Assembly (NCBI GenBank): GCA_003149635.1
Contig: QCWI01000013.1
Coordinates: 54,197 to 118,196 of the forward strand
Length of the DNA: 64,000 nucleotides
DNA from: Fluviicola sp. XM-24bin1
Lineage (GTDB): Bacteria; Bacteroidota; Bacteroidia; Flavobacteriales_D; Crocinitomicaceae
Reading direction: 5' to 3'
Position 1 is the stretch's first letter. The number at the start of each line of letters is the position of its first letter. Shown here piece by piece: positions 1 through 64,000 of the stretch. The notes beneath the pieces were generated by a model that was not told the DNA's origin, made no database searches, and saw only the letters and a program-made list of their open reading frames with translations. The translations under genes were made by a program, and so were the position numbers.

Positions 1-1428
1 GATAAAAACGAAGAGGCCGATTTCGATATCGTTTTCTTGGATGAAAACATGCCTGGTATCAGTGGTTTAGAAGCTTTGTCTCGAATTAAAAAGGCAAAAC
101 CGCATGTTCCTGTGGTGATGATCACCAAGAGTGAAGAGGAACACATCATGGAGGAAGCGATCGGAAGTAATATCGCCGACTACTTGATTAAGCCTGTGAA
201 TCCGAACCAGATATTGCTAGCACTCAAAAAGAATCTGGATAAAAGCAAATTGGTTTCTCAAACCACGAACTCGAACTATCAGCGAGAATTCCGGGAGTTG
301 GGAATGCAGTTGAACAGCCGTTTGGATAAAGACGAGTGGCGTGATGTGTATGATCAATTGGTCTATTGGGAATTGAAATTGGAGGGAATCGAAGACAGCG
401 GAATGCAAGAGATTCTCAACATGCAGAAGAAAGAAGCAAATACGCAATTCTCGCGCTTTATCGAAGATAATTACTTGGATTGGTTGAACGGAGTAGAGGA
501 ATCGCCTCAATTGATTCATACCCTTTTCAAAAAGGAAATCAATCCGATGTTGGATAATGAGGACATTTTTGTTCTTGTGATCGACAACTTGAGATACGAT
601 CAATGGAAGATGTTGAGTCCCATCTTTTCGAAATACTTTTCTCAGCAGAAAGAAGAGATCGTTTATTCGATTCTTCCAACGGCAACACAGTACGCTCGAA
701 ATGCCTTTTTTGCTGGATTGATGCCTTCAGAAATTCAAAAGAAATATCCGCAATACTGGAAATCCGAAGAGGATGAAGGAGGAAAGAACAATTTCGAAGC
801 GGAATTGTTGGAAACGAATTTGAAACGTCTCGGACGTGATGTAAAATGGAGCTACAACAAGATCACCAACCTAGATGCCGGTAAGAAACTAGCTGATAAC
901 TTCAATCAACTTTTGGGGAACAATTTGAACGTGATCGTTTGGAACTTTGTTGACATGTTATCGCATGCTAGGACAGAAATGGAAGTTATCCGTGAATTGG
1001 CCGATGATGAGCCTGCTTATCGTTCTTTGACCGTTTCATGGTTCGATCATTCGCCTTTGCACGATGTCATCAAGAAGGTTTCAGAAGCTGGGAAAAAGTT
1101 GGTCATCACAACCGATCACGGAACTGTTCGCGTAAGTAATCCTGTGAAAATTATGGGGGAGCGCAGCACGAATACCAACCTGCGTTACAAAACAGGACGT
1201 AACTTGTCGTACAAAGACAAAGACGTATTCAAGGTGAGCGATCCACACGAGGCGTATTTGCCGAAATCGGGAATTTCTTCAGAGTATGTTTTCACTAGAG
1301 ACAACGACTATTTTGTCTATCCGAACAATTACAATCATTTCGTGAAACACTTTGGTGATACCTTCCAGCACGGAGGGATTTCCTTGGAAGAAGTTCTCAT
1401 TCCTTACGTGGTTTTGGAGCCGAAGTAA
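1..1428 (+). CDS. porX: PorX-like response regulator with C-terminal PglZ domain (5' end outside window)
   Basis: Frame is open from base 1 (DKNEEADFDIVFLDENMPGISGLEAL...), a receiver domain with DENMPG and K(S) motifs, followed by a PglZ-type region (VIDNLRYDQW, TTDHGTVRV). Followed by tsaE and ald as in many Bacteroidota. Confidence 0.9.
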   Translation, partial: DKNEEADFDIVFLDENMPGISGLEALSRIKKAKPHVPVVMITKSEEEHIMEEAIGSNIADYLIKPVNPNQILLALKKNLDKSKLVSQTTNSNYQREFRELGMQLNSRLDKDEWRDVYDQLVYWELKLEGIEDSGMQEILNMQKKEANTQFSRFIEDNYLDWLNGVEESPQLIHTLFKKEINPMLDNEDIFVLVIDNLRYDQWKMLSPIFSKYFSQQKEEIVYSILPTATQYARNAFFAGLMPSEIQKKYPQYWKSEEDEGGKNNFEAELLETNLKRLGRDVKWSYNKITNLDAGKKLADNFNQLLGNNLNVIVWNFVDMLSHARTEMEVIRELADDEPAYRSLTVSWFDHSPLHDVIKKVSEAGKKLVITTDHGTVRVSNPVKIMGERSTNTNLRYKTGRNLSYKDKDVFKVSDPHEAYLPKSGISSEYVFTRDNDYFVYPNNYNHFVKHFGDTFQHGGISLEEVLIPYVVLEPK

Positions 1429-2132
1429 TGCGCAACATTCTCCTGATCATACTCTTGAGTATCCTGTCAAATGTTGTATTCGGACAGAAAGGACAGAAGA
1501 AGGTAATGATTTGGGAGTACTCCGAGTATTCTGATCAATTTGGCGTTTTCGACGTATATCTTCCGGGTGTCGATACTGCACGTATTGTAGGTCTGATAGA
1601 GCATTCAAACGATACCATTTACTTCAAAGATTTAGGTGATTCGGTAGTGACGAAGTATAATGGAGGAGGCGTGGTGAATGTAGGGCCTGAAGGTTCCGGA
1701 ACAGCAATTTTAAATAAGCCCTACCTAGATGCGCCCGGATCCATCTTTGTTGAAATTGTAGATTTTACAAAACCTTATGAGCCGATCGAATTGGCTGATT
1801 TCAATTTCATAATAAACGATACCATTATTACCAGCGCTACTTTCGTACCAGACGATACCGTCTATCAAATAGAGAATCCCGGATTGAATCATTATTCGTT
1901 CCGGATCAAAAATGAGGTGATGGAATCGAAGTCTTACACGCGTTCATCTTTAGCACCTATTCGACGAAAAAAGCGAAAAACGAAGGAAGCGTACAATCCG
2001 AATTGGGTGCATTACTTAAGTTATCAAGTATTCTATTCGATTAACCCAAGGGGATTGGTTATCGAAAGTTATACAGGGAACAAGGTAAGTTTAGCACTGA
2101 AGGAGTATCATTTTGTGTACATCGCACCTTAA
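1428..2132 (+). CDS. hypothetical secreted protein
   Basis: ORF overlapping the porX stop (TAATG), N-terminal signal peptide (MRNILLIILLSILSNVVFGQ). Confidence 0.7.
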   Translation: MRNILLIILLSILSNVVFGQKGQKKVMIWEYSEYSDQFGVFDVYLPGVDTARIVGLIEHSNDTIYFKDLGDSVVTKYNGGGVVNVGPEGSGTAILNKPYLDAPGSIFVEIVDFTKPYEPIELADFNFIINDTIITSATFVPDDTVYQIENPGLNHYSFRIKNEVMESKSYTRSSLAPIRRKKRKTKEAYNPNWVHYLSYQVFYSINPRGLVIESYTGNKVSLALKEYHFVYIAP

Positions 2133-2167
2133 CCAACGCAACAATGAGAATTCTTAGTTGTCAGTAA

Positions 2168-2803
2168 TTAATCCTTCCCAGTTCCAATCTCAAACGTAAC
2201 GCCAACGTTATGACGGTGTAAAAAAAGTCTTCGTATTTGCCCTGATGTTATTCCGTTGATGAGTCCGTGAGAAAATTGATAGAAAGGCGAAAAATTGAAG
2301 CGTTTTGTCCGGATCTCCCAAGAAAAGCGATTGGCCAACTGGAGATTGAATCGTCGGAATCGACTCAGGTTAAAACTCGCGTCTGCATGTACAATGGCTC
2401 CAATAAGAAGCCCGGAAAGGATTTCGAATCCATTCTTGAATTCGCAGATTATAGGAGTAAATTCACCGCTTACCACACCCACTGCAAAATCATATATTGA
2501 CGAAGTGGAGGGTGCAAAATGTCCGTTATTCTTCGCATAGATCCAATGCGCTTGATGATAAGAATAAGAGAATCCTACCCCTTGATGCCATTGCGCTTTT
2601 CTCTCTTTTTTCGGCATCTTCTTTTCAAATTTCTTGAAGCCACTAACGAAAAAGGAATACTGATAATCTTTAATGTGCACTTGTCGATCTTCGAACCAAT
2701 TTTCGTAATTGCTCAATCCTCCCGGCGCCACGGAAATCTCCCAGTCTTGAGCATAGGTAAAGCAACAAATTGCGAGCGAAACGATTGCGAAGATTACTTT
2801 CAT
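2168..2803 (-). CDS. hypothetical outer-membrane/beta-barrel-like protein
   Basis: Signal peptide (MKVIFAIVSLAICCFTYAQ), alternating aromatic beta-strand pattern. Confidence 0.65.
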   Translation of the reverse strand: MKVIFAIVSLAICCFTYAQDWEISVAPGGLSNYENWFEDRQVHIKDYQYSFFVSGFKKFEKKMPKKERKAQWHQGVGFSYSYHQAHWIYAKNNGHFAPSTSSIYDFAVGVVSGEFTPIICEFKNGFEILSGLLIGAIVHADASFNLSRFRRFNLQLANRFSWEIRTKRFNFSPFYQFSHGLINGITSGQIRRLFLHRHNVGVTFEIGTGKD

Positions 2804-2934
2804 AGGGTGGTTTTATACAAAGAACGGCATTAATGATCGCATGGTGAGGCGACGTGTGAAATTTAAAATCAATCTAGATAAATCAAATGCGAGTTTCATG
2901 TAACTTTTCTCTGCTTTTCAAGTAAAATAGCAAG

Positions 2935-3363
2935 ATGAACAAGGAGAAGTCATATCACATTCAATCGTTAAGTGATTTACCAGGGACTGCCAGACAATTC
3001 ATGGAAGATTACGGGCATAGAAAAGTGTTCGCTTTTGATGCACCGATGGGTTCAGGGAAAACGACTTTCATTCTCAGCATACTCAACGCTATGGGAATTG
3101 AAAATGCTGAAGGATCGCCAACGTATTCGCTCGTAAATGTCTACGAAAGTCCAATGTTTGGGAAAGTGTACCATTTTGACATGTATCGATTGAATGATGA
3201 GGAAGAAGCCTATGACATTGGAGTGGAAGAAATGCTCTATTCGGATGGGATTTGCTTCATTGAATGGCCCGAGAAAATCGAATCCTTGCTTCCTGATAAC
3301 ACGATTTGGTCGTATATTCGTAGAAACGACGATGACACCCGAACATTAACCGTACGCGCATGA
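2935..3363 (+). CDS. tsaE: tRNA threonylcarbamoyladenosine biosynthesis ATPase TsaE
   Basis: P-loop DAPMGSGKTTF, then GSPTYSLVN and HFDMYRL motifs typical of TsaE. Confidence 0.93.
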   Translation: MNKEKSYHIQSLSDLPGTARQFMEDYGHRKVFAFDAPMGSGKTTFILSILNAMGIENAEGSPTYSLVNVYESPMFGKVYHFDMYRLNDEEEAYDIGVEEMLYSDGICFIEWPEKIESLLPDNTIWSYIRRNDDDTRTLTVRA

Positions 3364-4583
3364 TTACAGAACCGGAATTACTCAAACAGTTGATGCAACA
3401 GGGAAGTTTGTTGCCCAAGGAAGAAACGCTAGAGGTCGCTCGGAAAAAAGGCAGCCTTTACATTGGGATCCCCAGAGAGACATCTTTTCAAGAGAAACGC
3501 GTGGCATTGGTGCCAGATACCGTTTCGTTGCTCGTGGCCAATGGACACCGGGTGAAAGTAGAATCGAAAAGTGGGGAAGGAGCCAACTTCACCGACAACG
3601 ATTATAGCGAAGCCGGGGCACAAATCGTTTACGATACCAAAGAAATTTTCCATTGTGATTTGATCTTCAAGGTGGCGCCGCCATCCGAGGAAGAAGTAGA
3701 TATGATGCGCGGAGATCAAACCTTGATTTCGGCCTTGCAGATTTCCATTCAGCCCAAGAAGATTCTTCAGGAATTGATGCGTAAGAAGGTTACCGCAATC
3801 GCTTGGGATTATATCCGCGATGAAAGCGGCGTCTTCCCTGTGGTACGTACTATGGGAGAAATCGCTGGAACTTCGGCTTTGTTGGTTGCTGCCAACTTGC
3901 TGAACAGTTTCAACGGCGGTAAAGGAATGATGCTCGGGGGCATTGCCGGAGTTCAACCTGCTGAGGTGGTAATCATTGGAGCTGGTTCTGCAGGAGAAAG
4001 CGCTACGCGTGCCGCCCTTGGATTGGGATGTTCCGTCAAGGTGTTCGACAATTCTATTTCGCGCTTGCGACGTCTTCAAAACGATTTGGGATCGCGTGTC
4101 TTTACCTCTGTAATTCAACCAAAAGTATTGGCGAAATCATTAATGCGTGCCGATGTGGCTATTGGTGCCTTGCGTGCTCCTTTGGGACGAACGCCTTGCG
4201 TGGTTACCGAGAATATGGTCAGCAATATGAAAGACGGTTCCGTCATCGTGGATATTAGTATTGATCAAGGCGGATGTTTCGAAACCTCGCATGTGACCAA
4301 CCACGACAAACCGACTTTTGTGGAGCACGGCGTGATTCATTATTGTGTACCAAACATTCCATCAAGTGTATCCAGAACGGCATCTTTTGCCTTGTCCAAT
4401 ATCTTCTCGCCTTTATTGATGGATATGGGATCTTGCGGCGGCCCGAAAGACATGATTGTGAAGAATCCAGGGTTCCGAGGAGGCGTCTATATTTACAAAG
4501 GTATTTTGACCAGTGAAGTCCTCGGGAAAGTATTCGATATTAACTACAAAGACATCGAGTTGCTCTTGATGGGAATGAAATAA
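3360..4583 (+). CDS. ald: alanine dehydrogenase
   Basis: IGIPRETSFQEKRVALVPDTV N-terminus, Rossmann GAGSAGESATRAALGLG; 4-bp overlap with tsaE. Confidence 0.9.
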   Translation: MITEPELLKQLMQQGSLLPKEETLEVARKKGSLYIGIPRETSFQEKRVALVPDTVSLLVANGHRVKVESKSGEGANFTDNDYSEAGAQIVYDTKEIFHCDLIFKVAPPSEEEVDMMRGDQTLISALQISIQPKKILQELMRKKVTAIAWDYIRDESGVFPVVRTMGEIAGTSALLVAANLLNSFNGGKGMMLGGIAGVQPAEVVIIGAGSAGESATRAALGLGCSVKVFDNSISRLRRLQNDLGSRVFTSVIQPKVLAKSLMRADVAIGALRAPLGRTPCVVTENMVSNMKDGSVIVDISIDQGGCFETSHVTNHDKPTFVEHGVIHYCVPNIPSSVSRTASFALSNIFSPLLMDMGSCGGPKDMIVKNPGFRGGVYIYKGILTSEVLGKVFDINYKDIELLLMGMK

Positions 4584-4586
4584 TTC

Positions 4587-5843
4587 ATGAAATATTTACG
4601 CTATTCGGCACTCATATTGAGCTCCATGCTACTAATTGCGGCCTGCGGCGATGACAAACAAGGAGGCAAGCAAGAACAATCAGATAACAAAGATCCCGTT
4701 CTAACTACCGAAGATGACGAACTGGAGCATGAAATCGATGAGCCATTTCTCTTTCCTTTTGGACTCAATCTAGACGATTTTACAGCTACTGGTTATCGCG
4801 AAGGATGTGCCGGTGATTGTTGTTCAGGAATCCGTGTACTACAAAAGGGAAATTATTCTTTGTTTCTAGATACTCTAGATTGTTGGGAGTATGGCTACAC
4901 CGAAAAGTACCTTTTATACCGAGGAGATGAGTTGATCGCTAGCCATGAAAAGTCATTCGATATGGGCGAATACGAAGATGATCTCGTCTGGCGTTATCGC
5001 ACGGAGCGCACCATAGATTTCGAAAACGAAAAAGTCTTCATCCGACAAGACACTGTAAAGAATTCCGAAAAAAAGTGGATGAATAAGCCTTTCTACAGTG
5101 CCATTTATTCATCGGGAGATAGAGTCGAAATAGAAAGATTTATGCGTGATCCACGCGAGCGATTGAGTTTTGACGAAGAGTCCGCGATTAACCTAAACAG
5201 ATTTGGAGATGAAGGTGCATTGCGTCCGGTTCTTTTGTATCACAGCTTGTCTGCACACGAAATAGATATCGAAGTTATGGAAGCCTACGCGCTTCAAGGA
5301 GTAACAGACAAGAAAAGCCGTGGAATCCCAGAGGATGCTGTTTTCGCCTATTCTACTTGGTATGCAGGTGGAGGTGATTTGTTATACGGAATCATCAATG
5401 ACGGTGTGCTTCAAGTATATCAGGCATGGGAGGAAGAAGCGACTCTAGAAATCTCTCCTTACGAACTGATCCTGGAGGTAGATCCTGATTTGGAATTAGA
5501 GGCACCCGACCATTACATCGTTTTCGATCCTGCCAAAGGAAAGAATAAGTTAATGATGGCTTTCAATGATGAGGATCAAGCCTTGCATGTAAAGTATCAG
5601 GGGCAAGCGCGCCACATTGAATTGAGAAAAGTATCTGATAAGCTGGAAGGTAAAAAGATCATCACTGTGTATCAGGAGTTGATTCATGGAATTCCAAACG
5701 GAACCTACACGCATACGCACGATGGCAATTGGGATTACGTAACCTACAAAGGAAAAAACGGAAAGGAAGTGAAGTTCACTATCAATCATGAACTGTCCGT
5801 ACTAAACGATGGTGACGGATACCGAGAACGTCCTTTGTTCTAA
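4587..5843 (+). CDS. hypothetical lipoprotein
   Basis: Lipobox LLIAAC at N-terminus followed by an acidic linker. Confidence 0.7.
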   Translation: MKYLRYSALILSSMLLIAACGDDKQGGKQEQSDNKDPVLTTEDDELEHEIDEPFLFPFGLNLDDFTATGYREGCAGDCCSGIRVLQKGNYSLFLDTLDCWEYGYTEKYLLYRGDELIASHEKSFDMGEYEDDLVWRYRTERTIDFENEKVFIRQDTVKNSEKKWMNKPFYSAIYSSGDRVEIERFMRDPRERLSFDEESAINLNRFGDEGALRPVLLYHSLSAHEIDIEVMEAYALQGVTDKKSRGIPEDAVFAYSTWYAGGGDLLYGIINDGVLQVYQAWEEEATLEISPYELILEVDPDLELEAPDHYIVFDPAKGKNKLMMAFNDEDQALHVKYQGQARHIELRKVSDKLEGKKIITVYQELIHGIPNGTYTHTHDGNWDYVTYKGKNGKEVKFTINHELSVLNDGDGYRERPLF

Positions 5844-6443
5844 TTAAAACTTCCTAAAAATCCCGAAGGAAGGAGCTTGAGCAGAAAATCCTCTGAAGGA
5901 ATTGAACTCCAAATGATCGACTTCGCCGTAGTAAGGTGTTCCTACGCTCATGCTAAATGCAAACTGAAAATAGGTAAGCGGATTGATGTAATACTCCACG
6001 GAAATTTGCGGTGATATTGCGATTTTATATCGGGCCCGATTGAAAGGTTCTTTCTGTTCCAAAAACGGAAACATGTTGAAAGGCGTTACTTTTTCGTTGA
6101 TGTGAAAAATACCCGCATTCACACCCCAAGCAAAACGCCATTTCGTCGAATCACGTTGCCATCTTCCTTGATATCCCGCTTCAAAGGACAAATATCGCTT
6201 GGAAACGAAAGGCTTGAGTGTTACTTGCTTATTGTAATTTCCTGCCACCCGAACATTGATCAAGTGATCAAACTTGTTCATGCTTTTGAATTTATATCGC
6301 ACCGATCCAGAAAACAAATACGGGAGATTTTCATTGTCCCTGTCTGGAACATAACGATTCAAAGCTACTCCTGCTTCAAACTTTGTCGTGTCGGAATCCT
6401 GACCGAACGAATACACAGCATTGCAGAAGCAAATTAAAAGCAA
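5844..6443 (-). CDS. hypothetical secreted/outer-membrane protein
   Basis: 199-aa ORF with signal-like N-terminus (MLLICFCNAVYSFGQ) and beta-strand-rich pattern. Confidence 0.6.
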   Translation of the reverse strand: MLLICFCNAVYSFGQDSDTTKFEAGVALNRYVPDRDNENLPYLFSGSVRYKFKSMNKFDHLINVRVAGNYNKQVTLKPFVSKRYLSFEAGYQGRWQRDSTKWRFAWGVNAGIFHINEKVTPFNMFPFLEQKEPFNRARYKIAISPQISVEYYINPLTYFQFAFSMSVGTPYYGEVDHLEFNSFRGFSAQAPSFGIFRKF

Positions 6444-6491
6444 GAGAATATTTCCTTTCTAACCCATTATTGAGCACAAACATAGTAATTC

Positions 6492-6959
6492 TTGATACCT
6501 TTGAGTATGCAATTGACGCCCTTAAATCTTCCCAAAGCACCCCTGCAGCTCAAACGCAAAGGTGGGGTGGTCTACGTTGATTGCCTCATCCGCAAAAAAG
6601 AGTTGGTTCTAACGCCAGAAGAATGGGTGCGTCAACATGTTTTGCACTTTCTTTTGGAGCAAGGACTTCCTAAAGGATTAATTGCATCTGAAGTAAGTTT
6701 GATGTACCACGAGCGCTCCAAACGAGCCGATATTGTGGTGTACGGGCGCGATCAGCAACCGAAGTTCATTGTGGAATGCAAAGCGACGGATGTGGATCTC
6801 ACAGAAGCCGTATTTCGTCAAATTGCCGCTTACAATCACACGCTCCAAGTTCAATATCTCATGATGACCAACGGAATTCAGCATATTTATGCGCACATCA
6901 ATTTGGAATCAGGGCAGTTAACATATTTAAAGGATTTCCCCCAAGATATGGAGCTCTAA
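6492..6959 (+). CDS. stand-alone type I restriction R-subunit N-terminal-like (PD-(D/E)xK) protein
   Basis: EEWVRQHVLHFLLEQG...ERSKRADIVVYGRDQQPKFIVECKATD pattern of the HSDR_N family; no hsdM/hsdS nearby. Start may be the second in-frame ATG (MQLTPLNL). Confidence 0.75.
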   Translation: MIPLSMQLTPLNLPKAPLQLKRKGGVVYVDCLIRKKELVLTPEEWVRQHVLHFLLEQGLPKGLIASEVSLMYHERSKRADIVVYGRDQQPKFIVECKATDVDLTEAVFRQIAAYNHTLQVQYLMMTNGIQHIYAHINLESGQLTYLKDFPQDMEL

Positions 6960-7028
6960 ACCCGCTAATTCCGTACATTCGCAGGTAATTCACATAATTT
7001 TAAAATTGGCATAACATAACGGATCGCT

Positions 7029-9128
7029 TTGGTTCGTTTCTTTAGCCGAATGAGCATGGGAGAGCACTTGATACAGAATAGAGAACTGAGCTGGTTGGCA
7101 TTTAACGATCGTGTGTTGCAAGAGGCAATGGATGAAAACAATCCGTTGATTGAGCGCGTACGTTTCATGGGGATTTTCTCCAACAACCGCGACGAGTTCT
7201 TCCGAGTTCGAGTGGCTTCTGTAAGTCGTATGATGGAGCTGGGGAAGAAAGCCCGCGGCAAATTGTACGATGATCCTGAAGAATTGTTGAATCGAATTTC
7301 GGATAAGGTCGTTCAGCAAGAATCACGGTTCTTAAAAACGTACAAATCACTTTCCTATGCCTTGGGACAAGCTGGAGTAAATCTCGTAGACAATAAGTCG
7401 CTTTCTCCAGAACAAATGGACTTTGTTCTGAATTACTTCAAGGAAAAAGTACGACCAGCATTGGTGCCTTTGATGTTATCCAAAAGACAGGCTCCAGAAT
7501 TGACGGATAAGTCATCGTATTTGGCCGTGCGTATGGAAATGGAGAATGAGCAAGTCGATTACGCATTGATTGAGGTTCCTTCACAGATTCTCCCGCGATT
7601 TCTCGTACTTCCAGAAGTGGATGGACAGCGTTACGTAATGTTCCTTGATGATGTAATTCGCCTGGGATTGTCGCAGATCTTCAAGATTTTCCCGTACAAA
7701 CATATCAAAGCATATGCAATGCGTATGACGCGAGATGCAGAGTTGGATATTGATGAAGATATTGATGAATCGGTGCTTGAGAAGTTATCGAAAAGCGTCA
7801 ACAATCGAAAGAAAGCGCAACCTGTTCGTTTCGTGCATGACAAGCACATGCCAATGGATTTGTTGAATTTCCTGATCAAGAAATTGAAGCTGAAAGGAAA
7901 CATCATTCCTAGTGGCCGATATCACAACTTGCGTGATTTTATGGGCTTTCCAGATTTCGGGATGAAGGAGCTTTGTTACGAAAATTGGACACCATCACGC
8001 CACCCTGAATTGACGAACAAACAAAGTTTGCTAGAAGTGTTGTCAGAAAAGGATATCATGTTGAATTATCCTTTCCAAACTTTTAGTCATACGATTGATA
8101 TTCTTCGCGAGGCTGCTATTGACCCGGAGGTGAAGGAGATCAAGATCAATATGTATCGCGTAGCTTCGAATTCAAACATCGTGAATGCACTGATTAATGC
8201 GTCTAAGAACGGAAAACGCGTAACGGCTGTCGTGGAGCTGCATGCTCGCTTCGATGAAGAACACAACATCCTCATCTCAAAGAAACTTCAGGAGAATGGC
8301 GTTCGTGTCATTTTTGGTGTGGAAGGATTGAAAGTACACTGTAAGCTGATTGTGATTACACGCAAGAAAGGGGATACGACGCAGTATTTTGCGCACGTCG
8401 GCACCGGGAATTTCCATGAGAAAACGGCGCGCTTGTACACCGATGTTTCCCTTTGGACTTCAGATCCTCGAATCTCAAAGGAGGTATATAAAGTATTCGA
8501 TTTCTTCAAATCCAATTACAAGTTGGGAACGTATAACAATCTGATCGTTTCACCATTCAACGTGCGTCAAAAGTTGACAGAATTGATTGAAGGAGAGATG
8601 AACAATGCACGTGAAGGGAAGGATGCGTATATCATCATCAAACTCAACAACCTCGTGGATGAGGAAATGATTGAGCTTCTGTACAAAGCAAGTCAAGCGG
8701 GGGTTGAAATCAAGATGATCATTCGCGGGGTTTGCTGTCTCGTTCCCGGTGTTGAAGGGGTCAGCGACAACATTGAAGTGGTCAGCATTCTAGATCGTTA
8801 CTTGGAGCACACACGCGTTTTGGTATTTGGAAACGGTGGTAATGAGTTGATGTACATCAGCTCTGCCGACTGGATGGGACGAAACTTGGACAGAAGGGTG
8901 GAAGTTGCCGCACCAATTTACGATGATGCAATCAAGGCAGAGATTCGTCAAACACTGTATTTCCAGCTCAATGACAATCAAAAGGCTCGAATCATCGACG
9001 AAGATCAAAACACCAACATCTACAAAGAAGGTGGATCCGAAAAAAATCGATCTCAGGAAGCGACGCATAAAATGTATGCCGCAAAAATGAGAGGGGAAGA
9101 GAAAAAAAGAGTAAAGAGCAAAGAATAA
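7029..9128 (+). CDS. ppk1: polyphosphate kinase 1
   Basis: NRELSWLAFNDRVLQEA N-terminus; HAR/HCK-type catalytic motifs (VVELHARFDEEHNI, LKVHCKLIVI). True start may be MGEHLIQNRELSWL (about 7056). Confidence 0.95.
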   Translation: MVRFFSRMSMGEHLIQNRELSWLAFNDRVLQEAMDENNPLIERVRFMGIFSNNRDEFFRVRVASVSRMMELGKKARGKLYDDPEELLNRISDKVVQQESRFLKTYKSLSYALGQAGVNLVDNKSLSPEQMDFVLNYFKEKVRPALVPLMLSKRQAPELTDKSSYLAVRMEMENEQVDYALIEVPSQILPRFLVLPEVDGQRYVMFLDDVIRLGLSQIFKIFPYKHIKAYAMRMTRDAELDIDEDIDESVLEKLSKSVNNRKKAQPVRFVHDKHMPMDLLNFLIKKLKLKGNIIPSGRYHNLRDFMGFPDFGMKELCYENWTPSRHPELTNKQSLLEVLSEKDIMLNYPFQTFSHTIDILREAAIDPEVKEIKINMYRVASNSNIVNALINASKNGKRVTAVVELHARFDEEHNILISKKLQENGVRVIFGVEGLKVHCKLIVITRKKGDTTQYFAHVGTGNFHEKTARLYTDVSLWTSDPRISKEVYKVFDFFKSNYKLGTYNNLIVSPFNVRQKLTELIEGEMNNAREGKDAYIIIKLNNLVDEEMIELLYKASQAGVEIKMIIRGVCCLVPGVEGVSDNIEVVSILDRYLEHTRVLVFGNGGNELMYISSADWMGRNLDRRVEVAAPIYDDAIKAEIRQTLYFQLNDNQKARIIDEDQNTNIYKEGGSEKNRSQEATHKMYAAKMRGEEKKRVKSKE

Positions 9129-9271
9129 AGACAGTTAGATTCTTCAAGAAGTCAAAAAGTCTTTGAACAAGCACAGCTTGTGATCTTTTCTCTTCAAAAA
9201 TGTTAATCTCTTGTTGAAAGATTCCTTCAGGCACTTCTCAGACCAGTACCAAGAACTCGTATAATTGTGAA

Positions 9272-10165
9272 ATGCAAAGATACGCTGCCATTGATATTGG
9301 ATCGAACGCCATTCGTATGTTATTTGTTGAGGTTTACGAGCGTCCCGAAGGAGTTTCATTCAAAAAATTATCGTTGGTACGATTGCCCATTCGTTTGGGA
9401 GCCGATGCCTTCGTTGATGGACGAATCAGCGAGAAAAAGCGTCAGCAGGTCATCCAAATGGCGCACTCTTTTAATTACCTCTCCAATATTTTTGAAGTTC
9501 AAAACTATCGTGCAACAGCTACTTCAGCCATGCGTGATTCAGAAAATGGGCCAGAATTAATCAATGAGATTCTCGAAAAAACGGGAGTCAATATTGAGAT
9601 TATTGCTGGGGAGGAAGAAGCGCAAATTCTGCACGAAGCCATTCTCAGTACCGGAAAAATCCAGGATGATGAAAGCTACATGCTCATTGACGTTGGTGGA
9701 GGAAGTACAGAAATCAACTTCTTTGTGAAAGGCGAGCGTGTTGCATGGAAATCATTCAACTTGGGAACTGTCCGACTGAAAGAAGGAATCCAGAAAGAAG
9801 GAAGCTGGGAAAAATTCGATGCTTGGATTCAGAAGAAAGTCAAGAAATACAATCCGCATTACGCTGTTGGAACGGGAGGAAATATCAACAAACTGTACAA
9901 ATTGTGCGGTCACTCCGATTGGGAAAACCTGACAGCCGATGAAATTGAGGTCAAGTTGGAATATCTCTCTGGATTTTCAGCCGAACAAATGGTCGATACC
10001 ATGGACATTAAGCCTGACCGCGCGGACGTAATCTTGCATGGTGGGGCCATTTACCTGCGTGCTATGCGCCAAGGAGGAATCGAGGAAATGATCGTTCCGA
10101 AAGTAGGGTTGGCCGATGGGCTCATCCGCAGTCTATACATGGCCGACGTGAAGGAACTCGCGTAA
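9272..10165 (+). CDS. exopolyphosphatase / Ppx-GppA family phosphatase
   Basis: AAIDIGSNAIRMLF, DVGGGSTEI and downstream ppk1 partner position. Confidence 0.9.
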   Translation: MQRYAAIDIGSNAIRMLFVEVYERPEGVSFKKLSLVRLPIRLGADAFVDGRISEKKRQQVIQMAHSFNYLSNIFEVQNYRATATSAMRDSENGPELINEILEKTGVNIEIIAGEEEAQILHEAILSTGKIQDDESYMLIDVGGGSTEINFFVKGERVAWKSFNLGTVRLKEGIQKEGSWEKFDAWIQKKVKKYNPHYAVGTGGNINKLYKLCGHSDWENLTADEIEVKLEYLSGFSAEQMVDTMDIKPDRADVILHGGAIYLRAMRQGGIEEMIVPKVGLADGLIRSLYMADVKELA

Positions 10166-10173
10166 TCTTGAGC

Positions 10174-10208
10174 AAAAAAAAACGGCCCGATAATCATCGA
10201 ACCGCTTT
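10174..10208 (-). terminator. Rho-independent terminator (minus strand)
   Basis: Reverse complement GCGGTTCGATgattATCGGGCCGTTTTTTTT hairpin plus U-tract. Confidence 0.7.
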
Positions 10209-10227
10209 CTGTTGTATACAATGAATA

Positions 10228-11184
10228 TCACGCAAAATGTGATAGTGCTGCCGTAGCATTGTCTTGATACGCCTCATTCGCTAGAGGTGCGTAAAACGAA
10301 GATTGATCGACCATTTTACCGATCACTTTTGATTCCTCACTGGCATAGAATCCGCCTGATTTGAAGTTTGCGCTGTTCACTGCATTGACGTAACGTTTTG
10401 CTCCTTTCTCCACTTTATGAGCCATACCACGCATCGGCATTACGATTGGCATCATGATGTACTTGAACATAAATTTCATCATCGCGTTGTCCATGCTGCT
10501 GGTAATGTTCGTTCCTTGCGTTGCGCCTGGACTCACCGAAACAAAGCGAATATTTGGATGTTTGCGCGCTAAAGACGACATCCAAAGCGTACCGATGCAT
10601 TTCACCATGCCGTAAGAAGCGAAGGGATCGAATTTCTCGAAGTAACTTCCATTCAGCACCGAAATCATTTCTTCCGTGGAGTTTGATTTCAACGAAGGTT
10701 CGGGAATGCTGTCGATAGTTTGCCAATTCGAAACGCTTTTGATTACAATCTGATTTCCATCGAAGTAGATGAACTCTTCACCCGAATGCGAGAAATCCAG
10801 AAGGTTGAACGAATTTTCATAAAACTCCTCATAGTCAGTAGGAAAGGAGTGTATCACTTGCATTGAATTCAAATCGGCGATGTAGATGCTGTCCTAATCT
10901 CCGACGGCAACGAAATTGTAAGCACTGTTAACGGCGATTCCTTGCACTTTCTGATGAAGGTTCTGACCTAAAGGAAGGGTTTAATCCAAGAGGCTTGTAT
11001 CTTCAATAGAGTAGAAGTGAAACTGACCTTTCTTAGCGAAAACGAAGCTTTGAAGAGATTCCGAAAATTCAATGTTTTGACCACCTAGTTCCAGTTTGGT
11101 CGTCGAATAGAGCAACTCTTGCGCCCAGGCATTCGAAATAATAAATATAAGCACAGTGAGCACTAAAGATGGTAGCAGCTTCAT
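10228..11184 (-). pseudogene. chimeric remnant: beta-propeller-like secreted protein N-terminus joined to C-terminal half of a short-chain dehydrogenase, interrupted by two in-frame stops
   Basis: ORFs 10981..11184 and 10228..10872 are in the same frame; reading through gives ...SIEDTSLLD*TLPLGQNLHQKVQGIAVNSAYNFVAVGD*DSIYIADLNSMQVIHSF.... C-terminal part has SDR YGMVK (YxxxK) and VSPGATQGTNI motifs but no N-terminal Rossmann glycine motif. Confidence 0.75.
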
Positions 11185-11292
11185 ATGCTAGTTTACTGAA
11201 ATAATCCGGTTAGAGGTAATCAAACAAGGGGGATTGTGCAAAAGTCCGCTTCGAGAGCCTCAGCGTACTTTCTCATTGATTCAACTGAAATA

Positions 11293-12888
11293 TCAGACTT
11301 GTTCTAGTTTGAACTCCGAAGTTTTATGGAAGGTGATATCTGGATAATCTTGTTCTGCCATCGTTAGCAAGAATTGCGTTTCTGCTAGGAATACCCAGTT
11401 ATCTTCTTTATCCTTCGCGATGTAGCGAGCCTTGGCGCGCTTGAATTCTTCCAATTGCTGCTCATTGTCTGTTGTGATCCAACAAGCTTTGAAGAAGTTC
11501 TTAGGAACAAAGCGACATTTCGCTCCGTATTCGTGTTCCAATCGGTAATTAATTACCTCGAACTGAAGTTGTCCAACCGTACCCACAATTTTTCGGTTCC
11601 CCGGCTGTTGAATAAATAACTGCGCTACACCTTCGTCCATCAACTGTCGAATTCCTTTGTCCAATTGCTTGGATTTCATCGGATCCTGATTTTCCAATTC
11701 CATGAACATTTCTGGCGAGAAGCTTGGAATTCCTTTGAATGTAAATTGCTCTCCTTCGTTCAGCGTATCACCGATTTTGAAGTTCCCTGAATCGTATAAT
11801 CCGATCACATCTCCCGGAAATGCTTCGTCGATCACGCTCTTGTCCTGCGCCATGAACGATGTTGGATTCGGGAATTTCATCTTCTTGTCCAAACGAACGT
11901 GTTTATAGAAGGTATTTCGCTCAAATTTTCCTGATACGATACGCAGGAAGGCGATTCTATCGCGATGTTTTGGATCTAGGTTGGCGTGAATTTTAAAGAC
12001 AAAACCGGAGAATTTGGCGTCTTCTGGCTCAATCTTACGAAGGTCAGTTTCACGACCTCTCGGAGCTGGTGAAATCTCACAAAAAGTATCTAGTAGTTCC
12101 TGCACACCAAAGTTGTTCATCGCAGAACCAAAAAATACCGGAGCCAATTCGCCTGCGAGGTATTCCTCCTGATCGAATGGATCGTACACGCCTTCGATCA
12201 TCTCTACTTCTTCCCTTAATTCAGCAGCAGGTTCTTCACCAATTAATTCGTCCAAATGTGGATCGCTCAAGTCTTGGATTGGAACAATTTCGTCTGAAAT
12301 TCCGGTTTTATTACCCTGGAACAAGTTCAAGTTCTCGCGGTACAAATTGTAAACGCCCTTGAATCGATCACCCATCCCAATCGGCCAGGTCAAAGGTCGC
12401 ACGCGAATATTCAGCTTCGATTCCAATTCATCCAGCAAATCAAATGATTCCTTTCCGTCACGGTCTAACTTGTTTACGAAGATGATTACGGGCGTATTAC
12501 GCATACGACAGACTTCCATCAGTCGTTCCGTTTGCGTCTCCACACCATTGGCGACATCCACCACCAAAATCACGCTATCCACAGCCGTAAGCGTTCGGAA
12601 AGTATCCTCTGCGAAGTCCTTGTGACCCGGTGTATCCAAAATGTTGATTTGCTTATCCGAGTAATGGAAAGCCATCACGGAAGTCGCCACGGAAATTCCA
12701 CGTTGTTTCTCAATCTCCATGAAATCCGAAGTAGCCGTTTTTTTAATCTTATTGTTCTTAACGGCACCGGCACTTTGAATCGCTCCACCAAAAAGCAAAA
12801 GCTTCTCGGTCAATGTCGTTTTCCCGGCATCCGGGTGAGAGATAATACCAAAGGTGCGGCGTTTTTCGATTTCGCTAGCGTTACTCAT
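11293..12888 (-). CDS. prfC: peptide chain release factor 3
   Basis: [52 protein letters not shown] GTPase motifs diagnostic of RF3. Confidence 0.95.
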
Positions 12889-13039
12889 AGAGTTGAATTA
12901 TGGGTGGCAAAGGTAATGTAAATAAGAAGAATACAGGTTGGTAGCAGGTAGAAAGCTGAAGGATGAAAAAGAGTCTTTATTCTTTCAGCCTTCCACTTTC
13001 TGCTTTCAATTCTTACTTTCGCTCGTAAAATTAATTTCT

Positions 13040-13939
13040 ATGCAATTCGATTTGACCATTTTGACCGATCATCGTTATGTGAATCCTGAAGAACGGGATG
13101 TTTATACGCAGAACGTATTGGATGAAGATCGCTTTTTGATGGAAGCTTGCGAAAGATTGGGGATGAAGGTGCATCGAACCAATTGGGACGATCCTGAAAT
13201 GGATTGGAGCACTACTAAATTTGCCATTTTTCGCACTACTTGGGATTATTTTGAGCGTTTTCCTGAGTTTTCGAAATGGTTGGATTCGGTGCAACACCAG
13301 ACTACATTGATCAACTCGAAAGAACTCATCTTCTGGAACTTGGATAAGCGTTACTTGATTGAATTAGAAGAAAAGGGAGTGCGCATTCCAGCAACGAAAT
13401 ATTTGGAAAAGGGATCAACGGAATCGTTGGGCGAAGTAGTCCAGAACTCCGGTTGGAGTAAGTGCATTTTGAAACCGGCCGTTTCTGGAGCCGCGAGACA
13501 TACCTATAAATTCGATGCTGAGGATGCTGGAAAACATGAAGCTATTTATTCGGAGTTGATTGCTGAAGAGAGCATGATGTTGCAAGAGTATCAGCAGCAA
13601 ATCACCACGAAGGGAGAAGTCTCGTATATATTGTTTGGAGGGAAATTTAGCCATGCGATTTTAAAACGCGCCAAGCCGGGAGATTTCCGTGTTCAGGACG
13701 ATTTCGGTGGAACTTTGCATGATTATCAACCATCAGACGAAGAGATTGCGTTTGCAGAACATGCACTGTCACAATGTCCAGAATTACCCGTATATGCACG
13801 CGTTGACGTTTTCTGGAACAACGAGGATGAGTTGGTGCTAGGGGAGTTGGAGTTGATTGAGCCGGAATTGTGGTTCCGTAAGTGCGATACGGCTGCAGAT
13901 GCTTGCGCGAAAGCGATTCAGTCGTTCGTAGAAGCGTAA
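13040..13939 (+). CDS. ATP-grasp domain protein (RimK-like)
   Basis: Translation from ATG at 13040 (MQFDLTILTDHRYVNP); ATP-grasp-like KPAVSGAARHTYKF, ELELIEPELWF. The longer 12938 start in the track translates an intergenic repeat. Confidence 0.75.
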   Translation: MQFDLTILTDHRYVNPEERDVYTQNVLDEDRFLMEACERLGMKVHRTNWDDPEMDWSTTKFAIFRTTWDYFERFPEFSKWLDSVQHQTTLINSKELIFWNLDKRYLIELEEKGVRIPATKYLEKGSTESLGEVVQNSGWSKCILKPAVSGAARHTYKFDAEDAGKHEAIYSELIAEESMMLQEYQQQITTKGEVSYILFGGKFSHAILKRAKPGDFRVQDDFGGTLHDYQPSDEEIAFAEHALSQCPELPVYARVDVFWNNEDELVLGELELIEPELWFRKCDTAADACAKAIQSFVEA

Positions 13940-13940
13940 A

Positions 13941-14423
13941 TCAATAATCCTCCGGATTGTGAGCCATTCGGAACCAGTTCACTTCCTGAATAATAATTCG
14001 ATCTAGGTAATCGTAATCGTCTAGAGGTGCGGCCTGTGTGATTCTAAACTTCGTTTTAGCACGATATTTTTGAGTGGTTATTTCTCCACCCACAATCTCG
14101 TACTCGGAACCGCATGATCCTGTAGATTTCTGTAATGTTCCACCGGAAATTAAGGTCATGGAATCGAATTTGATTTTTACAACTCTTTTCTTAAATGTAT
14201 AGGTACCAGACTCAGTAATAATACTGTCTCCGCAATCCATTTGATTGTGATTATAATTCACTCGGCCGTCCTCGAAAAATTGATAATTCGTTGACCATCC
14301 AGATGCAATCATGGGTAAATCCTCCTGCCAAATTCCAACGATTTGAAAAGAAGTGTCTTCCGTTTGTGCGAATGACGAGAAAAGAATTGTACAGAGGGCG
14401 ATTGCGGTTAGGAAACGTGTCAT
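13941..14423 (-). CDS. hypothetical secreted protein
   Basis: Signal peptide MTRFLTAIALCTILFSSFAQ; lipocalin-like small protein pattern. Confidence 0.6.
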   Translation of the reverse strand: MTRFLTAIALCTILFSSFAQTEDTSFQIVGIWQEDLPMIASGWSTNYQFFEDGRVNYNHNQMDCGDSIITESGTYTFKKRVVKIKFDSMTLISGGTLQKSTGSCGSEYEIVGGEITTQKYRAKTKFRITQAAPLDDYDYLDRIIIQEVNWFRMAHNPEDY

Positions 14424-14475
14424 TGGTAATAGGTTGATTTCGTTTAGGAAAGATACAAAATCGATTGAAGATCAA

Positions 14476-14697
14476 TCAATCGGGAAGTACCTCACAAAAA
14501 ATCTGATTTTCTCCAGCCAATGAAATAATGCAGGCTTCCGACAAAGAATCTGTTTCCACCTTCAGAACCTTGTCGACATCTTCTAGATCCAAATGCCAAC
14601 GAGAAATATCAGGATGTTGGTTCATTGTTTCTTTGAGCACGGCGATGGATTCATCCGTATTGAGTTCCGTTCGGAATATGTGAATGTGGCGTGCCAT
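14476..14697 (-). CDS. small hypothetical protein, ferredoxin/HMA-like fold (inferred)
   Basis: Start at MARHIHIFRTEL; pattern TDESIAVLKETMNQHPDISRWHLDLEDVDKVLKV resembles small heavy-metal-associated-like folds; overlaps the stop region of the XRE gene. Confidence 0.55.
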   Translation of the reverse strand: MARHIHIFRTELNTDESIAVLKETMNQHPDISRWHLDLEDVDKVLKVETDSLSEACIISLAGENQIFCEVLPD

Positions 14698-14948
14698 CAG
14701 CAATTCTTTTTCTTTCGTTTCTTGAATTGGTCTTTCTCAGCGTCGTAAGTGAATACCTTTTCTAGTGGAACATCTAAGACAGTTGCCATGCGAAATGCAA
14801 TTTCCAAGGTAGGGGAGTACTTTCCTTTTTCAATGGCAACAATGGTTTGTCTGGTCACACCAACGGCTTCGGCTAACTCTTGCTGAGTCATCTCATCCTT
14901 GAAGAAACGTAATGTACGTATATTGTTCGTAATGTGTTCTTTACTCAT
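14697..14948 (-). CDS. XRE/Cro-type HTH transcriptional regulator
   Basis: MTQQELAEAVGVTRQTIVAIEKGKYSPTLEIAFRMATVLDVPLEKVF is a canonical HTH_3. Confidence 0.9.
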   Translation of the reverse strand: MSKEHITNNIRTLRFFKDEMTQQELAEAVGVTRQTIVAIEKGKYSPTLEIAFRMATVLDVPLEKVFTYDAEKDQFKKRKKKNC

Positions 14949-14950
14949 GA

Positions 14951-15397
14951 CTAAATTCCGTTTTTGTAGTAGTACAATTTGGAAAGATCCGATACTATAC
15001 TGGAAAGCAATCCTGCCGAAAGTAGAATGATAAACATGTTTGAAATCGATTGACCCATCGCCAGTGGAATCAAACTTCCGATGAATCCAAGCATAAATAA
15101 GTGGTGACTGTTTCTATCAGAACGCATTTCTATTTGTTTGTCGTAATCATCTTCAAACTCTGGATCTTCGTCCTTATGTACTTGTGACATGATCATATAG
15201 AAGATGATGTAAGAGACAATCTTAAGGACAATCGTTACTCCCATCATAACCAGCATGAATTCTCCCCAAAACGATGGGTCGTGAATTTGCGGAACATTAA
15301 TGTCGGCGTAAATCCCAAAGGTGTAAAGAACATATCCTCCCATGAACAAGATGGTGGTGATTAAGTTGAAAACGGCTTTTTTCTCTTGAATAGACAT
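14951..15397 (-). CDS. small multi-pass membrane protein cotranscribed with the XRE regulator
   Basis: Four predicted hydrophobic segments; gene abuts the HTH gene. Confidence 0.7.
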   Translation of the reverse strand: MSIQEKKAVFNLITTILFMGGYVLYTFGIYADINVPQIHDPSFWGEFMLVMMGVTIVLKIVSYIIFYMIMSQVHKDEDPEFEDDYDKQIEMRSDRNSHHLFMLGFIGSLIPLAMGQSISNMFIILLSAGLLSSIVSDLSKLYYYKNGI

Positions 15398-15565
15398 GTT
15401 TGTACGTTTAAATTGACTAATGGTTAATTATTTATGACGCAAAGTAAAGAAAAATATACTTAATGTAAAAAATATTATACATTAAATTGATTATTACTTG
15501 CAAGAGTCTACCACTGAGGCACAAAAGGAACGTTAGTGTTTAAAGCCAAACTGGATTAGTTCACT

Positions 15566-15588
15566 AGAATTTGACAAAGTCAAATTCT
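15566..15588. repeat. intergenic perfect palindrome AGAATTTGAC-AAA-GTCAAATTCT
   Basis: 10-bp perfect arms with 3-nt centre, read directly. Confidence 0.85.
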
Positions 15589-15746
15589 TTGCGTTCACCA
15601 TTACAACTATGTTTTTTGCAATAAACCTTGCGCCTTGGCGGTTAAAGAATACACTGCGGGCTTTCTCTATCGAAAGGCATCCGTTGCAAATGATCTAGAA
15701 CCTGAAAGTCTTTTGTTTGAATCCTCCGCTCTCTTTAGCAGAGCAC

Positions 15747-15780
15747 AAAAAAAAACCGGCCCAAATCAATTGGACCGGTC
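15747..15780 (-). terminator. Rho-independent terminator of the 15802-18198 gene
   Basis: Reverse complement GACCGGTCCAATTGATTTGGGCCGGTTTTTTTTT. Confidence 0.85.
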
Positions 15781-15801
15781 ATGACTTAAATTACATTAAT
15801 T

Positions 15802-18198
15802 CTACATCTTCACGACTCGTTTGGTAGCAACGATTTGATCATCCGATGCAATTTGTAGTATATAAACTCCTTTTGCTAAAGCAGTCCCTAAGGTTAGTGT
15901 GTTATTTTCGTTTAAAGCTTCGCGCATAACAATACGTCCTGTTGCAGGTTCAATTACTGTTACCGAAACGTCTGTGTAATCTTGGTTCCAGCTAATGTTA
16001 ATTTCATCTGTGAATGGGTTTGGATATACAGTAACATCATTCATTGTAAGATCAGCGATTCCAACATTGATTTCTTCTGTTGAATCACGAACGAAGAAAT
16101 TGTCGAAACCTCCTTCAACCAAATGACCACCGTTTTCATCCATCGATCGCACTTTTACTTGCATGGTTGCCGTAAGTGGAACGAAATCAACCACGCGCAC
16201 TTCTTTATATGCCCATTCGCTTACTTGTGGATCATTGAAGATCGCGAAATCCAATACTGCGGATTGCGTTCCATTGGAAAGCTCAATCACGATGGAATCG
16301 TTTGGTGCTCCACCTTGACCACCATCGTTAAAGAACCAACGCTCAAACGACATGTATGGGTCATTGTAATTCGATAAATCCATCATTGGAGAAGTCAATA
16401 CAGTTTCTCCATCATCAATATCATCGCTGCCCGCTTGTCCGCCACCGTTTCCGGTAACGTATGCCATGTCTCCACAGTCATCTGAATCTTCATCTGGGTT
16501 GGATTGCTGACCTTGATAAGTAGTTCCGTCAGGAATTCCGCGCTCCCAATCTCCCGTTTGCGCATTTCCAGATACCGTCCAACCCAAGTCCAAATCGAAG
16601 TAATCAGAGTATCCTTCTTCTAATACATAAGTATAAGGGCCACCGTTGGAATCAAGGAGCTGTCCCGTTAAACAAATCGTGTGATGCCCCCAAACCCCAA
16701 TGGTTACATTGTACACGTCTGAAAGGAATCCTTGGAATTCGAATTCACCCAATCCATTCGTTGTAGTTGTCAATGTTTGTTGGGAGTTGCTGATCACCAC
16801 TTGTGCGTTCGGAATTGGATTTCCATTGGGATCTTCTACCAATCCTTCCAAAGTAAATGTGATCTGCGGAACCAATTGAACATCCTGAATCGTTGTTTGT
16901 CCGCTAGTTAATGTGATCCCTGTAATTGTTTGCGTAACGTATCCCAACTTAGAATAGGTTACATCGTACGTACCAGCTGTTGCAACACCAGAAAGGTAGT
17001 CTCCGGCCAAATCGGAATTATCACTAACGTTAGCGGCGGTAATATCTACTGTCGCATTGTTGATTGGATTTGTGGTACTTGCGTCGGTAACGTTTCCTTC
17101 AAGGAAGGAAGCACCAACATACGTTGGGTCGAATACAAAACATCCGCTTTCTATATCGCTAGCGATAATTAAACCAGACGGTAAGTAAGGATATACTCCC
17201 CAACATCCATTGAAACCATCTCCTGTGAGCGGTGAGGTATCATAAAAACCGACTTCCACCATGTTGTTCGGATTCGAACAATCGTGAATAGTAACTCCGT
17301 CACGGTAGTAAGATGTCACAAGGAAATTCGTGTTGGTTACAAATACGTTGTGCGGAATTACATCTTGTCCCGGACTAGACTGGATTCGATCCAATTCTAC
17401 AATGTTTTGCAGGTCTGAAACGTCATAAGCAGCGATGTAAGCATCAGGAACTTCATCCGTAGTGTACAAGGTATTACCATCGTCTGAGAGCCAAACGTTG
17501 TGGCTGAAAGTACTCGGCGTGTTTTGCGTAGCCATTGTTACGCAGCTGGCAGGATTGGAAACATCCACAACGGTGAAGAATCCATCGTCGATTGCACCAC
17601 CCCACAGTGTATCGTTACGTACATATATGTCGTGCATGTAGTAATCATCGTAGGCTCCTAATTCAACCGGGTTTAACTCGTCTTGTGTCAAATCCAAGAT
17701 AATTGCCCCACCTTCGCTCCAGTTGGCGCCAGTAATGTAAGCGCGACCTGCTGGCACATCAATGAAAATGTTGTGAGCCGTTGTGAAAGGGAAATTCGTT
17801 CCTGTAAATTGATACACATCTCCATTTGTGATTGGCCCTGGAAGATTGCTCAAATCGATGATCTTCAATCCATTTCCGCCTTCGTTTGTGATGTAGGCAG
17901 TAGTTCCATACACCTTCATGTCGCGCCAAATGGTTGTTGCTCCGGGCGAGAAAAAGATTTCAGTTGGATTTGAAGGGTCTGTCGTAATGTCGACAATTGA
18001 TGTTCCGTTCTGGTTTCCTACGATCGCGTATTCATGTCCTGAAGGATCGACATATCCCCAGATGTCGCTACAATCTCCACGTTGTCCGTTAAACTCGGAA
18101 TCGTAATCCAATTGGCCGACAAGACTGAGATTTAATTGCGCGTTTGCTCCACAGGCTATAAGGAGAGCTAGAAGCACGTTTGAGTAAAGTTTTAGCAT
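15802..18198 (-). CDS. choice-of-anchor B family secreted protein with T9SS type A sorting domain
   Basis: Signal peptide; LVIP/choice-of-anchor-B-like repeats (DCSDIWGYVDPSGHEYAIVGNQNGTSIVDI), two carboxypeptidase-regulatory-like segments, C-terminal VTVYPNPFTDEINISW...GVYILQIASDDQIVATKRVVKM. Confidence 0.88.
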   Translation of the reverse strand: MLKLYSNVLLALLIACGANAQLNLSLVGQLDYDSEFNGQRGDCSDIWGYVDPSGHEYAIVGNQNGTSIVDITTDPSNPTEIFFSPGATTIWRDMKVYGTTAYITNEGGNGLKIIDLSNLPGPITNGDVYQFTGTNFPFTTAHNIFIDVPAGRAYITGANWSEGGAIILDLTQDELNPVELGAYDDYYMHDIYVRNDTLWGGAIDDGFFTVVDVSNPASCVTMATQNTPSTFSHNVWLSDDGNTLYTTDEVPDAYIAAYDVSDLQNIVELDRIQSSPGQDVIPHNVFVTNTNFLVTSYYRDGVTIHDCSNPNNMVEVGFYDTSPLTGDGFNGCWGVYPYLPSGLIIASDIESGCFVFDPTYVGASFLEGNVTDASTTNPINNATVDITAANVSDNSDLAGDYLSGVATAGTYDVTYSKLGYVTQTITGITLTSGQTTIQDVQLVPQITFTLEGLVEDPNGNPIPNAQVVISNSQQTLTTTTNGLGEFEFQGFLSDVYNVTIGVWGHHTICLTGQLLDSNGGPYTYVLEEGYSDYFDLDLGWTVSGNAQTGDWERGIPDGTTYQGQQSNPDEDSDDCGDMAYVTGNGGGQAGSDDIDDGETVLTSPMMDLSNYNDPYMSFERWFFNDGGQGGAPNDSIVIELSNGTQSAVLDFAIFNDPQVSEWAYKEVRVVDFVPLTATMQVKVRSMDENGGHLVEGGFDNFFVRDSTEEINVGIADLTMNDVTVYPNPFTDEINISWNQDYTDVSVTVIEPATGRIVMREALNENNTLTLGTALAKGVYILQIASDDQIVATKRVVKM

Positions 18199-18413
18199 TG
18201 TACAGTTTGTTTAGGTGTACAATTTACGCAAAAACCAATGAACTTTGTGCATAAAAAGTGATGAGTGGTAGGAAGGCTGACATAAGCTTCCGGCGATCAA
18301 AACGCACTCATGAACGAATATTAGCTGTTTATCGATGAATATTCATTACTCGTCGACTTGAAGGATTTTCATGACAATTTACACTTCAACAGTGTATTAC
18401 AATTGATTCAGAT

Positions 18414-19157
18414 TTAAGGCGTTATGGTGTCCGATGAATTTTGAACAGAATCGAGTATCTGAAGAAGTTCTAATTCTTCCTGTAAATCACCATAATTACG
18501 ATTCCAATATCGAAGTAATCCCGGTTTGTTGAAAATCTTGGATTTTGAGGTACCTACGGCTCCTTGAGTTACATCCCTCGCTTCAACTTGATCTTCACAT
18601 GGATCGGGAATATCGTAGTCCCACTCTTTCGTAATAAGAACTTGATTCGCCAGATATTTGTTGACAACACCATACAATAGCGTAGAATCTATCGTGAAGA
18701 ACCCTGCTGAATTCTTAGACCATTGACTTGATGGCTTGGAGTTGATGGTAGATGAATCGTCAAAACTGTACACGTAATCTAGCGTCCCGCCGTAGCATTC
18801 AGACCAAAGGTACATCGGTTCTCTGCTCGCATTGATTACACCGCCCTTATTTAGAAATGCGGATGAAATTACCACCGTAGTATCTAGGATTACTTGCCCG
18901 TTGACAGTGGATTTGATCCGTTGTTTGCCCTCAGAAACACCTACTTCCTTGTATCCCAGAGGGCCAAGTTTATATGTCTCTTCGCCAATGGTTACTTTCA
19001 TTGGATCTTCGTAGGGATTGTGGATGTAGACCAAACGACTCTGTTCCACCAAGTTGTAAATGGTAATTCCAATCCATGAAAAAAGGATGAGAACTATAGA
19101 CAGGCCAAGTATGATGCCTACTTTACGTCCACTAACTTCTTCGTTTTCTTGACTCAC
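18414..19157 (-). CDS. hypothetical protein with N-terminal TM anchor
   Basis: Single N-terminal hydrophobic helix (VGIILGLSIVLILFSWIGITIYNLV). Confidence 0.6.
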   Translation of the reverse strand: MSQENEEVSGRKVGIILGLSIVLILFSWIGITIYNLVEQSRLVYIHNPYEDPMKVTIGEETYKLGPLGYKEVGVSEGKQRIKSTVNGQVILDTTVVISSAFLNKGGVINASREPMYLWSECYGGTLDYVYSFDDSSTINSKPSSQWSKNSAGFFTIDSTLLYGVVNKYLANQVLITKEWDYDIPDPCEDQVEARDVTQGAVGTSKSKIFNKPGLLRYWNRNYGDLQEELELLQILDSVQNSSDTITP

Positions 19158-19206
19158 AACAGATGTTTTCAGTGAAATTAATTAAAACCTTCGTTCAGAT
19201 ACTGCA

Positions 19207-19260
19207 TAAAAAAAGCAGTGATCCAATCCAGCGCTTTCACACTCAATTCTCTCACTGCTT
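19207..19260 (-). terminator. terminator-like hairpin 3' of tRNA-Leu
   Basis: Minus-strand AAAGCAGTGA...TCACTGCTTTTTTT with unusually long (about 30 nt) loop, immediately after the tRNA 3' end. Confidence 0.6.
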
Positions 19261-19263
19261 TCG

Positions 19264-19345
19264 TGCCCAGGACTGGAGTCGAACCAGCACGCACGTAGTG
19301 CACCACCCCCTCAAGATGGCGTGTCTACCATTTCACCACCTGGGC
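19264..19345 (-). tRNA. tRNA-Leu (anticodon GAG)
   Basis: GCCCAGG TG GTGAAATGGTAGACAC G CCATC TTGAGGG GGTGG ... GCTGG TTCGACT CCAGT CCTGGGC A folds as cloverleaf with long variable arm. Confidence 0.93.
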
Positions 19346-19701
19346 ATTTTCTTCCAAACTAATTTTCGAAGGGATTGCAAATATAAACGATTGTCACAAA
19401 TCACCACGCATAGAAAAGAAGAAATGCAATTTTACCTACCTCGGCGTACTCAACTACGTATAAATACGGTTTTTAATGGTGACATGTACGCATTTTACAA
19501 ATGGCTAAAAATCTTACAGGTCTGATAAACAGTGGTTTCTTGTTTTAAAGCCATCGTTGTATTATCAAAATTAAGTATCAAAATTCACCAAATGTTTGTA
19601 TTTTAAAGCCTTAATAAATGCAAACCTTCTCCAGGTTGATTAACGGGCACCAACCTACTACTCAACGCTTATAGCTTCGTAGTGTGCCGTTTTCATAATT
19701 A

Positions 19702-20298
19702 ATGGAAGAACCGATTAACATTGCGATCGCTGAAGATCACGAATTGCTACGTAAAGGACTTGTGTCCATTTTAGGCTCAGAACCACATTTTGACGTGGTG
19801 TTTGAAGCACAAAATGGAATGCAAATCATGGATGCGCTTGAAAAAGCACAACCGTCAGTTTTGATACTTGATCTTGACATGCCATACATGAGCGGCATTG
19901 AAGTATTGAACGAACTCGAAAAGAATTATCCCAATGTAAAAGCGATTATGCTGAGTATGCACAATTCGAAGAATTTTGTGCTCCAGTGCATGATTCTAGG
20001 TGCTAGAGGGTTTCTGGCAAAGAACACCAATGTGGAGAAGATCATTGAATCCATAGAATCCGTTCACAACTATGGTTTCCATATCAACGATGATCAGTCG
20101 ATGGTGTTCTTGGAAACAGAAGTGAAACGCAGACAAATTCCCATTCCAACAACGGGTTGCTGCCAAGATTGGTTCGAAGATTTATTCCGTGGAGAATCAG
20201 TTGAAGTGCTCGTGGAAAAATATCAAGTGGATCCTGAAGTAATCAAATCCTTTTGGATGGCATTCCAAAACTCATTGGTTCAACAACGATTGGTCTAA
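19702..20298 (+). CDS. response regulator receiver protein, LuxR-like but with degenerate/short output domain
   Basis: AIAEDHELLRKGLVSIL, LILDLDMPYMSG, GARGFLAKNT receiver motifs; C-terminus ESVEVLVEKYQVDPEVIKSFWMAFQNSL is only a weak HTH-like match. Confidence 0.8.
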   Translation: MEEPINIAIAEDHELLRKGLVSILGSEPHFDVVFEAQNGMQIMDALEKAQPSVLILDLDMPYMSGIEVLNELEKNYPNVKAIMLSMHNSKNFVLQCMILGARGFLAKNTNVEKIIESIESVHNYGFHINDDQSMVFLETEVKRRQIPIPTTGCCQDWFEDLFRGESVEVLVEKYQVDPEVIKSFWMAFQNSLVQQRLV

Positions 20299-20304
20299 AG
20301 ACTT

Positions 20305-20787
20305 CTACATCAGATGGAATGCGGTAAATACCGCAACAAATAAAATCGCGATTTGTATGTCTTCGTGAAGACCGTCAAATCCTTCTATATCGACGTTCCA
20401 GCGCTCGTAATTTTCATAAAATACCGTCCGCATGGTTCCGTCTGCATCTCCAGAAATGTCCCATCTTTCGTAATCATCATGGAAAGTGGTGCGTACTTGA
20501 ATAGTCGTACCGTGCCCTTGGATTTCCCATCGATCCCAATCATTGCTGAATACGGTTCTTAAGGTCACGTCACCAATCGTCCATCGATCCCAATCCTCGG
20601 AAAAATCCGTGCGGATGTTTGTACCGGAGCAGTTCCAATTGTCCCAATCGTTGGTGAAATTGGTTCTGAAATCAAACGATTCGTACGTCCAGCGGGACAC
20701 GTCATCAGTAAATACCGTTGATAATTGCTGCGACTGCGCAGTGAAAGCTGCTAGGGCAAATATTCCAGAAAAGATCCATTTTTTCAT
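20305..20787 (-). CDS. secreted WDRW-repeat protein with C-terminal hydrophobic segment
   Basis: Signal peptide, then six about 18-22-aa units (e.g. IRTDFSEDWDRWTIGDVT / LRTVFSNDWDRWEIQG), then IAILFVAVFTAFHLM. Confidence 0.75.
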   Translation of the reverse strand: MKKWIFSGIFALAAFTAQSQQLSTVFTDDVSRWTYESFDFRTNFTNDWDNWNCSGTNIRTDFSEDWDRWTIGDVTLRTVFSNDWDRWEIQGHGTTIQVRTTFHDDYERWDISGDADGTMRTVFYENYERWNVDIEGFDGLHEDIQIAILFVAVFTAFHLM

Positions 20788-20827
20788 AGGTCAAACAATT
20801 ATCGGTATCACAACATAAATCGTTCCA

Positions 20828-22018
20828 TTACATGATAACGTTGGTTTCTTTGTCGAATCGTTTGTAAGAAACAGTGACAGCGAGTACGGCAAGCGCGATC
20901 ATTACTCCGAAACTAATTAGTAACAGACTGAAATCCAAAGTTCCTGCAATCAATTCTTTCGTTGCCAAAACGATATTCACTACTGGCATGGCTGCCGTAA
21001 CGGCGTCCAATTCGATTCCCGGGAAGAATCCAACCATTGCTGGGAGCACCATAACAATATTGAGTGGCGTAATGATACTTTGAGCTTCTTTGAAACTTTT
21101 CGCGTAAACCGCGATTGGAATCATGGTTCCGGCGAAGAACACCGTTAATGGGAATAGCAACCCGTACATCATCAGAATAAACGTAGGACTGAGAATCTCA
21201 TGAATTATATCCAATAATTCCGGGTTCTTCACTAGATCAAATACTTCAATCGAAAGGAATAATCCCAGCAAAGCACACGTAGATGCGAGCAATCCTGAAA
21301 GTACCACCACGCCCATTTTTCCAAAAAGGATTTGCCATCTCCTTACAGGAGTTGTAAGCAAAGTTTCGATGGTTCCACGTTCTTTCTCTCCCGTAAATAA
21401 GTCAATGGCAGGGTACATACAGCCGAGAAAACCAAAGGCAATGAAGATATACGGTAAAATCCCGCCGGCTAATTTCCCGATCACCTCTTTACCAGAAGCG
21501 ATGTTTTGGTATTGAACTTCAATGGGGCTTAGTTCAGCTTCGTCCAATTCCATTAATTGGTAGCGTTCCACCTTAGCTTGCTCTTGAATGGCTTCCAAAT
21601 AAACCTCAGCACGATCCTTCATTCCCAAATCGGTAGCGTTAAAGTAAACGGTTACGGGAGCTGGTTCCTTGTTTGTCATTCGTCGGTCGAAATCAGCAGG
21701 TGTGTACAAACCAATTTGAATGGCATCGGAACGAATGTCTTTGAATAGGCTTGCGGTATCGTCATACATGATAATTTCTCGCTCTCCAGCCGTTTTCGGC
21801 AATTCATGAAGCTTTTGAGTTACGTAATTATCGGGTGCACCGACAAATCCAATGTTCACCTTTTTCTTAGCAGCTTCTTCCGTGAAGGATGAAGAAACGC
21901 CAACAAAAACATTAAGAATGATGGGGAAGACGAGGGTGGGAATCACCAACATCATGATCAACGTACGGCGATCGCGCAACGTGTCCTTGAGTTCTTTTTT
22001 GAATATCGTAAATATCAT
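20828..22018 (-). CDS. ABC transporter permease (NatB-like)
   Basis: FKKELKDTLRDRRTLIMMLVIPTLVFPI N-terminus and LFTGEKERGTIETLLTTPVRRWQI motif; 4-bp overlap with ATPase gene. Confidence 0.9.
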   Translation of the reverse strand: MIFTIFKKELKDTLRDRRTLIMMLVIPTLVFPIILNVFVGVSSSFTEEAAKKKVNIGFVGAPDNYVTQKLHELPKTAGEREIIMYDDTASLFKDIRSDAIQIGLYTPADFDRRMTNKEPAPVTVYFNATDLGMKDRAEVYLEAIQEQAKVERYQLMELDEAELSPIEVQYQNIASGKEVIGKLAGGILPYIFIAFGFLGCMYPAIDLFTGEKERGTIETLLTTPVRRWQILFGKMGVVVLSGLLASTCALLGLFLSIEVFDLVKNPELLDIIHEILSPTFILMMYGLLFPLTVFFAGTMIPIAVYAKSFKEAQSIITPLNIVMVLPAMVGFFPGIELDAVTAAMPVVNIVLATKELIAGTLDFSLLLISFGVMIALAVLAVTVSYKRFDKETNVIM

Positions 22019-22791
22019 ACCGTTGCGTTTTGAGAATCGTTGACAATTCGAATGAATTCGGCCGTAAGGTTGTCGGCTTGCATTTCTTGTTTGAAGGCGT
22101 CCATGGTACCGTTGAAGAGCATCTTTCCTTTGTGAATGATGGCCAAATCATCACAAAGCAAATCTACTTCACTCATGATGTGGCTGGAGAAAATGACCGT
22201 TTTTCCTTGTTCGCGACAATTTCGAATCAATTGAATGATGTTTTCAGCAGTAATGACGTCCAAACCACTTGTTGGCTCATCAAAGATTACCACCTCAGGA
22301 TCGTGAATCATCGTACGACAAATGGATACTTTTTGCTTCATTCCAGTCGATAACTTACCAATGCGTTTGCCCTGGAAATCGTGCATATCCAAAAGTGTAT
22401 AGAGCTCTTCTTTACGCTGTTCGAACTCATCTTTTGGAATCTCGTACAAGTCGGCAAAATATTTCAAAACTTCGTTGGGCGTCAATCGTGCGTACAAGCC
22501 TGTAGATCCCGTAAGGAATCCCATCTTCTTTCGAGCTTCCTGGGGATTTGCTACTGCGTCTATACCAGCAATTTTAATACTTCCAGAAGTAGGCTTAAAA
22601 ATGGTGGATAACATACGCAGTGTGGTCGTTTTACCGGCACCGTTTGGGCCAAGAAGGGAAAATACCCGACCTGGTTGGCACGTAAAACTGACGTCGTTCA
22701 CCGCTTTTGCGAATTTGTCGGTAGTGTTGAGTTCCTTGCGTTGTTGTTTCGTAAGAACAAATTCCTTTAGCAAGTTGAGCGCTTCAATCAT
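22015..22791 (-). CDS. ABC transporter ATP-binding protein (NatA-like)
   Basis: Walker A GPNGAGKTT, signature LSTGMKQKV, Walker B VVIFDEPTSGLD. Confidence 0.93.
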   Translation of the reverse strand: MIEALNLLKEFVLTKQQRKELNTTDKFAKAVNDVSFTCQPGRVFSLLGPNGAGKTTTLRMLSTIFKPTSGSIKIAGIDAVANPQEARKKMGFLTGSTGLYARLTPNEVLKYFADLYEIPKDEFEQRKEELYTLLDMHDFQGKRIGKLSTGMKQKVSICRTMIHDPEVVIFDEPTSGLDVITAENIIQLIRNCREQGKTVIFSSHIMSEVDLLCDDLAIIHKGKMLFNGTMDAFKQEMQADNLTAEFIRIVNDSQNATV

Positions 22792-22846
22792 GAATAATGC
22801 ATTTGCGGTAAATGTACGGATTACAAAAAAAATGTAGCTTTAAATT

Positions 22847-23200
22847 ATGGCTTACGACGAATACCTAAAGGAACGGATTGATCGCATTTTGAATGAAAAA
22901 AACATCCCGCACGAAGCGCGCAAGATGATGGGCGGATTGTGCTACATTGTGGATGATAAAATGTGCTTCGGAATCGTCAAGAACGAATTCATGGCGCGGG
23001 TTGGAACGGAAAAATATCCAGAACTAATTCAAAGGGAAGGAGCACGACCCATGGATTTCACAAAACGTCCAATGAATGGGTATTTGTTCGTTTCTGCAGA
23101 CGGAATCGACCGTGAAGATGACCTCGAATTCTGGATCCAGCGTTGTTTAGACTTTAATCCGGAGGCGAAAGCAAGTAAGAAGCGGAAGAGTAAGAAGTGA
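22847..23200 (+). CDS. TfoX/Sxy N-terminal family protein
   Basis: ARKMMGGLCYIVDDKMCFGIVKNEFMARVG...RPMNGYLFVSADGIDREDDLEFWIQRCLDFN. Confidence 0.8.
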   Translation: MAYDEYLKERIDRILNEKNIPHEARKMMGGLCYIVDDKMCFGIVKNEFMARVGTEKYPELIQREGARPMDFTKRPMNGYLFVSADGIDREDDLEFWIQRCLDFNPEAKASKKRKSKK

Positions 23201-23260
23201 AAAGTGGAGGGCAGAAGGTGGAAAGTAGAAAGTATAAGGACGGCACTTTTTACATTTCGA

Positions 23261-23848
23261 CTAGTTCTCGGCCATGACTTCTGTTCCTTCGAATTCAATT
23301 CCAGAATACAAGGTAGAAACCAAATCTCCCAATTCATATACATTTCGGTACCCGTAGCCGTACAGGTTGATGTACGTTGGAACGTTCAAAGCCATAGTTA
23401 GCGGGAACTGCTTGGGCCCGTTCGGAAGGGATTCCAATTGCATAAGTTCGACTTCAACCGGACTCATAGATTTCGTTGGAAAGAAGAGTTCGTCATCCAA
23501 GATGTTATTGTTGCAATAGATAAGGATGCGTGTGTTTGTGTCTGGGATCAGTCGGGCTAAATTTGCTTGCGTGAAGTCGGCGAAATTAAGATGAATGGCA
23601 CCTTTAATGTGTTTGGCGTCGTACATGGCTTTGGAGCGTGTATCTAAGATGATCGTGTTTTCATCGGCTGCCATTTCATTGAATTCGTCCATGGAAACCA
23701 TTCGCTTTTCACGATGATCTCTAACTTCGTTTGCCAATTCTAAAAATCGATCAAAGTCAACATACGATTGACCAGGATAAATGGTGCCGTCTTGAGCTTG
23801 GCTTGTAAAGGAAATGGTTGCGATGGTGGCTAGGATCAATAATTTCAT
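23261..23848 (-). CDS. secreted rhodanese-like domain protein
   Basis: Signal peptide MKLLILATIATISFTSQAQ; IILDTRSKAMYDAKHIKGAIHLNFADF and ILIYCNNN. Confidence 0.8.
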   Translation of the reverse strand: MKLLILATIATISFTSQAQDGTIYPGQSYVDFDRFLELANEVRDHREKRMVSMDEFNEMAADENTIILDTRSKAMYDAKHIKGAIHLNFADFTQANLARLIPDTNTRILIYCNNNILDDELFFPTKSMSPVEVELMQLESLPNGPKQFPLTMALNVPTYINLYGYGYRNVYELGDLVSTLYSGIEFEGTEVMAEN

Positions 23849-23903
23849 TGCTTGTTGTTTTAATGTTACAAGCAAGTACAATGACCTCTAAGAAAGGTTC
23901 AAA

Positions 23904-24917
23904 TTATTCGCAAATTCTTCCTTTGTGTTCTCCAGCGTGAAAATCGGCATCCAACTGTCGGAGTTCTTCCTTGAGAGCTTCTGAAGGTTCTTTGTTCTGA
24001 AGTTCAGTTAAATCGGGTTGACCGGCATCGACCCAAGCGGTGTACCAAATGGAGCCAACGGCTAGGATCGCTTTTCGCAAGCGTCGTTCCACCATACCAT
24101 ACATACGTCGATGGTATTCTTGCGAAAATTCATAAGAATATACCTGAACCGTTACGTTGCCTCGTTTTTCGTAGCTGTATTTGGCATCAGGATCGAATTC
24201 TTCCGTCAATTCTTTTTCGATTCGGAGCACGGAATCAACTGCCAAATGCGATTCCCTCACACGTTCCCAGATAAAATCTTCTATGTCATCAATGTATTCC
24301 GCCTTGCCGATGAAATAGTCGTAATCCTCTGCATTCAATTCCACCAAACGACTTTCCCAAAGGCCATGAATTCCTTTTTGTCCGGTCATTTGCCCATTGT
24401 AATTTTCCGTCGTATGAAGCGGAACATGAGCGTCTCCCACGTAATGACCGATATCCGCCGAATATTTGAGAATAAGGTCGATGTTTTTCGATTCGAAGGC
24501 CCTTTGAAGCTTATACTTCATCACTTTAATGTGCCATGGAACAATACCGTACGCTTGCAGTGTGTCTTCGGTAAATTTGGCAACGGCGTCTTTCCATCTT
24601 CTTGGAACCACTTCAAACGGATCTTCTCCTTCTTTTACGTAATGATCAATATCGATGTAGTGACGTTGTGCTTCACCATCAACGGCATATCGTCGTTTGT
24701 CGGGATCAACAGCATGGTCTGTGATGTACTCCAAATGTTCTTTGTAGAAACCGAACATGGGAGGAGGTAAAGTAAAAACGGCAATTCGATTGATGCGTTT
24801 GTGACCGAAGAATCCCCAACGTTTTTGGAATTCACCGTTCTCTTGCATGCTACTCTGCCCAATGAATAGGAGAGGTAGTACAATCAGTATCCACTTATAT
24901 TTTAACCAGTTTGCCAT
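23904..24917 (-). CDS. zinc-dependent phospholipase C / S1-P1-nuclease-like secreted protein
   Basis: WGFFGHKRINRIAVFTLP..., HYIDIDHY, YSADIGHYVGDAHVPLHTTENYNGQ metal-ligand motifs. Confidence 0.8.
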   Translation of the reverse strand: MANWLKYKWILIVLPLLFIGQSSMQENGEFQKRWGFFGHKRINRIAVFTLPPPMFGFYKEHLEYITDHAVDPDKRRYAVDGEAQRHYIDIDHYVKEGEDPFEVVPRRWKDAVAKFTEDTLQAYGIVPWHIKVMKYKLQRAFESKNIDLILKYSADIGHYVGDAHVPLHTTENYNGQMTGQKGIHGLWESRLVELNAEDYDYFIGKAEYIDDIEDFIWERVRESHLAVDSVLRIEKELTEEFDPDAKYSYEKRGNVTVQVYSYEFSQEYHRRMYGMVERRLRKAILAVGSIWYTAWVDAGQPDLTELQNKEPSEALKEELRQLDADFHAGEHKGRICE

Positions 24918-25614
24918 CTTTCAAAATCGGAATCACGTCTGTTTGATTCGGCGTGAGACAGTACTTGATATCGTCGTTTAAATTTAAGTTTTTTAAACGT
25001 CTTCTGTGCGAACTGGACTTTAAATATCCCAAAGGATTCACCCATGCAGACAGATACAGGTATTTCGCGGCAATGGAGGAGTCTTCATCCGAGGTGAATT
25101 TTCCAGTTCCTAGGAGATATTCGGAAATCGCTCCAGCACAAATGGTATCTTCAAGGTTGAACTTGTCTTGCCAACCCGAACAAAGACACAAGGTGTTCTT
25201 GTTTTGTTCTTCGAGCCATTGGCACAAGGCATCAAGGTTTAGTAAAGATCCAACTACTACAGTTGGAGCGTCACTGGCAATGGAAAGCGCTTTGGTACCG
25301 TTCGTCGTCGAAAGTACAACCTCTTGATCCCTCAACTCTTCCTTCATGTAGGAGTAAGGTGAGTTTCCGAAGTCGAATCCTTCCACTATCTGACCTTTTC
25401 TTTCCGCTCCCACGAGATATCCTTGTTTTTGATATTCCCGGGCTTCCTCAATCGTTGCTACCGGAATAATGGACTTAATTCCATTCTCGAAAGCCGCACA
25501 AATAGCGGAAGTAGCGCGAAGAACATCGATAACTACTACGATATCGTATTCTCCCTTGAAGTATTCGTATTCGCTAGGCGTGAAGCAGACTTCAATATGT
25601 TTCCTTTGATCCAT
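24895..25614 (-). CDS. comB: 2-phosphosulfolactate phosphatase family protein
   Basis: VVVIDVLRATSAICAAFENG, GFDFGNSPY, VLSTTNGTKAL, CSGWQDKFNLEDTICAGAI. Confidence 0.85.
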   Translation of the reverse strand: MDQRKHIEVCFTPSEYEYFKGEYDIVVVIDVLRATSAICAAFENGIKSIIPVATIEEAREYQKQGYLVGAERKGQIVEGFDFGNSPYSYMKEELRDQEVVLSTTNGTKALSIASDAPTVVVGSLLNLDALCQWLEEQNKNTLCLCSGWQDKFNLEDTICAGAISEYLLGTGKFTSDEDSSIAAKYLYLSAWVNPLGYLKSSSHRRRLKNLNLNDDIKYCLTPNQTDVIPILKDGKLVKI

Positions 25615-25807
25615 AGAGCGAAAATACTTATTTGTTGGACCCGGGATTTTTTTCGGGAAAAAAGTTGTTAAGATTGGAATGTAGCAAAAACGGTTTAGTA
25701 TTCAGTAAATCTGTAAATCAGGTGCTTTTCCCTGCAAAATAAGTACTTGTGCGTATTGTATATTGATATAAAACTCATTACGTTTGGAATACCACGAATC
25801 ACCAAAC

Positions 25808-26137
25808 ATGGGATATTTTATTCTCAAAAAAAGTCCAGACGGATTTTACTCTTTTACACTTCATACCGAGGATGATGAGGCTATTTTGGATAGCGGAAAT
25901 TATGAATCCAAAAAAGAAGCTGAAGATGGAGTAGAGTCAATGCGTACCATCGCTTCTTTCTCAAGTCGATACAATCAAAAGCGCACACCGGACAATCATT
26001 TATACTTCGTATTGATGTCTGCTAATGACAGGGTTGTGGGAACGAGCAAGTACTACGCTTCCCGTGATACATTGGAGGCGGATATCGACGCCGTGATGCG
26101 TGTAGCACCGCAGGCTAACATTATTGATCAGAGCTAA
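25808..26137 (+). CDS. YegP/DUF1508 tandem-domain protein
   Basis: MGYFILKKSPDGFYSFTLHTEDDEAIL and second half HLYFVLMSANDRVVGTSKYYASRDTLEADI; start at second ATG. Confidence 0.85.
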   Translation: MGYFILKKSPDGFYSFTLHTEDDEAILDSGNYESKKEAEDGVESMRTIASFSSRYNQKRTPDNHLYFVLMSANDRVVGTSKYYASRDTLEADIDAVMRVAPQANIIDQS

Positions 26138-26444
26138 TCGATTCGTCGGTTACGGGTTCTTTGCTGAAAATTTTTGCATCAGCAACAAACGTTCCGATAG
26201 GAAGTAGGGAGGCTAAAAGACTCCAAAAAATCGTACTGAATTTCCATTTCGCTTCACGTCCGTAAACAACTACCCAGACACAGTAAGCAATGAATAAGAC
26301 GCCGTGTGCCATTCCGACAATTCGATTCGGTGCACCCATATCGTACATGTACTTCAACGGCATCGTTACGGCTAATAATAAGTAGGAAATTCCTTCTGCA
26401 ATGGCGAGCAATCGTAGTTGTCCTAAAAGTGTTTTGTAATTCAT
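26121..26444 (-). CDS. DUF3817 integral membrane protein
   Basis: AIAEGISYLLLAVTMPLKYMYD...RIVGMAHGVLFIAY. Confidence 0.85.
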   Translation of the reverse strand: MNYKTLLGQLRLLAIAEGISYLLLAVTMPLKYMYDMGAPNRIVGMAHGVLFIAYCVWVVVYGREAKWKFSTIFWSLLASLLPIGTFVADAKIFSKEPVTDESISSDQ

Positions 26445-26449
26445 CTCAA

Positions 26450-28483
26450 TTATTTCTTTTGGTCTTTATTGACTTGATCTAGTTGTTTTTGAAGTGCAAA
26501 TAACTCATCTCTCAATCGTGCAGCTTCGATAAAGTCAAGCGACTTTGCTGCCTCTTCCATTTGCTTCTTCGTGTGTTTGATCGATTTCTCCAGTTGTTCT
26601 GAAGACATGTATTGCACCACAGGATCGGCAGCGATAGAAGGAGTTTCGAAAGAAGCGTAATCCGTCGGCCCATCTCCATCTGCCACTTTCGTTGATTCCA
26701 GAATCTTCTCTTTTGATTTCTTCAATGGAGTAGGAGTGATTCCATGATCCTTGTTGTAGGCCTCCTGAATTTCACGTCGTCGGGCGGTTTCATCGATCGT
26801 TTTTCGCATCGAATCCGTGACTTTATCCGCGTACATGATTACGGCTCCATTCACGTTTCTTGCCGCACGCCCGACGGTTTGAACCAACGATCTTTCGTTG
26901 CGCAGGAATCCTTCTTTGTCAGCGTCTAAGATCGCAACCAACGAAACTTCCGGTAAATCCAAACCTTCTCGAAGGAGGTTTACTCCAATCAGTACGTGAA
27001 AGTCTCCCAGTCTTAATTGGCGTAAGATTTCAACGCGTTCAATAGTGTCGATGTCAGAGTGAATATAACGACACAAAATCCCCAATCGATCCAAGTATTT
27101 TTGTAGTTCCTCCGCCATACGCTTGGTAAGCGTTGTGACCAAGGTTCTTTCGTCACGATCGATTCGAATCTGAATTTCTTCTATCAAATTATCGATCTGA
27201 TTGGCGCTAGGACGTACATCAATTAATGGATCCAAAAGCCCTGTTGGACGAATTACTTGCTCTACCAAAACCCCTTCCGATTTCTGCATTTCGTAGTCGG
27301 CAGGTGTTGCAGAAACATACAATACTTGATGCAACATGCTTTCAAATTCTTCGAATCGTAAGGGACGGTTGTCAACCGCCGAAGGCAAACGGAATCCGAA
27401 ATCCACAAGATTTATCTTGCGTGCGCGGTCTCCACCGTACATGGCGCGAATCTGCGGAATTGTCACGTGACTTTCGTCAATTACCATTAAGAAGTCGTTG
27501 GGGAAGTAATCCAACAAACAGAATGGACGTTGTCCAGGTTCCCGACGGTCAAAGTACCTTGAATAGTTCTCAATCCCTGAGCAATAGCCCAATTCGCGAA
27601 TCATTTCTAAGTCGTAAGTAACGCGCTCTTTAAGGCGATCGCTTTCTTCAATTTTCCCTTCTTGTCGAAATTTAGCCACCTGAATTTCTAAGTCTTCGCC
27701 GATCATCTCAATCGCCATTTTAGTCGTTTCCGGACTCGTGACGAAGATATTTGCCGGGTACACGCTTATGTCCTCGTGCTGTTCAATGACACTATTGTTT
27801 ACCGGATCGATGGAACTGATGGATTCAATTTCATCGCCCCAGAATTCGAAGCGAATGGCGTGATCGGCATATGCAAGATAGACGTCTACCGTGTCTCCCT
27901 TCACTCGGAACATTCCTCTTTGGAAATCTTCGTTCGCTCTTGAATACAGGTTCTCCACCAATTTGAAGAGGAATTTATTTCGAGAAACGACATCACCTTT
28001 TTTGATGTGCATGATGCTATTCTCAAATTCCTGCGGATTTCCGATCCCGTAGATGCAGGAAACGGATGCCACAACAATTACGTCCTTTCTTCCCGATAGC
28101 AATGCAGATGTGGCAGAGAGACGCAGTTTTTCGATTTCATCATTGATCGAAAGATCTTTCTCAATGTAAGTCCCGGTTACGGGTAAATAGGCTTCCGGCT
28201 GGTAGTAATCGTAATAGGAGACGAAATATTCAACGGAATTGTTCGGAAAGAACTGCTTGAACTCACCGTAGAGCTGCGCCGCCAGCGTTTTGTTGTGGGA
28301 TAAGATCAATGTTGGGCGCTTGATTTCTTGAATCACATTTGCGACCGTAAAGGTTTTACCACTCCCAGTTACTCCTAAGAGTGTTTGATCGGTAACTCCG
28401 TCATTTATTCCTTCTACTAATTCCTTGATTGCCTGTGGCTGATCCCCGGTAGGTTCGAATTCCGAAACGAGTTGAAAATCCAT
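26450..28483 (-). CDS. uvrB: excinuclease ABC subunit B
   Basis: LLGVTGSGKTFTVANVI, DYYQPEAYLP, INLLREGLDLPEVSLVAILDADKEGFLR, C-terminal UVR motif. Confidence 0.97.
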   Translation of the reverse strand: MDFQLVSEFEPTGDQPQAIKELVEGINDGVTDQTLLGVTGSGKTFTVANVIQEIKRPTLILSHNKTLAAQLYGEFKQFFPNNSVEYFVSYYDYYQPEAYLPVTGTYIEKDLSINDEIEKLRLSATSALLSGRKDVIVVASVSCIYGIGNPQEFENSIMHIKKGDVVSRNKFLFKLVENLYSRANEDFQRGMFRVKGDTVDVYLAYADHAIRFEFWGDEIESISSIDPVNNSVIEQHEDISVYPANIFVTSPETTKMAIEMIGEDLEIQVAKFRQEGKIEESDRLKERVTYDLEMIRELGYCSGIENYSRYFDRREPGQRPFCLLDYFPNDFLMVIDESHVTIPQIRAMYGGDRARKINLVDFGFRLPSAVDNRPLRFEEFESMLHQVLYVSATPADYEMQKSEGVLVEQVIRPTGLLDPLIDVRPSANQIDNLIEEIQIRIDRDERTLVTTLTKRMAEELQKYLDRLGILCRYIHSDIDTIERVEILRQLRLGDFHVLIGVNLLREGLDLPEVSLVAILDADKEGFLRNERSLVQTVGRAARNVNGAVIMYADKVTDSMRKTIDETARRREIQEAYNKDHGITPTPLKKSKEKILESTKVADGDGPTDYASFETPSIAADPVVQYMSSEQLEKSIKHTKKQMEEAAKSLDFIEAARLRDELFALQKQLDQVNKDQKK

Positions 28484-28543
28484 GTGGTAAAAATACGGAA
28501 TCGACGGCTAGATTGTACCACGAAGGGTTTTTTAATTTCAGTC

Positions 28544-29617
28544 TTAATTCACCGTAAAAGTCACAGTTTTACTGCCATATTCACCAATTACCTTCAAAAA
28601 ATAAAATCCACTTCTTGCCACTTCAATCTGATTTCCATCACGTGTAAATTCAACATTTCTTCCGCTCGTATCCACCACAAAAACTTGATCGGAATCTTCT
28701 AGCCCTTGCACAGTAAACGTCCCGTTATTCGGGTTTGGTGCTACGACTAATTCAAGAGAAGACAATTCCTCAATATTGACAAAAGGATCGATCGATTTGG
28801 CTGCATTAATAATCTCACTATCTGTCGGCCCATTTAATCCTTCGTGAAGAATGGCGAAAAACTCCAAAGAATAAATGTTAATCGGCTGTCCGTTGATTTC
28901 TGCAGGAACCGTAAACGTATAGTTATTTGTGATTACACCTGTCGCTGAAGCGTCCACCATGTCTCCTTCCGTACTATTGATGAAACCACGGAACACATGA
29001 CGGTGATAGTAATCGCCATTTGGATAGAAATATTGAGAGTTCCAATTGGTATTGTAGGTCGTTTGAGGAGCAATTACACCTTCTTCTAAGTAACCGATGC
29101 TCAAGTAGTGGGTATCGGCAGAATTCGTTGTGTAAAAGACTTCTGAACTTATCGTGACCTCACGAGTGACATGATTGATAGAAACATCAAGCGCTACATT
29201 TGCATCAGCCGTTTCGTTTACGATCATAGAAGTATTTGATGACCAATTATTCGCACTTACATCAATACTTGCTGTTCCGAAGCTGCTGCGGTTCACGGGG
29301 CCTGAAGGTGTTCCAAAAACACTAAAATGATTACGTAATACGTTTCCTTCAGGCGTTCTGAAATCCGGGTCGCCTGCATTTTGAGGAACGGCAAGACCGC
29401 CAACGTGATATGCAATAACCAATGCATTTTCTTCTCCGAGATTATCCAAAACATTATTGGATAATTCGTGTCCCAGTGGGCAGTTACCACAACGGTAAGC
29501 AGTAAATTCTTCAATTACAGCTTTCTTCGCACTTGGAACTTGCGAAACGGGCAGGTTCTGGGCAAATGTAGATCCAGCTAAAAAGGTAAATGCAGAGAAA
29601 AATAGTGTCTTTTTCAT
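28544..29617 (-). CDS. Omp28-like secreted protein with T9SS type A sorting domain
   Basis: AVIEEFTAYRCGNCPLGHELSNN (thioredoxin-like Omp28), C-terminal VVAPNPNNGTFTVQGL...SGFYFLKVIGEYGSKTVTFTVN. Confidence 0.85.
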   Translation of the reverse strand: MKKTLFFSAFTFLAGSTFAQNLPVSQVPSAKKAVIEEFTAYRCGNCPLGHELSNNVLDNLGEENALVIAYHVGGLAVPQNAGDPDFRTPEGNVLRNHFSVFGTPSGPVNRSSFGTASIDVSANNWSSNTSMIVNETADANVALDVSINHVTREVTISSEVFYTTNSADTHYLSIGYLEEGVIAPQTTYNTNWNSQYFYPNGDYYHRHVFRGFINSTEGDMVDASATGVITNNYTFTVPAEINGQPINIYSLEFFAILHEGLNGPTDSEIINAAKSIDPFVNIEELSSLELVVAPNPNNGTFTVQGLEDSDQVFVVDTSGRNVEFTRDGNQIEVARSGFYFLKVIGEYGSKTVTFTVN

Positions 29618-29675
29618 ATCAAACTAATTATTGCTATGCTTGGACGGGGAGGACTTTATGTACTTACAAAAAAGT

Positions 29676-29683
29676 TATATTTG
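29676..29683 (+). promoter_or_regulatory. Bacteroidota-type -7 element (TATATTTG)
   Basis: TAnnTTTG match 47 bp upstream of the exchanger ORF. Confidence 0.5.
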
Positions 29684-29729
29684 CGCGAGGTGAATCGCAA
29701 GTTCGCGGCACCATTTTCTAAACGCAGCA

Positions 29730-30701
29730 ATGGATTACATTTGGTTGATATTGGGACTGGGAGTTCTGGTTTTCGGGGGTGAATATTTGGTAAAAGGAGC
29801 CGTTGGATTCTCCTCTGCCATGAAGATGTCACCGCTGGTTGTCGGGATGACAGTTGTTGCGTTCGGTACATCTGCACCAGAGTTGTTGGTGAGTGTAACC
29901 AGTGCCGTTCAAGGAAATCCTGAGATTGCCGTCGGGAATGTTGTAGGATCGAATATTGCCAATATCGCGCTCGTTCTGGGGGTAACCGTGCTTATTTTTC
30001 CCGTCATCGCCGACAGAAATACCAAACGAATCGACTTACCGATGATGGTGTTCACCACCTTCCTTTTCTTTTTATTCGGAAGGGATTTGGAGTTTGATTT
30101 ATTCGAGGGTGTCGTAATGGTATCCATCATTGTGGCGTTTACCTACCTACTGATCCGTAATGCGCGTCGAAAGAACGTAGTAGGAGAGGACGATGATTTT
30201 ACCGAAGAGATGAAAAATCCTTCGTATTGGAGGTCGTTATTCTTCCTCTTGCTCGGATTTGTTGGTTTGTATTTCGGGGCAGAGTGGTTTATTAAAGGGG
30301 CCGTGGGAGTTGCGGATGAATTATTGGCAGATATGGAACCCGGACAGCGAAAAAGTATCATTGGCGTAACGGTAGTAGCATTTGGAACATCTGCTCCAGA
30401 GTTGGTAGCATCTTGTGTTGCAGCCTATCGTAAACAAACGGATATCTCTATCGGTAACCTTATTGGATCGAATATCTTCAACATTCTAGTCGTAATTGGA
30501 ATTACCTCCATTGTAACGCCGATCCCGGTGAAACGATCAGTAATGACTTATGACATGATCTGGGTAATTGGAATTGCTTTGATGCTTGTATTAATGATTG
30601 CCATAGGAAGTAAAATCGGTCGTATCAAAGGAGCCATTCTTTTGTCAACCTACGTTACGTATATCACACTCATTGTATTGAAAGTACAAGGAGTGATATA
30701 A
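29730..30701 (+). CDS. calcium/sodium antiporter (YrbG/CaCA family)
   Basis: Two inverted copies of VVAFGTSAPEL...GNxxGSNIxN. Confidence 0.93.
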   Translation: MDYIWLILGLGVLVFGGEYLVKGAVGFSSAMKMSPLVVGMTVVAFGTSAPELLVSVTSAVQGNPEIAVGNVVGSNIANIALVLGVTVLIFPVIADRNTKRIDLPMMVFTTFLFFLFGRDLEFDLFEGVVMVSIIVAFTYLLIRNARRKNVVGEDDDFTEEMKNPSYWRSLFFLLLGFVGLYFGAEWFIKGAVGVADELLADMEPGQRKSIIGVTVVAFGTSAPELVASCVAAYRKQTDISIGNLIGSNIFNILVVIGITSIVTPIPVKRSVMTYDMIWVIGIALMLVLMIAIGSKIGRIKGAILLSTYVTYITLIVLKVQGVI

Positions 30702-30725
30702 AAAAAGAGCCCGAAGGCTCTTTCT
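30701..30725. terminator. bidirectional terminator between convergent genes
   Basis: AAAAAAGAGCC CGAA GGCTCTTTCTC. Confidence 0.85.
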
Positions 30726-30726
30726 C

Positions 30727-33057
30727 TTAATATATCTTAATCATTTTAAATCGTTCATTTCCTATTTCCAGATAATAGGTGCCTATTTCGGCAGTGCTTA
30801 AATCCAGATCGATTGAGCTTCCGGAAATATTCCCTTCAGTAACGAGTTGTCCAAGATCATTGATCACGCGGTATTTTCCTTCAACGTGCTGACTCATCTC
30901 CACGTGGAAAACGTTCTGCGAAGGGTTCGGATAAATGACCACACGATTGACCATCTCATCCAGTCCTAAGTAACAATCGTACACGACGATTGATGTTTGA
31001 TCTGAACTTGCACATCCGTTAGCATCGGTATAAGTGTATGTAAGAACTGATTCTCCCATTAGCCCAGTAAGTGCTGGATCGAATTGAGAACCAGTGACAC
31101 CGTTACCACTGTAAACTCCTCCTGCCGGTAATGCGTTTGGTAGCGAAATAGCGCTTCCATCTGCACAGATGCTATCAATCGGATAAGAATCCAAAATTAC
31201 GGAAGGCAAGCTATTTATGGTAAGCGTTTGCACGAGAATGGAATCACAGCCGAATGCCGCAGATAAGGTATCGTTGTACGTTCCAGCGATTGTTTGATAT
31301 GCGCCACCAAGCAAAATACTATCTCCTTGACAAATACTGTAGGAGAGTGGCGTGCTGTATTCATTCACGAACGTAACCGTGCGCGTAACAACGCTATCAC
31401 AGAAGAATTCTGATGTCAAAGAATCGACATAAGTTCCACTCGTAGTTTGATAGGTACCACCAGCCAAAATACTGTCTCCTTGACAAAGCTCAAAGGTCAA
31501 TTGGGTATCGTAAGTGGGAAGATTTGCAATGGATACTTGAACCGTACTATCACATCCCGTCAAAGAACTCGGCAATACTGAAATATAGTTACCAGGCGCC
31601 GAGAAGTAATTTCCAGCAATGAAAACGCTATCGCCAGTACAAATTACGGCACTTTCAGTTCCCATGGCCGGTTCTGGTAGGTAATTGATGAAATATCGAT
31701 CAACGATTTGACATGATCCAACTCCGGTAGTGTCATAGTAAGTCCCGTTGCTCGTAACCTGTGTTCCACCGATTATCAAAGTATCATTATGGCAAGCAGA
31801 TTCGTAGATGGTGTTCCTCAGAGCGCGACAGAATGGATCGATTCGAATGATGGCTTCTCGGATGTTATTCGCAGTGTCTTGAAGATCCACATTCATATAA
31901 AGGATATTTGTGTCCTTTAATTCGTATCCTCTGTATTGATTAAACGCGTTGAAATCCGTAATCACGTAATCCCATTCGAAATCACCATCAACATCCAACG
32001 TGTCGTATCGTTTCAATACCATTTGCGCGGAAGCAAGCCCTCCCAGATCATCAATATTTCCGGAGAATAAATATTCCTCAATACCAGCAGTTGCCCAATG
32101 GAATACCACATCCCCGTTATCGTTCAAGTCTAACCCCTGAGCTGTTGCAGCAGACGTTAATGTATAACCATCTACGATATCTCCTTCTCTTACATGGATG
32201 GTTCCGTTCACCGCGATAAACTCATCCGTTCCTACAGGCCCGTCAGTATCCCCAGAAATCACGTAGTCACCGTTGCTGTTAATTCGAACCATGTCGAAAT
32301 TGTCCCAATTCTCAGTAATTGTAATTGGCTGACTTTCTTGTAATACCAAAGCATTGTTAACAGCAACTCCGCCATCGTTTCCGGTGTTTCCAGTGTTCAT
32401 GTCCACTACGTTAATAGTGTGCGCCTGATTCTCACTCACGTCGAAATCCAAGTCATAGCCTGTTGATCCAGTTGAAAGAACTTCTCCACCGCTCAAGGTA
32501 TTTAGTGATGTATATACAATTGAAATCACTCCGGTAGGGGAAACTTCATACAAAACGCGACTATCGGTAGATCCATTATTGTCTTCATCAACCGAAGCGA
32601 TGAAATACATGTAACCGTTCGGCAACATCATTGGACGGTACAAGATATTGATGACCGCTCCAACCGGATATCCTGGAGCTTGATCTTCCTCTCGAATGAT
32701 TTGTCCTAGAGTAGAGTGATAAATAATCTCTTCAGAAACTTCATCATCTCCCATGAACATCACTCGGTTGTTGTCATCAATCCCACATTGATTGGCCATC
32801 GGGTCTAGAATCGGTGAGGTTAAATTGGAACTCTTGAAAAAGATACTGTCATGAACGAAAATAAAATCGTCCACTGCCACCGTAGAGATTCCCACAACGG
32901 CCACGGTACCGTTACTGTTCATAGTTGGATCATCAAACCCGATAGGGAAGAGTCCATTTACATTAATGTCCTCAATAGTGATTAAATCGACACTCACCAT
33001 TTGAGCTTGTGCTTGAATTGCTCCCAAGAACAATAATGAGAGTAGCAGTTGCTTCAT
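30727..33057 (-). CDS. large secreted protein with CQGDS repeats and T9SS type A sorting domain
   Basis: Signal peptide; repeats ELCQGDSILAGGTYQTTSGTYVDSL / SICQGDSILLGGAYQTIAGTYNDTL; C-terminal VVIYPNPSQNVFHVEM...YYLEIGNERFKMIKIY. Confidence 0.85.
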   Translation of the reverse strand: MKQLLLSLLFLGAIQAQAQMVSVDLITIEDINVNGLFPIGFDDPTMNSNGTVAVVGISTVAVDDFIFVHDSIFFKSSNLTSPILDPMANQCGIDDNNRVMFMGDDEVSEEIIYHSTLGQIIREEDQAPGYPVGAVINILYRPMMLPNGYMYFIASVDEDNNGSTDSRVLYEVSPTGVISIVYTSLNTLSGGEVLSTGSTGYDLDFDVSENQAHTINVVDMNTGNTGNDGGVAVNNALVLQESQPITITENWDNFDMVRINSNGDYVISGDTDGPVGTDEFIAVNGTIHVREGDIVDGYTLTSAATAQGLDLNDNGDVVFHWATAGIEEYLFSGNIDDLGGLASAQMVLKRYDTLDVDGDFEWDYVITDFNAFNQYRGYELKDTNILYMNVDLQDTANNIREAIIRIDPFCRALRNTIYESACHNDTLIIGGTQVTSNGTYYDTTGVGSCQIVDRYFINYLPEPAMGTESAVICTGDSVFIAGNYFSAPGNYISVLPSSLTGCDSTVQVSIANLPTYDTQLTFELCQGDSILAGGTYQTTSGTYVDSLTSEFFCDSVVTRTVTFVNEYSTPLSYSICQGDSILLGGAYQTIAGTYNDTLSAAFGCDSILVQTLTINSLPSVILDSYPIDSICADGSAISLPNALPAGGVYSGNGVTGSQFDPALTGLMGESVLTYTYTDANGCASSDQTSIVVYDCYLGLDEMVNRVVIYPNPSQNVFHVEMSQHVEGKYRVINDLGQLVTEGNISGSSIDLDLSTAEIGTYYLEIGNERFKMIKIY
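31150..31830 (-). repeat. about 50-aa C-x-GDS...GCDS protein repeats within the 30727-33057 gene (boundaries approximate)
   Basis: Four divergent copies visible in translation (ACHNDTLIIGG, VICTGDSVFIAG, ELCQGDSILAGG, SICQGDSILLGG). Confidence 0.7.
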
Positions 33058-33164
33058 AGTAAATTGGTTTTGTTCAAAGTTACGTTAAAAACATGTATTT
33101 GTTTCTTGCATAAATACGCGGCTATTTAACAGGTATCTCTAACTTTGTACCACAACTTAACGAA

Positions 33165-34526
33165 ATGAAGGTATATAATAACATTCTTGAAACCATCGGA
33201 GACACGCCATTGGTACGAATTAACCGCATCACGAAGGATGTCAAAGGGACAATTCTAGCCAAGGTAGAAACAACAAATCCTGGGAATTCCGTAAAGGATC
33301 GTATGGCATTGCAAATGATTGAAGATGCTGAGGCGGATGGTCGTTTAAAGCCTGGTGGAACTATTATCGAAGGAACTTCTGGTAATACAGGAATGGGATT
33401 GGCCTTGACGGCAATCATCAAAGGGTATCGTTTGATTTGTGTACTGAGCGATAAGCAGAGTAAGGAAAAAATGGACATTCTTCGCGCTGTAGGTGCCGAA
33501 GTTCATGTATGTCCCACGAATGTCGAACCTGATGATCCACGTTCGTATTACTCCGTTTCAAAACGATTGGCTACTGAGATTCCAAATTCTTGGTACGTGA
33601 ATCAGTACGACAATCCTTCCAATGCGAAGGCACATTACTTAACAACTGGCCCTGAGATTTGGGAACAAACCGAAGGGAAAATCACGCATTTCGTTGTTGG
33701 AGTTGGAACTGGAGGAACCATTTCCGGAGTTGGAAAATACCTGAAAGAAAAGAATCCAAACATCAAGATTTGGGGAATTGATACCTATGGTTCTGTGTTC
33801 AAGAAGTACCATGAGACGGGAATTTTTGACGAAAATGAAATCTATCCATACATCACTGAAGGAATTGGTGAAGATATTTTGCCGAAGAATGTTGATTTCA
33901 GTGTGATCGATAAGTTTGAGAAAGTAACGGATAAAGACGCTGCCGTATATCAACGTCGCCTTGCGAAAGAGGAAGGGATCTTTGTTGGAAACTCAGCGGG
34001 ATCAGCAATCAAAGGTGTGTTGCAACTTCAGGATGAGTTGAGCGATAACGACATCGTTGTGGTATTGTTCCACGATCACGGAAGTCGTTACGTAGGAAAG
34101 ATGTTCAACGACGATTGGATGCGCGATCGCGGATTCTTGGACGAAGAGATCAAGACAGCCGGAGCTTTGGTAGAAAAGCACGAAGACAAGCCATTGGTAA
34201 CAGTGTACGGAGAGCAATTGGTGTCTCACGCGATCGATAATATGCGTAAGTACTTTATCTCTCAGATTCCAGTGGTCAAAGACGGTAAGTTTGTTGGTTC
34301 TTTGGACGATTCTAAGGTTTATCAGTTGTTGATGGACGATCCATCACTACGCGATGCACCAGTATCTTCCATAATGCAGCCTGCATTCCCTGTGGTGAAA
34401 GCAGATGCTTCGTTGGAAGAACTTTCAAAGTTGATTAACAAGGACAACTCTGCGGTTTTGGTTGAATTGAAGGATGACCAATACCACATTGTTACGCGTC
34501 ACGACGTAATTTCTGCCATTTCATAA
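33165..34526 (+). CDS. cystathionine beta-synthase-type PLP enzyme with C-terminal CBS domain pair
   Basis: GDTPLVRINRI, GNSVKDRMAL, EGTSGNTGMGLA; C-terminal CBS motifs (ISQIPVVKDGKFVGSLDDSKVYQLL, SAVLVELKDDQYHIVTRHDVI). Confidence 0.92.
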   Translation: MKVYNNILETIGDTPLVRINRITKDVKGTILAKVETTNPGNSVKDRMALQMIEDAEADGRLKPGGTIIEGTSGNTGMGLALTAIIKGYRLICVLSDKQSKEKMDILRAVGAEVHVCPTNVEPDDPRSYYSVSKRLATEIPNSWYVNQYDNPSNAKAHYLTTGPEIWEQTEGKITHFVVGVGTGGTISGVGKYLKEKNPNIKIWGIDTYGSVFKKYHETGIFDENEIYPYITEGIGEDILPKNVDFSVIDKFEKVTDKDAAVYQRRLAKEEGIFVGNSAGSAIKGVLQLQDELSDNDIVVVLFHDHGSRYVGKMFNDDWMRDRGFLDEEIKTAGALVEKHEDKPLVTVYGEQLVSHAIDNMRKYFISQIPVVKDGKFVGSLDDSKVYQLLMDDPSLRDAPVSSIMQPAFPVVKADASLEELSKLINKDNSAVLVELKDDQYHIVTRHDVISAIS

Positions 34527-34527
34527 G

Positions 34528-35319
34528 ATGATCTTTCAGGATCAAATGAATCGTGAAGTCCGGTTGGAGCAATCTCCGGAGCGCATCGTTTCATTAGTGC
34601 CTTCCCAAACGGAATTGTTGCATGCTCTCGGATTGGGAGAACGTGTGGTAGGCATCACCAAGTTTTGTCTGTATCCGGAGGATTGGTATCGGAACAAGCC
34701 TCGCGTTGGAGGAACAAAAACCGTGAACTTTCAGAAAGTCAAAGAGCTCGCTCCGGATTTGATCATTGGGAATAAAGAGGAGAACGAACGAAGTGATATC
34801 GAGGGCTTGGAAAGCGATTATCCGGTTTGGATGAGCGACATTTTCAATTTAGAGGATTCCCTAAAAATGATTCGTCAGGTTGGAGAGCTCACTAGGACTG
34901 CCAATCAAGCAGAACAACTAATCGCTGAGATTCAGAATGCTTTCAACGATTTGGATTTGTGGGTAGCGAAAAACATTCAAGAACCACTTTCTGTAGCTTA
35001 TTTCATTTGGAACGATCCTGGATATTGTGCAGGACAGAACACGTTTATTGATGCGATGTTGCAGCGCTGCGGACTTCAGAATTATATGAAAGAAGGGCGC
35101 TATCCTGAATTCGCCGAATCGGAAAAGCAACCGGATTTGATTTTTCTCAGTTCTGAACCTTTTCCATTCAAAGACAAACATATTCAAGGATATCAAACAC
35201 AATTTCCGGATGCCAAGGTGGTACTAGTGGACGGAGAAATGTTCTCGTGGTATGGATCGCGATTGACCCTGGCGCCGACTTACTTTAAATCCTTGTTAGA
35301 AGAGATTGCTACGAATTAA
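34528..35319 (+). CDS. ABC-type cobalamin/siderophore periplasmic-binding-like protein (helical-backbone metal receptor)
   Basis: PERIVSLVPSQTELLHALGLGERVVGITKFCLYP, PDLIIGNKEEN. Confidence 0.88.
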   Translation: MIFQDQMNREVRLEQSPERIVSLVPSQTELLHALGLGERVVGITKFCLYPEDWYRNKPRVGGTKTVNFQKVKELAPDLIIGNKEENERSDIEGLESDYPVWMSDIFNLEDSLKMIRQVGELTRTANQAEQLIAEIQNAFNDLDLWVAKNIQEPLSVAYFIWNDPGYCAGQNTFIDAMLQRCGLQNYMKEGRYPEFAESEKQPDLIFLSSEPFPFKDKHIQGYQTQFPDAKVVLVDGEMFSWYGSRLTLAPTYFKSLLEEIATN

Positions 35320-36612
35320 GAATTTGAGCAACTCATTGAGCGGCCATTTGTCCTCGTTCAATTCAATTTTCCCTTCAATACGATAGGTATCTCCTGAGGT
35401 CTCGGTCATTTTAATGTTCAAATCTTTGATTTCATTAACAAAGGAACTGATCGATTTGAATTCACTTGTAAATACGACAATGCCTCGAATAAGTGGATCA
35501 CCATCCAGCTTCAGTAAATACTTCGGAGATCCTGAAATCTCTGCTACAGATGCGTATTTTTCATCCTTCAAATTCACACCTTCCAACGATTGAATCGCAA
35601 TGGTTGTTGGATTGTGCTGAATGACCGAATACTTCATGGAATAGACGTCGTACGTCTTCTTGTTATTCGCCGAATCCGATGAAACTACCTCAAAATCTTT
35701 GAACAGAGAATCGACTTCAACCGGGGCTTCGAACTCAAATGTTCCGCACATATAAGGCAATCCCGCAACACTTGGCTCCGTAACAATGGTGGTCCCGAAG
35801 TAATTCAATGAGAATTGTTTGAGCTCTGGCAGTTCGATCCCAACTTTCTCTAATACCTTATGAATTTCTGTATTTAGGGCTTTCGGAAACCACTTGGAAT
35901 GGATGTGAAATCCACCTTTGTATTGCGCCAAATGATTATGGCTTACATCTGTGGCTGTTTTAAATTTTCCTTTGAATAAGAGTTGATTGTCCTGAATGGA
36001 TAAGCCAACGTCGGTTACTTCTGTATTTCCTTCTTGATACCACAAAGACATGATGGCATTTTCTTCAGGTGCAGGATGTTTCTTTGCGAATGAAGTTTCC
36101 TTTGAAAGCATTTTTTTAGCACGTTTCCGCAATTGATCTCTGGTGAGATTCCCTTCAATTTGCAGCAATACCAGTCCTACATCTTCTGTAGAAGCGATTG
36201 CTCCGTTGTCGCCTAGATATTTAGGTAAATTTCTGTTGAACACTTTCTTGTCCCACAGATTGAAAAGCATTCCTGATAATTGGACTTCGCCTTCATCCAA
36301 TCGAAAGAGAATGATATCCGAGTCAAACGAAATTCCGACGGGCTTCAACTTTCCTTTCTCTGTGGTCGGGATTTTGTTTTGCGTTAATTGCCTGAGATCT
36401 TCATCTTCACTGATCAAGAGCGAAGCCAATAATTCCCGTGAAAGAACCTTACCATCCAGTCGATACACGGTAGAGGCATTGTCAGGAATGTACGATGAAT
36501 TGTTGTTCTCAGATGCTTCAAAGCTGAACACAAGCACGGCATACACCAACCACATCGCAACGAATAACGCAATGATGGACAGTGCTTGACCTAGCTTTGA
36601 AAGTTTCTTCAC
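35296..36612 (-). CDS. hypothetical membrane-anchored protein
   Basis: N-terminal TM (ALSIIALFVAMWLVYAVLVF); 438-aa open frame. Confidence 0.7.
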   Translation of the reverse strand: MKKLSKLGQALSIIALFVAMWLVYAVLVFSFEASENNNSSYIPDNASTVYRLDGKVLSRELLASLLISEDEDLRQLTQNKIPTTEKGKLKPVGISFDSDIILFRLDEGEVQLSGMLFNLWDKKVFNRNLPKYLGDNGAIASTEDVGLVLLQIEGNLTRDQLRKRAKKMLSKETSFAKKHPAPEENAIMSLWYQEGNTEVTDVGLSIQDNQLLFKGKFKTATDVSHNHLAQYKGGFHIHSKWFPKALNTEIHKVLEKVGIELPELKQFSLNYFGTTIVTEPSVAGLPYMCGTFEFEAPVEVDSLFKDFEVVSSDSANNKKTYDVYSMKYSVIQHNPTTIAIQSLEGVNLKDEKYASVAEISGSPKYLLKLDGDPLIRGIVVFTSEFKSISSFVNEIKDLNIKMTETSGDTYRIEGKIELNEDKWPLNELLKFLIRSNLF

Positions 36613-36672
36613 GGCTTAAAAATAGGGATTTCGATTCGAGCTTGATTCCAATGGTTTCAATACTTTTGTCGT

Positions 36673-37221
36673 ATGAGGAAATTCTATCGGTTTTTGTTGC
36701 GAATGATGGGGTGGAAAATTGACGAAACCACCCCCGAGAATATTAAACAATGCGTGATTGTTGTTGGCCCTCATACTTCTAACTGGGATTTCATCATTGG
36801 AAAGTTGGCTTTCAAATATTACGGTGTGAAAGTGAAGTTCCTTATCAAGAAAGAAGCATTCTTTTTTCCTTTCGGTTACCTACTTAAATGGATGGGGGGA
36901 ATTCCCGTTGATCGTAAGAAAAACAATAACTTAACGGATTACGCAGTTCAACTTTTCCAAGAGCACGAAGTTCTGTTTCTAACCTTCACACCAGAGGGAA
37001 CGCGCAGCTACAGTCCGAATTGGAAGAAAGGATTTTATTACATCGCCCAAAAAGCGAATGTTCCCATTTACATTGCCTACATCGATTACGAAAACAAGAT
37101 TGGTGGATTTCACAGCGTCTTGGAGCCGAGCGGGGATCTAGAAGCCGACATCATGCATATCAAACGCATTTTATCGAAATACAAAGGGAAAGTACCGGAA
37201 AATGGAATTCGGGAAGAGTAA
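36673..37221 (+). CDS. 1-acyl-sn-glycerol-3-phosphate acyltransferase family protein
   Basis: VVGPHTSNWDFIIGKLAF (HX4D), GGIPVDR, FTPEGTRSY. Confidence 0.9.
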   Translation: MRKFYRFLLRMMGWKIDETTPENIKQCVIVVGPHTSNWDFIIGKLAFKYYGVKVKFLIKKEAFFFPFGYLLKWMGGIPVDRKKNNNLTDYAVQLFQEHEVLFLTFTPEGTRSYSPNWKKGFYYIAQKANVPIYIAYIDYENKIGGFHSVLEPSGDLEADIMHIKRILSKYKGKVPENGIREE

Positions 37222-37407
37222 TTACTTTTTGATTGATCCGGTCTTTTTATCGTACCCGTAAGGACAATGTTTGCAGCCAGATTTGCAGCAATAACCGCGC
37301 TTGAGGTGGTATTTCTCCGTAAAGACAATGAATCCTTCAGGACTCATGTAATAATCTTCCTCCTCCAGTTTCGATCGCTTCGAAAAACCACTCATGTCAT
37401 CACTCAT
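37222..37407 (-). CDS. small DUF5522-like cysteine-containing protein
   Basis: MSDDMSGFSKRSKLEEEDYYMSPEGFIVFTEKYHLKRGYCCKSGCKHCPYGYDKK; CCxSGCxHCPYG. Longer start in the ORF track is antisense to the next gene. Confidence 0.8.
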   Translation of the reverse strand: MSDDMSGFSKRSKLEEEDYYMSPEGFIVFTEKYHLKRGYCCKSGCKHCPYGYDKKTGSIKK

Positions 37408-37435
37408 AAAAGCAAAATTAAGTGATATTTGCCAC

Positions 37436-38374
37436 ATGACCGATTTGTTCGATACCTCGCTTTCGTCTCTGAGTCGAATTGCTGATCCTGTTTTGGAGAT
37501 GCATAACGTTAATCTTGTCATAAAGCGCGATGACCTCATCGATCCAGATGTCTCTGGGAACAAATGGCGCAAGCTCAAATACAATGTGTTGCAATGTGAG
37601 CAATACAAGAACGAGGGGATCTTGACATTTGGTGGGGCGTATTCCAATCACTTGGTAGCAACGGCAGCAGCGTGTTACAAAGCAGGATTGAAATCCGTCG
37701 GAGTGGTTCGCGGTGAAGAATTAACTCCAGAAAGCAATGATACTTTGAGGCGTTGTAAGGATTTAGGGATGCATTTGCATTTCGTTTCGCGTGAGGAGTA
37801 TCATTTACGCGATGAGCGCTATTATCACGAAGAGTTACTGGCTGGGTTTCCGAATTTGCATGTAGTGCCCGAAGGTGGAGCGAATTATTGGGGAATGATA
37901 GGCTGTCAGGAGTTGATTGGAGAAATTCAACAGCCCTTTGATCGAATAGTTGTTGCTCAAGGAACGACTACTACAAGTTGCGGAATCCTTTTGGGATTAT
38001 CTGAACATCAGAAGTTAACCGCTGTTCCCGCATTGAAAGGATTCGATAGCTTCACTGAAATGCACTCGCGTTTCGGAAAGTCAGGCATTGATACTGAAAC
38101 GATCGAGCAACTATTGGAGAAAACGGAAATTTTAGACGCATTCCACTTTGGAGGATACGCAAAGTACGATGAGGTGCTAATCGATTTTATGCGGATGTTT
38201 CACAAAAGCCATGGGGTTCAATTGGATCATGTGTACACGGGGAAGGCCATGTTTGCGCTTTGGGAACAGATCAAACTAGGTCGATACGATGGTGAAAGCA
38301 TTGTGTTTCTGCATACGGGAGGTTTGCAGGGGATTGCTGGCTTGGAGGAAAGAATGGGAGAGAAATTGTATTGA
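37436..38374 (+). CDS. PLP-dependent ACC deaminase / D-cysteine desulfhydrase-family protein
   Basis: VIKRDDLIDPDVSGNKWRKLKYN, TFGGAYSNHLVATAAACYKAG. Confidence 0.88.
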   Translation: MTDLFDTSLSSLSRIADPVLEMHNVNLVIKRDDLIDPDVSGNKWRKLKYNVLQCEQYKNEGILTFGGAYSNHLVATAAACYKAGLKSVGVVRGEELTPESNDTLRRCKDLGMHLHFVSREEYHLRDERYYHEELLAGFPNLHVVPEGGANYWGMIGCQELIGEIQQPFDRIVVAQGTTTTSCGILLGLSEHQKLTAVPALKGFDSFTEMHSRFGKSGIDTETIEQLLEKTEILDAFHFGGYAKYDEVLIDFMRMFHKSHGVQLDHVYTGKAMFALWEQIKLGRYDGESIVFLHTGGLQGIAGLEERMGEKLY

Positions 38375-38528
38375 AAAAGTTGGGCGCGATTGAGTTAAAT
38401 TCTACAGAATAATTTCATCAATCAACGCATTTCTACAATTAGAGAATTAACAAAAGAACTATATAACTAAATGGTTATAAAGGAATATTGATTTATTTAG
38501 GAATTCCAAATTTTCTTCCTTATCCGCT

Positions 38529-39392
38529 TTAGTCAACTCCTTCCATCAATCTAACCGCTTCTTTCGCGGCTTTCACATCATGCACCCTCAAAATCGAAGC
38601 TCCTTTCATCAAGCCAACTGTATTCAATACCGTTGTGCCATTCAGAGATTCTTCGGGAGTAATATTCAACTTCTTATAAATCATGGATTTACGGGAAACG
38701 CCTGCTAAAATCGGAGCTCCGAGAAAATGGAAGCAATCCAAGTGATGCAACAAACGGTGGTTATCTTCTAGAGTTTTCGCAAATCCAAAGCCCGGATCAA
38801 GGATGGTATCTTTTACCCCTTCATTTCTCAACAATTCCATTTTTGCAGAGAAATATCCTGCCATTTCCGCGAAGATGTTTTCGTAACTCGTTAAATCTGC
38901 CATGGTTTGTGGGGTTCCGCACATGTGCATCAAAATATACGGCGCGTTGTACTTCGCTGCGATCATTGGTAACCGAGCATCCTGCTGGAAACCACTTATG
39001 TCATTAATGATTCCAGCGCCCAATTTCAAGGCTTCCTCCGCAACTTCGGATCGAAATGTGTCAATAGAAATCACAACTTCCGGATGCTCTTTGGAAATAA
39101 GCTCAATCGCCGGAGAAATTCGGTCAATTTCCACTTGAATTGAAATGTCGTCAGCACCCGGTCGAGAAGAGTAACCACCCACGTCTAAAATGTCGGCTCC
39201 AGACAATAACATATCATTAACACGCTCGCGTAGAGCATCCTGTGAATTCACTGTACTGCCCTGATAGAAGGAATCCGGCGTTATATTTACGATTCCCATG
39301 ACTTTCGGAATGCGCAAATCAAGCAGTTTGCCACGCACAGTTATGCTGGATTTACTACGAAAAATTGTATCTTCAACACCTAATTTTTGCAT
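38529..39392 (-). CDS. folP: dihydropteroate synthase
   Basis: KVMGIVNITPDSFYQGS, GADILDVGGYSSRPGAD, LDPGFGFAKTLEDN. Confidence 0.95.
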   Translation of the reverse strand: MQKLGVEDTIFRSKSSITVRGKLLDLRIPKVMGIVNITPDSFYQGSTVNSQDALRERVNDMLLSGADILDVGGYSSRPGADDISIQVEIDRISPAIELISKEHPEVVISIDTFRSEVAEEALKLGAGIINDISGFQQDARLPMIAAKYNAPYILMHMCGTPQTMADLTSYENIFAEMAGYFSAKMELLRNEGVKDTILDPGFGFAKTLEDNHRLLHHLDCFHFLGAPILAGVSRKSMIYKKLNITPEESLNGTTVLNTVGLMKGASILRVHDVKAAKEAVRLMEGVD

Positions 39393-39402
39393 ACGTCAAT
39401 TC

Positions 39403-39951
39403 ATGAGTAATACGAACACCGAATACGCAAATGTAATCAATGTTTGTCGAGATATTTTCACAAAGAAAACAAAGGACTACGGCACGGCTTGGAGGATTTT
39501 ACGTCCAAGTTCACTAACCGACCAATTGTTTATCAAAGCACAACGCATCCGAACCATTCAGGAAACGGGTGAAAACAAAGTGGGCGAGAATATCGAAGAT
39601 GAGTTCGTAGCAATCGTGAATTACTGCATAATGGCCATCATTCAGTTGCGTGAAGAGGACTTGGAAGAATTGGAGCTTCCGGCCGATCAAGCTACTGCGT
39701 TGTATGATAAATACGCTCAAGAAGCGACTGAGTTGATGCAAAAGAAGAATCACGATTACGGAGAAGCATGGCGCGATATGCGCGTTAGCTCGCTCACCGA
39801 TTTGATTCTACAGAAAATCTACCGCGTCAAACAAATTGAAGACAACGACGGAGAGACAATCATCAGCGAAGGAATTGACGCCAACTATTTCGACATGCTG
39901 AATTACTCCGTTTTTGCTTTGATTCACATGCACGTCGGACAAACTGCTTAG
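39403..39951 (+). CDS. DUF1599 protein, internally duplicated
   Basis: KKTKDYGTAWRILRPSSLTDQLFIKAQRI and KKNHDYGEAWRDMRVSSLTDLILQKIYRV; start at ATG 39403. Confidence 0.88.
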   Translation: MSNTNTEYANVINVCRDIFTKKTKDYGTAWRILRPSSLTDQLFIKAQRIRTIQETGENKVGENIEDEFVAIVNYCIMAIIQLREEDLEELELPADQATALYDKYAQEATELMQKKNHDYGEAWRDMRVSSLTDLILQKIYRVKQIEDNDGETIISEGIDANYFDMLNYSVFALIHMHVGQTA

Positions 39952-39952
39952 T

Positions 39953-42064
39953 ATGAAAGATAAAATCACCATTGAAGGACGTTCGCTGCTGTTCAACGTC
40001 GGATTTGTCATTTTGAATTTGGTAGGATTGACCTTTGTTGTCATGGGATACCACGAAAGTGCAGGCGATAGTTCTACACTTTACAAATCGATAGGGATCA
40101 TTCTCATGATGCTCAGCATCGGCGGATTGATCGTCTTCCGAGGGAAATTAATGATGTCAAGCGTTTCGCGCGTGCTCGTTGGAGGACTTTTCATCGTTTC
40201 TGGATTGGTAAAGGCCAATGATCCCGTAGGATTCTCTTACAAATTGGAGGAATACTTCGAGGATGGTGCCTTGGCGTATCGAATCAAAGAGTGGTTTGGT
40301 GCTCCTGGATTCTCGCTCGAGTGGTTCATGGAACATGCGCTTTTGCTGTCGGTCATCATTTGTATTCTTGAAATCGTTCTAGGAGTTTTGACCATTATCG
40401 GAGGCAAAATCAAGTGGGTTTCCTATCTGATGATGGGAATGATGGTATTCTTCACGTTCTTAACATGGCATACCTCCACGTGTGACAATGAAGTGAAATT
40501 CTTGGATCACGATACGTATGTGATGAGTGACGCGAAGGACGCGTACACAGCAGGCATGAAGATGGAAATGGCCAAGGTGGAAGCTGCCAAAGCCAAGAAG
40601 CACAAGCCTGTCAAAAGTGCGAAAACTGGGAAAATTCTCAAGTATGTTCCACAGGTTTTTGTAGTGTCGAAAAGCAAAAGCGAAGTCGTTATTGGTGAAT
40701 GGAAAACGCCTCAATGTGTTGATGATTGCGGTTGTTTCGGAGATGCACTCAAAGGCTCTGTAGGAAGATCGCTCACGCCTTCAGAATCGCTTTGGAAGGA
40801 TATAATTCTAGTCTATTTGGTCTTCTGGATTTTCATTGCACAATGGATTATCAAGCCAAATACGCGCAAGGAGAATCTCATCATGGGAACAGGAGCGATG
40901 CTTGTTATCATCTTCTTCTCATGGGTGTTCGGGTGGTATTACCCGGTATTGTTCGGAGGGATTTCCATCCTCGTAGCACTTTGGAGCTTGAGGGCAGATG
41001 GTCGCCGATTAGGCAAATTCTGGGGGATTTCAATGCTTGTGGTATCGCTCGCTTTCTTGCTGACTAGTTACAATTTAGTCTATGGAATGCTTGATTGGAG
41101 AATCTTCCTTTTCGCAGGGCTCTCATTGGCTGCTGCACTTGCTCTCTTGTTTATGGGCGGAAAAGTGCTGGCGAATCATTGGGGAAGCGCACTTGTTGTA
41201 ACCAACTTGTGTTTCGCTATGGTGATTTACGTGCTCATGTATGAGCCGATTAAAGATTATCGACCATATGCGGTTGGATCTAACATTGAGGAAAAGATGA
41301 GCGATGGAGTAGAAGGTGAGTACGAAAACATTCTCATTTACAAGAATATCAAGACTGGAAAGTTGAAGGAAATGACCGAAGATGAGTATATGGCTTCGAA
41401 AATTTGGGAAGATTCAACTTGGGCGTACGAAGATCGTAATCAGCGCACTATTGTTGAAGCGGTGAATCCATCAATCATGGACTTTAATCCGACATTGCAG
41501 ATTGCAGATATGTCCAATGATGAGCGCAATTGCATCCTTGTCAAAGACATTTTGGACACGTCGGTAACGCAGTCTCTACGATTCATGAATCTGACATACA
41601 ACGAAGAGGAAATCGTTCCGATGGAAGAGTACGTTCCTGAATATTATCCTGCTGAAGAGTACCAATTGTTGGATACTTTGACTGCCATGGATCCAAACGT
41701 GACGGAGGTTGCGATTTTGAATGGAATTCTCAGTGCAGACAAAATCGTGATGGTCGTTTCTAAGAAACTAGACGATGGAAGCTGGGAGAGCAGTGTCGAG
41801 AGAATAAAAGCGATTCAAAAAGCGTGTGAGAAGAAAAATATACCATTCATTTTCATCTGCAACGCGGCACCATCGGACATTGTAAGGTTCAAGAAAGAAT
41901 ACAAATTGAATGTTCCAATCTTCTCAATGGACGAAATTGAATTGAAAATAATCGCTCGTTCTAATCCAGCAATGTTGGTATTGGAAAAAGCTGTGGTGAA
42001 AGCGAAATATCCGCACAGATCCATCCCTACAGTAGAAACCTTTAAAGACAAACACCTGAAATAA
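39953..42064 (+). CDS. BT_3928-like DoxX/MauE-type membrane protein with C-terminal thioredoxin-like region
   Basis: RVLVGGLFIVSGLVKANDPVGFSYKLEEYF, CVDDCGCFGDALKGSVGRSLTPSESLWKDIIL; followed by tpiA. Confidence 0.82.
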   Translation: MKDKITIEGRSLLFNVGFVILNLVGLTFVVMGYHESAGDSSTLYKSIGIILMMLSIGGLIVFRGKLMMSSVSRVLVGGLFIVSGLVKANDPVGFSYKLEEYFEDGALAYRIKEWFGAPGFSLEWFMEHALLLSVIICILEIVLGVLTIIGGKIKWVSYLMMGMMVFFTFLTWHTSTCDNEVKFLDHDTYVMSDAKDAYTAGMKMEMAKVEAAKAKKHKPVKSAKTGKILKYVPQVFVVSKSKSEVVIGEWKTPQCVDDCGCFGDALKGSVGRSLTPSESLWKDIILVYLVFWIFIAQWIIKPNTRKENLIMGTGAMLVIIFFSWVFGWYYPVLFGGISILVALWSLRADGRRLGKFWGISMLVVSLAFLLTSYNLVYGMLDWRIFLFAGLSLAAALALLFMGGKVLANHWGSALVVTNLCFAMVIYVLMYEPIKDYRPYAVGSNIEEKMSDGVEGEYENILIYKNIKTGKLKEMTEDEYMASKIWEDSTWAYEDRNQRTIVEAVNPSIMDFNPTLQIADMSNDERNCILVKDILDTSVTQSLRFMNLTYNEEEIVPMEEYVPEYYPAEEYQLLDTLTAMDPNVTEVAILNGILSADKIVMVVSKKLDDGSWESSVERIKAIQKACEKKNIPFIFICNAAPSDIVRFKKEYKLNVPIFSMDEIELKIIARSNPAMLVLEKAVVKAKYPHRSIPTVETFKDKHLK

Positions 42065-42807
42065 TGGCGCAAAAAATCGTTGCCGGAAACTGGAAAATGA
42101 ACTTGAACTTGAATGATGCCAAAGCGCTCGTTCAGAATGTAAATCAACAGAATAAACGTGAAGACGTCACAGTGATGATGTTCCCTCCGGCGCTATTCGT
42201 GGCCGATGTTGCCGCCGAATCAAACGGAATCAAAGTAGGAACGCAGAATTTCTATTTCGAAGAAAAAGGAGCATTCACTGGAGAGGTGGCAATCGATCAA
42301 ATTCGAAGCGTTGGTGGAGAGATCGCATTGATTGGACATAGCGAACGTCGTTCTATTTTTGGTGAGTCGGATGCATTGCTCAAACAAAAAGTGGATGCAG
42401 CGGTATCTGCTGGATTTGACTTCATTTTCTGCTGCGGAGAACCATTGGAGATACGCGAAGCGGGAACTCAAGAGGAATACGTCAAAGCGCAGTTGGAAGC
42501 AGCATTGTTCCATTTGCCAAAAGAGGCCGTGCAAGATGTGGTGATCGCATATGAGCCGGTTTGGGCTATTGGAACAGGAAAAACAGCCACTTCTGATCAA
42601 GCCGAAGAGATGCACGCAGCAATTCGTTCATGGATCGTGGATTCATACGATCAAGACACGGCGGAAAAAGTCTCCATTTTGTACGGTGGAAGCTGTAACG
42701 AAAACAATGCCAAGGAGTTATTTTCTTGTCCGAACGTAGATGGCGGACTTATTGGAGGAGCCTCTTTAAAAGCCGATGCTTTCTGCGCTATAATTGATTC
42801 GTTTTAA
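42064..42807 (+). CDS. tpiA: triose-phosphate isomerase
   Basis: VAGNWKMNLN, IGHSERRSIFGES, VIAYEPVWAIGTGKTAT, YGGSCNENN. Confidence 0.97.
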   Translation: MAQKIVAGNWKMNLNLNDAKALVQNVNQQNKREDVTVMMFPPALFVADVAAESNGIKVGTQNFYFEEKGAFTGEVAIDQIRSVGGEIALIGHSERRSIFGESDALLKQKVDAAVSAGFDFIFCCGEPLEIREAGTQEEYVKAQLEAALFHLPKEAVQDVVIAYEPVWAIGTGKTATSDQAEEMHAAIRSWIVDSYDQDTAEKVSILYGGSCNENNAKELFSCPNVDGGLIGGASLKADAFCAIIDSF

Positions 42808-43643
42808 TGGACACACTTGAAGTTCAAATAACACTTAATCCCAAATCGCCATGGAATGAGATTCTTGTGGCTGAATTGGCCGATCTTGGTTTTGACAGTT
42901 TTGTCGAAACGGATAATGGCGTAACCGCATACGGTGATGCAGGACTAGATCATCAATCCATTCTTGAACAAACAAGTCTGCACAATGGCTTCGAAGGCAG
43001 TTATAAGATCGAAACGAAAATCATTCCGCATCAGAACTGGAATGCACAATGGGAGGCCGATTTTCAGCCCGTTTACGTGGAGAATTACGCTTCCATTTTA
43101 GCGCCATTTCACGACACAGATAACGCACCCGGACTTATTGTTACCATCCAACCAAAGATGTCCTTTGGTACAGGCCATCATCAAACTACTTGGATGATGA
43201 CGAAAGCATTGTTTGAATTGGACAAGATTGCTCCAAACGTATTGGACATGGGAACAGGAACTGGTGTCTTGGCAATCGTAGCAGAGAAGCTAGGGGCCGA
43301 GCACGTTTTAGCTGTCGATATAGAAGAGTGGTCAGCGGAAAACGCAGCAGAGAATGCCCAATTGAATAATTGTACCAAAGTTGAAACCGTTTGGGGCGAC
43401 GTGGATAAAATTCCTTCCGAACCCTTTGGATTGATTCTTGCAAACATCAATAAAAACGTCCTCAAAGCACAGATGCCGGTATATAGCCGAAATCTAGAAC
43501 CCAACGGAACGCTACTGCTCAGCGGCTTTTTTGAGACCGATATAAAAGAGATGGAAACATTTTGTCGGGAATATGATTTAATTCCTGTCAAGCGATTCCA
43601 AAAGGATGAATGGGCTGCCATTCAACTGAGGAAATCAAATTAA
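42807..43643 (+). CDS. prmA: ribosomal protein L11 methyltransferase
   Basis: SFGTGHHQTTWMM, VLDMGTGTGVLAIVAEKLGA, LILANINKNVL. Confidence 0.95.
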   Translation: MDTLEVQITLNPKSPWNEILVAELADLGFDSFVETDNGVTAYGDAGLDHQSILEQTSLHNGFEGSYKIETKIIPHQNWNAQWEADFQPVYVENYASILAPFHDTDNAPGLIVTIQPKMSFGTGHHQTTWMMTKALFELDKIAPNVLDMGTGTGVLAIVAEKLGAEHVLAVDIEEWSAENAAENAQLNNCTKVETVWGDVDKIPSEPFGLILANINKNVLKAQMPVYSRNLEPNGTLLLSGFFETDIKEMETFCREYDLIPVKRFQKDEWAAIQLRKSN

Positions 43644-43655
43644 AATTACAACAAC

Positions 43656-46600
43656 ATGCGCTGGAAAACCCTGCTAACACTCGCAATTCTCGGATGTGCT
43701 TATCAATTGTCGGCACAAACCTTCTCTCAAGACAGAGAAAAATTCACGAAAGAATATCAAAAACAGGTTAACGAGTTTGGATCGAAAGAGACACAGCAAA
43801 TGGTAAAAGACCAGCTGACGCCCATGTTATTGGAATCTTCAGATTTCCCGGATAAGTACTTCACCACCATGGTGAATACCTGTAATTCATTGTTGGAAAA
43901 GCGATACAAGATCGATCCTGAAGTGATTGCATACGTGTTCTCGGTCTATTCTTTCGTTGCGAAAGATTTGTCAGAAGACAGTTACGACGCTTGGCAATCC
44001 TCCATTGACAAGCTAATAGACAATAGAAACAAAGAAAAATTGAGCAAGTTTCTTGAGTTCTCTGAGGGCTTCTTTGGTGAAGGTAGAATTTCAGAATCGT
44101 CGGATTTTAGTTGGTATTATTTGGGTGGATCTTACGAGTTTGAAGTGAAAAAGAACGCGGTAGTTAAGTTTTCTGGTGGAAATCTTGTATGTCGTGTAAT
44201 TACCAATAGCAATACATCCGGCGAACGTGCAGTAGATAGCATCCGTGTCCTTGGAACCACGGGAGAATACGATCCGGCCTTGAAAAAATGGAAAGGAAAC
44301 GGAGGTAAAATTACGTGGGAACGCGTAGGATTAGATCCTGGGCAGAATTACGCCGAACTGAATCACTTCAATATTTCAATGAAACGATCGGCCTTTAACG
44401 TGGATACCGTTTCTCTTACAACCAGCTATCTGTCGAATAGCATTCAAGGCCGTTTGGCGGAAAGAGCAACGAAACGAAACGAGAAAGATCCTCAGCTGTA
44501 CCCTCAATTTTTGTCCTTCAATCAAGATGTTGTTATTGAGGATGTTGCAGAGAATGTGGATTACGTAGGTGGATTCGAGTTGAAAGGAGCAAGCTTCTAC
44601 GGAACAGGAAATCAACAAAACCCTTCAAGAATTGAAATTTCAAAGGCCGGCGCACCATTTATTTTAGCGAGAGCCGAGCAAATTGTGATCGACAAGAAGC
44701 GAATTCATATTGAGCGCGCAGAAACATCTCTTTATTTGAATACCGGGGATTCCATTTACCATCCTGGAGCCGACTTCAACTACGATTTGGAAAAGAAAGA
44801 AATCCAAATTGCTCGAACTCAGAAAGGTATTGGACAAGCCGCATTTCAAGATAAATACCACCAACTGGAAATCTACGTTCCGAAAATCATTTGGAAAGTT
44901 GACGCCGAAGAAATTCAGTTTACCTATGAGTTCGGTACCAGTCCGGAACAACGAGTGGCGCGTTTTGAGTCTAGTAAATTCTTCGATGAACGACTTTACG
45001 ATCGTTTGCAGGGATTATCCTCAGTGCACCCATTGGTAGCGATTTCAAATTACTCGTATAAATACGATGAGCCAACAATGCAGGCGGGGAAAGCCGCGTC
45101 AGCACTTGGTTTGACGAAAGAGCAAGCAGCACCAATTCTTATCCAAATCTCCAATTTAGGATTCATCAACTACGACACCGAACGCGATTTGGTGCACATC
45201 ACGGATAAGTTGACAACATTCGTGGATGCAAAGGCTGGGACTAAGGATTACGACAATATCATATTTGTTTCCGATCAACGACCGAAAACGCCTTCCCAAT
45301 TGGAAGGAAAGACGGATATGGAAATCAAGCGCGATGACTATCTGAGCTTCCTAGATTCCCTGTTTGCAGATTTGAATGAGCAGCGCCGTGGCATGACGGA
45401 ATATGCAACGATGGATTTAGCTACGCTGAAACTTAAAATTCAAGCAGTTGACCGCGTGGGAATCTCGCAGCGCAAGAATACTGCGGTAGTTCCAGAAGGA
45501 AGTGAAGTAGTGGTAAAACAAAACCGCGATTTTGATTTCGGTGGTTGGGTATTTTCTGGAAAATCGGAAATCAATACCGTAGCGGCCAACTTCACGTATG
45601 ACGATTTTACCATCCATCTTTTAGACACCAAAGAGACCGTATTTAGTGTTGATCCAATCAAAAGAGAGCATGGCCCAGGGCCAGTTCGAATGGTGAGTGA
45701 ATTACGTGGTGTGTCTGGAAAGTTGATTGTCGATCACAAAAACAATAAATCAGGAAAAAATGATCTCTTCGACATGTATCCTAAATTGGTGGTGGAGAAC
45801 AAAACGCGCATTTATTACAACGATGAGAGCATTTATCGCGGAGCATACGATAGCACGCGCTTTTACTACACGGTGGATCCATTCATTAAGGATTCTTTGC
45901 ACAAGTTCGTAAGACCCGAGCTTAAATTGCAAGGAGAATTGACTTCTGCAGGTATTTTTCCGAAGATGAGACAAGAGTTGAAGGTAATGCCGGATTACTC
46001 ATTTGGTTTCAATACCAAGGCACCAGCGGGCGGATATCCGTTCTACGAATCCGATGCGAAATATGATAATATAATCTTGCTTTCCAACAACGGATTGCAA
46101 GGAGCAGGTACTATCGATTTCATCCATTCGACCTCAAAAACACTTCCAACGTCCTTATTTGCATTCTTGCCGGACTCCACAGTCGGAGTTGTAGACTTTG
46201 TGAACAGGCCGCACGATACCGCAGTGGAATTCCCTCCGGTAAAATCGGATGAGGCGTATATCTCGTACGTTCCCAAAGAAGGGTTACTTCGTGTTCGCTC
46301 CTTACCTCAAAAAGATCTTGAGTTCTTCGAAGGAGAGTCCAAATTACGCGGAGGAATCGAAATTCGAGAAGAAGGAATGACAGGGAAAGGATTGATGGAT
46401 TTGTCCCTAGCGACGTTAATCTCAGATGATTTTTCTTTCAAACGATGGGACATCGATGCTGATACTTCTTCTTTCGATCTGAAGAATGAAAATCCAACGG
46501 ATAAGGATGAAGATCCTCTGGCCTTTAATACGGAAAATGTTTCCGCTCACGTATCCTTTAAAGATCGAGTGGGAGAATTTAATTCCAATCAAGGTGAATC

Positions 46601-48284
46601 GAAAGTGACCTTCCCTGTGAACCAGTATTTCTGTTTGATGGATAAGTTCAAGTGGTACATGGACAATGCTGAAATCGACATGGAGCGTGCTTCCGACAAA
46701 GATATTACTATCGATCAAGGGGTCGATTTGAAAGGGCCGAACTTCTATTCCATGCATCCGAAGCAGGATTCACTGCAATTCATGGCGCCGAAAGCTAAAT
46801 TCAATGTGAGTAAGAAAGTAATCTATTGTGATGAGGTAGAATACATCGATATCGCTGATGCCCGAATTTCACCGGACAGCATGAAAGTGGTGATTCGTAA
46901 GCGCGCGAAAATCGATAAGTTCGAAAACGCAACGATTGTAGCCAACTACATCACCAAGTATCACAAGTTCGATCAGGCGGAAGTAGAAATCAAAGCGAGA
47001 AGAGATTACCGAGCTTCTGGACGCTATCCGTATTACGACATCGATAGCAATGTCTATTACGTAATCATGGAGAATATCCGACCGGATACGGGGTATCAAA
47101 CTACTGCTTCAGGGGTCGTGAAACAAGAGGACAACTTCAAATTATCTCCTCAGTTTGACTACTACGGAGACATGTCCATTGCAGCAGCGAACCCGCTCAT
47201 CACCTTCAAAGGAGCGACGCGAATCAACCACGGATGTGAGAAGTTCGATCGAAATTGGATGGCGTTTACGTCAGAAATCGACCCTAAGAACATCCAGATT
47301 CCGGTGAGCGAGAAAATGGAGAACTTGGATGGAGGATCTATCTCCGCAGGAATTGTCTGGCGCGATTCACCATCAACGGACAGTCTGGAATTGTATCCAA
47401 CTTTCCTGTCCGCACTCGTCGATCCGAACGATCCAATTGTGATGACGGCAAGCGGATATTTGCAGTACAATCCAGATGCGAAAGAATTCCAAATTGGTTC
47501 CAAAGACAAACTCATCAACCGACTCGAAGTTGGAAACTTCATTGCGTTGCATACCGAGAGTTGTTCGATGAATGGAGATGGTGAAGTGAAGTTAGGAATG
47601 GATTTCGGAGATGCTGAATTGGACGCAGTTGGAGTGGTGAACTACAATCAATCTACGGGAGAGACATCCATGAATATCACGGCGCGAATCAAAATGGCGA
47701 TCGACAAAGGAATTATGGAGGATGTGGCGAAACGCATTAATGGTTTGGAAGGTTTGAAACCAGCTGATTTCAATTCAACGACTTTGGAACAAGCCATCCG
47801 CACTTGGGAAGACACGAAAACAGCTGATGATTTCAAAGCGAAATTCTTGGCAGACGGAGAAGTAAAGCGTGTTCCGAAAGGATTGAACTACTCCATGACG
47901 ATCAGTGGAATTCGTATGAGTTCGTACTCCGGTTTCCAAACGCACGGATTGATTACCAACGTTCAAAGTGCAGTTTTGGTTAATATGTATGGCGAACCTG
48001 TAATGAAATATGTACCTTTCCGCGCGTTTTTCCAGCAGATTTATTCTGGTGGGGGAGGCGATGCTTTCAATTTGCTGATCGATATTCCGGGTGGAAACGA
48101 TTACTACATGCATTACAGTATGTCGAAGAAAGACGGAACTTTATCCATCCTGACCGGCGATGCTGAATTCAGCGGAGCGATCAATGAAATGAAAGACGAT
48201 AAACGAAAGACCAAAAACTTTAAGTTCCAATCAACGAGTGATTCTTTTGATAAGACCTCATTCCTTGATTTGTTCGTACAATGA
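43656..48284 (+). CDS. giant (1542 aa) secreted protein of unknown function, beta-rich
   Basis: Signal peptide MRWKTLLTLAILGCAYQLSAQ; uninterrupted ORF; no catalytic motif recognised. Confidence 0.85.
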   Translation: MRWKTLLTLAILGCAYQLSAQTFSQDREKFTKEYQKQVNEFGSKETQQMVKDQLTPMLLESSDFPDKYFTTMVNTCNSLLEKRYKIDPEVIAYVFSVYSFVAKDLSEDSYDAWQSSIDKLIDNRNKEKLSKFLEFSEGFFGEGRISESSDFSWYYLGGSYEFEVKKNAVVKFSGGNLVCRVITNSNTSGERAVDSIRVLGTTGEYDPALKKWKGNGGKITWERVGLDPGQNYAELNHFNISMKRSAFNVDTVSLTTSYLSNSIQGRLAERATKRNEKDPQLYPQFLSFNQDVVIEDVAENVDYVGGFELKGASFYGTGNQQNPSRIEISKAGAPFILARAEQIVIDKKRIHIERAETSLYLNTGDSIYHPGADFNYDLEKKEIQIARTQKGIGQAAFQDKYHQLEIYVPKIIWKVDAEEIQFTYEFGTSPEQRVARFESSKFFDERLYDRLQGLSSVHPLVAISNYSYKYDEPTMQAGKAASALGLTKEQAAPILIQISNLGFINYDTERDLVHITDKLTTFVDAKAGTKDYDNIIFVSDQRPKTPSQLEGKTDMEIKRDDYLSFLDSLFADLNEQRRGMTEYATMDLATLKLKIQAVDRVGISQRKNTAVVPEGSEVVVKQNRDFDFGGWVFSGKSEINTVAANFTYDDFTIHLLDTKETVFSVDPIKREHGPGPVRMVSELRGVSGKLIVDHKNNKSGKNDLFDMYPKLVVENKTRIYYNDESIYRGAYDSTRFYYTVDPFIKDSLHKFVRPELKLQGELTSAGIFPKMRQELKVMPDYSFGFNTKAPAGGYPFYESDAKYDNIILLSNNGLQGAGTIDFIHSTSKTLPTSLFAFLPDSTVGVVDFVNRPHDTAVEFPPVKSDEAYISYVPKEGLLRVRSLPQKDLEFFEGESKLRGGIEIREEGMTGKGLMDLSLATLISDDFSFKRWDIDADTSSFDLKNENPTDKDEDPLAFNTENVSAHVSFKDRVGEFNSNQGESKVTFPVNQYFCLMDKFKWYMDNAEIDMERASDKDITIDQGVDLKGPNFYSMHPKQDSLQFMAPKAKFNVSKKVIYCDEVEYIDIADARISPDSMKVVIRKRAKIDKFENATIVANYITKYHKFDQAEVEIKARRDYRASGRYPYYDIDSNVYYVIMENIRPDTGYQTTASGVVKQEDNFKLSPQFDYYGDMSIAAANPLITFKGATRINHGCEKFDRNWMAFTSEIDPKNIQIPVSEKMENLDGGSISAGIVWRDSPSTDSLELYPTFLSALVDPNDPIVMTASGYLQYNPDAKEFQIGSKDKLINRLEVGNFIALHTESCSMNGDGEVKLGMDFGDAELDAVGVVNYNQSTGETSMNITARIKMAIDKGIMEDVAKRINGLEGLKPADFNSTTLEQAIRTWEDTKTADDFKAKFLADGEVKRVPKGLNYSMTISGIRMSSYSGFQTHGLITNVQSAVLVNMYGEPVMKYVPFRAFFQQIYSGGGGDAFNLLIDIPGGNDYYMHYSMSKKDGTLSILTGDAEFSGAINEMKDDKRKTKNFKFQSTSDSFDKTSFLDLFVQ

Positions 48285-48907
48285 TGATTGAATATTTACT
48301 TTTCGCGGTTGCAGCGTATTGTCTCGGGTCAATCCCTACTGCCGTTTGGTTGGGGAAAGTAAGGTACGGTATAGACGTTCGCGAACACGGAAGTAAAAAC
48401 GCCGGGGCAACCAATACGTTCCGCGTATTGGGAAAGAAACCGGGCATTATTGTTTTGGCCATTGATATTTCCAAAGGATTTTCTGCGGTTTTTTTACCAT
48501 TCTTAGTTGGTATGGGAGACTACGGAAGCGAAGAACTGATCAATCTTCAGTTGGTATGTGCGCTTTGTGCCGTTGTAGGACACGTGTTACCTGTATTCGC
48601 AGGTTTTAGGGGCGGTAAGGGCGTGGCGACATCGCTAGGAGTTATTATTGGAATTCATCCGCCTGCCGCGGCTATTTGTTTGGGAATCTTCTTAATCGTC
48701 TTTATTTCGTCCAATTTTGTGTCATTGGGAGCCATGATGGCAGCTTGTTCTTTTCCCGTAATTTTAGTGACGCTTTTTGGAGTTCGATCTCCCTGGCTGA
48801 TAGCATTTAGCATCGTTTTATCCGCAGCGGTGATATATGCGCACAAAAAGAACATCGGTCGCTTGCTGAGAGGAGAGGAAAACAAAATGAACCTTTTTAA
48901 GAAATAA
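48281..48907 (+). CDS. plsY: glycerol-3-phosphate acyltransferase PlsY
   Basis: YCLGSIPTAVWLGK, REHGSKNAGATNTFRVLGKKPG, FRGGKGVATSLG. Confidence 0.95.
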   Translation: MMIEYLLFAVAAYCLGSIPTAVWLGKVRYGIDVREHGSKNAGATNTFRVLGKKPGIIVLAIDISKGFSAVFLPFLVGMGDYGSEELINLQLVCALCAVVGHVLPVFAGFRGGKGVATSLGVIIGIHPPAAAICLGIFLIVFISSNFVSLGAMMAACSFPVILVTLFGVRSPWLIAFSIVLSAAVIYAHKKNIGRLLRGEENKMNLFKK

Positions 48908-48948
48908 TCGTACTATTCTTCTCAGGGTATGATTGCCAATGAACGAAT

Positions 48949-51900
48949 TTGAGAGGGTATAAACATATCATATTTGTCCTCTTTGTGTTACTGAATGCCA
49001 GTGTTTTTGGGCAACAAGTAACAGAAGAACAGAAGGAGCAGGCCAACGAATTGTTCGAGAAAGAACAGTACGTTGAAGCAACCCCTTTGTTCCTACAAAT
49101 CCTATCTCTAGAACCCACTGTAGCGGATTGGAACTTCAAATATGGGGCGTGTCTTTTGTACAATGCAGGAGAGAAAAAAGACGCAATAAGATACCTCAAA
49201 TACGGTGTAAATACCGAAGGTACTGACAGTCGTGTTTTCTATTTCTACGGACGAGCACTCCATCTGAATTATCAATTTTCGGAAGCCAAGAAATTCTACC
49301 AACGATACTTATCAGAGCGAGAAAAAGCGGATAAGCGATACCCTGTGGAGCGGGAAATCCGCATGTGTAACAACGGACAACAGCTCCTCACGACTTTCAC
49401 GGATATCATCGTCACGGACAAAGTTCAGATTTCAGAAACCAAATTCTACGACATTTATTCGAGTTCGCGAACGATTCAAGGTTCGATTACCGTGAACCGC
49501 GATTTTCAATCCAAATTGGATAAAAAGAAAGGACACATTCCCATTGTACACTATGGCCCGGATGCGAAAATGATCTTTTATAGCAGTTGGGGAGATGATG
49601 AGAGTACCGGGAAAGATCTCTATCAAAGAATTCGACTTCCAGATAATTCTTGGGGAAAGCCACAACTGGTAAGAGGGAATGTGAATACCAACGAGGACGA
49701 GGACTATCCTTTCTTGCATAGGAGCGGGCAAGTCTTGTACTTCAGCTCGAAAGGGCACAATTCCATGGGAGGATACGATGTTTTCATGAGCCGTTACAAT
49801 CCCGATACGCAATCTTTCGGCCCACCTGAGAACGTCGATTTTGCAATCAGTTCTCCAGACGACGATTTATTCTACGTAGTAGATTCTAGCTTTACGAATG
49901 CTTATTTTGCTTCGGCCAGATCCAGCCAAAAGGACATGTTGCACGTGTACAAAGTGAAAGTAGTGCGTGTTCCCATTCAGGATGTGATTCTGATGGGGAA
50001 TTTCATCTCGGAGATCCAACCTGAAGACCAAAAAATAAAACTGAGCATTTTAAAGAACTCTAATGGAGATGAATTGGTCAAAATGCCTGTTGCTGCTGCC
50101 AACGGAGGTCGTTATTCTTATGTGTTCCCGCAAGGTGGGAAATACGATTATCTGGTAGAGGTCGAAGGTTCAGGAGACGAATTCCGATTCACCATCGATA
50201 TTCCCTATCTAGATGATTTCCGTCCACTTAAGCAGGAAATCATCCATACTACTGAGAACGGGAATGAAATAATTCGAATCATTAACAAGTTCGATGAAAG
50301 TGTAGAAGGTGCCGAGGCGATTATCGCTGAAGTGATCCGAAAGAAATCCGAGCTGAATGTAAATGTCAACGAGTTCGATCTGGATGCTATTGAGAATCAG
50401 CAAAATTTGGATGCTGTATTGGCCGACCTCGGATTTGACAACATGAGTTTGCGTGAAGTCTCGGGTCAATTGGAGGAACTAACTAACTCTACGGCCGACA
50501 ATGAGGAGATTACTGAGCGCGTTACATCCAACGTTTCCTCTGAATTGATTGCAAAAACAGAACGCATCAAGGAGCTGGATCAAATGGAGAAAGAATTGCG
50601 TGCCTCTGCTGAGAAAGCTACTGATCCCGTGACGCAACACAAGTTATTGACTGAAGCGAGTCAGAAACAACGAGAGAAGGAACAGTTGATCAAGCAAGTC
50701 CAAGGGTTGGAAGCTTTAATTGCCGATGTCAATGAAATTGGACAGAACGGCGCAGATCCTCAAAAGATCAAGCAAGTAGCGGAGCAGTTCAATGAATTGC
50801 GCGACTCCGACGAACAGAAAGCGCTAGAATACTTGGTTTCAGAAAAGGACGTGATCGATCAGGCGAAGTCAGGGTCACCAAATCAAATTAAAGATACATA
50901 CACGCAAGAGATCTTGCAGACTCGCGCAGATCTCCGTGAAGCAGACGACCGCAGAACGGAGTACAAAAATTCGGTAGAGAAGTTAAAAGCACGCGTGGTT
51001 TCCTTGGAGCGCGAGCGTGAAGGTGCCAAGCGTAAAGATCAAGAACGAATTGATACGGAAATTGAGGAGATCAAACAAGATATTGCGAAACGCGAAAAGG
51101 AAATCGAACGACTCAATGATCTTATCACGAAGAAAGAATTGGAATTAGATGCTACTGAGGATCGATTGGCAAGTTTCCAAAATGCAATGTCTACCGAAGA
51201 GAAATCGGAGGTGAATCCAGACGACGTTGTTGAGGCGACACAAGCAGTCGAAGCAATTTCTGCGGAAGAAGAGTTTAATTACGACAATGCGCTTGCGACC
51301 TTGGAGACCGAACATCCTGAAATCAATGGTGGTGATCCAATCGTAGATTATGCAGCAGAATTGGATCAGCAATATGAGGAAGATAAAGCTACGATTCAAA
51401 ACGATGCGTCTCTGACACCATTGGAGCAAGCGTCAAGATTGGTAGAGAATAATGAAGCGGCGATGGAAGCTGTCGACAACCAATTGGCAGAAGTCCAGCA
51501 AAAGCTAGAACAGGGCGAGGATGAACGATTGCGCGAGCAAGAAGCTGTTTTGCAGGAACAAAAGAATGAATTAGAGACTGAGAATGCTTCATTGGTTGCG
51601 GAAGAAGAACGATTGAAAGAGCAAACACCGGATGCAGCATTATCAAAAGAAGATGTGTTGGCGGAAGTTGCTCCTGCTCTCTTGCAAGAACTTGAAGAAG
51701 CCCAAGGGAACTCTAACCTATCAGAGCTTGAACAACTTCAAGAAGAGCAGCGCATTCGTGAGAATTTAAGCGTAGCCTTAGAAGCCGAAAACAACAATTT
51801 GAGTGAAGTGCTGCAGCAAAACCCAGATGATGAATCAGCGAAAGCCAAGCAAGAACTTGTTCGTCAGTTGATCTCGGAGAACGACGCTTCAATTGCCGAC

Positions 51901-54900
51901 GTTGAGAGTGCTATTGTTGCTATTGCCACTCCGGTACGTGTTGACATTACAGCCTTGGACCTTATTGCTGATGTCAATGGTAATTACCAAGAATCCAAAG
52001 GCGAGATTTTATCTGGTGATGGAACTCCACTAGAACAAGAAAAGGCACTGCTTGAGCTCAACGAAACCTTAATAGAGGATTTACAAGAGGAAGCTCAGAA
52101 TGTTTCAACGGCCTTGGAGGGAAATCCAAACGATGCTGAATTACAAGCGAAGAACAAAGCACTGAATGAAGCAATTGCTATTACCGAGACGGAAATAGCT
52201 GAGAACAATCAAAATATTACTGCTCTATCGACTGCGCCAACTCCAACAGTAACGGTTACGGCAGAAGAAATGCTTTCGGAGGTCGCTCCAAATTATGAGC
52301 AGGATCGCGCAGCAATTCAATCTGGTGAAGGTACACCTAAGGAGAAAGAGGAAGCTTTGAAAACGTTGGAGGAAGAAACGCTAGCTGATCTCCAAAAGGA
52401 GCAGGCGAAGTGGCAGAAACGTGCTGATCGCGACCCTGAGAACAAAGAAGCGAAAGCAAAAGCCGAAGCTCTGAATCAAAGTATTGCACAGCGTGAAAAG
52501 GAAATTGCAGCGATCGATAATCGAATTGCTGTATTGGATACAGCTTCTCCGCAGGCAACCGTTTCTGTTGAGACCATTATGGCGGAAGTGGCACCTGAAG
52601 TCAATAATGAATTGGCGGAAATTGATGGCTCCGATGAATCAGCTTCCGTGAAAGCAAGAAAAAAGGCAGGTGTAATTGCCGGAGTGTTGGAAACGCTCAC
52701 AAAAGAATTAGAAGCTGTCGATAAGGATTTGAATCGAAATCCTGATGATGCAGAATTAACAGCAAGAAAAGTGGCTATAGAATCGGCAATTCATGAACAG
52801 CAACAAGTATTGGAGCAGTTGCAAGAGACTGCAGTTAGTCAATTGACAGCTGAGGAGAAGGAAAATGAGGTTTCAGAAATACTTCCTTCATACACAGCAG
52901 GAGCAACAAGCGACAATCCAGAACAACAAATTCAAGCTGAAAAAGATTTGCAGGCTGCCCTTGAGAAAGAAATCGCTGAGAAGGAAAAATCGCTCGGCCA
53001 ACGTTATTCAGTTTCGGTAGCCATCGAAAAAGCCATTCAGGAGAAACTGTTGGAAGAAAGTCGTCAGCGAGAAGCGAATATCGATACGGATACTTCCAGT
53101 CCTTCTGCCGCTTCTGAATTCATTGCCAGCATTCGCGAAGAGAGTGGAGAAGAAGTAACAATGGCGTTGGCGGAAGAAGCTACTGATTTGGAATCTCTGC
53201 AAGCGCAGGAAGAAACGTTGGCGGCTTACGAATCGTATTTGGATCAGAAGATTGAAGAGCAGGAAACGTTAGTGGCTTCCGAACCAACGAAAGAAAACGA
53301 AGATGCTTTGTCTTGGTTGGTGGAAGAGCAGGAACGTGTGGCAAGAAAACGTCGTTCTATTAGCGTTTCTATTGGCGAATTGGAACAAGTTGCCGTAACA
53401 ACTCCAGGTGACAATCAGGAATTGAATGAACTCAATCAAGAAGAGCAACGCATTCGTCAAGCACAAGATGCGGAAGATCTAACCAATGCCGAAAGAAAGC
53501 AATTGGATCGTGAATTGCGCGAAGTTACGGAACAACGATTCGCGATTGAAAATGAAGAGGTATCCAATGCGTTGGTAGTGTCTAAGGGAACTTCGGAACA
53601 GATGCAAAGTGACTTAGAAGAGCGAGTAGATTCCGGCAGCGAAATTGTACAACGCACCTTGGAACATGCCGAAACCGAAGAAAAAGCGATTTCGGAAATA
53701 GAGGCGGAAGCAGCCACTGCGGATTCGGAAGCGGAAAGAAATTACCTTTTAAATGAGGCGAAAAAGCGTCGTGATGCATTGAACAATGATCTGAACGATG
53801 CCGTCGTAGCTTCCGAACTGGCCGCTATCGAAGAACAATACGATATTACTACCATGTCTCGTCCAGAGTTGGAGAAAAAGCGTCGTTCTTATACTATTCA
53901 ATTGGGTGAGATTTCTCGCGAGATTGAAGAAGTCAACGAAGAAATGTCTGAGGCGAAGCGTAAAGACCTTCCGGCATTAGAAACGAAACGAGAAGAGTTG
54001 ATCACTCGCAAAGAGCAAATTCAGGCGAACTTGGATCGTGTAAACGAACAACTTGGTAAGGTTGAAGAAACGCCAACTGCTTTGAACGAAGGCGCTTTAG
54101 AAGAAGAGATTTCGTTCAGCGAAGAGCGAGAGATTGCAGCCTCCGAGGAATACGAAGAATACCAGCAAACAGCTGTGGAGGCGTTGACTGTTGCAAACGA
54201 AATTCGTAATTTAGAGGAGGAATTGGGCGAGAAACGAATCGAACTACAACGCGCTGTGCAAAACAGAGAATCAGATGCTGTGATTCAAGCGAAAGCAGCA
54301 GAAATTCAAGCGTTGGAAGAAGAAATGGATCGCTTGGAGATCGAATTAACACAGAAGAAGTTTGTAGCCGATCAAGCCCTTCCTGAAAATGAAAACGAAG
54401 CAATGAAGATGCAGAATTTGGTAGCTCGCGGAATTCAACCGTTGAAGGTAACAGCAGTGGCGGCTGCCTTGATTCAAATGCCAACGACTGGCTTTGCTAT
54501 CAACACGGAATCTGAACGTCCGAACGATGGAGCCATCGAAATTCCCGTAGGTGTTACGAGTCCTCAAGGATTGGTGTACCGAGTGCAGGTCGGAGCCTTT
54601 GCGCGTCCTCTGCGTCCAGATGTCTTCAAAGAATTCAACCCGGTTTCAGGAGAGAAAATCGAAGGAACGAACATCACGCGTTACATGGCTGGATATTTCT
54701 CTAGCAGTGAAACGGTGGTAGATGCTCGTCAGCAAATCAGAAATTTGGGTTATTCAGATGCCTTTATTGTTGCGTATTGTAACGGTGAACGCATCACGTT
54801 CGGTGAAGCACGTCGACGAGAAGCAGCCGGAATTTGTGTTCCGAAACGTGCTGAAGAGATCATGATTGAAGTAGCTGAAAACACGGCTATAAATCTAAAT

Positions 54901-55803
54901 CTTCCTGTGAGTTCTGAACCGGAGAAATTGCCGGAATGGGCGTATGCACAATCACCTGGAGCAACAGATTCAGATCCAATTGAGAAAATGGAAGGATTGT
55001 TCTTTACCGTTCAAATTGGGGTGTTCAACCGAGCAGTTTCGGATTCAGATGTAAAAAACCTACCGGAAATTTCTACGTTCCGATTGCCAAATGGGCAAAT
55101 TCGCTACAACACAGGTAAGTTTGATTCGGCGGAAGAAGCATTGCCACGTCAAGATTTGGCGCGAAGAAGTGGGATCAAAGGAGCCTTCATCGTAGCTTAC
55201 TACAAAGGAAAACGTATTTCGATTGGAAACGCACGAAGAATACTTTTGGAATACGGCCCATCTGTCCTTCAGTCTCGTAAAGAAATCGAACCAGATGTTG
55301 TCGAAACACCTATCGTTCGTTCGGACAGCGTAAGACATGATGTGATCGAAATTACGCCAATGGAGGAGTGGGAGAAGCGCGTTCAGATTGTCACAGAGAA
55401 AACGTTTGAGGAATTCCCAAGAGATATTTTGAATCGATACAATGCCGAAGGTTCGTTCTACTATGATGAGAAGGACAAACGCGTGAAATCTACGATCTAC
55501 GAAAACGAAGATTACTTGCCGAACCTGTACAACTTCAAGGACGACGTAGATACGGTTTACCTTGAGGAAGGACTCCTGGACGATCAGAAAATGGAGACCA
55601 TTTACTTTGTCTTCACCGATTCATTGGTTCCTGGGGCCTTTATGGACTGGATGCTTCGTTGTAATTACAGAAGAGCGATCAATCGCACGTTCAGAGGCAC
55701 AGAAGTTCGTATCTTTGGAGTAGCACCAGAGGAAATAGATAAGATGATTGAACGAATCCGTTTGTTCGGTGTAGAACCAGAAAAGATCAAAGAAGAAGAG
55801 TAA
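48949..55803 (+). CDS. giant (2284 aa) periplasmic/outer-membrane-associated protein: TPR + PD40 beta-propeller head, long repetitive coiled coil, two C-terminal SPOR-like domains
   Basis: TTG start with signal peptide (MRGYKHIIFVLFVLLNASVFGQ); TPR-like region, PD40-like strands (VHYGPDAKMIFYSSWGDDESTGKDLYQRIRLPDNSWGKPQLV; YPFLHRSGQVLYFSSKGHNSMGGYDVFMSRY); C-terminal YRVQVGAFARPLRPDVF...ARQQIRNLGYSDAFIVAYCNGERI and FTVQIGVFNRAVSDSDV...GIKGAFIVAYYKGKRI. Confidence 0.88.
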   Translation: MRGYKHIIFVLFVLLNASVFGQQVTEEQKEQANELFEKEQYVEATPLFLQILSLEPTVADWNFKYGACLLYNAGEKKDAIRYLKYGVNTEGTDSRVFYFYGRALHLNYQFSEAKKFYQRYLSEREKADKRYPVEREIRMCNNGQQLLTTFTDIIVTDKVQISETKFYDIYSSSRTIQGSITVNRDFQSKLDKKKGHIPIVHYGPDAKMIFYSSWGDDESTGKDLYQRIRLPDNSWGKPQLVRGNVNTNEDEDYPFLHRSGQVLYFSSKGHNSMGGYDVFMSRYNPDTQSFGPPENVDFAISSPDDDLFYVVDSSFTNAYFASARSSQKDMLHVYKVKVVRVPIQDVILMGNFISEIQPEDQKIKLSILKNSNGDELVKMPVAAANGGRYSYVFPQGGKYDYLVEVEGSGDEFRFTIDIPYLDDFRPLKQEIIHTTENGNEIIRIINKFDESVEGAEAIIAEVIRKKSELNVNVNEFDLDAIENQQNLDAVLADLGFDNMSLREVSGQLEELTNSTADNEEITERVTSNVSSELIAKTERIKELDQMEKELRASAEKATDPVTQHKLLTEASQKQREKEQLIKQVQGLEALIADVNEIGQNGADPQKIKQVAEQFNELRDSDEQKALEYLVSEKDVIDQAKSGSPNQIKDTYTQEILQTRADLREADDRRTEYKNSVEKLKARVVSLEREREGAKRKDQERIDTEIEEIKQDIAKREKEIERLNDLITKKELELDATEDRLASFQNAMSTEEKSEVNPDDVVEATQAVEAISAEEEFNYDNALATLETEHPEINGGDPIVDYAAELDQQYEEDKATIQNDASLTPLEQASRLVENNEAAMEAVDNQLAEVQQKLEQGEDERLREQEAVLQEQKNELETENASLVAEEERLKEQTPDAALSKEDVLAEVAPALLQELEEAQGNSNLSELEQLQEEQRIRENLSVALEAENNNLSEVLQQNPDDESAKAKQELVRQLISENDASIADVESAIVAIATPVRVDITALDLIADVNGNYQESKGEILSGDGTPLEQEKALLELNETLIEDLQEEAQNVSTALEGNPNDAELQAKNKALNEAIAITETEIAENNQNITALSTAPTPTVTVTAEEMLSEVAPNYEQDRAAIQSGEGTPKEKEEALKTLEEETLADLQKEQAKWQKRADRDPENKEAKAKAEALNQSIAQREKEIAAIDNRIAVLDTASPQATVSVETIMAEVAPEVNNELAEIDGSDESASVKARKKAGVIAGVLETLTKELEAVDKDLNRNPDDAELTARKVAIESAIHEQQQVLEQLQETAVSQLTAEEKENEVSEILPSYTAGATSDNPEQQIQAEKDLQAALEKEIAEKEKSLGQRYSVSVAIEKAIQEKLLEESRQREANIDTDTSSPSAASEFIASIREESGEEVTMALAEEATDLESLQAQEETLAAYESYLDQKIEEQETLVASEPTKENEDALSWLVEEQERVARKRRSISVSIGELEQVAVTTPGDNQELNELNQEEQRIRQAQDAEDLTNAERKQLDRELREVTEQRFAIENEEVSNALVVSKGTSEQMQSDLEERVDSGSEIVQRTLEHAETEEKAISEIEAEAATADSEAERNYLLNEAKKRRDALNNDLNDAVVASELAAIEEQYDITTMSRPELEKKRRSYTIQLGEISREIEEVNEEMSEAKRKDLPALETKREELITRKEQIQANLDRVNEQLGKVEETPTALNEGALEEEISFSEEREIAASEEYEEYQQTAVEALTVANEIRNLEEELGEKRIELQRAVQNRESDAVIQAKAAEIQALEEEMDRLEIELTQKKFVADQALPENENEAMKMQNLVARGIQPLKVTAVAAALIQMPTTGFAINTESERPNDGAIEIPVGVTSPQGLVYRVQVGAFARPLRPDVFKEFNPVSGEKIEGTNITRYMAGYFSSSETVVDARQQIRNLGYSDAFIVAYCNGERITFGEARRREAAGICVPKRAEEIMIEVAENTAINLNLPVSSEPEKLPEWAYAQSPGATDSDPIEKMEGLFFTVQIGVFNRAVSDSDVKNLPEISTFRLPNGQIRYNTGKFDSAEEALPRQDLARRSGIKGAFIVAYYKGKRISIGNARRILLEYGPSVLQSRKEIEPDVVETPIVRSDSVRHDVIEITPMEEWEKRVQIVTEKTFEEFPRDILNRYNAEGSFYYDEKDKRVKSTIYENEDYLPNLYNFKDDVDTVYLEEGLLDDQKMETIYFVFTDSLVPGAFMDWMLRCNYRRAINRTFRGTEVRIFGVAPEEIDKMIERIRLFGVEPEKIKEEE
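51340..53170 (+). repeat. six about 102-aa coiled-coil hairpin repeats inside the giant protein
   Basis: Aligned (A/S)E(V/L/I)xP-like anchors begin at 51355, 51661, 51967, 52276, 52582, 52873 (spacing 306, 306, 309, 306, 291 bp); most units carry an internal NPDD/NPND/DPEN turn. Confidence 0.85.
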
Positions 55804-55814
55804 GAAGGTTAAAA

Positions 55815-56102
55815 ATGATGATTATGAGAAACACGGATACAGATACGCTGGAACAGGTGGATGTAGTAGAAGAGACGGTTACTTCTAAGAATCTTATCGT
55901 TTTTAATGATGACGTAAACACCTTCGATCATGTGATCGATTCTTTGATTAAAGTTTGCAAGCACGATCCTATCCAAGCCGAGCAATGCACTTGGTTGGTT
56001 CATTACAAAGGGAAGTGCGATGTGAAATCGGGAGATTACGACACGCTGGAGCCGATGTGCACAGGACTTTTAGATCGTGGTATCTCCGCAGAAATTCACT
56101 AG
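55815..56102 (+). CDS. clpS: ATP-dependent Clp protease adaptor ClpS
   Basis: NLIVFNDDVNTFDHVIDSLIKVCKHDPIQAEQCTWLVHYKGKCDVKSG. Confidence 0.92.
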   Translation: MMIMRNTDTDTLEQVDVVEETVTSKNLIVFNDDVNTFDHVIDSLIKVCKHDPIQAEQCTWLVHYKGKCDVKSGDYDTLEPMCTGLLDRGISAEIH

Positions 56103-56133
56103 AACATTTTTTTCGAAAAATTCCGCATCAAGC

Positions 56134-56163
56134 TTGTTGAAGCAAAAAAAGCTTGTATATTTG
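56134..56163 (+). promoter_or_regulatory. Bacteroidota-type promoter for tRNA-Arg (TTGTTG ... TATATTTG)
   Basis: -7-like TATATTTG at 56156-56163 and TTG(TTG) at 56134-56139, upstream of tRNA at 56201. Confidence 0.65.
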
Positions 56164-56200
56164 CAACCCCAAATCGATACACACGTATTGAAAATTGGAC

Positions 56201-56274
56201 GGCCTCGTAGCTCAACTGAATAGAGCACTTGATTACGGCTCAAGAGGTTTCAGGTTTGAATCCTGACGAGGTCA
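56201..56274 (+). tRNA. tRNA-Arg (anticodon ACG)
   Basis: GGCCTCG TA GCTC AACTGAATA GAGC A CTTGA TTACGGC TCAAG AGGTT TCAGG TTTGAAT CCTGA CGAGGTC A. Confidence 0.93.
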
Positions 56275-56285
56275 CTAAGAAAGAA

Positions 56286-56316
56286 AGCCCTGACAGTTTT
56301 GTCAGGGCTTTTTTCG
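56286..56316 (+). terminator. Rho-independent terminator after tRNA-Arg
   Basis: AGCCCTGAC AGTTTT GTCAGGGCT TTTTT. Confidence 0.92.
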
Positions 56317-56435
56317 TGTGAGGGCGAGTCTGAGCTTGCTCAAGCGAAGCTCTCGCACGGAAAAAGCTATTGCGCAGCAATGGGTTTTCTTTCGAATAAT
56401 CTACGATGCTGTCTGCGGCGGTTCGAAATGGAAAG

Positions 56436-56534
56436 GACTTCAGATTCGAAAATCAATTCGCCCCATCGATTGTAAATCACCATGGAGAATCCTTGATCAT
56501 CGAAATGATCGTTGAGAACTGGGCCAAACGATTT
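56436..56534 (-). pseudogene. fragment of a T9SS type B (gliding-motility-associated / CHU_C-like) C-terminal sorting domain
   Basis: Minus-strand translation KSFGPVLNDHFDDQGFSMVIYNRWGELIFESEV; the FSMxIYNRWGxLIFES signature is followed by unrelated sequence. Confidence 0.75.
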
Positions 56535-56540
56535 CCATTA

Positions 56541-56885
56541 CTATCTATTCACAACAGGGCTATTCAAGGATGCCAGTGCAAAAGGGGATGGGGTTTCATT
56601 GGATTTACGGCGCTCCTGAATTTCGATACTGGTAATTTTGATTACCGTCGTGTTGTTCACCATGAGTTCGTAATCCAAGTCTGGGTGTAAATTCAGGCAA
56701 ACGATAGAATCATTGAGGTCGCCAATGGAATATGCTAAAGCAAGTTGATCGTTATCATTCAAGGGGCTTAAGCGAAGCGATTGAATTTGAATATGCGTAT
56801 TGACTTCGTAACTAACAGTTTCGTCGTTTTGAGCGCTCGCTGTGAATAAGATCAACAAGGCAACAAGTGTACAAGCAATTTTCAT
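56541..56885 (-). CDS. small hypothetical secreted protein (may be a truncated remnant)
   Basis: Signal peptide MKIACTLVALLILFTASAQ; ORF ends TAG TAA directly in frame with the CHU_C-like fragment. Confidence 0.55.
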   Translation of the reverse strand: MKIACTLVALLILFTASAQNDETVSYEVNTHIQIQSLRLSPLNDNDQLALAYSIGDLNDSIVCLNLHPDLDYELMVNNTTVIKITSIEIQERRKSNETPSPFALASLNSPVVNR

Positions 56886-56945
56886 GAGATTCGAAATTAA
56901 GTAAGCAATGGAGGATGTTGAGTAAATGTACGGCTCAAATCAACG

Positions 56946-57022
56946 TAGAGACTACCCTCATCTTCCCAACGTGGACATAATGCTTCCGAACGATGAGAGT
57001 AGTGAGAAGGGTGTAGTCTCTA
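56946..57022. repeat. long imperfect inverted repeat (hairpin-forming intergenic element)
   Basis: TAGAGACTACCCTCATC ... GATGAGAGTAGTGAGAAGGGTGTAGTCTCTA, arms pair over both outer and inner segments. Confidence 0.8.
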
Positions 57023-57292
57023 ATCTGCCCAAAAAAAGATTTCATCCATCCTGAGTTCTGTTTTGATTTGCTCTGTAAACCGCTCGTTTCGTTCGAATTT
57101 TAGGAACTGTAATTGCACAATATCGGCACGAAATTTGCGTTCTCAGAAAAGGTCAATCAATTCATTTGCCTAATCGATCGGAGGTCAAGAAAAATCTCAC
57201 TATGTTTAGGTATTCGAATAAAATGGAACGACTACTAACGTTTACAGATTATACCCATTTTACTAACTGAGAATCTACTGAATTAATCATAT

Positions 57293-59674
57293 ATGACTCG
57301 ATTACAAATCAAAACTTTTACTTCCGGAGCGCCGGTATTAGCAGCGATTACCTTTCTATTTTTTCTTTGCACATCCAATGTTTCAGCGCAAATTCAGTAC
57401 ACTGGAATTGTTCAGGATAACACGGTCACGTCGTTTTTAGCGTCCTATAATCCATCTTCGATTGTAGATTCGAAGACCAAGTTCTCAGCTAGCTTTCACA
57501 CCAATTTCGCGCGCATCAGCAATTTTGCATCGAACAATTATTTGGTGTACGGACAAGAGATTAAGTACGTTGAGCCAAGAAATCCGGGCTACGTAAGAAG
57601 TTCGACAAATGTTGATATCGTCAACTTGAAGTACGAGTTCGATCATAAGAACGCCGGTGCCTATTCATTCCGACTACGCACCTTGCGAAACCTCGAAGGT
57701 TTACCTATTCGTTGGGCGCACAATGCAGCTACTGGATATGGTGAGAATTTATTCGGATCAGCGGATGGAATGACAGGAATGGGAATGAATCGTGTGAGTT
57801 ACACAGAGCACAACTTGACGTATGCCCGAACGATTTTTGATCGTGATATTTCTTTACTAAAAGCCGGTATTTCCTTAAAAATCTTGAATGGAATCGATGC
57901 TTCTTACTTTAACGTGAATGGTGGAAGCTATGATTTCTTGCAGCAGAATACAGAAATTGTAGAATTGACCGATTTGGACGCGAATTTGGTGCGAAGCGAA
58001 AGCAACAATCAGCAGTTTTATCAACATCGAGGATTGGCATTTGACCTAGGAGTTACCTACGAATACCGTCCTGATTTCGAGAAGCAGTACTATGAAATGG
58101 ACGGGGCGAAGCGCAATGTCCGTTACGATATCAATAAGTACAAGTGGAAAGTTTCCGCTTCTATTACAGATCTCGGATTTTTGCGATTCACTAAAGATTC
58201 ATTGTCATCATACAATATGACGAACCCTTCAATTCAGGCGAATTCAGGGAACTTTGTTGATCTCGGTGGTTTGGATCCAGGCTCACTGATCGCAGGGCCA
58301 TTTGATTACGTGGAAGACAATATTGGAACCTTTAGTACGCAGGATACATCTGTAATCCCGCAACGATTTGGAATGGGACTTCCAACGGCTTTTCACGGAA
58401 GTTTTGATATGAATATCCTACGACCGTTCCTTTACTTCAGCTATAACATTTCCCTCCCGCTTCATTTTAAAAATGATGTGACTCAAATGAGAGGATTCTT
58501 TATTCATACCATAACGCCGCGCATCGAAAAGCAAAATTGGTCCATCCTTTTACCAATCTCTCAATTGGGGAATGGAACGGCGACCGTCGGTGTAGCAGGA
58601 AGATTCAATTGGAAACAATTCACAGTGTTCCTCGGATCGAACAACATGGCGCTTTTATACGGTCAGAAGTCTTCACGAAGCAGAAGTTTCTACGGAGGAA
58701 TTGCCTATAACGTATTCTACAAAGTTCCGGACGATGCGGATGGAGATAAAATTTCCGATCCAAAAGATGATTGTCCTTACGATCCGGGATTGGCGGCATT
58801 CAATGGATGTCCTGATACAGACGGCGATGGAATCATCGACAAGGAAGATTTGTGTATTTATGATCCGGGGCCGAGAAGTACGAATGGATGTCCTGATACT
58901 GATGGTGATGGCGTTATCGACATGAACGATATGTGTCCTGAAATTCCCGGACTTGGAATCCACTACGGTTGTCCGGATAGAGATAAAGACGGTGTAATCG
59001 ACGCTGCGGATAGATGTCCTGATGTACCGGGAATTGAGTTGAACAATGGGTGTCCGTTGGATGATCAGCGTTGTTGTACGGACGAAGACGGCGATGGCGT
59101 TTTGAATGAATTCGATAAATGTCCAACAGTTCCAGGATCAGTGTACAACTCAGGATGTCCGATCGATTCAACGAATATCAACGACATCAACCTTCAAGAA
59201 GAGAAGGAGCAAGTAGATGCGAACAATACGGCGGTTCAAATTGAAGATAGCGCAAGTGTCGATTTGAGTGAGCAATTCATCACTTCGAAGAGCGAGTTGG
59301 ATTCCTTGTTAGAAGGGAAAAACATTCTGAAAGATCTGCAAGTATTCTTCGATGTAGACGAAGCGACATTGAAAACGGAAGAGCGTCTTAAATTGGACAA
59401 AGCATTCCGAGTATTACCAGGAAACGAGCGATATGCGGTGATTTTGATTGGTCATACGGATCGTGATGGGTCATTGGATTACAATCTTCAGTTATCGAAA
59501 CGACGCGCGGAGACCGTGCAACGAAAGTTAAAGGAATTCTACAAGTTCCCGGGTGAAATCTCTGTGTACTATTATGGAGAAGCGAAATCCATTCACAGTG
59601 GTGATTACACGGATGAACTGAAAGCCGCGGATCGACGTGTAGATGTTAAGTTGATTCTATTGCCAAGAGATTAG
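57293..59674 (+). CDS. outer-membrane beta-barrel protein with TSP3 calcium-binding repeats and C-terminal OmpA domain
   Basis: Signal peptide; barrel-like N-terminal region; DADGDKISDPKDDCPYDPG...; C-terminal VFFDVDEATLKTEERLKLDKAFRVL...ILIGHTDRDGSLDYNLQLSKRRAETV. Confidence 0.9.
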   Translation: MTRLQIKTFTSGAPVLAAITFLFFLCTSNVSAQIQYTGIVQDNTVTSFLASYNPSSIVDSKTKFSASFHTNFARISNFASNNYLVYGQEIKYVEPRNPGYVRSSTNVDIVNLKYEFDHKNAGAYSFRLRTLRNLEGLPIRWAHNAATGYGENLFGSADGMTGMGMNRVSYTEHNLTYARTIFDRDISLLKAGISLKILNGIDASYFNVNGGSYDFLQQNTEIVELTDLDANLVRSESNNQQFYQHRGLAFDLGVTYEYRPDFEKQYYEMDGAKRNVRYDINKYKWKVSASITDLGFLRFTKDSLSSYNMTNPSIQANSGNFVDLGGLDPGSLIAGPFDYVEDNIGTFSTQDTSVIPQRFGMGLPTAFHGSFDMNILRPFLYFSYNISLPLHFKNDVTQMRGFFIHTITPRIEKQNWSILLPISQLGNGTATVGVAGRFNWKQFTVFLGSNNMALLYGQKSSRSRSFYGGIAYNVFYKVPDDADGDKISDPKDDCPYDPGLAAFNGCPDTDGDGIIDKEDLCIYDPGPRSTNGCPDTDGDGVIDMNDMCPEIPGLGIHYGCPDRDKDGVIDAADRCPDVPGIELNNGCPLDDQRCCTDEDGDGVLNEFDKCPTVPGSVYNSGCPIDSTNINDINLQEEKEQVDANNTAVQIEDSASVDLSEQFITSKSELDSLLEGKNILKDLQVFFDVDEATLKTEERLKLDKAFRVLPGNERYAVILIGHTDRDGSLDYNLQLSKRRAETVQRKLKEFYKFPGEISVYYYGEAKSIHSGDYTDELKAADRRVDVKLILLPRD
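58735..59160 (+). repeat. thrombospondin type 3 (TSP3) repeats
   Basis: Successive DxDGDGIID...D.C....PG....NGCP units. Confidence 0.9.
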
Positions 59675-59693
59675 AAACAGAGAAGACGACAGT

Positions 59694-61469
59694 ATGATTC
59701 ACAAGTTGAAATATCTGAGAACTTCCTTGCTTCTGGTGTTCGTTTTGTTCGGAGTGAGCAAGACGGTGTCGGCCCAATATATGGAGTTCGAATGGTCGGA
59801 TGAATACCGTTTCACCAACAGAAAAACGGGCTTTTTCTCTGAATATCTAGGCGCAGGGTACACTTCGATTTATCTCTTGCAACGAAATATCTCGAAGTCG
59901 AAATCCTACGACAATGCGAAGTTGAAAATCGTAGCGTTAAATAAGAATTCTTTAGTAGAAGACACGGTGTTGGCTCTGAAAGGATTTCCTGAGAACGAAG
60001 GGGATACAGAGTTAGATGATTTGGATTATCTAACTTCCATCGTAACGGAAGATGGAATCTTCGTGTTCTGGAGAAAGTATGAATACACCGATTCGACCCG
60101 AGAAGAACAAGTGTATGCGCAGTCCTTCCGATCCACGCTCAAGCCGGCGTTATCACTTCGAAAGGTTTATGGATTCACCTACGATGTCGAATTCGACGCG
60201 TCTATTTTTGATTCTACCAGAAGTGTAATTGCGGCAAATCCAGGTTTGTACCGAATTGTTGTTGGAACGGAAACCTATGAAGACGGTGAGGTAGCATTCA
60301 AATACGTAACCTTGGACTCCAAGTTGAATGCTTCATCCGAGAAATCATTTCCGTTGCCTCAGACCTTTAAAAAGTTTCCTAAAGAATTAACCTCTGAATA
60401 TGAAGTTCGTGATAATGGCATGTTGTATGCGAAATCCGTCGTAAAATATACTGTTGAGGAGTTGTTTGGTAAGGGAATCGATCATCCAAGAACGTATCAT
60501 GCTTTGACTGTTGCAGACATTTCTTCGGGGAAACATTTCCTATTGAACATTCGAGGAGAGAATAAAACCATCACTGATTATTCTTATCAGGACGTCGGTG
60601 GAAAGACGCGTGTACTTGGCTTCTATGGCGATTTAGACAAAGATACCACAGGAATTGATGATCAAGGTGTCTTCTACGCGGATATTGACAACGAAACCGT
60701 TTCGTCGGAAGGCTTGAAGTATCTCTATTTTGAGCGTTCAATTAAGAATCGAATCATGTCGAAGAAAGATCGAAGAAAAAGGGAAGGAGATCTTACAGCC
60801 GAAGAAATACTGAATACACGATTCGATATCGAACATATTGAGACGATGGAGGATAGCAGCCTCATAGTATTCTTCACGATGGAATATAATACCGAGGAAA
60901 AGACAAGTCGAAGCGATTTGAATGGTAGAAATGTGTATTCAATGAAATACGGCTTCAAGAAAAGCAATGTATTAGCCCTAAGACTGGCAGACAACGGAGA
61001 AGTTCTCTGGGCGCGCAAGATTGAACGCAAAGCTTCTTATAAAGGAGAAGACGCAGACGATATTCAGGTAGTATATCAGTATGGGAAGTTCGTCGTGATG
61101 TTCGGAAATGAGAATCCTAAGTTGAAATCGCATCGCAAGAAAAGACTGCGCCACCTCAAGAAGGAAATTGAATATGCAACGTTTGATCCGAACTCGGGTA
61201 GGGCCAAAATCTATGAGGTGGAAATCAACGAGCCCAGAACAATGCTCAAAGATTTACGTTATATAGATCCAAGAACAGCTGTGGCTGTAGACGGTAAATT
61301 CTATTTCCATCAAATTCATGTACGCCAAAATCCGATTTGGACGGCCGCGAATGTTCTTTTCGTTCCGACTTTGTACTACACTATCCTTACAGGAAATACG
61401 AAACTTGGAAAAGGCGATTTCACAGTCATGAAAGTGATGCCGGGAAAGAAGCCGAAACGCAAACGTTAA
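59694..61469 (+). CDS. hypothetical secreted protein, adjacent to OmpA/TSP3 gene
   Basis: Signal peptide region (TSLLLVFVLFGVSKTVSAQ); 591-aa open frame 20 bp after the OmpA gene. Confidence 0.75.
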   Translation: MIHKLKYLRTSLLLVFVLFGVSKTVSAQYMEFEWSDEYRFTNRKTGFFSEYLGAGYTSIYLLQRNISKSKSYDNAKLKIVALNKNSLVEDTVLALKGFPENEGDTELDDLDYLTSIVTEDGIFVFWRKYEYTDSTREEQVYAQSFRSTLKPALSLRKVYGFTYDVEFDASIFDSTRSVIAANPGLYRIVVGTETYEDGEVAFKYVTLDSKLNASSEKSFPLPQTFKKFPKELTSEYEVRDNGMLYAKSVVKYTVEELFGKGIDHPRTYHALTVADISSGKHFLLNIRGENKTITDYSYQDVGGKTRVLGFYGDLDKDTTGIDDQGVFYADIDNETVSSEGLKYLYFERSIKNRIMSKKDRRKREGDLTAEEILNTRFDIEHIETMEDSSLIVFFTMEYNTEEKTSRSDLNGRNVYSMKYGFKKSNVLALRLADNGEVLWARKIERKASYKGEDADDIQVVYQYGKFVVMFGNENPKLKSHRKKRLRHLKKEIEYATFDPNSGRAKIYEVEINEPRTMLKDLRYIDPRTAVAVDGKFYFHQIHVRQNPIWTAANVLFVPTLYYTILTGNTKLGKGDFTVMKVMPGKKPKRKR

Positions 61470-61849
61470 TCCGACCTCAATCGTAGGCAAATTTCAGACT
61501 TTTACTCCGTCTAGGTTTTCCCAAAATTACTACCGAAAAAGTTGGTAATAGTATCGTAATGGAATAATTTCTTCATGGAACGAAAAAGACACGTCCAATC
61601 CAAAATCGAAATTTAATCGTTGATTTTTTCCGCTTCATCGATTGCAAATGAGGAGTTATCGATGTCGTTAATGTGTATAGAATTGCTATAAGTCTTTATT
61701 TATAAGGGTTTTATCGATAAATGTTATAATTCACTTTAAGTTATAAAATTGAAATATTCATTATATATGCATAAATATTAGTTCAAACATATGATTTAGA
61801 TAAGCAAAGTAGTAATCCACCAACCTTGTATGGAATGCTTCGTATTTTA

Positions 61850-61857
61850 TATATTTG
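61850..61857 (+). promoter_or_regulatory. Bacteroidota-type -7 element (TATATTTG) upstream of the SprB-repeat gene
   Basis: TATATTTG with TTG at 61826-61828, about 35 bp before the ATG at 61892. Confidence 0.5.
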
Positions 61858-61891
61858 TATTTTATATACAGACCAAGCAAGACTACCTCCT

Positions 61892-64000
61892 ATGGTTACT
61901 ACTACAACCAACCAGCGGGAGGCGATAATGAATCGTATTCCGCTCTCCATTCTTCAGTCTCGGATTTTGTTCGGACTTTCGATCATGCTCCTTTGTATGT
62001 TGCCTTTCACGACGAATGCTCAAGGTTTCACCACAAGTTATGGTAACTTCGCACCGTGTAGCGGGCCCATCGAACTATATGTTTTCGATTTTACTTCTAC
62101 GGGCTCCAATACAATCACACAAGCAGGAATTAACATTCAAAACTCTGATAACGAGTGTTGCACAGAGCCATCAAATGCAGGATGCCTATTCTTTGATGTT
62201 TATGTCGATCCAGGCGCTACGGGTGTTTCTTTCTCTCAGACAGGAGCTGGAGGAAACGTAGATATTTACTACGAAAACTGTGATAGTATTTATGGTGCCA
62301 ATGAAGATATTTGTTTGGATGCCCAATTTGCCTATACCGATCCTTCAGGGAATGTGTACCACCGATTTATGTTTTGTCGTTCAGGACAAACGACTTATGA
62401 CTTTACTTTTACTCAAATTGTACCTACGTTTCCAGACGATATTGGAGTAACGGAAGGATGTACGATCGATTTGTCTGTTCAGGATTTAGATCCTACTTCA
62501 GTGGTTTGGACTTCTATTGCACCTGGGGTTCCAGGGCAATGGGATGGTTTATTAGATTGTACGACGGGTTGTTTGGATGTTGTACTTACTCCAATTCCTG
62601 GGGCTTCTCCTCCCACAGTCAGTTATCAAGTTTGTGGGGACCTAGCTGGAGCCTGTAACACTCAAACGTTTTGTGATACGGTAACGGTTACTATTTATCC
62701 GGATTTATTCGCAGGTGCAGGCCCTGACTTGGCTTTTTGCGAAGGGTCATTTATTCCAGTAACGTCTACTGGAACGGCCATTGGAGGGACACCGCCGTTT
62801 ACGTATGAATGGGTTGGATTCGCCGGAGCCGGTAATGGATTTACGTACACAACTGTCGATCCCTCAAGCACTGCAACCGTCGTTTTCAACCAACCAGGTC
62901 AATACGAATTAACAATTACGGATGCGAATAACTGTGCGATTGCGGTAGATACGGTTGAGGTATTCACCTTTGCTACATCCATTGAGGCATTCATCACCAC
63001 TACACCAAACCCTTACACGATTTGTACCGATCCTACGCCTACAATTACTTTGGAGGGTTATGTGACAGAAACGTACATGGGAGTTTGGACTTCTTTGAAC
63101 GGGGGAACATTCTCAAACGATACGATTGATGGAACTGCAACAGCTCCTTTAAATACACCACAAACAGTAACGTGGACGCCAATCCCAGGAACAACTGGAT
63201 TGGTTACGCTTATTCTAACTCCGATTAATAACGTTGGTTGTCCAATCACGCCGGATACCATTATTATTGACCTAACTCAGTTTACGTCCACACTCACTTT
63301 AACACCGACCAACATTGATTGTAATGGAGCGAACAATGGTGCGATTGACTTAACGGTTACTGCCGGAGCGCCTCCATATACGACTTCTTCCTACACATGG
63401 AGTACTTCCAATGGAAGCGGTTTGGTCGTTGGAAACGAAGATCAAACAGGGTTAAGTCCGGGAGATTATCAAGTAGTTGCCACGGATCAAAACGGATGTG
63501 TTGATTCTATTTCAGCGACCATAACGGAGCCACCATTATTGACAGGTACAATTGCCGGAGACGCATTATTATGTAATGGCGATGCGGATGGAAATGTCAC
63601 CGGAACCGTTAGTGGAGGAGTGGCACCTTATAATGTTGTTTTGGATCAGACCGGAGCGAATTTGAATGTGGCATTTAACGGTGGTTCGTATGATTTTACC
63701 GGGTTAAGTGCGGCAATATCAGGAGGTTTTGATCAATATACGGTAACTGTTACCGATGCGAATAACTGTGTGATCAACCTTGGGCCAGTAAATATGGTTG
63801 AGCCGTCACCAATCACCATTACTATCAACGGCGACGCGCTTCTTTGTAATGGCGATGCAGACGGAAACGTAACTGGAACGATCAGTGGTGGAACAGCACC
63901 TTACATCATTACTCTTAACGAAACTGGAGCAACTATCAATGTTGCAAACGATGGCGATGCATATGATTTCTCAGGACTAAGTGCTGCGATCTCCGGTGGA
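61892..64000 (+). CDS. large SprB-repeat/PKD-like surface adhesin (3' end outside window)
   Basis: Frame from ATG 61892 (or 61928) appears open to the last base (703 codons): signal peptide MNRIPLSILQSRILFGLSIMLLCMLPFTTNAQ, then PKD/Ig-like segments and SprB units (CNGANNGAIDLTVTAGAPPYT, DQNGCVDSISATITEPP). Not in the ORF track because there is no stop inside the window. Confidence 0.9.
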   Translation, partial: MVTTTTNQREAIMNRIPLSILQSRILFGLSIMLLCMLPFTTNAQGFTTSYGNFAPCSGPIELYVFDFTSTGSNTITQAGINIQNSDNECCTEPSNAGCLFFDVYVDPGATGVSFSQTGAGGNVDIYYENCDSIYGANEDICLDAQFAYTDPSGNVYHRFMFCRSGQTTYDFTFTQIVPTFPDDIGVTEGCTIDLSVQDLDPTSVVWTSIAPGVPGQWDGLLDCTTGCLDVVLTPIPGASPPTVSYQVCGDLAGACNTQTFCDTVTVTIYPDLFAGAGPDLAFCEGSFIPVTSTGTAIGGTPPFTYEWVGFAGAGNGFTYTTVDPSSTATVVFNQPGQYELTITDANNCAIAVDTVEVFTFATSIEAFITTTPNPYTICTDPTPTITLEGYVTETYMGVWTSLNGGTFSNDTIDGTATAPLNTPQTVTWTPIPGTTGLVTLILTPINNVGCPITPDTIIIDLTQFTSTLTLTPTNIDCNGANNGAIDLTVTAGAPPYTTSSYTWSTSNGSGLVVGNEDQTGLSPGDYQVVATDQNGCVDSISATITEPPLLTGTIAGDALLCNGDADGNVTGTVSGGVAPYNVVLDQTGANLNVAFNGGSYDFTGLSAAISGGFDQYTVTVTDANNCVINLGPVNMVEPSPITITINGDALLCNGDADGNVTGTISGGTAPYIITLNETGATINVANDGDAYDFSGLSAAISGG
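63557..64000 (+). repeat. SprB-type tandem repeat, 273-bp period
   Basis: GDALLCNGDADGNVTGTVSGGVAPY at 63557 and GDALLCNGDADGNVTGTISGGTAPY at 63830; second unit cut by the window end. Confidence 0.88.

Follow-up and report, generated by a model that had tools for sequence, protein, structure and literature searches.

How might a protein work that carries a head like that of a known outer membrane-peptidoglycan linker but ends in a probable wall-binding tail of another kind? The question is raised by one gene in the window analyzed here (the whole 64-kb stretch of DNA, part of a 3.63-Mb genome), which encodes a protein of 2284 residues, hereafter referred to as the giant. A first-pass annotation, made from the sequence without database searches, described a PorE-like head and two SPOR-like modules where an OmpA anchor would be expected, in an architecture that it did not recognize.

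PorE (PG1058), a component of the type IX secretion system (T9SS) of Porphyromonas gingivalis, is regarded as a link between the outer membrane and peptidoglycan (PMC5053529, PMC9143113), and loss of CHU_0125 impairs outer-membrane integrity (PMC5891637). Like the giant, PorE consists of a signal peptide, TPR, beta-propeller, and CRD followed by a peptidoglycan-binding module, with PorP presumably held by its TPR or propeller. CHU_0125 is a Pal-like TPR-PD40-OmpA protein that likewise has a likely role in outer membrane-peptidoglycan linkage. The OmpA domain binds stem peptides. In a search of mainly openly readable literature, we found no paper pairing a SPOR domain with PD40- or PorE-type proteins or with Bacteroidota T9SS proteins, and no prior description of the giant, which is seemingly undescribed.

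We estimate a probability of roughly 0.55 that the giant is a periplasmic tether or scaffold, docked at the outer membrane, that binds denuded (division-site) peptidoglycan and is associated with division or wall remodeling. Below, we present the evidence for this reading and weigh three others against it.

Architecture of the protein

The open reading frame proposed in the first-pass annotation proved exact in coordinates and length, and the domain order read from its translation (TPR-like, PD40-like, and CRD-like parts, a helical region, and two SPOR-like modules; Table 1) was borne out by Pfam, NCBIfam, and AF2. The TTG start is credible, since near relatives begin with TTG, ATG, or GTG at the equivalent position. 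A signal peptide is present, as annotated, and inspection of the sequence revealed no lipobox, the first Cys lying no earlier than residue 68; we propose that the giant is exported by Sec and is not lipidated. Two nearly invariant Cys residues in the TPR domain, together with the absence of Cys from the arm, fit an oxidizing compartment.

Table 1. Features of the giant and its neighboring genes; positions refer to the window
Feature	Position	Strand	Residues	Basis or remark
1542-aa exported protein	43656..48284	+		upstream neighbor
plsY-like gene	48281..48907	+		upstream neighbor; named from sequence
Giant gene	48949..55803	+	1-2284	TTG start
Signal peptide	48949..49014	+	1-22	...ASVFGQ; signal-peptidase-I type, read from sequence
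TPR domain	49015..49392	+	23-148	Pfam in most relatives; PDB profile matches; fold match; AF2 helices
PD40-type beta-propeller	49399..49983	+	151-345	PD40 in relatives; NCBIfam CHU_0125 match; AF2 strands
CRD-like beta domain	49984..50298	+	346-450	CarboxypepD_reg in relatives; AF2 strands
Helical arm	50314..54471	+	456-1841	~50 helices, 83% helix (AF2)
Five detectable ~102-residue helical-hairpin repeats	51352..52827	+	802-881, 902-986, 1004-1088, 1107-1190, 1210-1293	iterated HMM search; AF2 helix pairs
SPOR module 1	54562..54813	+	1872-1955	Q1880, F1884, R1911; Pfam, AF2 fold, conservation, identity to nearest relative
SPOR module 2	54985..55233	+	2013-2095	Q2022, R2052; hhalign to module 1, AF2, conservation
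C-terminal alpha/beta domain	55378..55800	+	2144-2284	AF2; confined to close relatives
clpS	55815..56102	+		11 bp downstream of the giant; Pfam ClpS

A domain scan of the whole protein gave few above-threshold matches (SPOR at residues 1903-1941, with PD40 and TPR weak), and PHROGs gave none. Scans of 25 relatives firmed up the weak matches, with TPR, PD40, and CarboxypepD_reg examined in the heads and SPOR in the tails. The AF2 models (mean pLDDT 85.7 and 84.7, pTM about 0.5) can be trusted for individual domains, not for their mutual arrangement.

In the head, TPR is weak by Pfam in the giant itself but significant in most of the relatives scanned; Foldseek matches it to TPR structures with a TM of about 0.75 (of target), a profile of the head also finds TPR structures in PDB, and AF2 places the helices at residues 25-148. 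PD40 reaches an E-value of 0.0018 in the giant and is matched in 24 of the 25 relatives (best 1.2e-11). The NCBIfam model of CHU_0125 (NF053607) matches the propeller at residues 202-338 (E 2.8e-21), albeit with 75.7 bits against a curated cut-off of 620. The AF2 propeller, with about three full blades and partial strands over some 195 residues, looks smaller than that of PorE, which is five-bladed and spans 267. The beta domain modeled at 346-446 corresponds to the annotated CRD-like domain, and CarboxypepD_reg is found there in 3 of 25 relatives. The giant thus has TPR, beta-propeller, and CRD in the PorE order, and calling the head PorE-like was justified by this order, by PD40, and by the CHU_0125-type propeller.

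What follows the head is different. The domain scan found no OmpA domain (PF00691) anywhere in the giant, as the annotation had implied; judged by sequence, a PorE-type head is used here with a different wall anchor. The giant also differs from PorE in lacking a lipobox, in its 1,400-residue helical arm and two SPOR domains, and in its locus, and from CHU_0125 in having SPOR and the arm without OmpA. In another genome (G044), a 519-aa TPR-propeller-CRD protein without OmpA (L160:1041-2600) has a gliding-type adhesin on one side and a PorP/SprF-like gene on the other.

The arm had been described as a Lys/Glu-rich coiled coil of well over 1000 residues, a description that did not hold. Its composition is rich in Glu, Ala, Leu, and Gln (E 17.9%, K only 5.8%), with 335 acidic versus 152 basic residues. 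The helix boundaries in AF2 argue against a continuous coiled-coil stalk: the arm is made up of about 50 separate helices with a mean of 23 and a maximum of 56 residues. From ~800 to 1300, AF2 and HMM analysis resolve ~102-residue units, each consisting of two short and two 32-residue helices, with at least five such hairpin repeats at residues 802-1293. An HMM built from four units of the giant detects between 1 and 14 units in 44 members of a set of 90 giants; within this subset, the protein lengthens by ~90 residues per unit (r 0.83). A continuous helix of the arm's length would, by simple arithmetic, measure about 200 nm, which the periplasm could hold only lengthwise. Given the modeled hairpins, a compact or jointed shape is more likely than such a rod.

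A tail that may read denuded glycan

The SPOR family (PF05036) matches module 1 of the giant at 28.7 bits (gathering cut-off 21) and the tails of 24 out of 25 relatives at E<=0.01 (best 1.3e-11), and hhalign identifies the two modules as homologous (99.9%, E 8.7e-32), so both annotated SPOR-like modules are confirmed. AF2 (pLDDT about 90) shows the SPOR strands and second helix in each; of the first helix, module 1 retains 4 residues and module 2 none. A Foldseek search with the whole tail model returned no significant match. The C-terminal domain was considered as a third SPOR and rejected in this genus, as a profile of close relatives is not detectably SPOR; a true third SPOR does occupy this position in some other lineages.

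SPOR domains bind only glycan stripped of stem peptides; in RlpA, Q270 reads NAM/NAG, and R309 (FtsN R285) is a second glycan-reading residue (PMC6895207). With equivalence set by motif spacing (QxxxF, RxxxG), the Q270-equivalent Gln is present in both modules of all 42 relatives compared, the R309-equivalent Arg in 39/42 for module 1 and 42/42 for module 2, and an aromatic residue at the RlpA F274 position in all 42; the R311 equivalent is not basic. The conservation of these residues makes peptidoglycan binding, as first suggested, the likely role of the tail. We predict that both modules bind denuded glycan, although the near loss of helix 1 and the non-basic R311 equivalent mean that binding is not assured.

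Enzymes that produce denuded glycan are the amidases. An Amidase_3 protein of the same genome (an N-acetylmuramoyl-L-alanine amidase of 378 aa; L150:2336-3472) ends in a single SPOR of the giant's subtype (hhalign 97.6%, E 3.7e-12), whereas the genome's canonical, HU-type SPOR protein is only weakly similar. The giant shares with FtsN, DamX, DedD, RlpA, and CwlC a probable SPOR fold and the conserved Gln and Arg for denuded glycan; it differs from them in being a very large exported protein that lacks an enzyme domain and has tandem modules with a reduced first helix, together with a propeller head.

Relative to the nearest relative, the SPOR modules (95% identity for module 1, 89% for module 2; dN/dS ~0.03) and the propeller (90%) are the most conserved parts of the giant, and the arm (75%) is the least conserved apart from the signal peptide.

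Distribution and genomic context

The giant belongs to a widespread ortholog family. The 89 complete relatives (including at least six duplicate contigs) range from 1,638 to 3,197 aa, and 88 carry two or three SPOR domains (two in 76, three in 12), with one detectable in the remaining protein. At E<=1e-60, the head is matched in 148 of 197 genomes from the order and in 70 of 145 from the class, across many families; many short ORFs among these matches lie close to a contig edge or directly at it. When the phylum was sampled evenly (149 genomes), matches as strong as those typical of giants came only from the genome analyzed here and a single further one. Fluviicola chungangensis, Crocinitomix catalasitica, and Brumimicrobium salinarum are among the carriers with a species name. 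A tree built from the shared propeller-CRD region places 29 giants in a single clade (support 0.97), separate from 16 proteins that are short or of OmpA type.

Three relatives deserve separate mention. One of the 70 class genomes (G427) has a 477-aa protein (L157:2143-3576) with a head and a short helical tail but no SPOR, possibly an ancestral or reduced form; this genome lacks SprA and the 1542-aa protein. In genome G001, the frame ends early at 1720 aa (L062:7462-12624, L025) and the tail match contains two in-frame TAA codons, probably marking a decayed copy. The third lies on a chromosome titled Glaciecola amylolytica (CP034120.1, L075), a gammaproteobacterial name, in a typical Bacteroidota context; the title is probably wrong.

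The gene order tpiA-prmA-(1542-aa exported protein)-plsY-giant-clpS is conserved, with tpiA, prmA, and plsY named from sequence rather than by family search. Upstream, 64 loci contain the 1542-aa gene in 54 cases, prmA in 53, tpiA in 49, and plsY in 37; downstream, clpS follows in 60 of the 84 loci with room for it, often overlapping or no more than tens of bases away. The 1542-aa neighbor matches no Pfam family and no PDB profile, and its family members are mostly about 1,450-1,600 aa. Further downstream in the window are a DUF5723 + TSP3 + OmpA protein and a 591-aa protein without a Pfam match (57293-61469), then an SprB-repeat protein, a probable T9SS adhesin, that runs off the window end (61826-64000). 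The DUF5723-OmpA and 591-aa genes were dismissed as linked partners, as no homologues of theirs lie close to the giant in relatives.

Discussion

In the favored explanation, the TPR-propeller-CRD head would, by analogy with PorE, dock on an outer-membrane or outer membrane-associated partner; the arm of helical hairpins would span or run along the periplasm, its length evolving as ~102-residue repeats are gained and lost; and the tandem SPOR modules would bind glycan denuded by amidases, chiefly at the septum. The giant would thereby accumulate where cells divide and there keep the outer membrane in position or report where it lies. The change of anchor favors this tether: with OmpA, which binds stem peptides, replaced by SPOR, which binds stripped glycan, the protein should be anchored where amidases have processed the wall, mainly at the septum. 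The conserved glycan-reading residues, the SPOR subtype in common with the amidase, the strong conservation of propeller and SPOR modules, and the likely linker role of PorE and CHU_0125 also speak for it. Several points count against it. The first SPOR helix is nearly lost in the model, the R311 equivalent is not basic, and the Foldseek search with the tail gave nothing significant. There is no PorP-like gene beside the giant, and half of the class does without it, so it does not meet a universal envelope need.

An auxiliary role in the T9SS or in gliding, in which the head would attach to a T9SS component, such as a PorP/SprF-like barrel, and the tail would use SPOR to anchor or place the machinery where the wall grows or divides, seems to us unlikely, though it is the strongest of the alternatives. 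The PorE-like head would suit it, and the genome has SprA, a PorP/SprF protein, and the SprB-repeat protein ~6 kb downstream. All but two head-bearing genomes of the class sample also have SprA; however, SprA is present in 139/145 class genomes and is so nearly universal that its co-occurrence is uninformative on T9SS dependence, and the giant is missing from about half of the class genomes that have SprA. The locus itself is one of plsY and clpS rather than T9SS genes, and the DUF5723-OmpA cluster is not syntenic. Moreover, the genome also encodes five conventional PorE-like relatives, one of them with PorP/SprF and a type B adhesin next to it. The coexistence of TPR-propeller-OmpA proteins, the separate clade of giant heads, the position away from PorP-like genes, and the SprA-positive genomes without a giant all speak against reading the giant as a stand-in for PorE. 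Involvement in the T9SS is possible, but the data do not need it.

Less probable still is that the giant regulates or scaffolds cell-wall hydrolysis, SPOR bringing it to denuded glycan and the head or arm recruiting or activating amidases with no membrane tethering. Recruitment is a typical function of TPR heads and helical arms, and the SPOR subtype is found on the genome's own amidase; against this, the domain scan found no LytM-type activator domain in the giant, and the relatives of its head (PorE, CHU_0125) are links between outer membrane and wall. We consider it least probable that the giant belongs to an envelope-biogenesis module, positioning the 1542-aa neighbor relative to the wall (perhaps in lipid or outer-membrane-protein assembly, possibly with PlsY): upstream linkage, short intergenic distances, and the presence of the 1542-aa protein in 69/70 head-bearing class genomes versus 124/145 overall (hypergeometric 2.8e-7, phylogeny ignored) point that way, but the neighbor also occurs in ~55 class genomes without the giant, and the linkage may be merely inherited.

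Conclusions

The giant combines a PorE-type head with another, predicted wall anchor. Returning to the tether, we suggest much more tentatively that in many Bacteroidota it may connect the outer membrane with septal wall processed by amidases, acting through SPOR in a partly Tol-Pal-like manner, with its reach tuned by repeat number. To our knowledge, how the outer membrane is held and constricted during Bacteroidota division has been little studied. A seemingly undescribed protein of 2,000-3,000 residues that has wall-reading SPOR domains and is conserved at a constant locus in many families would offer a direct genetic handle on this process.
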